The notes beneath the pieces are model-generated. The model did not search any database. It worked only from the letters and a program-made list of their open reading frames with translations, and was not told the origin of the DNA. Shown here one piece after another: positions 1 to 33,237 of a stretch of DNA of 33,237 bases (position 1 is its first letter; each line of letters opens with the position of its first letter). Where the stretch lies: NCBI GenBank assembly GCA_902799855.1, contig CADCCA010000007.1:1-33237 (forward strand). Direction: 5' to 3'. The translations under genes and the position numbers were made by a program. Source of the DNA: an uncultured Erysipelotrichaceae bacterium. Its GTDB lineage: Bacteria; Bacillota_I; Bacilli_A; RFN20; CAG-826.

Positions 1-162
1 AAAGTGGGACCTAAAGGTCAAATCACAATACCAAAAGAAGCTAGAGAAATGTTTGATATCAAAGAAGGCGAAACATTAATGGTTTTAGGTGATAAACAAA
101 GAGGTATTGCTATTTTAAAAGCGGATGCCTTCTATCATATCGCGGAGGACCAAATTAAATGA
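1..162 (+). CDS. AbrB/SpoVT-type DNA-binding regulator, 5' end missing
   Basis: The first 53 codons are open from base 1 and end at TGA 160-162; the N-terminus lies outside the window. The visible peptide has the swapped-hairpin AbrB signature: GPKGQITIPKEARE, then a DIKEGE turn, then a hydrophobic strand (LMVLGD) and GIAIL. In this family the domain dimerises and binds AT-rich promoter DNA. The stop overlaps the ATG of the downstream ABC ATPase (ATGA), so the two are translationally coupled. AbrB-like regulators next to ABC-2 transporter pairs are common, and this one probably controls its own operon. The short tail after the domain (about 15 residues) gives no sign of a second domain. The family call is firm; the target is inferred. 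Confidence 0.85.
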   Translation, partial: KVGPKGQITIPKEAREMFDIKEGETLMVLGDKQRGIAILKADAFYHIAEDQIK

Positions 163-1034
163 GCGACATATTAAGATTAGAAAATGTTAGAAAAACATAT
201 CCTTCTTTTACATTAAAAGACGTTTCTTTTGTAGTTAAACCTGGACAAATAATGGGTTTTATCGGCCGTAATGGTGCAGGTAAAACCACAACTTTAAAAT
301 GTATTATGAATCTCATCCATTATGAAAGTGGAAAGATTTCCGCTTTTGAAACGGACATGAGCAAAAACGAACTAGAAAATAAACAACGTATCGGTTTTGC
401 TTTAAGTGAACTTAATTACTATCCAAACAAAACCATTCGCCAATTAATGAACGTTACTAAAAGGTTTTATAAGAAGTTCGATGAGAAGAAATTTAATGAA
501 GCCTGCCGTTTATTTAACTTAAATATTGATAAAAAACTTGAAGAACTAAGTAGTGGTATGAAAGTTAAATATTCTGTGGCAATTGCTTTATCTCATCATG
601 CAGAATTACTTATTTTAGATGAACCAACTTCTGGACTTGATCCAGTTTCAAGAGATGAAATCTTAGATATCTTTAGACAAATTGTCAAAAACAAAGATAG
701 AGCGATTCTTTTCTCCACGCACATCACTAGTGACCTAGATAAATGTGCGAGTGATATCACCTATATACATGATGGAGAAATCATTTATTCAGGCACGAAA
801 AAAGACTTTGTTAATTCCTACTTATTTATCAAAGACAAATCTTCTAATAAAGAACTATTAAATGAATACATCGCCTACAAAGAATTCGACGATCGTATAG
901 AAGGATTAATCAGTCCAGATAAAAAAGGTCTCTTTATTAAAAACAAAATTGAACCACAAGAACCAGATTTAGAACAAATTATGGTCTACATTGAAAGGAG
1001 CAAGAAAGAAGATGAAAGCTTTGATTTAAGATGA
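159..1034 (+). CDS. ABC transporter ATP-binding protein (ABC-2 exporter type)
   Basis: A 291-residue ATPase with a single nucleotide-binding domain. Walker A GRNGAGKTT is at residues 36-44, the signature LSSGM at 130-134 (second G of LSGGQ replaced by M), Walker B LLILDEP at 150-156, the D-loop GLD at 159-161 and the switch His in STH at 186-188. About 80 C-terminal residues follow the core. The start codon overlaps the AbrB stop and the 3' end overlaps the permease ATG by four bases, so the three genes form one tight operon. With the ABC-2 permease it should form a homodimeric exporter. The substrate (peptide, drug or lipid) cannot be told from sequence. Confidence 0.93.
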   Translation: MSDILRLENVRKTYPSFTLKDVSFVVKPGQIMGFIGRNGAGKTTTLKCIMNLIHYESGKISAFETDMSKNELENKQRIGFALSELNYYPNKTIRQLMNVTKRFYKKFDEKKFNEACRLFNLNIDKKLEELSSGMKVKYSVAIALSHHAELLILDEPTSGLDPVSRDEILDIFRQIVKNKDRAILFSTHITSDLDKCASDITYIHDGEIIYSGTKKDFVNSYLFIKDKSSNKELLNEYIAYKEFDDRIEGLISPDKKGLFIKNKIEPQEPDLEQIMVYIERSKKEDESFDLR

Positions 1035-1714
1035 AAGCTTTGATTTATAAAGAGATGCGCTTATCCATGCATCCTATTTGCTATATCTTTATCGCTTTAT
1101 TTCCTTTAATGATTCTCATTCCTTCTTATCCTTTAGGAATCGGATTCATCTATGTTTTAACTTGTTATCCGATTCTCTTTTTAGGAGCGAACAAAGGACA
1201 ACAAAGTAATGATTTACTTTATTCCACTTTATTGCCGGTGAGAAAAAAAGATATCGTCATGGCTAGAATAATCACCGTGATCATCATGCAAGTCGCCTTC
1301 ATGCTCATCATGAGTGCTTTATATCCTTTAGCGAGAATAATAAATGCAAGTATCATCGCTAGTAGTGAAGACCCAAAAGAATATACCATTCCTGGGTTAG
1401 GGCTTAATAGCTATGTCCTTGTCTTAGCCTTTGCTGTTATCGGTTATGCTATCGCCGATATCATCTTCTTCCCTATTTATTATAAGAATGGTAAATCTAT
1501 CGTCATGTCTACTTTATTTACTATCTTAGGATTTGTCGTTTATATCGGTGTGGCAACTATCGGTTTACCATATATTCCTGGTCTAGGAATAATGAATAAT
1601 CTTCATATCGGCATTCAATTCGCTATATTAGCTGGAGCAATTATCTTATCATTCCTACTACATATTCTTGTTTATCGAGCATCTTCTAAACGATTAGAAA
1701 TGGTGGACTTCTAA
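1031..1714 (+). CDS. ABC-2 type transporter permease
   Basis: A 227-residue, strongly hydrophobic protein with about six membrane segments (roughly residues 15-35, 38-52, 78-103, 126-146, 160-178 and 195-215). Its N-terminal MKALIYKEMRL resembles the amphipathic start of ABC-2 permeases of the type encoded beside GntR- or AbrB-regulated ATPases. It begins inside the ATPase stop (ATGA) and ends just before a strong hairpin terminator, which makes it the last gene of the AbrB operon. Partner and family are clear; the exported substrate is not. Confidence 0.85.
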   Translation: MKALIYKEMRLSMHPICYIFIALFPLMILIPSYPLGIGFIYVLTCYPILFLGANKGQQSNDLLYSTLLPVRKKDIVMARIITVIIMQVAFMLIMSALYPLARIINASIIASSEDPKEYTIPGLGLNSYVLVLAFAVIGYAIADIIFFPIYYKNGKSIVMSTLFTILGFVVYIGVATIGLPYIPGLGIMNNLHIGIQFAILAGAIILSFLLHILVYRASSKRLEMVDF

Positions 1715-1720
1715 TTTAAT

Positions 1721-1771
1721 AAGCACAAATAACAGTATTGATTCATTCAGTACTGTTTTTTTATTTGTGCT
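1721..1771 (+). terminator. Rho-independent terminator after the AbrB/ABC-2 operon
   Basis: Inner stem AACAGTA (1731-1737) pairs with TACTGTT (1751-1757) and is followed by a T-run (1756-1762). An outer arm AAGCACAAATAA (1721-1732) can also pair with TTATTTGTGCT (1761-1771), which extends the structure. Confidence 0.8.
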
Positions 1772-1808
1772 AAACAACTAAAAGTAATTGTTTTACAATT
1801 ATATTAAC

Positions 1809-2924
1809 ATGAAGAAAATACTCATAGCCCTATTAGCGACAGCAACAGTTTTCTTTACCCTTGTTTTTACTCTTGGGTCAATATCAAGAAATAGAAAAGA
1901 TGCCTTCCAAGTAGCGATGGTCACTGACTTTTCTGATGTTAACGACGCTTCTTTTAATCAAGCGTGTTACGAAGGGGCAAAAGAATGGTGCCACGAAAAC
2001 AATATTAAGTTTAATTACTATAAACCATCAAGCATCTCTCTAGCGGAAAGAGTTAAGTCTATTAAACTCGCTATTGACCGCGGATATGATGTGATTTTAT
2101 GCCCTGGCTTTGCTTTAGGCGCCGCTATTGCAGAAGTTGCTCCTAAACATCCAGAAGTGAAATTTATCGGTCTAGATATTACTCCAGGAGATTTCCCAAG
2201 TGATTTTACCTTAACTGATAATATTTCTGTTTATAACTACCATGAAGAAATCGCTGGCTATCTCGCTGGTTATGGTGCGGTCAAAGAAGGCTTTACCAAA
2301 CTCAGTTATTTAGGCGGTATGGCCTCTGCTCCTGTTATTAGATTTGGTTATGGTTATATTCAAGGTATCGATGCCGCCGCGCAAGAATTACAAACCAATG
2401 TCGAAGTCCAACACGTTTATGGTGGTCAGTTCTTTGGTGATAGTGAAATCTATAAATACGTTGATAACTTGTATAAAGTTAACAATACCGAAATCGTTTT
2501 CGCTTGTGGCGGAAGTATTTATACTTCGGTTGCCCTTGCCGCTAAAGAAAACGATGGTTATATGATTGGTGTTGATAGTGATCAAGCTCCAATTATTGAC
2601 CGCGATTATAAAGAAGGCATTTGTATTACAAGTGCGATGAAAGGTATTAAACAAACCGTTATTGATAAATTAGATGATTATTATTCCCACGATATTTGGG
2701 AAAAAGGCATTAATAATCTCGGTTTAGTGTCAAGCGAAAACCCAGAACATAATTACGTGCAACTCGCCTTAGACCATTGGAGAATGAATAACTTTACCGT
2801 GGAAGATTATAAAACATTATTAGAAGAGATTATGAACGGCACTAAAACCGTTTCTCCTGATATTGATGATTACCCAGAAGTAAGCGAATATACAAAAGTA
2901 TATTATCGAGGTTCGATTAAGTAA
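1809..2924 (+). CDS. BMP family nucleoside-binding protein (BmpA/PnrA-like)
   Basis: Solute-binding protein of the Bmp/PnrA family, which binds purine or other nucleosides and delivers them to the permeases encoded downstream. The family N-terminus (AMVTDFSDVNDASFNQ) follows a single hydrophobic segment at residues 3-24. I place the start at ATG 1809, giving MKKILIALLA. An upstream TTG at 1788 would add seven residues inside the apparent promoter. No ribosome binding site precedes 1809; instead TACAAT lies nine bases upstream. There is no lipobox cysteine after the hydrophobic segment, which is unusual for this family; it may be held by an uncleaved anchor. One base separates its stop from the ATPase gene. 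Confidence 0.9.
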   Translation: MKKILIALLATATVFFTLVFTLGSISRNRKDAFQVAMVTDFSDVNDASFNQACYEGAKEWCHENNIKFNYYKPSSISLAERVKSIKLAIDRGYDVILCPGFALGAAIAEVAPKHPEVKFIGLDITPGDFPSDFTLTDNISVYNYHEEIAGYLAGYGAVKEGFTKLSYLGGMASAPVIRFGYGYIQGIDAAAQELQTNVEVQHVYGGQFFGDSEIYKYVDNLYKVNNTEIVFACGGSIYTSVALAAKENDGYMIGVDSDQAPIIDRDYKEGICITSAMKGIKQTVIDKLDDYYSHDIWEKGINNLGLVSSENPEHNYVQLALDHWRMNNFTVEDYKTLLEEIMNGTKTVSPDIDDYPEVSEYTKVYYRGSIK

Positions 2925-2925
2925 T

Positions 2926-4542
2926 ATGAAAGACGTATACGCCATTGAGATGTTAGGTATTACCAGAAAATTTGGTAATATTTTGGCTAACGATCATATC
3001 GATATTCGTCTTAAAAAAGGTCACATCTTAGCCTTATGTGGTGAAAATGGTGCGGGTAAGTCAACAATCATGTCCATTCTTTTTGGTCTTCTTGAACCAG
3101 ATGAAGGCGTCATTAAAAAAGATGGTGAAGTGGTGAAAATCACTAATCCTAACGATGCAACTAAACTCAACATCGGTATGGTCCATCAACACTTTAAACT
3201 CGTTGATACTTTTACAGTTTTACAAAACATTATCTTAGGTGATGAGACACTAAAAGAATACACGGGTAAGCTAAATTTCTTCAAAAAGGCTTTCAATTAT
3301 TTAAATAAGCACCTTTTCAAACTAATTGATTATAAGAAGGCGAGAGAAGAAATAAATAAGATTATTGATCAATATGATTTAAAAGTTGATTTGGATAAAA
3401 AGATCAAAGATATCTCCGTTGAGATGCAACAAAAAGTCGAAATCATTAAAATGCTTTATCGCAAAAACGATATTCTCATTTTTGATGAACCAACCGCTGT
3501 TTTAACCGAGCAAGAAATTCAAGACTTCTTGCAAGTTTTAAAAAATCTTAAAAAAGAAGGTAAATCCATTATCTTCATCTCCCATAAACTCAATGAAGTA
3601 TTCGATGTCAGTGATGAAATCACTGTCATTAGAAAAGGTCAATATGTCGATACTGTAGAAACTTCTAAATCTTCTAAAGAAGAAATCTCTGCTTTAATGG
3701 TGGGAAGGAAATTAAAAATCATGGTTGAAAAACCACCACAAACACCAAAAGAAGAAGTCTTAAGAGTGGAACATCTAACAATGATTGATCCAATCAGCAA
3801 AAAGAAAATCGTTAATGATGTTTCTTTCAATGTTAGGAAAGGTGAAATTGTTACTCTTGCAGGTATTGACGGCAATGGTCAACAAGAAGTCATATATGGT
3901 ATCACCGGTCTTAAAAAAGTCCAAAATGGCTATATCACTCTCGGGGGTAAAGATATATCCACTCTTTCAATTAGAGAAAAGATCAAAGCGGGTATTTCTC
4001 ATATCCCAGAAGATAGACATAAACACGGTCTTGTTTTAGATTATTCAATTTATGAGAATTCGGTCTTAGACCGTTACTATGAAAAAGAGTTTTCAAAGTT
4101 CTTCTTTATTAACGAAAAATCCATAAAGAAATATGGTGATGATTTAATTGATAAATACGACATCCGTTCTAGTGGTGATGGCAACACCATTGTTAGAGGT
4201 ATGAGTGGTGGTAATCAACAAAAGATTATCATCGGTCGAGAAATCGAACGTAACCAAGATCTTTTAATCGCTGTTCAACCAACTAGAGGCTTAGATGTTG
4301 GAGCGATTGAAGGCATCCATGAACTATTATTGCAACAAAGAGAAAATAATAAAGCAATCTTGCTCGTTTCTCTTGAACTTGATCAGGTCTTCACTTTATC
4401 CGATAGAATCCTAGTCATGTATGAAGGCGAAATAGTCGGTGAATTCACTCCTCACGAAGTGACCAAGCAAAAACTAGGTTTATATATGTCTGGCGCTAAA
4501 AAGGATGAAGTGAACGCTATTAAGGAGGATAAACATGAATAA
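2926..4542 (+). CDS. Nucleoside ABC transporter ATPase with two NBDs (NupO/YufO-like)
   Basis: A 538-residue tandem ATPase of the sugar/nucleoside importer type. NBD1 has Walker A GENGAGKST at 39-47 and Walker B ILIFDEP, but a degenerate signature SVEMQQ where the family usually has SVGMQQ. NBD2 (from about residue 275) has a degenerate P-loop GIDGNGQQ, a good signature MSGGNQQK and a modified Walker B (LIAVQPTRGLD). This division, with one intact ATP site split between the two halves, is normal for RbsA/YufO-like proteins; the G-to-E change in the first signature is the one departure. It overlaps the next gene by eight bases and lies between the binding protein and two permeases. Confidence 0.92.
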   Translation: MKDVYAIEMLGITRKFGNILANDHIDIRLKKGHILALCGENGAGKSTIMSILFGLLEPDEGVIKKDGEVVKITNPNDATKLNIGMVHQHFKLVDTFTVLQNIILGDETLKEYTGKLNFFKKAFNYLNKHLFKLIDYKKAREEINKIIDQYDLKVDLDKKIKDISVEMQQKVEIIKMLYRKNDILIFDEPTAVLTEQEIQDFLQVLKNLKKEGKSIIFISHKLNEVFDVSDEITVIRKGQYVDTVETSKSSKEEISALMVGRKLKIMVEKPPQTPKEEVLRVEHLTMIDPISKKKIVNDVSFNVRKGEIVTLAGIDGNGQQEVIYGITGLKKVQNGYITLGGKDISTLSIREKIKAGISHIPEDRHKHGLVLDYSIYENSVLDRYYEKEFSKFFFINEKSIKKYGDDLIDKYDIRSSGDGNTIVRGMSGGNQQKIIIGREIERNQDLLIAVQPTRGLDVGAIEGIHELLLQQRENNKAILLVSLELDQVFTLSDRILVMYEGEIVGEFTPHEVTKQKLGLYMSGAKKDEVNAIKEDKHE

Positions 4543-5674
4543 AATCAAAATGTTTTTCTCCTCTCTTATAAAAAAAGATGCCACTAAGACAGTCATCACT
4601 TCTTTATGGTGTGGTCTTACGGGCTTAATCCTAGGTTACATAATTTTATTATGTATCAATGTTAAAGAAGCCTCATATGGCATGACTTCTGTTTTAGGTA
4701 ACTATTTGATATTCTCTAGCCCACAAGATAGGCTCAATTATTTTGGACAAACGCTAGCCAAAACCGCACCTTTAATCGCCATGAGTTTATCAATCCTTGT
4801 TTCTTATAAAGCGGGATTATTTAATCTTGGTGCTTCGGGACAATATTCTATGGCGGTAGTCATTATCTCATTCTTAGGAGTGGGGGCTAACTTGCCATGG
4901 TGGTTAACGATGGTTATTGCCATGATTGTAGCGTCCCTATGGTCAATGATATCTGGTGCTTTAAAAGCTTTCTTCAATGTTAACGAAGTTATTTCTGGTA
5001 TTATGCTCAACTGGATTGCCTTATATTTTGCTAACGGCCTTTTATCCACTAATAGTCAAGTTTGGGATAGTGCCCATTCCGAATCATATAGCATAGCTAC
5101 TTCTTCAAATTCCTATATTCCTTCAATAGGATTAGACAAATTGTTCGCTGGCAATTCCATCGTGGGATTAGGCATGGTCTTAATCTTAGTCATCGTAATC
5201 ATCATCTTTATATTATTTAAAAAGACCACAATTGGTTATGAATTAAAAACAACTGGTTTAAACGAAGATGCCGCTAATTATGCTGGTATTAACAAAGTTA
5301 AAAGCATCTTAATTGCCACAGCCATATCTGGCGCTTTAGCAGGTCTTGCCGCTTCATTGAATATACAAAACGGCTTTACTTCTTGGAGACTTTCTTCCAC
5401 GCCACCAGATATCGGATTCCAAGGTATTTCATCAGCCTTCTTAGGAGGATTACATCCAATAGGTGTGATCTTCTCATCATATTTCATCGTCCATATCACC
5501 GAAGGTGGTTCAATGATTACCGATTTAGGTTTCTCCCCAGAAGTTGCCTCAATTATGACATCTGTCATCATCTATCTTTCTGGTTTTGTGGCCTTCATTA
5601 AAGAGATTATGCACAAAAACGAAATCAAAAATGAACTCAATAAACTTTCTAGAGGTAAGGAGGGCGCGGCATGA
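4535..5674 (+). CDS. Nucleoside ABC transporter permease 1 (NupP/YufP-like)
   Basis: A 379-residue BPD_transp_2 family permease with about eight to ten membrane segments. The start, with AAGGAG a few bases upstream, lies inside the end of the ATPase gene. Conserved family stretches include NLGASGQ in the first half and the loop TTGLNEDAANYAGIN before the segment rich in Gly/Ala, followed by GFQGISSAFLGGLHPIG. It pairs with the following permease as a heterodimer in the membrane. The downstream permease begins in its stop (ATGA), so stoichiometric translation is likely. Confidence 0.9.
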   Translation: MNKIKMFFSSLIKKDATKTVITSLWCGLTGLILGYIILLCINVKEASYGMTSVLGNYLIFSSPQDRLNYFGQTLAKTAPLIAMSLSILVSYKAGLFNLGASGQYSMAVVIISFLGVGANLPWWLTMVIAMIVASLWSMISGALKAFFNVNEVISGIMLNWIALYFANGLLSTNSQVWDSAHSESYSIATSSNSYIPSIGLDKLFAGNSIVGLGMVLILVIVIIIFILFKKTTIGYELKTTGLNEDAANYAGINKVKSILIATAISGALAGLAASLNIQNGFTSWRLSSTPPDIGFQGISSAFLGGLHPIGVIFSSYFIVHITEGGSMITDLGFSPEVASIMTSVIIYLSGFVAFIKEIMHKNEIKNELNKLSRGKEGAA

Positions 5675-6627
5675 TTATAGTTTTATCAACATTATCATTC
5701 CTTTTAGCCTATATCGCTGTTTTAACAATAACCGCTTTAGGTGGCATGTTCTCAGAAAAAAGTGGTACCCTCGCTTTATCTTTAGAAGGATGTATGACTT
5801 TTGGTGCCTTTACCGCTGGAATTGTCATGTATGTCTTACCCGCTAGTGTACCTAACGCTATAAGTGCTTTAATTGTGATTATTACCGCGTTAGTTAGTGC
5901 TGGATTATATTCCTTATTATTAGCGGTGGCTAGTATTACCTTTAAAGCCAATCAAACATTAGTTGGTACAGCCTTAAATATCTTAAGTACCGCAATAGCG
6001 GTGGTCTTAATTAAACAAGTGACTAGAACTGAAGCTTTACCTGTAGGTAATTCTCGACTTAATTTCACGAGATTCTACGAAATCTTTAACGTTGATTTAT
6101 TCGGTATTCAAGGTGTGAAGTTTAACTGGCTAGTTCTCATCGTTTTAGTTTTAGTGCCAATCGTCTATGTGCTCATCTATAAAACCCAGTATGGCCTTAG
6201 ATTATCTAGCTGTGGTGAAAATCCAAGCAGCGCTGATTCTTTAGGCATTAACGTGAAAAAGACACGCTATATCGGTGTCCTTGCTTCTGGAATATTCGCG
6301 GGATTAGGTGGCTTATTGCTCATTACGATGAACGCAGAATGGGAATTCGCTAATGGGGCGAATGGCTTTGGTTTCCTCGCTTTAGCGGTTTTAATCTTCG
6401 GTCAATGGAAACCTCTATATATCTTCCTAGGAGCCTTTGTCTTCTCCTTATTTAAGACTCTATCTGTTGTTTATCCATCCATCGACTTCTTATCTAATTT
6501 AGGTATCTCTTCATATTTCTATTTAGCGTTACCATATATTGTTTGCTTAATCGTTTTAGTGTTTACCAGCAAGAAAAACTCTGGTCCAAAAGCCCTTGGT
6601 AGACCATACGATAAGAGTAACATCTAA
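5671..6627 (+). CDS. Nucleoside ABC transporter permease 2 (NupQ/YufQ-like)
   Basis: A 318-residue BPD_transp_2 permease, the usual shorter partner of the preceding gene. It has about eight membrane segments, the family stretch LSLEGCMTFGAF near residue 37, and the coupling-loop pattern LRLSSCGENPSSADSLGIN. It is the last gene of the importer operon. Its stop is followed within two bases by a hairpin with a UUCG-type loop shared with the convergent DUF349 gene. The four-gene order binding protein, ATPase, long permease, short permease is that of known Bmp/Nup nucleoside importers. Confidence 0.9.
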   Translation: MIIVLSTLSFLLAYIAVLTITALGGMFSEKSGTLALSLEGCMTFGAFTAGIVMYVLPASVPNAISALIVIITALVSAGLYSLLLAVASITFKANQTLVGTALNILSTAIAVVLIKQVTRTEALPVGNSRLNFTRFYEIFNVDLFGIQGVKFNWLVLIVLVLVPIVYVLIYKTQYGLRLSSCGENPSSADSLGINVKKTRYIGVLASGIFAGLGGLLLITMNAEWEFANGANGFGFLALAVLIFGQWKPLYIFLGAFVFSLFKTLSVVYPSIDFLSNLGISSYFYLALPYIVCLIVLVFTSKKNSGPKALGRPYDKSNI

Positions 6628-6628
6628 C

Positions 6629-6655
6629 AAAAAAAGATCCCGAAGGACCTTTAAT
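6629..6655. terminator. Bidirectional terminator between nucleoside importer and DUF349 gene
   Basis: AGATCC (6635-6640), loop CGAA, GGACCT (6645-6650). Read on the minus strand it is AGGTCC-TTCG-GGATCT followed by six T (6629-6634), a classic UUCG-capped terminator. On the plus strand the T-run is poorer (TTAATCTTT). The stem abuts the minus-strand stop codon. Confidence 0.8.
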
Positions 6656-7535
6656 CTTTATAGAATTTCATTTCATCAAAGTATTTTTGAATAACTTCAT
6701 TAAATCTTTGATATAAATCGTCATCTTTATCTTTGCCCGCAAAGCCAATCGCTTTGTATTCATTTCTTAATTCTTTGACTTTGGCGATTTCTTCTTCGCT
6801 GAATTCAGAATTAGCGAGTAAGATTTTAGCCTTCTTAATCAAGGCTTCTTTCTTTTCTGCTCTTTCTTCAAATTGCTTGAGCATTTCCCCGTGTCTTTCT
6901 TTCTTCTTTTCTTGGAATTCATCCATTACTTTAGCGAAGTCTTTCCATAAGTATTCATCGCCTTTACCAGAATAGCCAACTTCTTTCCATTCTTTTCTTA
7001 AGGCATCCATTTGTTGATTAGCGTCTCTAATATTTTCAACTTCTAAGACTTTTTTGGCTCTTTCGATGATGTCTTCTTTTTTGCTTCTTTTTTCCGCGTT
7101 AGATTTATCTAATTCTTCAAAGAACGCTCTTTTCTTCGCGTAGAATTCATCTTTAATTTGTCTAAATTCATTCCAGAGTTCATCATCTTTTTCTTTAGTG
7201 GATGATCTACCAGCTTTTTTGAATTCTTCAAATAAGCGATCAAGTTCACGGTTAGCCGCTAAGATTTCTTTTTTATCTAATAGTTTTCTAGCTTGTTCGA
7301 TAATCTTTTTCTTTTCATCTTCCGCAGACACTAAAAGTTTTGGTTCCTTTTTAGCGAGTTCGTTAAATAAAGCGATAAACTTATCGGTTTCTTCTTGTTC
7401 GAAGTAACTATCTTCATCTCTACCAAGATAGAACTTATATTGTCTTCTTAGAAACTGTAAGTCTTCGTTTCTATTATCTAAATTTTCTTCATTAAGAAGT
7501 TCTTTTGTTAAAGCGATTAATTGTTGTTTATCCAT
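6651..7535 (-). CDS. DUF349 domain protein, charged coiled-coil repeats
   Basis: A 294-residue, highly charged, mostly helical protein made of about four DUF349-like units of roughly 65 residues. Each carries a pattern like LxxEWKEVGYSGKGxxxxLWKDF: KFYLGRDEDSYF near 34-45, FKKAGRSSTKEKDDELWNEF near 109-128, WKEVGYSGKGDEYLWKDF near 188-205 and YKAIGFAGKDKDDDLYQRF near 259-277. No signal peptide or membrane segment. The start is supported by GGAGA eight bases upstream of the ATG. DUF349 proteins are widespread and of uncertain function. It is a single-gene unit, convergent with the importer. Confidence 0.85.
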   Translation of the reverse strand: MDKQQLIALTKELLNEENLDNRNEDLQFLRRQYKFYLGRDEDSYFEQEETDKFIALFNELAKKEPKLLVSAEDEKKKIIEQARKLLDKKEILAANRELDRLFEEFKKAGRSSTKEKDDELWNEFRQIKDEFYAKKRAFFEELDKSNAEKRSKKEDIIERAKKVLEVENIRDANQQMDALRKEWKEVGYSGKGDEYLWKDFAKVMDEFQEKKKERHGEMLKQFEERAEKKEALIKKAKILLANSEFSEEEIAKVKELRNEYKAIGFAGKDKDDDLYQRFNEVIQKYFDEMKFYKD

Positions 7536-7657
7536 AATGTTCTCCGTTAACCACTATATATTCTAACCGATTATTTTAAAAAGATAAGGAATATGAGATA
7601 AAAATATATATTTTTCTTAAAAAACTTAGCAAAATCCGATGATATATAAATAAAAAT

Positions 7658-7680
7658 AGTATCGAAATATCGATACTTTT
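7658..7680. promoter_or_regulatory. Inverted repeat upstream of the flavodoxin/OhrR-Gpx operon
   Basis: AGTATCG (7658-7664), six-base spacer AAATAT, CGATACT (7671-7677), then TTTTGTCTTTT. It could be a terminator or a second operator. No plus-strand gene ends before it, so a regulatory role is the better guess. Confidence 0.45.
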
Positions 7681-7699
7681 GTCTTTTGAAACATTTTTG

Positions 7700-7727
7700 T
7701 TGATAAATATGTCGCATGCGATATAAT
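7700..7727 (+). promoter_or_regulatory. Promoter with palindromic operator, flavodoxin/OhrR-Gpx operon
   Basis: A -35 like TTGATA (7700-7705), 16-base spacer and -10 TATAAT (7722-7727). The spacer holds the perfect palindrome TCGCATGCGA (7712-7721), extendable with one mismatch per arm to TAT-n-TCGCATGCGA-n-ATA (7708-7725), which overlaps the -10. Size and placement suit a MarR-family dimer, and the operon encodes one. A strong ribosome binding site GAGGAGG follows. Confidence 0.65.
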
Positions 7728-7751
7728 TTAAGCAGATGAGGAGGAAACTAT

Positions 7752-8165
7752 ATGAAACTCGCAATTAGATACTTCACAAAAAGTAAAAAGGGCAACACTG
7801 AAAAAATCGCTAAGTTCATTCAAGAAAAGATTAATGTCGAGGCCCTAGATGTCACTCATCCATTAGAAGAAGAAGTGGAACAATTACTTCTTGTTAATGC
7901 GATGTATGCTGCCGATGTTGATAAAGAGATTAAAAATTTCTTAAAGAGCAACGCTAGTAAGATTAAATGCTTAATTAATATCAATAGTAGTGCTTCTGGC
8001 GCTTCTACCTATAAAGCGGTCAAGAAAGTGTGCGATAAAAATAACATCGCTATTTCAGATAAAGAATTCCACACTGTAGCGTCTTGGATCTTCATTAATA
8101 AAGGCAGACCAAACGAACAAGACTTCGCTAGATTAGAAGAATTCCTTAAGGAAGTTACTAAATAA
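7752..8165 (+). CDS. Flavodoxin-like protein
   Basis: A 137-residue protein with the alternating strand/helix pattern of a short flavodoxin fold. The N-terminal strand LAIRYFTKSKKGNTEKIA (residues 3-20) corresponds to the FMN phosphate-binding loop: a T/S-rich loop, then GNT before helix 1. The loop SSASGASTY near residue 77 fits the second flavin loop. No signal peptide or membrane segment. A GAGGAGG site lies six bases before the ATG. It overlaps the start of the OhrR-Gpx fusion by one base (TAATG), so the two are co-translated. A role as electron donor or in redox repair together with the peroxidase is inferred from context. Confidence 0.75.
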   Translation: MKLAIRYFTKSKKGNTEKIAKFIQEKINVEALDVTHPLEEEVEQLLLVNAMYAADVDKEIKNFLKSNASKIKCLININSSASGASTYKAVKKVCDKNNIAISDKEFHTVASWIFINKGRPNEQDFARLEEFLKEVTK

Positions 8166-9022
8166 TGGATAAATACGATTCATTATTGCTCAAAAACCAA
8201 CTCTGTTTTCCGACCTACGCTGTCGCTAATAAGATTGTTAGAAAATATCAACCCTTATTAGATAAGATTAATCTCACATATACACAGTATATTGTCATGA
8301 TGGTGATGTGGGAAAAGAAAACAGTTAATGAAAAAGAGCTATGTGACGCTTTAAGATTAAAAACCAACACCTTAACTCCTTTGTTAAAGAAGTTAAAAGA
8401 AAAAGGTTTTATCTCCATTAATAAAGATCAAGAAGATAAACGTAACTTAGTTATTACATTAACTAAAGATGGTGAAGCCTTAAAAGAAAAAGCGGTGGAT
8501 GTTCCTCCATCAATCGCGATTACGAAAAAGGAGAATAATATTATGTCAGTTTATGATTTCAAAGTTTTAAACCAAGCCGGTGAAGAAGTTAGTTTAAAAG
8601 AATACAAAGGTAAAGTCCTTCTAATTGTTAATACTGCGACAAAATGTGGTTTCACCCCACAATATGACGCTATTGAAAAGATGTATGAAGAATTCAAAGA
8701 ACAAGGATTCGAAGTCTTAGACTTCCCATGTAACCAATTCTTCCATCAAGCGCCAGGAAGCGATGAAGAAATCAATCAATTCTGCTCCCTTAGATTTAAC
8801 ACCAAATTCCCAAGATTCAAAAAGGTGGATGTTAAAGGCGCTAATGCCATCCCATTATATCAATGGTTAATTAGACAAAATGAAAAAGGCAAACCACAAG
8901 CCATTAAATGGAACTTCACTAAATTCTTGATTAATCGTCAAGGTGAAGTCGTCGCTAGATTCAGCCCAACCGATAAACCTGAATCTTTCATTGAACAAGT
9001 GAGAGAAGAATTGCAAAAATAG
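8165..9022 (+). CDS. OhrR-type MarR regulator fused in frame to glutathione peroxidase
   Basis: A 285-residue open frame. Residues 1-120 match OhrR-type MarR proteins. They keep the N-terminal NQLCF motif whose Cys (C14) senses organic peroxides, and a winged helix with TNTLTPLLKKLKEKGF. The match stops after KEKAVDVPPSIA, so the last helix or two of the dimerisation domain (about 30 residues in OhrR) are absent. From Met127 a complete glutathione peroxidase follows: peroxidatic Cys161 in TKCGFTPQY, FPCNQF, resolving Cys207 in QFCSLRF (thioredoxin-dependent type) and WNFTKFL. AAGGAG (8528-8533) lies nine bases before ATG 8543, so Gpx can also be made alone. This is either a true sensor-enzyme fusion or a gene merged by a deletion. 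Confidence 0.88.
   Translation: MDKYDSLLLKNQLCFPTYAVANKIVRKYQPLLDKINLTYTQYIVMMVMWEKKTVNEKELCDALRLKTNTLTPLLKKLKEKGFISINKDQEDKRNLVITLTKDGEALKEKAVDVPPSIAITKKENNIMSVYDFKVLNQAGEEVSLKEYKGKVLLIVNTATKCGFTPQYDAIEKMYEEFKEQGFEVLDFPCNQFFHQAPGSDEEINQFCSLRFNTKFPRFKKVDVKGANAIPLYQWLIRQNEKGKPQAIKWNFTKFLINRQGEVVARFSPTDKPESFIEQVREELQK
8528..8545 (+). promoter_or_regulatory. Internal ribosome binding site and start for stand-alone Gpx
   Basis: AAGGAG at 8528-8533, nine-base spacer, ATG at 8543-8545. It lies inside the fused frame at exactly the point where the peroxidase homology begins. It would give a 159-residue Gpx of normal family length beside the full fusion. Confidence 0.7.
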
Positions 9023-9041
9023 GCTAGAGCAATCCTTTATC

Positions 9042-9079
9042 AAAAAAGGGACCTTATATATAAAGGTTCCTTTTCTTTT
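9042..9079. terminator. Bidirectional terminator between OhrR-Gpx and the deiminase
   Basis: GGGACCTT (9048-9055) pairs with AAGGTTCC (9063-9070) with one G-T pair. A T-run follows on the plus strand (9071-9079) and an A-run precedes it (9042-9047), so it serves both convergent genes. Confidence 0.85.
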
Positions 9080-10934
9080 ACATTACTTTGAATTGATGTG
9101 GATCAAGATTTCCACATGTTGGATCGATATTGTAATTATCTTTTTTATCTTTTGCTTCAATGTAATATTTAACTTCATCACCATTTTTTAAGCCTTGGAA
9201 GGCAAATGTATAGTTTGATGTTTCTAAATATTGATACATTGGGCTAGTGACATAACTTGAATCATTGATTGAGTAGTGGATACTAACATCTTTAATATCT
9301 TCTTTAGCATAGCTAACAACATTAGTTTTAATCACGTAATTATCTTGATACGCTACTTCTCCATGATAAACTTCACGAGAATCAATAAAGACCATATTTT
9401 GATCAGGTACTTCATGAGTGCGGCAGTGTAAGGCATCGGTATTAAGGAATTGCCTACCATAAGAATCTGACGCTCTAAAACCTTTAATACCAACAACGTC
9501 ATAGCCTGGTAGGGCTTCTCTATAAACCTCTAAGGCCTTGTTGTTATAAGTAGAATTACTACCTAAAGGCATATAAACATGTCCGTTAGCGATTAATGAG
9601 TTGGTGTAAGGTGCGACAGTAGAACCACCTGGTTCTTCAATACGATAAATACGGTAATTATAGCCATAAGCACATTTAGTGTTCGCTAATTCGTTAGCCA
9701 CTTGTTCATAGTACTGATAGCGAGGATTGCTTTCAGGCAGTTTGGCAACAATAATCTTATCAGGTGCAACAATCTTACCCCAACAGTCAATATGGGCGAT
9801 ATAGTCGCCTTGAGGGTCAATAGTGATAACATAGTTATCTGTACCTGTATATTGCTTCATTTGATTGAGTACATTGGTTTTGTTGTTATTATTTTCACTA
9901 ACAACCAAATCATCGCTAAAAGCGGTGCCTCTTCCATCTTGCATGAGGTTACCACCAGTATGGGTGATATTCATCTTAGAATAAGACATATTGAAATATG
10001 TTGCTAGTTTGCTTGGCACAGCATTTTGTTCGTATCTAGGACGATTATATGTAAAGTCCACAATGGACAAATCTTTATCATTAAAGACATAGAAAGGAGA
10101 GAAATCTCTCACCCAATAAGCATAATCATCATCGATTGGCATATCGATAAAGGTAATGTTATCCATGTTCGCGCCTGCGCTTGTTAAAGATGATTTAGCA
10201 GCGTTAATGCGAGAAGTGCCGGTTGATCCTGGATTCACTAATAACAGAATCTTATTATGTTCAGATATTGTCGCATATGCAGCAGTCGGCATATTGAATG
10301 GGTAGCACATCTTAATCATCTGAGATGGCTCAAATTCACCAGGCATTCTTTTAGAGAATGTTGCAATAGGGCTATAGTTATCTAAATAATCAAAGTTGAT
10401 ACTAGAACTTTGTGAAGAAGAACTAGAAACACTGGAACTTGCTTGACTAGAAGAACTGCTAGCCGCGCTACTTGAAGCAATGCTACTAGATGATGAACTA
10501 GATGAGCTACTACTATAAGAGCTTGAAGATTGTTGAGAACTACTAGAAGATTGTGAACTTGATGTAGTGGAGCTAGAAGTCTCAGAAGAACTCATCATAG
10601 ATGAACTACTTGTCTCACTCGTTGAAGAAGTTGCACTAGCGTGGCTAGATGAATTACTTGAAGATGAGACAACATTACTTGATGACTTTGTCTCACTAGA
10701 AGAACTATTGAGACTAGAACAACTTTGATAACTGCTTTCTGAAGTAGTGGTTACTTCGCTTGAACTAATAACTTTGCTACTTTCATTAGATGATGAAGAT
10801 TCCGCTGAAGAACTGGATTCATTAGAAGAATCAGTAAAAGAACTAGTGGAACTAGATGAGACATTTACCGCACAAGAAGATAATGATAGGGCGGTTAACA
10901 TTGTTAAGATGCGAATTAATGGAACCTTTTTCAT
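9078..10934 (-). CDS. Secreted PPAD-like peptidylarginine deiminase lipoprotein
   Basis: A 618-residue protein. The lipoprotein signal ends at LSSC (C21). A Ser-rich, probably extended linker spans about 25-178. A PAD_porph/agmatine-deiminase fold spans about 190-520, and a C-terminal beta domain about 535-618. Catalytic positions are D277 (WVRDF), H381 and D383 (HIDCWGK), N445 (PYTNSLI) and nucleophile C504 (DALHCRTHE). Their spacing closely follows PPAD of P. gingivalis (D130, H236, D238, N297, C351 as I recall). An RPR motif (R298, R300) lies where PPAD R152/R154 grip the C-terminal carboxylate. Cytosolic agmatine deiminases lack a signal and linker, so peptidyl-arginine is the likelier substrate. 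A -10 TATAAT lies ten bases before the ATG and there is no clear ribosome binding site. Confidence 0.85.
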   Translation of the reverse strand: MKKVPLIRILTMLTALSLSSCAVNVSSSSTSSFTDSSNESSSSAESSSSNESSKVISSSEVTTTSESSYQSCSSLNSSSSETKSSSNVVSSSSNSSSHASATSSTSETSSSSMMSSSETSSSTTSSSQSSSSSQQSSSSYSSSSSSSSSSSIASSSAASSSSSQASSSVSSSSSQSSSINFDYLDNYSPIATFSKRMPGEFEPSQMIKMCYPFNMPTAAYATISEHNKILLLVNPGSTGTSRINAAKSSLTSAGANMDNITFIDMPIDDDYAYWVRDFSPFYVFNDKDLSIVDFTYNRPRYEQNAVPSKLATYFNMSYSKMNITHTGGNLMQDGRGTAFSDDLVVSENNNNKTNVLNQMKQYTGTDNYVITIDPQGDYIAHIDCWGKIVAPDKIIVAKLPESNPRYQYYEQVANELANTKCAYGYNYRIYRIEEPGGSTVAPYTNSLIANGHVYMPLGSNSTYNNKALEVYREALPGYDVVGIKGFRASDSYGRQFLNTDALHCRTHEVPDQNMVFIDSREVYHGEVAYQDNYVIKTNVVSYAKEDIKDVSIHYSINDSSYVTSPMYQYLETSNYTFAFQGLKNGDEVKYYIEAKDKKDNYNIDPTCGNLDPHQFKVM

Positions 10935-10944
10935 AACTCTAACT

Positions 10945-10950
10945 ATTATA
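10945..10950 (-). promoter_or_regulatory. -10 element of the deiminase gene, near-leaderless start
   Basis: TATAAT on the minus strand, ten bases upstream of ATG 10934. No GGAGG-like site lies between. The -35 is weak in an AT-rich stretch. Confidence 0.5.
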
Positions 10951-11074
10951 AATTAAATTAATTAAAGATAAATATAAATAATAACACGCGTGAAAACAGA
11001 CGATTTAAGAGACTTTAATATAATTAATGCTATTTATCGTCTTTTTCTTTAAATAATCTAAAAATAAGGAAAAA

Positions 11075-11109
11075 CAAATAAAAACCCTCATTCATTAACG
11101 AACGAGGGT
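11075..11109 (-). terminator. Terminator of the clostripain-like gene
   Basis: On the minus strand a ten-base stem ACCCTCGTTC / GAATGAGGGT (one G-T pair, loop GTTAAT; plus-strand positions 11084-11109) is followed by TTTTATTT. Confidence 0.85.
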
Positions 11110-11130
11110 AATTAATTTAAGTAATACTTA

Positions 11131-14100
11131 CTAGAATAAGCTTCTCCAGTTAGTGAATGATGTTTCACTAGATGGATAATAGTAGGAACTAGCAGCGATG
11201 AAGCCTAAGCCATTGGCGTTACCAGCAGAACTACCTTTTCTTGAGTAGGCCACTAATTGTTTATAAGCGGTCTTAGCAGCACTAATCTTATCCGAGAAGG
11301 AAGAGAACTTGCTATTGTTACCTAACTTATTCAAGAAGTCATAGCCATCGATTTGGCTACCGCTGAAGCTCTTTGTGCTATTAACGATGCTGTTGAATGT
11401 GCTCTTGTTACTACTGACAGTAGTCTTGATAGTACTTGCCATAGATTCGATAGCGTTGAAATAGGTTGGCATCTTGCTTAAATCTAAGTAAGAAAGTGTT
11501 TGATCTTCACCATATGTGGAGATAAATGAGTCACAATTTGCTTTTAAGATTGTTCTAGTATCTTTGCCGGCATATAAATCATCGACCCAGCCGCTATAGA
11601 CCCAACCTTCACCAACTTCTGATTCTTGTGAACCAACCATGTAGTTGAAGTATTTGGAATTGAATTCAGCAACGTCTTGGATTTGCATAATGCAAGCGTC
11701 ATAACCGATGAATTCGAGTTTATCGATGCCACGAGCAGATAAGACGTTCTTGAAAGCGGCTGATGTTTCTGAATTTGTTAAGCTGTCGCTATTATAGTTT
11801 TCGTCGAAGCAAACGCCATCTAATGCGCCACCATGGTTCCAGAAGATAACGCCAGTATTTTCTGCTGGATAATTATCTAAGCCCCAGTTTAAGAATGATT
11901 CTAATGTGGATTGTTTACCCATACTGGCTTTAGCAATTTTTTGATCTAAAACAAGGCTTTGGTTTTCAACGTGATAACGGGATAATTTGTTGGCGTCAAT
12001 GTTATAACCGTGCCAACTTCTTGAACCACCGGTTTCAATGATGAAGTTAACATCATCTGGTTGGTTCTTAACGCTTAAGATTTCTTCAATATCAGCAGTA
12101 CCATAACCAGAATAACTTTCTAAGTCAGCACCGCAGAGATAAAGCAAAATTGTCCAAGCAGCACCAGTAAATTCTTTGGTTTCAACCTCAAATGTTGCTT
12201 CTAAATTATTACCTCTAGATTTTGTTCTTGCTGTGATTGTGGCTTTACCAGCGCTAACGGCGGTGACAACGCCATCGTTATTAACAGTAGCCACAGCTTC
12301 ATTAGAAGAAGACCATGTTATTTCATTGAATGAATTAGAATTAAGTGGCGTATAATTCACTGATAATTGAGCAGTCTTATCAATAGAGATGCTTTGTTTA
12401 CCACTTAAGGAAATGCTTGTTGGATAAATGATATTGGTCTCAACAAGATTAAAGATTTGTGGATAGACTAAGTTAGTACCAATGACACTCTTAGTGGTTG
12501 TCATTCTTCCTGTAGCAGGATCATAACATAAACGACCGAATGTTTTATTGGCGTTCATGATAATAGCGCATCCTGTTTGATTGTTGAAGGTGATGGTCCA
12601 TTCTGTAGAACCTTCATTCCAACCGATGTTACCAATGTCGCTAGCGCCAAGTTTTCTACCTAACATATCGGTAAGAGTCCAGTAACTGTCAGTAACTTTA
12701 TTTAATGTAAAGCGAACTGTTGTTTTGGAAATAATAGCAGGACCATTATCTTCGAATTTGCATTGAGTGGTGCTGAAATAATCACCTTCAAGACTTGTCG
12801 CGATAATTGATTGCTGAGCGTTGCCTAACACGACAATTTGATTTTCTTTAAGACTGGATTTTTCACTAATTAACGCACCTTTGTAACCTTTATCTGGGAA
12901 TTCATTAAAGTAATTGACCATTAAAGAGAATGTCTTATTAACGGTTTTGAAAGTAATAATGGCATCAGCGTTATCTTTCTTAGCCACGAAGCTACCATTA
13001 TCTTCGTCAATGGTCCAGCCATCGTTATTCAATAAGACTTTATATTGATCAGCGATGGAATCAGTACCAACTGTTCCTTCATCAAGAGTGGTGGCATAGA
13101 AATATTTGCTACCGTCTTGTTCAGGCTCTAAGCTATCAGTCCATTCATCAAAACCAACTGGTTCTGGAATAGATGTTTTGATAGCTTGGAGTTGTAAGAA
13201 TGAACTTAATTTTTCACTTGGGAATTTATTCATTCTTTCTTTCACGCTGACATTTAATGAACATGTTTTGCCTTCAAAAGTAATAGTGAGGTCTTGAGCA
13301 CCTGGATTTTCATTGTTGTAGCCTTCAACTTTATAGTTTTCAAGTTCAACAGTGGAACCATCAGAGTATGTGCCAATGACAGTAATATCTAAATCTTCAC
13401 CATATTCATAAGCATCTTTATTGCTAACTGCGGTGATGCTTACTAAAACAGGATTATTAACTGTGACTTTGAAGGTATATGTTTTATCTTCATAAGTAAC
13501 GGTGACTGTTTGTTCACCGGATTGTTCTTTGTTATAACCGCTTACTTTATAATCAGTGATTTCTTTTGAAGAGTTATCAGAATAAGAAGCAGTAACTGTT
13601 AAGTCTAAATCTTCACCCCATTCATAAGATTCTTTGCTAGTAACAGCGATATCCACTAAGGATGGGTTATTAACTAAGACTTTTAAGGAAGTGGTTTTAC
13701 CTTGATAACTAACTGTAATTGTTTGCTCACCAGATTCTTCTTTGTTATAACCACTCACTTCATAATCGGTAACGTTAACAGTGGAACCATCGGAATAAGA
13801 AGCAGTAACTGTTAAGTCTAAATCTTCACCCCATTCATAAGATTCTTCGTTATTGATAACATCGAGAGAAACAATGATTGGGTCATTCACTCTAATCTTT
13901 AAAGTAGTGATCTTGGTTTGATAAGTGAAGACAACGTTTTGTTCGCCAGAAATATTAGGATTATAACCAATCACTTGATATTCAGTAACTTCAACGGAAG
14001 TACCATCTGAATAATTAGCGAAAACCTTTACGCTTAATTCTTCACCGAATTCAAAAGAATCTTTAGCTGGAACAGCGGTAATGCCTTCTAAGACGACTGG

Positions 14101-14286
14101 TTGACTTGATTGTGCGTTTGAATTATTGCTGTTTTCTTGACTGTTGGAGTTGGTATGGTTAGAGGAATTTTCAAAAGAAGGATTGTTTGAATCACCAGAA
14201 ACAGAACTACCACAAGCGGTAATTGCCATGAATAATCCAGTGACTATTGATCCGAGTAAGAATATCTTCTTTGATTTGTTAACCAT
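11131..14286 (-). CDS. Clostripain-family (C11) cysteine protease lipoprotein with Ig-like repeats
   Basis: A 1051-residue surface lipoprotein (lipobox ITAC, C25; Asn/Ser-rich linker 28-62). Four group-3 Ig-like repeats of about 70 residues follow (about 66-135, 137-208, 210-279, 281-349), the middle two nearly alike (EWGEDLDLTVTASYSD). Then come an unknown domain (about 353-460) that resembles repeats in the neighbouring collagen-like protein, a beta-rich domain (about 478-618) and a group-2 Ig-like domain (about 620-702). The peptidase C11 domain (from about 708) has the catalytic dyad H818 (FWNHGG) and C865 (GYDACIMQ). The family prototype cleaves after Arg. A ribosome binding site AAGGAGG fixes the start. 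The protein ends close to the C11 core with no added C-terminal anchor. Confidence 0.9.
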   Translation of the reverse strand: MVNKSKKIFLLGSIVTGLFMAITACGSSVSGDSNNPSFENSSNHTNSNSQENSNNSNAQSSQPVVLEGITAVPAKDSFEFGEELSVKVFANYSDGTSVEVTEYQVIGYNPNISGEQNVVFTYQTKITTLKIRVNDPIIVSLDVINNEESYEWGEDLDLTVTASYSDGSTVNVTDYEVSGYNKEESGEQTITVSYQGKTTSLKVLVNNPSLVDIAVTSKESYEWGEDLDLTVTASYSDNSSKEITDYKVSGYNKEQSGEQTVTVTYEDKTYTFKVTVNNPVLVSITAVSNKDAYEYGEDLDITVIGTYSDGSTVELENYKVEGYNNENPGAQDLTITFEGKTCSLNVSVKERMNKFPSEKLSSFLQLQAIKTSIPEPVGFDEWTDSLEPEQDGSKYFYATTLDEGTVGTDSIADQYKVLLNNDGWTIDEDNGSFVAKKDNADAIITFKTVNKTFSLMVNYFNEFPDKGYKGALISEKSSLKENQIVVLGNAQQSIIATSLEGDYFSTTQCKFEDNGPAIISKTTVRFTLNKVTDSYWTLTDMLGRKLGASDIGNIGWNEGSTEWTITFNNQTGCAIIMNANKTFGRLCYDPATGRMTTTKSVIGTNLVYPQIFNLVETNIIYPTSISLSGKQSISIDKTAQLSVNYTPLNSNSFNEITWSSSNEAVATVNNDGVVTAVSAGKATITARTKSRGNNLEATFEVETKEFTGAAWTILLYLCGADLESYSGYGTADIEEILSVKNQPDDVNFIIETGGSRSWHGYNIDANKLSRYHVENQSLVLDQKIAKASMGKQSTLESFLNWGLDNYPAENTGVIFWNHGGALDGVCFDENYNSDSLTNSETSAAFKNVLSARGIDKLEFIGYDACIMQIQDVAEFNSKYFNYMVGSQESEVGEGWVYSGWVDDLYAGKDTRTILKANCDSFISTYGEDQTLSYLDLSKMPTYFNAIESMASTIKTTVSSNKSTFNSIVNSTKSFSGSQIDGYDFLNKLGNNSKFSSFSDKISAAKTAYKQLVAYSRKGSSAGNANGLGFIAASSYYYPSSETSFTNWRSLF

Positions 14287-14313
14287 AATGTTTCCTCCTT
14301 GCAGTTTTATTAA

Positions 14314-14336
14314 TAAAACAGCACATTAAAATTATA
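14314..14336 (-). promoter_or_regulatory. Promoter -10 and palindrome upstream of the clostripain-like gene
   Basis: A minus-strand -10 TATAAT (14331-14336) is followed by the perfect 16-base palindrome GTTTTATTAATAAAAC (14314-14329), then the AAGGAGG site. The palindrome lies at or just after the expected transcription start, so it could be an operator or a 5' hairpin. No good -35 is seen. Confidence 0.45.
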
Positions 14337-14369
14337 TCTTATTATTTTAGTCTTCTATTTTGATTAAGC

Positions 14370-14404
14370 AAGAAAAAAGGAACAGAATTTCTTATTCTGC
14401 TCCT
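14370..14404 (-). terminator. Second, distal terminator downstream of the collagen-like gene
   Basis: On the minus strand an 11-base stem AAGGAGCAGAA / TTCTGTTCCTT (one G-T pair, loop TAAGAAA; plus-strand 14376-14404) is followed by TTTTCTT. It lies about 40 bases beyond a first terminator and has no gene of its own. Confidence 0.7.
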
Positions 14405-14437
14405 TGATAGATACTTATATTGTATAAATGTAAGCAT

Positions 14438-14466
14438 TAAAAAAGGCCCTAGATTATCTAAGGCCT
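14438..14466 (-). terminator. Terminator of the collagen-like gene
   Basis: On the minus strand AGGCCTTAGAT / ATCTAGGGCCT forms an 11-base stem with one G-T pair (14444-14466), followed by TTTTTT (14438-14444). It lies just after the stop. Confidence 0.85.
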
Positions 14467-14485
14467 AATTTATAGTTTTTAGCTA

Positions 14486-17185
14486 TTAACCGTTTGGTTG
14501 AGCGGCAACGATTTGAATGACTGTAATGGCAGTACCATTATAGTCTTGAGTAGAAACACGATACAAAAGAACAACTTTGTTGTTGAAGACATATGTACAT
14601 GATTCATAATCATAGCCTTGTGTTTGATCAGCGAATGAACCTGTATCGGAATGACCAGCTGTCCAATCTTGTGCTAATTCGAAACCTGTTGGTGTCCAAC
14701 TTGCCAATAAATCTTTAACAGTGCTAGCTGGATTACTTTCAGCATAATAGGCACCACCGAATGAGTAGTATGGATAGCCAGCTTGTTCGGATAAGTCTGT
14801 TGGAGTTTTGCCTAAATGGTTAAGAACTTCAGTAATAGCAGTTAAAGCTGTCCAATCTTGTGCAACCTTAATTTGAATGTCGATGTAGACCATACCTGCT
14901 CTATTGATATCAAGACCATTCCAAGCGCAGAGATCGAGTTGATCATTTGGAGAAGCGTAGTGCATATCGCCATATTGGTCAGCACCGGCTTCAACATAGT
15001 TAGCAGCTAATAAATCAGCTTGATATTGAGCGACAGTAGCAGCTTCTGCACCTGATTCAACTTTGAATTGTAATTGCAAGCCACCTGATGTCACAAACGC
15101 GTAATCAAGAGCAATACCTGAGAACGCTGGAATAACATCTGTAACACCCTTAGAAGCTAAGTATTCAGCGATTTCATCAGCTGGGAATTCAGCTGGAAGA
15201 GCAACTGTACAAATTAAGCGGATGCAAGCATATGTTTCAGCAGTCCAGTCTTGAATATCAACTTGGGCATAAGAACCATCATCGAATGTGATTCTTGCAT
15301 AGAAATTGCCTTCGTCATCGCTATCACCGACAACCCAGCCGGCTTCTTCCATTGCGAGAGCAAATTCGAACATTTCATCATAATCGGATTCGTAAACATC
15401 AACTTCTAAACCATCGATAGCAGCAACTTCTCTAATGCCGAAGTAGGCATCTGGGCTAGCTGCAGCATAATCTGGAATTTCGACTTCCATATCGTTGTTT
15501 GCGAAGAAGTCAACCATAGCAGCACTTGCTTCAGCAGCGGTATGTGGTTCGACTGGTTCTACTTTGTAAGAACCATAGAAGTCAATGAATGTATAACCAC
15601 GTGTGTATTCAACTGTCATATAAGTTAAATAGTCATCTGGTAATTCATAGTCTTCCCAGGAATCTTCCCAAATGAAGCCTGCGGCGAATAATTCGTCAAC
15701 GATTTCGTCAACGAAGTCACCTTTTGTGGCTAAGAGACCAGTTGTTCTGATTTGACCAACGTGGCTACCTGAACCTTCATATGTTTCGTAGTCAACGAAC
15801 CAATCGCCATCTTCGTTAACTGGTCCAAAGACGTTTTCTTCTAAGAATGCTAATTCGATAATATCGGCTGGCCAACCTTGAACTTTTGTAAGACCGCCAT
15901 TGATTAAGTCTTCTTCTGTATAGTCTGGGACTGGGAGATAGACATCAATTTCGTTACCGGCGTCATAATCGTCTGTCGCTTCAAAATATTCGAAGGAAAG
16001 TTCAACACGGCCGATTTGAGTGTCTTTAACGTAATCACCGAATTCGGCGTTTTCGTCTTTAACCCAACCATCATCTAATAATTTCCATTCATAGTTTTCG
16101 AGCATATTGTTTTCGTTGTCGTCACCGATAACGTATAAACCAAAGCCGTAATTATAATATTGGTCACTGTAGTGGTGGTAGCGTGTTTCTTGATTGAAAT
16201 CAGCAAATGGTAAGCTTTGACCGATGTAGTTCCACATTTCTGTTTCGATTTCTGGACCCCATCTGTCTTCGTTTTGTCTAATGTTAGCAAGTTTAACCCA
16301 GTAACCATTGAATTTACCATAGAAGTTGAAGTTATTTAAGTCGATGTAGGAATCGCCATCTTTACCTAAGTCGTTTGATGGATAGCCATAGCCGTAAAGG
16401 ACGGAAGCACCATCTTTACCATCGACGCCATCTTTACCTTTGATGTTACCAACCTTTTTCCAGCTGCCATCAAATTTCATGAAGACATCCCAGGAAACAA
16501 TGTTGAAGAAGACATCGCCATCGAAGCCGCCATTATTATCTGGATCGACTGCGTCGGCATAGATTTGTGCGCCGTTTTTACCATCAACGCCATCTTGACC
16601 GTTTAAACCGTTTTGACCATTTTGGCCATCTTTACCGTTTAAACCATCGGCACCTTTGATGTTACCGATTTTGACCCAAGCGCCATTGAGTTTCATGAAG
16701 ACATCCCATGTCGCAATGTTGAAGAAGACATCGCCTTCTGCGCCAGAGTTAGCTTTTGGATCGGAACCATCAGCGTAGATTTGTGAACCTGGATCACCTT
16801 TTGGACCTTGTTCACCTTGGTCGCCCTTAGGACCTTGAGGACCTTGTTCACCTTGGGCGCCTTTTAAGCAGCCTAAGCTTTGCCAGTGTCCGCCAATCTT
16901 AAGGAAGAAATTCCATGATGCGATATTGACAAAGACGTCACCATCTTTACCAGAAGCATCGTTAGGATCGACACCATCAGCATAGAATTGGGAACCATCA
17001 GCACCTCTGATAGTATCTAACCATTCTTGATAACTCATTGTGCCACCAGCAACTTTATACAACTGATAAATATCTTGTTGTCTGAAATTGCCAGGTTGGT
17101 TGTTGTTCGAATTGCTGTTACAACCTGTCGTTAGTAACATTGCAGCAAGAGCAACACCAGCAAACAATTTTGTAGTTTTTTTCAT
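14486..17185 (-). CDS. Collagen-like surface lipoprotein with repeated unknown domains
   Basis: An 899-residue lipoprotein (LLTTGC, C22) starting at ATG 17185 with AAGGAG upstream; an in-frame ATG at 17251 would put a charged stretch before the signal. Residues 38-62 hold the YxEWL helix motif that often precedes collagen-like tracts. Then four units of about 45 residues, each shaped like YADGxDPxxxxGxxGDVFFNIxxWDVFMKxxGxW (about 64-107, 134-177, 207-249, 259-301), are separated by Gly-X-Y runs (109-133 with GPQGPK-type triplets; 178-206; 250-259). The C-terminal 600 residues, very rich in Asp/Glu/Tyr, form about five copies of a domain of about 110 residues (about 314, 436, 550, 665 and 776 onward). 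A surface, adhesive or structural role is inferred. Confidence 0.85.
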   Translation of the reverse strand: MKKTTKLFAGVALAAMLLTTGCNSNSNNNQPGNFRQQDIYQLYKVAGGTMSYQEWLDTIRGADGSQFYADGVDPNDASGKDGDVFVNIASWNFFLKIGGHWQSLGCLKGAQGEQGPQGPKGDQGEQGPKGDPGSQIYADGSDPKANSGAEGDVFFNIATWDVFMKLNGAWVKIGNIKGADGLNGKDGQNGQNGLNGQDGVDGKNGAQIYADAVDPDNNGGFDGDVFFNIVSWDVFMKFDGSWKKVGNIKGKDGVDGKDGASVLYGYGYPSNDLGKDGDSYIDLNNFNFYGKFNGYWVKLANIRQNEDRWGPEIETEMWNYIGQSLPFADFNQETRYHHYSDQYYNYGFGLYVIGDDNENNMLENYEWKLLDDGWVKDENAEFGDYVKDTQIGRVELSFEYFEATDDYDAGNEIDVYLPVPDYTEEDLINGGLTKVQGWPADIIELAFLEENVFGPVNEDGDWFVDYETYEGSGSHVGQIRTTGLLATKGDFVDEIVDELFAAGFIWEDSWEDYELPDDYLTYMTVEYTRGYTFIDFYGSYKVEPVEPHTAAEASAAMVDFFANNDMEVEIPDYAAASPDAYFGIREVAAIDGLEVDVYESDYDEMFEFALAMEEAGWVVGDSDDEGNFYARITFDDGSYAQVDIQDWTAETYACIRLICTVALPAEFPADEIAEYLASKGVTDVIPAFSGIALDYAFVTSGGLQLQFKVESGAEAATVAQYQADLLAANYVEAGADQYGDMHYASPNDQLDLCAWNGLDINRAGMVYIDIQIKVAQDWTALTAITEVLNHLGKTPTDLSEQAGYPYYSFGGAYYAESNPASTVKDLLASWTPTGFELAQDWTAGHSDTGSFADQTQGYDYESCTYVFNNKVVLLYRVSTQDYNGTAITVIQIVAAQPNG

Positions 17186-17552
17186 AACTAGTTTTGTTCT
17201 CCTTTTCTTTAAAGAATAAATTTTGTCTATAATGGTAGAGCCATATTTCAAATATGTAAAGTATAAAAAATGTTGGCAATTTTATTGTCAGGTTGTATAC
17301 TAAGCCCCTGTGCCTTGAAAAAGCGAGGTTAAAATTATTTTTTTCACCTAAAGGTGAATATTTTATTGTTTTCAAAAATGAAACTAGAAATTTGTTCTTT
17401 TATCAGTTTTAAAAAATTTTTTTCTCCAAAAGTAACAGATTTTAAAAAATGTAAACAACGCGCTTTTTCCTTTAATTTAAGAATTTGTAATTTGCGCGTA
17501 TACATTTATAAAGGAATAGAGGACTTTTTTCTCATGTTTTTTCGAATAATTG
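17186..17552. other. Intergenic region, 5' region of the collagen-like gene, no convincing ORF
   Basis: AT-rich gap between the divergent collagen-like gene and the DUF6442/XRE operon. It holds the AAGGAG site of the collagen-like gene, a plus-strand promoter-like sequence at 17273-17301 and a small hairpin at 17343-17358 (TTCACCT-AA-AGGTGAA). A 77-codon GTG-start frame at 17354-17587 runs into the downstream operators and has no protein-like character. I see no clear promoter for the collagen-like gene itself, so its leader may be long (about 90 bases or more). Confidence 0.5.
17273..17365 (+). ncRNA. Possible small RNA between divergent genes
   Basis: A promoter-like pair TTGGCA (17273-17278), 17-base spacer, TATACT (17296-17301) preceded by TG (17294-17295) is followed by a potential hairpin GCCTTG-AAAAAG-CGAGGT (about 17312-17329), a T-run and a second hairpin (17343-17358). 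No known RNA family is recognised. This is a weak candidate for a transcript of about 50-60 bases. Confidence 0.25.
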
Positions 17553-17606
17553 TTGACAAGTGTACTTGGCAAGTTTTAGTATGTTAATGACAAGTGTACT
17601 TGGCAA
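17553..17606 (+). promoter_or_regulatory. Promoter with twin palindromic operators for the DUF6442/XRE pair
   Basis: -35 TTGACA (17553-17558), 18-base spacer, -10 TAGTAT (17577-17582). The 19-base sequence TGACAAGTGTACTTGGCAA occurs twice and identically, at 17554-17572 and 17588-17606. Each copy contains the palindrome CAAGT-GT-ACTTG with outer TG/CA. One copy sits on the -35 and spacer; the other sits on the expected transcription start, just before the AAAGGAG ribosome binding site. They are 34 bases apart. The downstream XRE protein is the obvious ligand (autorepression). Confidence 0.8.
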
Positions 17607-17618
17607 AGGAGAAATATT

Positions 17619-17945
17619 ATGGAAAAAGAAGAAATACTTGCAAAAGCACAAAAGGAAAACAATGGTGTAGACCTGGTTGAAAAATCAGTGCAAAAAGATG
17701 CGACGTGGTATGCCTATTTCACAATTGTCTTACTCATCATCGTTGTTGATTTGGTCAACGGTTTTGTTTTAAACAACGTCAACAGAGGAGCGGACTTCGC
17801 TTTATTCTCAATGGCGTTCGTAGCCTTCCTCGTTAAATACATCAAACTAAGAAAGAAACACGAACTATTTGTCGCTATTATGTGGGGATCTCTAGCCATT
17901 ATGATGTTAGTAATGTGGATTCTTCAACTCTGCAAGGTAATTTAG
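17619..17945 (+). CDS. Small membrane protein, DUF6442-like
   Basis: A 108-residue protein with a polar, charged N-terminus (MEKEEILAKAQKEN, about 30 residues) and three predicted membrane segments (about 33-53, 58-74, 84-104). The EEILAKAQKEN start and overall plan match the small proteins grouped as DUF6442, which are nearly always encoded next to a 65-70 residue XRE regulator, as here. The start is fixed by AAAGGAG. The function is unknown; the pair behaves like an autoregulated envelope-sensing or stress module in related genomes, but that is inference. Confidence 0.75.
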   Translation: MEKEEILAKAQKENNGVDLVEKSVQKDATWYAYFTIVLLIIVVDLVNGFVLNNVNRGADFALFSMAFVAFLVKYIKLRKKHELFVAIMWGSLAIMMLVMWILQLCKVI

Positions 17946-17948
17946 TGT

Positions 17949-18155
17949 ATGGATGAAGGTTTAGTACTACATAATCGTCTACCAGAAATCAGGAAAGAAA
18001 AGAACTTATCTCAACAAGATTTAGCGAGGTTAGTGGGTGTCTCTAGAAACACAATTAGTTCGATTGAGACAGGACAATTTACGCCAACCGCTAAACTTGC
18101 TCTCCTCATTTCCATCGCTCTAGACAAGAAATTTGAAGAGATTTTCTATTTCTAA
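17949..18155 (+). CDS. XRE-family HTH repressor
   Basis: A 68-residue protein that is almost entirely a Cro/C1-type helix-turn-helix: LPEIRKEKNLSQQDLA, then the recognition helix in GVSRNTISSIETGQFTPT, and a closing helix LALLISIALDKKFEEIF. It begins three bases after the membrane protein gene and depends on the same promoter. The twin 19-base operators upstream are the expected binding sites. This compact class (YgzD/YozG-like) lacks an effector domain, so any signal must come through its partner or its own abundance. Confidence 0.9.
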   Translation: MDEGLVLHNRLPEIRKEKNLSQQDLARLVGVSRNTISSIETGQFTPTAKLALLISIALDKKFEEIFYF

Positions 18156-18175
18156 TTTAAAACAAGTTTTAAAAG

Positions 18176-18208
18176 AAAGCAGTGTAGGTTTATGACATTG
18201 CTTTTTTA
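18176..18208 (+). terminator. Terminator of the DUF6442/XRE operon
   Basis: AAAGCAGTGT (18176-18185) pairs with ACATTGCTTT (18195-18204) over ten bases with one G-T pair and loop AGGTTTATG, followed by a T-run to 18207. A weaker AT hairpin TTTAAAAC-AA-GTTTTAAA precedes it (18156-18173). Confidence 0.85.
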
Positions 18209-18246
18209 TTACTAAAAAATATAGATTGTTGTATAGTAGAAATGAA

Positions 18247-20523
18247 ATGAAACTCTTATCAAAATTCTGGAATGGATTTTTAAACATTTTTGGTATTCGT
18301 AAGAATTCTGAATACGTTAAAAATTATTTAAATGAAGCGAACATGAAATCTGGCATTTTCATGTCCTTCGTGATTTTTGTTTTGGAAATTTGGCTTGTAA
18401 TAAGACAAGCACAAAAGTACGTTATTCCAAAGATCTCTGGAGGCATGAATGGATTTGAAGCGATTTTCAAATATACATCTCTATACTTTGTAATGATGTT
18501 CTTTGGTGCTGCTATGTTTATGTACTCTTTGCAATACATAAGCAAGAAAAAATCCAAGAGCAAAATGATTGTTCCAATCGTTTTTGCGGGCTTATCCATT
18601 GGATTGTGCTGCTTGTTGCCATTAGAATTCTACTACAAATCCATCGTTTTAAACTCACCAGTAGATGCCACAACAGTTCAAGGAATATTGAAACTATTCT
18701 TCTATTTATCGGTTTTCCAATTTGATATTGGCATTATCTTTTCATCCATATACCGCTATAGAGGTGGTAAACGAGCATCCGTTAGCTCTGTTATGGTCAT
18801 TTCCTTGTTCGCTTTGGTCTGTCTCGCCTTTGGCGTGATGGTTTCATATGGTGATTTTATTAGTTCCACAGTTTACAAAGATGTCGTCGTGGGCGTTGAT
18901 AAAAACGGCAACGATATAGTTAAAGATGTTATTGCCAACGATAAGAGTAATAAACAAATTATTTGCTTCTTGATGTTCGCTATTTATATCGGTTGCTTAT
19001 TAATTTGGAACCCATTAATTTCCATTGGCATTTTAGGAACATTATTCTTGGGCTTCTTCTTTGCTCTTGATGGTGCGGCTTCATTTGGTAAAAGAATCGT
19101 CACAGAAGGCGACCAACTCAATTACATCACGTTCTTTATTTCTATCGCCATGGTCGCTGTTTCTATTTACAACCAACGTCTTTCTGAAGCTAAAAAGGAT
19201 GAAGAACTCGAAGAGTTAGCGACAGTTGATAAACTCACTGGTTTAATGAGTTTTGAGTATTTCATCACCCAGATTTCCGATAGAATCAAACAATATGATA
19301 TCCAAAAAGGTAACAGTGTTTACCTATTCATTAATATCACTAATTTCAAAGTATATAACGACCAAAAAGGTTTCCAACAAGGTAATGAATTCTTGAAAAA
19401 AGTCGGTGAAATTCTAAGCGAAGAATTCAACGAATATTCATTAATCAGCCGTCAATCCGATGACCACTTTGTTATTTTCACCATTAATATGAAAGTGAGA
19501 GACAAAGTCTTCTCGATTAATCAAAAGATTCAAGCCCTTGAACCAGATATCAAACCAGGTATCATGGTTGGTGCTTTTGAAGTATACAATCCACAAGAAG
19601 ATCCTCACTATTCAGTCGAAAAGGCTAGATATGCTTTCTCAGCCTTGAAGGCTAGAAATAATGGTGATCTCATGATGTATTATGACGATCAAATGCATGA
19701 TGATTACTTAATGGTGCAGTACGTTGTGACCCATATCGATGAAGCAATCGAAAAAGGTTACTTAAAAGCCTATTATCAACCAGTTGTTTGGTCTAAAGGT
19801 AGAGCGTTATGTGGTGCGGAAGCCCTCGCGAGATGGATTGATCCAAAATATGGTTTCCTCTCTCCCGCTAAATTCGTTCCAGCCTTAGAAAACGCTAGAC
19901 TTATCTATAAATTAGATAAAGAAATTTTAAGACTCGTCTGCCAAGACATTCGTTATAACTTAGATAATGGCTTACCAGTCTTACCAGTTTCTATTAACTT
20001 CTCACGTGCTGACTTCGGCTTAATCGATATCGTTGAAGTAGTGACTAAGACAGTGGAAGAATATGATATTCCACACGAATTACTCCACATTGAAATTACC
20101 GAAAGCGCTTTAACTGATGAAGAAGATGCCTTAAAACTCACCATTAATCGTCTCCATGAAAATGGCTTTGCCACCTGGCTTGATGACTTCGGTAGTGGCT
20201 ATTCTTCCATCAATGTCCTTAAGGACTTTGAATTCGACGTCTTAAAACTCGATATGAAGTTCTTAACTGGCTTCTCTGATAATAAGAAATCTAGAGCTCT
20301 TATTAAATCAGTCATCAATATGGCGGAACAAATCGGCATGAAGACACTTTGTGAAGGTGTTGAAACCATGGAACAAGCGGAGTTCTTAGAAGACGCTAGC
20401 TGTGGACGATTACAAGGTTACTTATACGGCAAACCACTCAGTTATCAAGAGATTATGAATAAGATTAAAAACGGTGAATTCGCCTTATCTGATGACATCA
20501 TCATAAAAAAGAAGCAAAAGTGA
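18247..20523 (+). CDS. Membrane GGDEF-EAL protein, degenerate cyclase, intact phosphodiesterase
   Basis: A 758-residue protein from ATG 18247; an upstream in-frame TTG at 18226 overlaps the promoter. About eight membrane segments fill residues 35-310. A GGDEF domain (about 325-490) follows, whose active-site motif reads SDDHF (404-408), so cyclase activity should be lost; it may still bind GTP. The C-terminal EAL domain (about 495-740) keeps EAL (525-527), N584, E616, DDFGSGYSS (646-654), K667 and EGVET, so it should hydrolyse c-di-GMP. TATAGT (18232-18237) lies nine bases before the ATG and there is no ribosome binding site. The stop codon lies inside the terminator stem. This is the only c-di-GMP gene in the window. 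Confidence 0.9.
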   Translation: MKLLSKFWNGFLNIFGIRKNSEYVKNYLNEANMKSGIFMSFVIFVLEIWLVIRQAQKYVIPKISGGMNGFEAIFKYTSLYFVMMFFGAAMFMYSLQYISKKKSKSKMIVPIVFAGLSIGLCCLLPLEFYYKSIVLNSPVDATTVQGILKLFFYLSVFQFDIGIIFSSIYRYRGGKRASVSSVMVISLFALVCLAFGVMVSYGDFISSTVYKDVVVGVDKNGNDIVKDVIANDKSNKQIICFLMFAIYIGCLLIWNPLISIGILGTLFLGFFFALDGAASFGKRIVTEGDQLNYITFFISIAMVAVSIYNQRLSEAKKDEELEELATVDKLTGLMSFEYFITQISDRIKQYDIQKGNSVYLFINITNFKVYNDQKGFQQGNEFLKKVGEILSEEFNEYSLISRQSDDHFVIFTINMKVRDKVFSINQKIQALEPDIKPGIMVGAFEVYNPQEDPHYSVEKARYAFSALKARNNGDLMMYYDDQMHDDYLMVQYVVTHIDEAIEKGYLKAYYQPVVWSKGRALCGAEALARWIDPKYGFLSPAKFVPALENARLIYKLDKEILRLVCQDIRYNLDNGLPVLPVSINFSRADFGLIDIVEVVTKTVEEYDIPHELLHIEITESALTDEEDALKLTINRLHENGFATWLDDFGSGYSSINVLKDFEFDVLKLDMKFLTGFSDNKKSRALIKSVINMAEQIGMKTLCEGVETMEQAEFLEDASCGRLQGYLYGKPLSYQEIMNKIKNGEFALSDDIIIKKKQK

Positions 20524-20547
20524 GATGAGCAATTCATCTCTCTTTTT
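20517..20547 (+). terminator. Terminator overlapping the stop codon of the GGDEF-EAL gene
   Basis: The perfect seven-base stem GAGATGA-gcaat-TCATCTC begins at 20522. With one mismatch it extends into AAAAG upstream and CTTTT downstream, so the TGA stop (20521-20523) is within the stem. TCTTTTT follows and merges with the next promoter. Confidence 0.8.
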
Positions 20548-20555
20548 GTTATAAT
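20547..20555 (+). promoter_or_regulatory. Extended -10 promoter, leaderless start of the metallopeptidase gene
   Basis: TGTTATAAT (20547-20555) is a TGnTATAAT extended -10. Exactly six bases (CCTAAT) separate it from ATG 20562, placing the A of ATG at +1. There is no ribosome binding site, and the -35 region lies in the preceding terminator. Confidence 0.7.
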
Positions 20556-20561
20556 CCTAAT

Positions 20562-22076
20562 ATGAGCGAAAAAGTCTTATTAGCGGTTAACGGCACTTTG
20601 ATGCGTGGTTTAGCCTTACACAGTAACTTAACTGATGCTGGGGCTACTTTTATTAAGAAAAGTAAAACTGAAAAAGCCTACCGTTTATATAGTATTAACG
20701 ACCAATATCCCGCTATGATCAAAGAGGAAAAAGGTCAAGCTATTGCAGTGGAACTATTTGAAATAAGCGAAGAAGGTATGCAAGAAGTCCTTTCTAAGGA
20801 ACCAGAAGGTTTAACTATTGATAAAATCACTTTGATCGATAAAAAAGAAGTCTATGGTGTTATTGGTTTACCTTCCATTATTGAAGGACAAAAGGATATT
20901 ACTTCTTTTAAAGGCTGGAGAAAGTATATCGCTTCTTTAAAGCCAATTCATAAATTCATCCCTTTAATTGTTAAAGGCTCAATAATTCTTGGTTTACTGT
21001 TAATCTTTTTAATTCTTGTTCTTTTAAAAAAGAACCATGATATCGCGGAAGGTATGTCTAGAACCATCGCTAGGGGGTATGGAGCGACTGTCAGCGGTAT
21101 CAGTTCTATCCTCCCATTCGTCTCCTTGATGGAATTATTCTTCCTGGCCTTATTTGGAGGAATCATCACTTTGCTCATCTTTTTCATCATCGACTTAGTG
21201 AAGAAAAGAATAATCAAAGCGTTCTGCCGCATTTTAAATATCGCCATTATGGTTATTTCAACAATCACAACTTACCAATTATCTTGTGAAGCAGCCTATA
21301 ACCGTAAACCCATTCCTTTACCATATTATGAAGGGGAAGTGGAAAGAGAAGAATATATCGATATCTTCAATTATTTTGCAACCGACATCAACACCTGTGT
21401 TGAATCGTTAGAATTTGATAAATCTGGCGATGTTAAAACCAAGATGAACATTTGGGACATCGCAAAAGTGGTCAAAAAGGCTTATTCCATACTCGACGGT
21501 AATTCCTATTACAATAGCCATTTCGGATCAGTTAAGCCAATGATGTCATCGTTCTTATATCGTGAATTCCAAATCACAGGTTTTACTTTTTCACCATCAG
21601 GTGAGGCTAATATCGATGTTTTGATCCCAGTGGGTGATCTTCCTTTTACCATCGCTCACGAACTCGCTCACACCAAAGGGGTAATGAGAGAAGATGAGGC
21701 CAACCAATTAGCCTTCTATGTCTGTTTAAATAGTGAAAGCCCATTCTTAAGATTCTCTGCTTATAGCCGTTATTTCTATTTGATGAGAAGCATGGCCTCA
21801 ACTTCATATTTGACAGATGAAGAAAGAGAACAATTAGTCAAAGTTGATCCATCTTTAAGTAAACTTGAATCTTTCGAATATAAGTTTTGGAAAGAACATG
21901 ACTTATTAGCCAAGATTGGTGATTTCTTTAATAACCTCTACATCAAAAGCAGTGGTGTCAGTGGCGGTACTTCTTCCTATCACGGTGGTACAGAATATAC
22001 CTATGATCCAACCGAACATAGAATTACTCCTTCTAAATACCACAAATTATTCTTTGAAAAATATTATCGCGCTTAA
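20562..22076 (+). CDS. AtzF-C/GGCT-like domain fused to DUF3810 membrane metallopeptidase
   Basis: A 504-residue fusion. Residues 3-125 resemble the C-terminal domain of allophanate hydrolase, a gamma-glutamylcyclotransferase-like fold: NGTLMRG, then RLYSINDQYPAMI, then DITSFKGWRKYI. Three membrane segments follow (about 132-155, 186-210, 222-240). The rest matches DUF3810 with a zinc-protease motif HELAH (366-370) and a downstream Glu in REDEANQLAF as probable third ligand. No signal peptide; the N-terminal domain would be cytoplasmic, with the peptidase after the third segment, probably outside. An allophanate-hydrolase amidase domain is absent, so the urea pathway is unlikely. Substrate unknown. 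Confidence 0.75.
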   Translation: MSEKVLLAVNGTLMRGLALHSNLTDAGATFIKKSKTEKAYRLYSINDQYPAMIKEEKGQAIAVELFEISEEGMQEVLSKEPEGLTIDKITLIDKKEVYGVIGLPSIIEGQKDITSFKGWRKYIASLKPIHKFIPLIVKGSIILGLLLIFLILVLLKKNHDIAEGMSRTIARGYGATVSGISSILPFVSLMELFFLALFGGIITLLIFFIIDLVKKRIIKAFCRILNIAIMVISTITTYQLSCEAAYNRKPIPLPYYEGEVEREEYIDIFNYFATDINTCVESLEFDKSGDVKTKMNIWDIAKVVKKAYSILDGNSYYNSHFGSVKPMMSSFLYREFQITGFTFSPSGEANIDVLIPVGDLPFTIAHELAHTKGVMREDEANQLAFYVCLNSESPFLRFSAYSRYFYLMRSMASTSYLTDEEREQLVKVDPSLSKLESFEYKFWKEHDLLAKIGDFFNNLYIKSSGVSGGTSSYHGGTEYTYDPTEHRITPSKYHKLFFEKYYRA

Positions 22077-22112
22077 TAAAGCATATTATTAGAAATAGAT
22101 ATCTAAACTTTA

Positions 22113-22118
22113 TAGAAT
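22113..22118 (+). promoter_or_regulatory. -10 element, leaderless start of the DUF3737 gene
   Basis: TAGAAT at 22113-22118, exactly six bases (AAAATT) before ATG 22125, with no ribosome binding site. An overlapping alternative is TATAGA (22111-22116). Confidence 0.55.
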
Positions 22119-22124
22119 AAAATT

Positions 22125-22979
22125 ATGAAAAAATTACAGCAAATCATCGGTGGAAATTATACGGGCGAAAGAGCCCTTTTTATGCTTTCTGATGCCTATA
22201 TTGAAAACGCTAGATTCTTTGATGGGGAATCCCCATTAAAAGAAAGCAATAATCTAGAAATCAATAAATCCTCTTTTGAATGGAAATATCCTCTTTGGTA
22301 TGCGAATAATATCAAAGTTAACAATTCTCGTTTACTTATTACCGCTAGAAGCGGTATTTGGTACACTCATCACATCATCATGGATAACTGCAACATTGAA
22401 GCGCCTAAAACATTTAGAAGGTCATCCTCTATCATTTTAAATAATTGCACTTTAGAACACGCTGATGAAACATTCTGGTCATGTGATAGCATCAAGTTAT
22501 TTAATTGCTACGCTAAAGGTGATTATTTCATGATGAATTCTAATAACATCGAAATTGAAAACTTTAAGTTAGAAGGTAACTATTTCTTAGATGGTGGTAA
22601 AAACGTTGTTATTAGAAATTCCATTCTCAATTCCAAAGATGCTTTTTGGAATACTGAAAACGTCACTGTAATCGATAGCAAAATCGATGGAGAATACCTC
22701 GGTTGGAATAGTAAAAACCTCACATTTATCAACTGTGAAATCTCTTCATTACAAGCTCTTTGCTATATCAAAGGATTAAAGTTAGTTAACTGCAAGTTAA
22801 CTGATTCCTCATTATGCTTAGAATATTGTGAAGATATAGACGCTGAAATAATTGATGAAGTTGAATCAATCAAGAATCCAACCAGTGGTGTGATTAAAGT
22901 TAAAGGCGTTAAACAATTAATCATCAATGAAAACTCCAAAGCAAAGAAACAAGATGATGTCAAAATCATCATTAAATAA
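22125..22979 (+). CDS. DUF3737 family beta-helix protein
   Basis: A 284-residue protein matching DUF3737. The start IGGNYTGERALFMLSDAYIENARFFDGESPLKES is typical (shown here in parts: GGNYTGERALF, ENARFFDGESPLKE). About ten short rungs follow with the pattern hydrophobic-x-N-(S/C)-x-hydrophobic (for example VNNSRLLI, MDNCNIEA, LNNCTLEH, INCEISSL), which predicts a right-handed parallel beta-helix like pectate lyases. No signal peptide, so it should be cytoplasmic. The biochemical function of the family is unknown. Only one base separates it from the aminotransferase gene, so they are co-transcribed; DUF3737 genes beside PatB-like genes may reflect a shared metabolic role. Confidence 0.8.
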   Translation: MKKLQQIIGGNYTGERALFMLSDAYIENARFFDGESPLKESNNLEINKSSFEWKYPLWYANNIKVNNSRLLITARSGIWYTHHIIMDNCNIEAPKTFRRSSSIILNNCTLEHADETFWSCDSIKLFNCYAKGDYFMMNSNNIEIENFKLEGNYFLDGGKNVVIRNSILNSKDAFWNTENVTVIDSKIDGEYLGWNSKNLTFINCEISSLQALCYIKGLKLVNCKLTDSSLCLEYCEDIDAEIIDEVESIKNPTSGVIKVKGVKQLIINENSKAKKQDDVKIIIK

Positions 22980-22980
22980 T

Positions 22981-24141
22981 ATGAAATATAATTTTGATAA
23001 AACCGCTAATAGAAGAAACACCTCATCCATTAAATGGGATGTTAAAGAAAACGAACTACCAATGTGGGTCGCTGACATGGATTTTTTGCCAATGCCAGAA
23101 ATTCAAGATGCAGTCATCAAAGCCGCCAAAGAGAATGGCTATGGATATACTTATCCAACCGAAGAATTCTTTAAAGCCTATCAATCATGGTGGTTAACTC
23201 GTCATCATGTCAATATCGATACATCTTGGATGATCTTTGCCTCAGGCGTTGTTTCGGCCTTAGATTCCATGATTCGTACATTAACTAAAGTTGATGATGG
23301 TATCATGCTTCTTTCACCTGTTTATCACACCTTCTATAACATCATTAGAAACAACAATCGCAAAGTAGTGACATCTGCGTTAATTAACAATGATGATAAT
23401 TACTATATTGATTATCAAGATATCGAAGATAAATTCAAAAACAATAATGTCAAAATGCTCATCTTCTGCAATCCCCATAACCCAATGGGACGCATCTGGG
23501 AAAAAGAAGAGATTAGTAAATTAGCGAATCTATGTGATCAATATGGTGTTTTCCTCATCTCTGATGAAATACACTGTGACATTACTGATCCGGGTTATGA
23601 ATATAATTCCGCTTTGCTCGCTAATGAAAATGCCATCGTGTGCATTTCTCCAGGAAAAGCTTTTAACTTAGCAGGTGCTCACGCCGCGGTAATCGTGGTT
23701 AAAGATGAGCAACACCGCCAAGAGTTACAAGAAGCATTCTATCACGATGATATTGGTGAACCGAATTATTTCGCTATTCCGACAAGTATCGCTGCCTACA
23801 CAAAAGGAAGCGACTACGTAGATGAATTAAATGCCTATTTATATAAAAATAAGGGATACGTGTCATCGTTTATTAAAGAAAATCTACCTAAAGTTAAACT
23901 AGTAGGAGGACACGCTACATACTTAATCTGGTTAGAGGTATCTCTTACCAAGATAAGAAGCGATATCTTCTGTAAAGAATTAAGAGAAGAAACAGGACTC
24001 ATTCTAAGCCCAGGTCTTCAATTTGGTGAAGAAGGCGCTTATTACTTAAGAATGAATATTGCGACATCTTTAGATAACGTCAAAGATGCGATGAATAGAA
24101 TCAAAAAATATCTTGATATAAAGGAGAATAACAATGCGTAA
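22981..24141 (+). CDS. patB: PLP-dependent C-S lyase/aminotransferase (MalY/PatB family)
   Basis: A 386-residue fold-type I enzyme. The start MKYNFDKTANRRNTSSIKWD and the WVADMDF motif are diagnostic of MalY/PatB. PLP residues are visible: N in FCNPHNPMGR (161-171), D195 in SDEIHCD, Schiff-base K226 in SPGKAFNLAG and the C-terminal Arg in LRMNIATS. Family members split cystathionine or cysteine conjugates to a thiol, pyruvate and ammonia. I start at ATG 22981, one base after the DUF3737 stop; an upstream in-frame ATG at 22927 would overlap that gene by 53 bases and add non-homologous residues. It overlaps the flavin reductase gene by eight bases. Confidence 0.9.
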   Translation: MKYNFDKTANRRNTSSIKWDVKENELPMWVADMDFLPMPEIQDAVIKAAKENGYGYTYPTEEFFKAYQSWWLTRHHVNIDTSWMIFASGVVSALDSMIRTLTKVDDGIMLLSPVYHTFYNIIRNNNRKVVTSALINNDDNYYIDYQDIEDKFKNNNVKMLIFCNPHNPMGRIWEKEEISKLANLCDQYGVFLISDEIHCDITDPGYEYNSALLANENAIVCISPGKAFNLAGAHAAVIVVKDEQHRQELQEAFYHDDIGEPNYFAIPTSIAAYTKGSDYVDELNAYLYKNKGYVSSFIKENLPKVKLVGGHATYLIWLEVSLTKIRSDIFCKELREETGLILSPGLQFGEEGAYYLRMNIATSLDNVKDAMNRIKKYLDIKENNNA

Positions 24142-24697
24142 AGATTTTGGACCACAAACATGGATGTATCCAATGCCAGTATTAATTATTGGTACATATG
24201 ATGAAAACGGAAAAGCCAATGCGATGAATGCCGCTTGGGGTGGTATTTATGATTACAATCAAATCATGATTTGTCTATCCGCCCATCAAACAACTGATAA
24301 CATCAGAAAGAATAAAGCTTTTACCATTAGCTTTGCTACCGCTGAAACAGTGACTGCTAGTGACTATGTTGGTATCGTCTCGCAAAAAAGAGAGCCAAAT
24401 AAGATTATTAAATCTGGTCTTAAAGAAGAAAAAGCCAAGCACGTTAACGCTCCATTATTCACTAATTACCCACTCACTTTAGAATGCGAATTAGTTGAAA
24501 TCACTAATGAAGGCGAAGGTGGTGGTAATTTCATTGGTAGAATAGTTAATGCCAGTGTTGATGAAAGTATCTTAACCGATAATAAAATTGATTATAAAAA
24601 ACTGAATCCAATTGCCTTCGATCCAGTTTCTAACAAATATATCGCTTTAGGCGAAGAAGTGGCTCAAGCCTTCAAAGAAGGTTTGAAACTCAAATAA
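24134..24697 (+). CDS. Flavin reductase-like (split-barrel FMN-binding) protein
   Basis: A 187-residue protein of the flavin reductase-like FMN-binding split-barrel family. The start FGPQTWMYPMPVLIIGTYDENGKANAMNAAWGG is characteristic (motifs PMPVLIIGTYDENG and NAMNAAWGG), with NKAFTISFA and GNFIGRI further on. The ribosome binding site AAGGAG lies inside the end of the aminotransferase gene, so translation is coupled. It probably supplies reduced flavin or acts as an FMN oxidoreductase. It ends base-to-base against the convergent recN gene with no terminator between. Confidence 0.85.
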   Translation: MRKDFGPQTWMYPMPVLIIGTYDENGKANAMNAAWGGIYDYNQIMICLSAHQTTDNIRKNKAFTISFATAETVTASDYVGIVSQKREPNKIIKSGLKEEKAKHVNAPLFTNYPLTLECELVEITNEGEGGGNFIGRIVNASVDESILTDNKIDYKKLNPIAFDPVSNKYIALGEEVAQAFKEGLKLK

Positions 24698-26371
24698 TTA
24701 TTGCTCTTGCATCACTAATTCTTTAGCGTAATCAAGTTGTTTTTCTGTGACTTTGCCAGAAGAAATCAAAGAAGCAATTTCATAAATCTTTTCTTCTAGA
24801 TTCAACTCTTTAGCGGAAGCATATGTTCTTTTACCTATGACATTCTTATTGATGCGAATGTGGTGGTCTGAAAGACAGGCAACCTGTGGTAAATGAGTAA
24901 TGGTAATAACTTGATGGGCATAAGATAATTCTTTAATCTTTTTAGCGACTTTACTTGCGATTTCTCCACTGATACCAGTATCGATTTCATCGAAGATGAT
25001 TGTTTCGATATGGTGCGTTTTAACATAGAGCATTTTAATCGCTAACATGACACGTGATAATTCGCCGCCCGAAACAACCTTAGCCAAAGGTTTTAATCCT
25101 TCGCCTAAATTTGTTTCAATGCTAAATTCAACAGTATCGATACCATCTTCGTTAAATAATGACATATCGACTTCTTTATTCATTTCTTTAGCGATAACGT
25201 TCACAATAAAACGGCAGTTAAGGCCTAATTCTCCTAATGACTTTTCAATGTCTTTAGCGATCTTCGCACCGATATCACTTCTAATCTTATGCACATCCAT
25301 CGCTCTTTGATAAGTTTCTTGATAAATATTAAGAAGCTTTTCTTTTTCTTCTTTGAGCAAGATTTGATGGTCATCTTTGTTCTTTAATAATTCTTTTAAC
25401 TCTTCCGCGTACTTAATTAATTCATCAAAAGACTTGTTATATTTCTTCTTTAATGAGGCAATCGCGCGGTTCCTTTCAATAAGACTATCGAGTTCGTTTG
25501 GATCATAATCAAGGTTATCCGCTTTTCTTTTGAGTTCGTTATAAATATCTTCGATCTCATAATAGGCTTCAGAAAGTCTTTTGCTATAATCCTGATAATC
25601 TAAATCATAGTTTTGTAGTGATTCGATATTGCCTTTAATTTTATAAAGGTCTTCTAAAGAAGAACCATTTGCTAATTCTTTATTTTCCATGCTTAAGTCA
25701 TAGATTTTATCGTAATTAGAAAGAAGAGCGATTCTCGCTTCGATATTTTGCTCATCGCCTTCATTTAATTGAAGCGCGCTGATTTCTTGATAAGCATAAG
25801 CATATTCTTCTTGGTTCTTATTAAATTCTTCAATACGCCTAAGTAATTCCAAGTAGTGGTTATTTTGCTTATTTAATTCATTTAATGAGACATGGTATTT
25901 ATTTAGGTACTCATTCACTAATCTTTCAGAGAAGCCATCAACCATCGATAAATAGTTTTCAGGATTAAATAACTTCACTGAATCGAATTGAAGATGAATA
26001 TCCGCTAATAAGGAAGCAATTTCTTTTAAATCTGCTAATGAGACTGTTTCTCCATTAATCTTAATAACGTTTCTTTGTGTGGAAATCGTACGCTTAATAT
26101 CTAAAGATCCATCAAAAGGAATATTGAGTTTTTCTAATAGTCCTCTTAATAAAGGATTATCATTATCAAAAACACCTTCTACGGTAGCCTTTTCTTCACC
26201 TTGCCTAATCATTTCTGAAGCGGCTCTTTCACCTAAAAGGAGACCGATACAATCGATAATTAAGCTCTTACCTGCGCCGGTTTCACCAGTTAAAACGGTA
26301 AGGCCGTTTTTAAAATCTAACTCGATATCTTCAATGATGGCAAAGTTTTGAACTTTTAATTTTATTAGCAT
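24698..26371 (-). CDS. recN: DNA repair protein RecN
   Basis: SMC-like ATPase for double-strand break repair, 557 residues from ATG 26371 (MLIKLKVQNFAIIEDIEL), close to the usual length. Walker A GETGAGKS is at 29-36. A long coiled-coil arm spans about 150-365. The signature VSGGELSRVMLAIK and Walker B TIIFDEIDTGISG are near the C-terminus, followed by the H-loop region ITITHLPQVACLSDHH. An in-frame upstream ATG at 26398 would lie before the -10 and add non-family residues. A TATCAT hexamer lies six bases before ATG 26371 with no ribosome binding site, which suggests a leaderless transcript. It is transcribed alone. Confidence 0.95.
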   Translation of the reverse strand: MLIKLKVQNFAIIEDIELDFKNGLTVLTGETGAGKSLIIDCIGLLLGERAASEMIRQGEEKATVEGVFDNDNPLLRGLLEKLNIPFDGSLDIKRTISTQRNVIKINGETVSLADLKEIASLLADIHLQFDSVKLFNPENYLSMVDGFSERLVNEYLNKYHVSLNELNKQNNHYLELLRRIEEFNKNQEEYAYAYQEISALQLNEGDEQNIEARIALLSNYDKIYDLSMENKELANGSSLEDLYKIKGNIESLQNYDLDYQDYSKRLSEAYYEIEDIYNELKRKADNLDYDPNELDSLIERNRAIASLKKKYNKSFDELIKYAEELKELLKNKDDHQILLKEEKEKLLNIYQETYQRAMDVHKIRSDIGAKIAKDIEKSLGELGLNCRFIVNVIAKEMNKEVDMSLFNEDGIDTVEFSIETNLGEGLKPLAKVVSGGELSRVMLAIKMLYVKTHHIETIIFDEIDTGISGEIASKVAKKIKELSYAHQVITITHLPQVACLSDHHIRINKNVIGKRTYASAKELNLEEKIYEIASLISSGKVTEKQLDYAKELVMQEQ

Positions 26372-26377
26372 GCTTAT

Positions 26378-26383
26378 ATGATA
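26378..26383 (-). promoter_or_regulatory. -10 element, leaderless start of recN
   Basis: TATCAT on the minus strand at 26378-26383, exactly six bases from ATG 26371; no ribosome binding site follows. The -35 is weak. Confidence 0.5.
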
Positions 26384-26430
26384 ACCAAATTTGCCCATAA
26401 AATTAATTACTTTTTAACAAAAGAAAATAT

Positions 26431-26574
26431 TTGATAAAAAAGCATACGGTGTCCTATATTTTGATTAAAAAAATAGCCGATACGTGTCATAGTTTTCTAA
26501 ATATATTTACAAAAACAACGAATACAAAAGTCGCTCCTTTTTGCGTGAAAATGGGCAAAATAGCCGATATGTCA
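26431..26574. repeat. Degenerate direct repeats upstream of recN and the Pro/Glu membrane protein gene
   Basis: AAAATAGCCGATACGTGTCA (26470-26489) recurs as AAAATAGCCGATATGTCA (26557-26574), two bases shorter. A third, weaker copy TTGATAAAAAAGCATACGGTGTC starts at 26431, 30 bases before a matching TTGATTAAAAAAATAGCCGATACGTGTC start (26461; motif split here only for description). Likely protein-binding sites in the divergent promoter region. Confidence 0.5.
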
Positions 26575-26615
26575 CCTAAAAATGAAGAAAAATCGCACTA
26601 AATTAAATTAATTCC

Positions 26616-26643
26616 TTGAAATCCGCGCGCATTCGCCTACAAT
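26616..26643 (+). promoter_or_regulatory. Promoter of the Pro/Glu-linker membrane protein gene
   Basis: TTGAAA (26616-26621), 16-base GC-rich spacer (TCCGCGCGCATTCGCC), TACAAT (26638-26643), then AAGGAG before ATG 26672: a conventional leadered arrangement. Confidence 0.7.
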
Positions 26644-26671
26644 ATTGTTTAGATAATAAGGAGATTAGAAT

Positions 26672-27877
26672 ATGAACAAGAAAAAACTTTTGCGTTCAAC
26701 AATTATCGGTTTCTGCCTATTGTTGCTTAGTTTGTTACTCACCGGTATCTTCGGTATTAGTGATGTAATGAATGGTGGTGAAGGCTTCTTAAATGCTAAC
26801 TACATTTCTTACGGCCTTAAAGCATCAATCGGTCATTACTTCCAACTTTGGAGACCAGCTTCATTCCCACATGAAACAGCTTATATCGGCTTAGTTTTAA
26901 TCTTAGTGGCGATTTTCACAACCATCACTTTGATCATCTTAGCCATTGTTAAAAAGAAACCAGTTTACATCATTCCAGCATTATTATTAGGTGCTGCAAT
27001 CGCTTACTTACCATTTATTCTCATCTTAACAGTTCCAATGGTTCAATTAGGCGTTTTAAGAGGCATTTCCATGCTCTTCATGGCAGGTGTTACAGGCCTC
27101 ACATTATTCTCAATTTACTTCCTTGGTTTAGCGTGTAGCGAACTCTTAAAAGAAGGCTTTGCATTCTTTAATAAAGCCGCTGGCGAAGACAAGCAATTTG
27201 AAGAACAACGTTCAGAAGCTCAATCTGGTAGAGAAGGTTTAACCGAAGAACAAGTTCGTGCTATCGTTGAAGAATACTTAAAAGAACACGTTGAAGAAAA
27301 GCACTCTGAAGAAGAACCTGCTCCAGCTCCAGCTCCAGCTCCACAACCAGAGCCAGAACCAGAGCCAGAACCAGAACCAGAAGAAGAACCTGAAGAGGAA
27401 GAAGATGAAGAAGAAGGCGAAGAAGAAGCTCAAGCAGACAACCTCCCAGCCGGCTTAAATATCAAAGGCAAGAGAAGAAGAGCCTCCTTCGAAACACGTT
27501 TAAAGAACAGTGAATATGACATTCGTCATAAATACTACGATTTACGTGACTATATTAAATGGTATGGTTTAAGAAATCGTATCTCCATCCCAGGTGATAC
27601 ATTCTCCTATAAGAGACAACGTTATGTCTTCGTGACCATCGTTGGTAAACACATCCGTGTCTATCTCAACCTTGATCCAGCGAACTATGCTGATTCAGCC
27701 ATCCCAGTTGAAAAAGCTGAAGCTAAGAAGTATGAAGACTTACCATGCTTATTAAGAGTTAAGAGTGACTTATCATATCGTCGTGCTAAGAAATTAGTTG
27801 ATGACTTGATGCAAAAGATTGGCATTCCTCAACCAGATGAAGACCAACCAAAAGAAACTCAAGAACAATTCCAATAA
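26672..27877 (+). CDS. Membrane protein with Pro/Glu linker and cytoplasmic basic domain
   Basis: A 401-residue protein. Four membrane segments (about 10-30, 69-92, 96-121, 126-154) are followed by a helical stretch (about 165-215, TEEQVRAIVEEYLKEHVEE). Then comes a linker of alternating Ala-Pro and Pro-Glu running into poly-Glu (about 216-255). The C-terminal globular domain (about 265-395) has FETRLKNSEYDIRHKYYDLRDYI-type start and the pattern VGKHIRVYLNLDPANYADS, LPCLLRVKSDLSYRRAKKLVDDL. I recall that domain as a common, uncharacterised module in Bacillota proteins, often after disordered acidic linkers. Catalytic residues are not evident. It is transcribed alone, with strong promoter, ribosome binding site and terminator. 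Confidence 0.75.
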   Translation: MNKKKLLRSTIIGFCLLLLSLLLTGIFGISDVMNGGEGFLNANYISYGLKASIGHYFQLWRPASFPHETAYIGLVLILVAIFTTITLIILAIVKKKPVYIIPALLLGAAIAYLPFILILTVPMVQLGVLRGISMLFMAGVTGLTLFSIYFLGLACSELLKEGFAFFNKAAGEDKQFEEQRSEAQSGREGLTEEQVRAIVEEYLKEHVEEKHSEEEPAPAPAPAPQPEPEPEPEPEPEEEPEEEEDEEEGEEEAQADNLPAGLNIKGKRRRASFETRLKNSEYDIRHKYYDLRDYIKWYGLRNRISIPGDTFSYKRQRYVFVTIVGKHIRVYLNLDPANYADSAIPVEKAEAKKYEDLPCLLRVKSDLSYRRAKKLVDDLMQKIGIPQPDEDQPKETQEQFQ

Positions 27878-27894
27878 GATAGTTTCTAAAAATA

Positions 27895-27923
27895 AAACCA
27901 CTAGTTCACGCTAGTGGTTTTTT
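27895..27923 (+). terminator. Terminator of the Pro/Glu-linker gene
   Basis: Perfect ten-base stem AAACCACTAG / CTAGTGGTTT with loop TTCACG, followed by TTTTTT. Confidence 0.9.
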
Positions 27924-27941
27924 CTTACTCTTTTATAGATA

Positions 27942-27968
27942 TAAAAAAAGACACACACTCGTGTATCT
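27942..27968 (-). terminator. Terminator of the tRNA operon
   Basis: On the minus strand AGATACAC-GAGT-GTGTGTCT (eight pairs, one G-T; 27949-27968) is followed by seven T. Confidence 0.85.
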
Positions 27969-27980
27969 ATTTCTATAAAA

Positions 27981-28056
27981 TGGTGGCCCAGGCCGGGAGC
28001 GCGCCGGCGACACATGGATTTTCAGTCCATTGCTCTACTAGCTGAGCTACCGGGCC
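27981..28056 (-). tRNA. tRNA-Phe (GAA) with aberrant T- and D-loops
   Basis: A 76-base cloverleaf including encoded CCA. Acceptor GGCCCGG/CTGGGCC, D-stem GCTC/GAGC, anticodon arm ATGGA-CTGAAAA-TCCAT, variable GTGTC, T-stem GCCGG/CCGGC. The anticodon GAA reads Phe. The T-loop is CGCGCTC instead of TTCRANY, so positions 54, 55 and 58 are all changed. The D-loop AGCTAGTA has A at position 18 instead of G. G19 and C56 are kept. It is downstream of tRNA-Asp in one transcript. Confidence 0.9.
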
Positions 28057-28074
28057 ATCCTTTTAAAAAAGCGC

Positions 28075-28150
28075 TGGCGGATCTGACGGGAATCGAACCC
28101 GCGGTCTTCTCCGTGACAGGGAGACATGTTAACCGCTACACCACAGATCC
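28075..28150 (-). tRNA. tRNA-Asp (GTC)
   Basis: A 76-base cloverleaf with encoded CCA. Acceptor GGATCTG/CAGATCC, anticodon loop CTGTCAC (GTC), T-arm CGGG-TTCGATT-CCCG with a canonical loop, discriminator G73. First gene of the two-tRNA operon. Confidence 0.95.
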
Positions 28151-28168
28151 GTTTGAACGCGCTTTAAT

Positions 28169-28197
28169 ATTATCATAGAAAAATCTAATAAATGCAA
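28169..28197 (-). promoter_or_regulatory. tRNA operon promoter
   Basis: On the minus strand TTGCAT (28192-28197), 17-base spacer, GATAAT (28169-28174), about 18 bases before the mature tRNA-Asp 5' end. Confidence 0.75.
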
Positions 28198-28220
28198 TAG
28201 TTAATTTAACGAAAATAAAA

Positions 28221-28250
28221 AAGCACAAAGTTTATGCTCTGTGCTTCTTT
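28221..28250. terminator. Terminator of the rubrerythrin operon
   Basis: AAGCACAAAG (28221-28230) pairs with CTCTGTGCTT (28237-28246), ten pairs with one G-T. On the minus strand it is followed by TTTTTTATTTT. Confidence 0.85.
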
Positions 28251-28267
28251 TTAATTTTAATTAAAGA

Positions 28268-28807
28268 TTAATAATTTTCGACTCTTAATTCGAAATAGCT
28301 TTGTGGATGGGCACAAGCTGGGCAAATCTTTGGTGCTTCTTTGCCAATATGGATATGACCACAATTACGGCATTTCCAAACGACGACATCTGGAGCGATA
28401 AAGACTTTACCGCCTTGGACTTTTTCTAAAAGTTTAAGATATCTTTGTTCGTGTTCTGCTTCGATCTTAGCAACAAGAGCGAATTTAGCAGCAATTTCCA
28501 TGAAACCTTCTTCTCTGGCTTCTTCTGCCATTCTCTTATACATTTCTGTATGTTCGAAGTTTTCGCCTTCAGCCGCGGCTTTTAAGTTCTCAATTGTGCT
28601 TGGAACACCATTATCATGAAGATACTTGAACCACATCTTCGCGTGTTCTTTTTCGTTTTCCGCTGTTTCTAAGAAAATCGCGGCGATTTGTTCATAGCCT
28701 TCCTTTTTAGCTTGGCTAGCGAAATATGTGTATTTGTTTCTAGCTTGGGATTCACCCGCAAAAGCTTCTTGTAAATTCTTTTCTGTTTTACTACCTTTTA
28801 ATTCCAT
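28268..28807 (-). CDS. rbr: Rubrerythrin
   Basis: A 179-residue peroxide-scavenging di-iron protein. The ferritin-like domain carries the expected ligands in FAGESQARNKY (E19), ENEKEH (E49-H55 region) and AKIEAEHEQRY (E116, E118, H119). The C-terminal rubredoxin-type site has C146/C149 (CRNCG) and C162/C165 (CPACAHPQ). It reduces hydrogen peroxide to water with electrons from rubredoxin-like donors, which points to an anaerobe with oxidative defence. AAGGAG lies before the ATG, 27 bases after the permease stop, so it is probably the third gene of the binding protein/permease operon. Confidence 0.95.
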   Translation of the reverse strand: MELKGSKTEKNLQEAFAGESQARNKYTYFASQAKKEGYEQIAAIFLETAENEKEHAKMWFKYLHDNGVPSTIENLKAAAEGENFEHTEMYKRMAEEAREEGFMEIAAKFALVAKIEAEHEQRYLKLLEKVQGGKVFIAPDVVVWKCRNCGHIHIGKEAPKICPACAHPQSYFELRVENY

Positions 28808-28834
28808 AGTATTTATCTCCTTAAATCTAGTTTA

Positions 28835-29635
28835 TCAATTATTGTTGCTAACAACAATATTCTTCTTTTTTAGTATGTGCTTAATAATTTCTTCTATTAG
28901 TGAAACTAGAAGCATAATGATGATGGCAAGTAGGGCATAAGCGAATATTCCTGCCATATTGCTAGGATCATCAACTTGGGTGAAATGAATGACGCTTCCT
29001 AAACCGTTTCTTGTATAGCCAGTAATGACTTCCGCCATAATTTCTATCTTAAAAGATAGAGCGAAACTAGAAATCATACCGACTACAATAAAAGGAACCG
29101 CTAAAGGAAGTTTAATAAATAGGGTACTTTTAAAATAATTCGCACCATCGACTTTACTAGCCTCCACCAAATCCTTATTAACGTTTTTAATGCCTCCAGC
29201 AACTCCTTCATATAGAATCGGAAAACAAACGACAAAGACGACGAGAATAGGGGCGTTCTTAGGAGCGACTAAAACGATGAATAAAAACACTAAAGCTACA
29301 GTTGGAATGCTTTTAATCACAACCATCAATGGCTTAAAGAATTGATAGATGTTTTCATTATTGCCTGCTAATACACCAAATAACAAAGCACAAATAAATG
29401 AAACGCTAAATCCTATGAGCATTCTTAAAAACGTAAATCCTAAGCACTTATAGGTATAACCATCTACCAAGATTTTTCCAAACTCTTGCATGGTTAAAAT
29501 AGGGTTAGGGAAGATTGAACCATTACGGTCAAATAGAAGCGAACATATTACCCAAAGTAATATGACGAAAAGCGTTCCTAACGCAAATAAGACAAATTTA
29601 TTAGAAAGTAAAGAACGTATTTTCTTCGACATCAT
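28835..29635 (-). CDS. ABC transporter permease (SsuC/TauC type)
   Basis: A 266-residue permease of the nitrate/sulfonate/taurine-type family with about six membrane segments and the coupling-loop motif EASKVDGANYFKSTLFIKLPLAVPF. I start at ATG 29635 (or the adjacent ATG 29632), overlapping the binding protein gene by about 32-35 bases; a TTG nine bases further upstream is less likely. The last codons (NNIVVSNNN) overlap an inverted repeat ATTGTTG-TTAG-CAACAAT (28838-28855, minus strand). No ATPase gene lies in this operon, so the energising subunit must be encoded elsewhere. Confidence 0.85.
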   Translation of the reverse strand: MMSKKIRSLLSNKFVLFALGTLFVILLWVICSLLFDRNGSIFPNPILTMQEFGKILVDGYTYKCLGFTFLRMLIGFSVSFICALLFGVLAGNNENIYQFFKPLMVVIKSIPTVALVFLFIVLVAPKNAPILVVFVVCFPILYEGVAGGIKNVNKDLVEASKVDGANYFKSTLFIKLPLAVPFIVVGMISSFALSFKIEIMAEVITGYTRNGLGSVIHFTQVDDPSNMAGIFAYALLAIIIMLLVSLIEEIIKHILKKKNIVVSNNN

Positions 29636-30569
29636 TAATTCCAAAGATGCTTAAGAATGTTTTAATGGCTTCTTTATTATCTTTAGCGAGTTTAAAGCCA
29701 AGACCCATGCCATTATTCTTTCTTAAGACGTTTTCTGCCATAGTAGGCGCCACACCAAATAATTCTTGTGCGGCTTCTGCTTTATTCATACCAGCAGACA
29801 TTTTGCTTGGATCAGCAATAGCCTCTTCAATATCTTTCTTTAAATCATTCAAGAAATATGGAACTTTATTGGCCTCAAGTTTATTGTTCACAAAAACAGA
29901 AGCTTGGAATAATTCCGCATTATTGGATTTCTCTTTGTATTTTTCTTGGATGTTTGCATAGACTGAAATGGCATCGCCTTTCTTCGAAAGAACATTTGTT
30001 AAAGCAGGTTCTGCAATCATTACATAGTTAGGAACTAGTTCAGTACCTAAATCTGGATCAGTGAACTTACCACCGATAATGGCAGAAGCAGCATCATTGA
30101 CCGCACTCACATAATGAAGAGCGGAATCTAAATCATTACCATAAACATAATGGAAGATTTTATCTGGGACATTATTCTTTTGGAAAAGCAAAATTGTGTC
30201 ACTAGCATCCATCTCGTTATTTTCATCATTATTCATGGAAACGATGAAGAAGTTACCAAATGTAATTGTGGCGGCAAGTTTGTATGGAGCGTTCTTGTTA
30301 ACGATAGCTTGAACGCCAGCATTTGTTGGTAAGACGACAACATCTTTTTCGCCGTTGTTCATCATCGCCACGATATTAGTTGGAACACTGTTTGTTTCAA
30401 AGTTAGAAAGAGTGGCGTAATTATAAAACGCTAAAGCTGGAGCTCCAGTCGGAGCAACGATAGAAAACATTCCAGGTTCATAGTAGACATCTGGGCCATT
30501 GCTGTTACCATTATTGGAACAGGCACCGAGTGCTAATGTTGTTAAGATAATTGTTAATATTTTTTTCAT
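29601..30569 (-). CDS. ABC transporter substrate-binding lipoprotein (NMT1/SsuA-like)
   Basis: A 322-residue lipoprotein (LGAC, C17). Its first strand FSIVAPTGAPALAFYNYA and the following pattern (ATITFGNFFIV, then the hinge) match type 2 periplasmic-binding folds of the NMT1/SsuA class that feed SsuC-like permeases. Ligands in this class include sulfonates, nitrate-like ions and thiamine precursors; I cannot choose among them. Ribosome binding site AGGAGG and a minus-strand -10 TATAAT precede it. It heads the operon with the permease and rubrerythrin and is divergent from a CRP-family regulator. Confidence 0.82.
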   Translation of the reverse strand: MKKILTIILTTLALGACSNNGNSNGPDVYYEPGMFSIVAPTGAPALAFYNYATLSNFETNSVPTNIVAMMNNGEKDVVVLPTNAGVQAIVNKNAPYKLAATITFGNFFIVSMNNDENNEMDASDTILLFQKNNVPDKIFHYVYGNDLDSALHYVSAVNDAASAIIGGKFTDPDLGTELVPNYVMIAEPALTNVLSKKGDAISVYANIQEKYKEKSNNAELFQASVFVNNKLEANKVPYFLNDLKKDIEEAIADPSKMSAGMNKAEAAQELFGVAPTMAENVLRKNNGMGLGFKLAKDNKEAIKTFLSIFGINDVEENTFFTF

Positions 30570-30587
30570 AATAATTAATTCTCCTCC

Positions 30588-30635
30588 TTGATATTATAAA
30601 TACTTAAAGTATAATAAAATGTGACGTAGGTCACG
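30588..30635. promoter_or_regulatory. Divergent promoters with a CRP-type operator
   Basis: TGTGA-CGTAGG-TCACG (30620-30635) matches the TGTGA-N6-TCACA consensus in all but the last base. Plus-strand promoter: TTGATA (30588-30593), 16 bases, TATAAT (30610-30615); the site covers the expected start. Minus-strand -10 TATAAT is at 30593-30598; the site centre (30627.5) falls about 41.5 bases upstream of the expected start near 30586, the class II activator position. Confidence 0.8.
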
Positions 30636-30643
30636 AAAATAAT

Positions 30644-31246
30644 ATGAAAATAGCAATTTTAAACGTTTTAACTAAAAAAGAACATCAATTAGTCAAAGGC
30701 TACCAAATAGCCAAAGGCAACATCATCTATCATGAAGGAGATGTCTGCGAGAACATCGGCATTGTCATCTCAGGTAAGATTGACATTGTCTCATATTCCT
30801 TCGAAGGTAAAGAACAGCTCATCAACACTTTGAAGGCGGGAGAAATATTCGGTAACAATTTACTTTTCTCAAGCGAACCTTTATATCGCGGAGATGTTGT
30901 CGCTAAAGAAAAATCTGTTGTCGCATTTATTAATAAGGAGAACCTTGTTTTCTTATTGCAAAATAATGCTGGATTTTTAAATTTATATTTAAAAGCCCAA
31001 TCAGACAAAGCTAAAGCCTTAACTGCTAGAATTCAATTATTATCGTTTACCAATGCCGAAGAAAGATTATTTTATTACGCGAGTAAAAACGATGGTGTCA
31101 TCAATTTTAAAAATGTGACCTCGTTAGCGGCCACAATTGGTGTGCAAAGAGAAACTCTTTCTCGCTTATTAACTAACTTAATTGAACGTCATTTAATCAA
31201 GAAAGAAAAAGGCAAGATCACAGTGATTAAAAAGAAAAGGCGCTAA
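30644..31246 (+). CDS. CRP/FNR-family transcriptional regulator
   Basis: A 200-residue regulator. A cyclic-nucleotide-binding-type beta-roll spans about 10-105 (IIYHEGDVCENIGIV, LKAGEIFGNNLLF), the dimer helix about 108-130, and the C-terminal winged helix has recognition helix VQRETLSRLL (167-176). R169, E170 and R174 match the Arg-Glu-x-x-x-Arg pattern that E. coli CRP uses on TGTGA. The cAMP-contact stretch is not conserved, and only one Cys (C35) is present, so it is neither a typical cAMP receptor nor an FNR-type iron-sulfur sensor. The ribosome binding site is weak. It faces folD with a one-base gap. Confidence 0.9.
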   Translation: MKIAILNVLTKKEHQLVKGYQIAKGNIIYHEGDVCENIGIVISGKIDIVSYSFEGKEQLINTLKAGEIFGNNLLFSSEPLYRGDVVAKEKSVVAFINKENLVFLLQNNAGFLNLYLKAQSDKAKALTARIQLLSFTNAEERLFYYASKNDGVINFKNVTSLAATIGVQRETLSRLLTNLIERHLIKKEKGKITVIKKKRR

Positions 31247-31247
31247 C

Positions 31248-32042
31248 CTACTTGTTAACGCCATAGATTTCTAATAAGTTTTCGTAAAGGGCAAGTCTTG
31301 TTGCTAAGCCAACGCCACCAGGAACCGGAGTTTGAAGCCCAACTGGAAGATTAGGAATCGCATCGCCTTTTAAACCATCTTCAGTTCTTGAGATGCCAAC
31401 ATCAACAATGACGGCGTCTTTTTTATATGTAAAGCGATTATCTAAGAAACCAGCTTTACCAATCGCCACAACAATCACATCTGCGTGAGCGATATAGAAA
31501 GCCATATCTTCTGGAGAAGTTTTGCTATGCAAAACAGTCACATTCATATTCTCTTTAAGCAAGAGTTTAGCCATTGGTTTACCAACGATATTGCTTCTGC
31601 CAATGACAACAGCGTTTCTTCCTTGCATTGGAATATTTTCAAAATGTAAATAATTGATAATGCCTTTTGGAGTGCATGGCACTAGACTTGATAATGGATG
31701 GAAACCATCAACATCTTTTTTAGGAGAAACCGCTAATTTAATAGTTTCTTCGTCAATACCTTTTGGTAATGGCATCTGCACGATAAAACCATCATGTTCT
31801 TGATCGTTATTTAATTTATCGATAACCTTCAAAAGTTCTTCTTGAGTGGTCTCTAAAGGTAACTTAATGAGGTCTGCTCTAATACCTAATTCATCAGCGT
31901 CTTTTAGTTTCCCGCGCACGTACGCGCAGCTTCCCGCATCTTCGTTAACTTGCACGATTGCGATGCTTGGCTTTCTTTCTAATTTGCTAACGAGATTTTT
32001 AATCTCTTCTTTACGATATGCGACGTATTCTTTAATAGTCAT
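31248..32042 (-). CDS. folD: Bifunctional methylenetetrahydrofolate dehydrogenase/cyclohydrolase FolD
   Basis: A 264-residue FolD, about 20 residues shorter than E. coli FolD, mostly at the N-terminus. The catalytic pair Y41 and K45 in YVRGKLKDADELGI corresponds to Y50/K54. The folate-site stretch DGFIVQMPLP, the DVDGFHP loop, the NADP-binding VVIGRSNIVGKPMAKLL and TPVPGGVG are all present. It interconverts 5,10-methylene-, methenyl- and 10-formyl-THF. It starts one base after the dCMP deaminase stop, so the two form an operon that links one-carbon and thymidylate supply. Confidence 0.95.
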   Translation of the reverse strand: MTIKEYVAYRKEEIKNLVSKLERKPSIAIVQVNEDAGSCAYVRGKLKDADELGIRADLIKLPLETTQEELLKVIDKLNNDQEHDGFIVQMPLPKGIDEETIKLAVSPKKDVDGFHPLSSLVPCTPKGIINYLHFENIPMQGRNAVVIGRSNIVGKPMAKLLLKENMNVTVLHSKTSPEDMAFYIAHADVIVVAIGKAGFLDNRFTYKKDAVIVDVGISRTEDGLKGDAIPNLPVGLQTPVPGGVGLATRLALYENLLEIYGVNK

Positions 32043-32043
32043 A

Positions 32044-32517
32044 TTATTTCACTAATTCTGGTAATTCTTTCGCGGTATATTGTCTTAATTTAATACCCGC
32101 TAATTCGAGCATTTTACGACTAGCTTGGAAGCCAATTGTGCCCGCATATTTATCTTCTAGATAAATAATTTCCTTAATGCCTGTTTGTATGCACGCTTTC
32201 GCGCATTCGTTGCATGGGAAAAGAGTGACATATAAACGACAGCCTTTTAAGGCTTCGCCGTGTCTGGTATTTAAGATGGCATTAAATTCTGCATGACAGA
32301 CATATAAATACTTAGAATCTAAGCCTTCGCCTTTATTCCAAGATAATTTACTTTCATCAAGTCCTGTTGGCATGCCATTATAGCCAATAGAAACTACTTT
32401 ATTATCGTTATCAACGATACATGCGCCTACTTTTGTGTTGGGATCTTTGCTTCTCAAAGCGCTTAAAGAAGCGATACCCATAAAGTATTCATCCCAAGAG
32501 ATATTTTTGTTTTCCAT
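32044..32517 (-). CDS. dCMP deaminase
   Basis: A 157-residue zinc deaminase that converts dCMP to dUMP for thymidylate synthesis. The zinc and catalytic motifs are H75-A-E77 (CHAEFNAI) and C102/C105 (PCNEC). Family motifs ALRSKDPNTKVGACIV and GYNGMPTG are present. I start at ATG 32517; upstream in-frame ATGs at 32544 and 32556 would place low-complexity IIII residues before the domain and lie within the promoter. TATAAT lies seven bases before this ATG and no ribosome binding site is seen. It is followed directly by folD. Confidence 0.92.
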   Translation of the reverse strand: MENKNISWDEYFMGIASLSALRSKDPNTKVGACIVDNDNKVVSIGYNGMPTGLDESKLSWNKGEGLDSKYLYVCHAEFNAILNTRHGEALKGCRLYVTLFPCNECAKACIQTGIKEIIYLEDKYAGTIGFQASRKMLELAGIKLRQYTAKELPELVK

Positions 32518-32524
32518 ATCATTT

Positions 32525-32552
32525 ATTATAATGATATTTGACATTAAAACAA
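32525..32552 (-). promoter_or_regulatory. Leaderless promoter of the dCMP deaminase/folD operon
   Basis: Minus strand: TTGTTT (32547-32552), 16-base spacer, TATAAT (32525-32530), then seven bases to ATG 32517. It overlaps the divergent promoter of the radical SAM gene. Confidence 0.65.
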
Positions 32553-32566
32553 TCAAATACTAAAGT
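32538..32566 (+). promoter_or_regulatory. Promoter of the NrdG-like gene
   Basis: TTGACA (32538-32543), 17-base spacer, TAAAGT (32561-32566), 13 bases before ATG 32580. No ribosome binding site, so the leader is very short. It overlaps the divergent deaminase promoter. Confidence 0.65.
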
Positions 32567-32579
32567 AATAATACAAGTT

Positions 32580-33237
32580 ATGGCGATTGTAGGAATTGAT
32601 AAACTTTCATTACTCGATTACGAAGACAAAGTCTCCGTCGTTTTATTCTCCAAAGCGTGTAATATGCGTTGCCCATTTTGTCACAACGGCGAGTCAGTTT
32701 TAAACGCGCAAGAAGAATTAAATTTCGATGGTATTTTAGCCTTCCTTAAAACGAGAACTGGCCTAGTGGATGCAGTAGTGTTCACGGGTGGCGAACCAAC
32801 TTTAGAGCCTGATTTAGAGGTTAAAATCAAAGCAGTTCGCGAACTCGGTTTTGATATCAAGTTAGACACTAACGGCACTAACCCAGAAATAGTAGAAAAA
32901 TTACTTGATGATGGAGTGGTGGACTATGTAGCGATAGATATTAAAAATAGTCCTTCTTTATACGCGGAAACTACCGGCACCAAAAACATCAATTTAGATA
33001 GTATTAGAAGAAGTATCTCTATTATTATGAACAAAGCTAAAGACTATGAATTTAGAACAACTTTAGTCAAAGAATTCCATGAGCATATGGACTATGATTC
33101 TTTCTTTGAACTAATCAAAGGTGCTAAAAGATTATATCTACAAAAGTTTGTCGATCGTGAAGGCTGCATAATAAAAGGCCTCCATGATGTTGACGAACAG
33201 GAGGCCACTAAACTTAGAGATTATCTGCTAAGTAAAG
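32580..33237 (+). CDS. nrdG: Anaerobic ribonucleotide reductase activating protein (NrdG-like radical SAM), 3' end missing
   Basis: 219 codons are open to the window edge with no stop. The radical SAM motif C27-x3-C31-x2-C34 (CNMRCPFC) is followed by the SAM-contact GGEP (FTGGEPTLEP) and KLDTNGT, then DYVAIDIKNSP. This matches the family of activases that install the glycyl radical on anaerobic ribonucleotide reductase (the longer NrdG2 type of about 220-230 residues), so only a few residues are likely missing. It is divergent from the dCMP deaminase operon, another deoxynucleotide gene. Other glycyl-radical activases share these motifs, so the exact partner is inferred. Confidence 0.85.
   Translation, partial: MAIVGIDKLSLLDYEDKVSVVLFSKACNMRCPFCHNGESVLNAQEELNFDGILAFLKTRTGLVDAVVFTGGEPTLEPDLEVKIKAVRELGFDIKLDTNGTNPEIVEKLLDDGVVDYVAIDIKNSPSLYAETTGTKNINLDSIRRSISIIMNKAKDYEFRTTLVKEFHEHMDYDSFFELIKGAKRLYLQKFVDREGCIIKGLHDVDEQEATKLRDYLLSK

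What the first reader, a model, noticed from the sequence alone, without database searches (positions are those of the whole stretch)
9078..14286. PPAD-like deiminase next to a clostripain-type protease: a possible Arg-cleavage/citrullination surface pathway
Seen: two adjacent minus-strand lipoprotein genes. One has D277, H381, D383, N445 and C504 with spacings of about 104, 62 and 59, close to PPAD (D130, H236, D238, N297, C351). It also has RPR (298-300) where PPAD R152/R154 bind the substrate C-terminal carboxylate. The other has a C11 protease domain (H818, C865), a family whose prototype cleaves after Arg. Known: in P. gingivalis, Arg-gingipains expose C-terminal Arg that PPAD citrullinates. 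Inference: this Gram-positive-type organism has assembled an analogous pair from a different protease family. PPAD residue numbers are from memory.
Basis: partly seen in the sequence, partly recalled or inferred. Interest (0 to 1): 0.8.

Follow-up and report, generated by a model that had tools for sequence, protein, structure and literature searches.

The report
PPAD-type citrullinating lipoprotein in rumen Bacilli
An uncultured Gram-positive gut bacterium carries, as a predicted surface lipoprotein, a close relative of the arthritis-linked citrullinating enzyme of the gum pathogen Porphyromonas gingivalis, next to a protease predicted to make its substrate; relatives of the enzyme turn out to be common in rumen bacteria.

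The parts
9078..10934 (-). PPAD-type deiminase lipoprotein gene (618 aa)
10872..10934 (-). signal peptide with lipobox LSSC (Cys21)
   Evidence: read by eye from the translation; a lipobox pattern precedes the domain in 24 of 26 Bacilli relatives (25 loci plus L105; L002 and L105 are cut ORFs)
10368..10871 (-). Ser-rich linker, about residues 22-189
   Evidence: translation; linkers of relatives measured
9405..10349 (-). deiminase catalytic domain (about residues 196-510): W274, D277, R298, R300, G328, Y378, H381, D383, C384, N445, T499, C504
9084..9404 (-). Ig-like domain as in PPAD (about residues 511-617); the protein ends with it
   Evidence: phmmer alignment runs to residue 617; model residues 4-429 align with PPAD 53-463
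11131..14286 (-). C11 protease lipoprotein gene (1051 aa)
13237..14064 (-). four Big_3 Ig-like repeats (approximate span, by eye)
   Evidence: PF07523, 4 stretches
12208..12417 (-). Big_2 domain (residues 624-693)
   Evidence: PF02368
11140..12141 (-). Peptidase_C11 domain (716-1049): H818, D863 (S1), C865
   Evidence: PF03415; A3; model pLDDT 94, top match clostripain
11084..11109 (-). terminator-like hairpin between the two genes
   Evidence: 10 such sites in the region, 5.2 expected from shuffles; a hairpin with a T run is also visible by eye in the L005 intergenic sequence printed
14486..17251 (-). collagen-like lipoprotein upstream; a similar one (35% over 262 columns, partly low-complexity) lies upstream of C11 in L005

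Best explanation
The deiminase is a PPAD-type exo-peptidylarginine deiminase that a lineage of rumen/gut Bacilli shares with rumen Bacteroidales, most likely through one old transfer, and that it displays as a lipoprotein on a flexible linker instead of exporting it by T9SS. It would convert C-terminal arginine of peptides to citrulline and release ammonia. Its substrates are ends made by Arg/Lys-specific clan CD proteases outside the same cell: in this clade C11 enzymes, in the window encoded next door; in Bacteroidales, gingipain-type C25 enzymes. Shown by sequence and model: fold, residues, anchoring motif, distribution, tree. Inferred: activity, C-terminal specificity, C11 cleavage specificity, and that the two act in series.
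Against: Adjacency in 1 of 25 relative loci; a hairpin between the genes; S8 (25 of 25 vs 98 of 171) and carbamate kinase (22 of 25 vs 35 of 171) are enriched as well, and with both held present C11 is 21 of 22 vs 20 of 25, p 0.19, so the association may be shared ancestry or a generally proteolytic life. In Bacteroidales C11 is rarer in deiminase-bearing genomes (9 of 115 vs 55 of 180). Some C25 neighbours are Lys-gingipain-like, and most of the 55 Bacteroidales loci (44) show no C25 in their flanks. No assay.
Confidence: 0.66

Rival explanations
1. The deiminase is a PPAD-type enzyme, but the neighbouring C11 protease is unrelated: the two merely lie in a cluster of independent surface lipoprotein genes, and substrates come from any extracellular protease.
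For: 1 of 25 relative loci has C11 beside it; 51 C11 matches in about 31 Mb against 0.37 Mb of flank would give about 0.6 within the flanks by chance (immediate same-strand neighbours would be rarer); terminator-like hairpins after the genes; S8 enriched too.
Against: 24 of 25 deiminase-bearing genomes have a C11 somewhere; in the RecN >=60% clade 10 of 10 deiminase+ genomes have C11 and 0 of 3 deiminase- genomes do; the collagen-like/C11/deiminase order is kept in L005 although C11 is only 52% identical.
Confidence: 0.4
2. The deiminase serves as an external arginine deiminase step of energy metabolism: C-terminal citrulline peptides are taken up and citrulline is split to carbamoyl phosphate and ATP through carbamate kinase.
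For: Carbamate kinase (arcC) over cut-off in 22 of 25 deiminase+ against 35 of 171 deiminase- genomes, p 6e-11.
Against: In 33-35 of 59 arcC loci (12-13 of 23 deiminase+, 21-22 of 36 deiminase-) the genes beside arcC are xanthine-dehydrogenase-type, which points to purine breakdown; ORFs with OTC motifs in only 2 of 59 loci, both deiminase-; none of 19 neighbour clusters scanned is an OTC or arginine deiminase (33 rarer ORFs of 280-460 aa were not scanned by Pfam). The closest genome G005 has no arcC. OTC and arginine deiminase elsewhere in the genomes were not searched (cap reached).
Confidence: 0.08
3. It is an agmatine deiminase that gained an export signal.
For: Three listed relatives bear the public name 'agmatine deiminase family protein'; same PF04371 family.
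Against: NCBIfam agmatine deiminase models score 56 bits against cut-offs of 381.8 and 483; closer to PPAD in sequence and fold; carboxylate clamp and Ig-like domain kept.
Confidence: 0.03

Closest known systems
Porphyromonas gingivalis peptidylarginine deiminase (PPAD; PDB 4yt9, 5ak7)
   Same: Catalytic pentad, R152/R154/Y233 clamp, C239, Ig-like domain, 37% identity over 408 aligned residues, extracellular location predicted.
   Different: Lipoprotein with Ser-rich linker, no T9SS C-terminal tail, host related to Bacilli, no C25 gingipain found; the RPR loop of many Bacilli relatives carries one extra residue.
Rumen Bacteroidales PPAD-like enzymes (L025-L080 without L068)
   Same: Sister clade in the tree; each of 12 key residues kept in 59 or 60 of 60 rows.
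   Different: T9SS-like or dockerin-like C-terminal tails (26 and 25 of 56 ORFs by motif) instead of a lipobox; some lie beside gingipain-like genes.
Clostripain, PmC11, iotapain (peptidase family C11)
   Same: Fold (TM 0.78 to clostripain 9cip), His/Cys dyad, S1 Asp.
   Different: Sits behind four Big_3 and one Big_2 domains on a lipoprotein; 11-20% identity to the solved C11 chains.
Agmatine deiminase
   Same: Propeller fold and core residues.
   Different: Solved examples align over about 290-306 residues, without the Ig-like domain; the curated models are not reached by this protein.

Membership tests
PPAD-type peptidylarginine deiminase | Asp, His, Asp, Asn, Cys catalytic set | tested here: met
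   D277, H381, D383, N445, C504 align; 26 of 26 Bacilli rows
PPAD-type peptidylarginine deiminase | C-terminal carboxylate clamp R152, R154, Y233 | tested here: met
   R298, R300, Y378 by sequence alignment; roles from PMC4487231 and PMC4893104 passages
PPAD-type peptidylarginine deiminase | C-terminal Ig-like domain | tested here: met
PPAD-type peptidylarginine deiminase | T9SS C-terminal sorting tail (as in P. gingivalis) | tested here: not met
   Protein ends at the Ig-like domain; lipobox instead. This concerns export, not the enzyme
PPAD-type peptidylarginine deiminase | Citrullination of C-terminal Arg | not testable with these tools
   needs an assay
Agmatine deiminase (TIGR03380, PRK13551) | Score over the curated cut-off | tested here: not met
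   56 bits against 381.8 and 483
Peptidase C11 | C11 domain, His/Cys dyad, S1 Asp | tested here: met
Peptidase C11 | Autocleavage and Arg/Lys specificity | not testable with these tools
   no assay; cleavage site not mapped
Gingipain-PPAD partnership | C25 Arg protease as partner | tested here: not met
   No C25 match in 25 related genomes (nothing rang in its control genomes, but the same model rang in 266 of 295 Bacteroidales), nor in the ORFs of the window and the Bacilli loci with a C25 model of my own
Operon of C11 and deiminase | Conserved adjacency and joint transcription | tested here: not met
   1 of 25 loci; hairpin between. Transcription itself was not testable

The most novel reading that the evidence does not exclude
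A two-enzyme surface module, Arg/Lys-specific clan CD protease plus PPAD-type deiminase, is a common trait of gut and rumen commensals that exists well outside P. gingivalis and was built at least twice: with gingipain-type C25 enzymes in Bacteroidales and with C11 enzymes in Gram-positive Bacilli. C-terminal citrulline peptides would then be an ordinary gut microbial product.
Probability: 0.4. Interest if true: 0.86.

Novelty: new variant of a known kind. Interest (0 to 1): 0.68.

Why it matters
PPAD is often treated in print as unique or nearly so ('only known prokaryote', PMC4585897; [quoted passage not shown] gulae has it too (PMC10329627, abstract in a listing), and much of the periodontitis-arthritis argument rests on that. 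[quoted passage not shown] its supplement was not seen), and PMC11121387 reports PAD/AD homologues in some Firmicutes and Proteobacteria by antibody cross-reaction, not PPAD genes. A PPAD-type enzyme with the full substrate clamp in relatives of Gram-positive gut bacteria, with kin beside gingipain-like genes in rumen bacteria, makes the role of PPAD outside a pathogen directly testable, and asks whether gut microbes supply citrullinated peptides.

Tried and rejected
Agmatine deiminase reading rejected. Plasmid or phage carriage: no near DNA match among plasmids for window 1-25000; at protein level only distant matches, 22-25% identity in the listed rows, none covering 80% of the query (7 phage records; 30 plasmid records, 20 listed). 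Operon reading rejected. C11 as a general partner rejected for Bacteroidales: 0 of 8, 9 of 115 vs 55 of 180, Fisher p 2e-6 in the opposite direction. C25 background is high in Bacteroidales (266 of 295), partly because the T9SS sortase PorU is a C25 member (recalled), so only adjacency was used there. Superposition of the model's arginines on PPAD R152/R154 was not possible (no coordinates given). No substrate-bound model of the C11 pocket was made. No arginine deiminase motif result was obtained (the script printed OTC only).

Limits of counts. One search scored 7999 candidates; 4459 passed, 120 were listed. One search kept 80 of 542 stretches; the other 462 were not seen and may include several per genome. 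Genome sets (196; 295) are samples drawn by the tool; quality figures were not given and many are MAGs. 24 of the 25 deiminase+ genomes in the 196 were ones I already held, so 25 of 196 is not an unbiased prevalence; the 25th, G087, has a partial gene. Of the 115, 89 have a best E of about 1e-90 or below; 26 weaker ones are the sister group or partial. Handle lists were copied by hand; totals match the tool's tallies. One search dropped domains of 250 residues or less (L105 and 3 of 20 weak-group regions); its 60 rumen rows hold at least two genes twice (L106 = L025, L109 = L049) and a paralogue from L042. One search used 28 of the 60 rumen rows, drawn at random, and cut columns with over 40% gaps. 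One search was seeded with the window's C11 only; places against one search were the cross-check (G007 was not). The C25 expectation compares a Pfam count (18 genomes) with a model of my own.

Full report
WHAT IS THERE. The two minus-strand ORFs are real and correctly described. The upstream one (11131-14286, 1051 aa) has a lipobox, four Big_3 repeats, a Big_2 domain and a Peptidase_C11 domain at 716-1049. The downstream one (9078-10934, 618 aa) has a lipobox, a Ser-rich linker and a PF04371 domain. They are 196 bp apart.

THE PROTEASE. Against solved structures by sequence it finds two C11 enzymes weakly (E 9e-6 and 7e-5); the model (pLDDT 94) matches clostripain best, TM 0.78. H818, D863 and C865 are invariant in all 30 rows of A3. 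The Asp two residues before the Cys is described as the primary S1 residue of C11 enzymes; PmC11 accepts Arg and Lys (PMC4850288, passages). Specificity here is an inference.

WHO CARRIES IT. No genome is held for the window. Its RecN is 86% identical to that of G005, a MAG titled Bacilli bacterium with a yak omasum sample name. In the collection of 84,980 species genomes 542 stretches encode relatives by pattern and tblastn; of the best 80, 25 have Bacilli-type titles (Bacilli, Bacillales, Erysipelotrichaceae; 63-79% identity in the best segment) and 55 Bacteroidales-type titles (44-48%), many with ruminant sample names. In the family of G005, 25 of 196 sampled genomes have it, one partial; 24 of them I already held, so this is no unbiased rate. 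In the order of the rumen Bacteroidales, 115 of 295 sampled genomes match at E <= 1e-20, 89 of them at about 1e-90 or below. The 12 key residues are identical in 26 of 26 Bacilli rows; in 60 rumen Bacteroidales rows R154 is kept in 60, R152 and Y233 in 59; in 28 further Bacteroidales rows R152 and R154 in 28, Y233 in 26. The tree puts the Bacilli as one clade (100) sister to the rumen Bacteroidales (100), with P. gingivalis PPAD among other Bacteroidales (86). One old transfer into Bacilli is the simplest reading; direction rests on the Bacteroidales sister group lying outside.

EXPORT. In one search, 24 of 26 Bacilli relatives (25 loci plus L105) show a lipobox pattern before the domain; the two others, L002 and L105, are cut ORFs. 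The median tail after the domain is 1 residue, against 183 in the rumen Bacteroidales. Linkers are 12-169 aa, Ser-rich in many relatives and Pro/acid-rich in others. Of 56 Bacteroidales ORFs, 26 end in a T9SS-like motif, 25 in a dockerin-like one, 5 in neither, by regular expression. TIGR04183 matched 6 of 10 proteins scanned and PF00404 two of the ten (L028, L030). The enzyme is thus kept outside the cell by different means.

IS THE PAIR REAL? Adjacency: among 25 Bacilli loci (20 with at least 3.5 kb upstream) only L005 has C11 beside it (places agree). 51 C11 matches in about 31 Mb over 0.37 Mb of flank would give about 0.6 by chance; an immediate same-strand neighbour is less likely than that. 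In L005 the order collagen-like lipoprotein, C11, deiminase is the same as in the window. A terminator-like hairpin lies between C11 and deiminase. Elsewhere other genes around the deiminase are shared without C11. Co-occurrence: C11 in 24 of 25 deiminase+ genomes and 47 of 171 without, Fisher p 2.5e-11; but S8 proteases 25 of 25 vs 98 of 171 (p 3.6e-6) and carbamate kinase 22 of 25 vs 35 of 171 (p 6e-11) behave alike; with S8 and carbamate kinase both present, C11 is 21 of 22 vs 20 of 25, p 0.19. None of this is corrected for kinship. Within the RecN >=60% clade, 10 of 10 deiminase+ and 0 of 3 deiminase- genomes have C11.

INDEPENDENT SUPPORT FROM BACTEROIDALES. C25 genes lie in the flanks of 11 of 55 Bacteroidales loci, 14 genes in 0.90 Mb, where 185 matches in about 51 Mb over 18 such genomes (Pfam model) would predict about 3.3. 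Four loci have C25 within 200 bp on the same strand (L048, L057, L058, L059), and so has the paralogue in L217. The neighbours are closest to RgpB in L048 (E 1e-88), L057 downstream (9e-94) and L059 (1e-100), and to Kgp in L058, L057 upstream and L217 (E 4e-101 to 1e-136). In the RgpB-like ones, and in the first C25 of L057, the catalytic His and Cys and the Asp aligned with RgpB Asp163 (numbered by my count; its S1 role recalled) are kept. L057 reads C25, Kgp-like, PPAD-like, RgpB-like. L065 carries a more distant C25 (E 1e-5 to RgpB). L057, L058, L059 and L080 are 86-90% alike in the deiminase, so these are few independent cases, and 44 of 55 loci show no C25 in the flank held. No C25 match was found in 25 Bacilli genomes, and in Bacteroidales C11 is depleted with the deiminase (9 of 115 vs 55 of 180).

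MECHANISM. Most likely: C11 (and other surface proteases) cut after Arg/Lys; the deiminase converts C-terminal Arg to citrulline, releasing ammonia. Why the cell gains is open: nitrogen or pH, protection of peptide ends from basic carboxypeptidases, or citrulline as fuel. The last is not favoured: carbamate kinase is enriched, but in more than half of its 59 loci it lies among xanthine-dehydrogenase-type genes, and no OTC or arginine deiminase was seen among the 19 neighbour clusters scanned.

IN PRINT. Library searches (8 of 8 listed; 4 of 4; 15 of 246; 2 of 2; 15 of 22; 12 of 52; 12 of 22) showed no paper on PPAD-type enzymes in rumen bacteria or Gram-positive Bacilli, nor on gingipain-PPAD gene clusters there; I saw the listings, and passages of PMC8826395, PMC11121387, PMC4585897 and PMC9045265. 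PMC8826395 notes a wider pPAD distribution in a supplement that I did not see. Subscription papers and preprints are not covered.

Noticed in passing
L048, L057, L058, L059, L217: Rumen Bacteroidales carry PPAD-like genes directly beside Arg-gingipain-like and/or Lys-gingipain-like C25 genes; L057 reads C25, Kgp-like, PPAD-like, RgpB-like on one strand.
   Followed up: partly
L118-L137: A Bacteroidales sister clade of PPAD keeps R152 (15 of 17 rows) and R154 (17 of 17) but has Gly in place of Y233 in 13 of 17 and Met in place of C239 in 17 of 17; since Y233 is Ser/Thr in human PADs, which act on internal Arg (PMC4487231 passage), these may accept internal Arg.
   Followed up: partly
L028, L030 and other Bacteroidales loci: About half of the Bacteroidales PPAD-like ORFs end in a dockerin-like motif (25 of 56); PF00404 confirmed in L028 and L030.
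   Followed up: partly
window 8165-9022: One ORF fuses an OhrR-like MarR regulator (about 28-109) to a glutathione peroxidase domain (129-235); L024 matches only the regulator part, 86% over 118 residues.
   Followed up: partly
window 20562-22076: One ORF joins an allophanate hydrolase C-terminal domain (AH_C) to DUF3810.
   Followed up: no
window 14486-17251: Lipoprotein in which similar segments alternate with collagen-like Gly-X-Y stretches; a similar one sits at the same place in L005.
   Followed up: partly
G010, G014, G020 (places): C11 and S8 protease domains lie about 400-500 bases apart on one strand in these Bacilli genomes.
   Followed up: no
59 arcC loci (L158-L216) from the family of G005: Carbamate kinase is enriched in deiminase-bearing genomes; in more than half of its loci it lies among xanthine-dehydrogenase-type, amidohydrolase and class V aminotransferase genes, probably a purine breakdown cluster.
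   Followed up: partly
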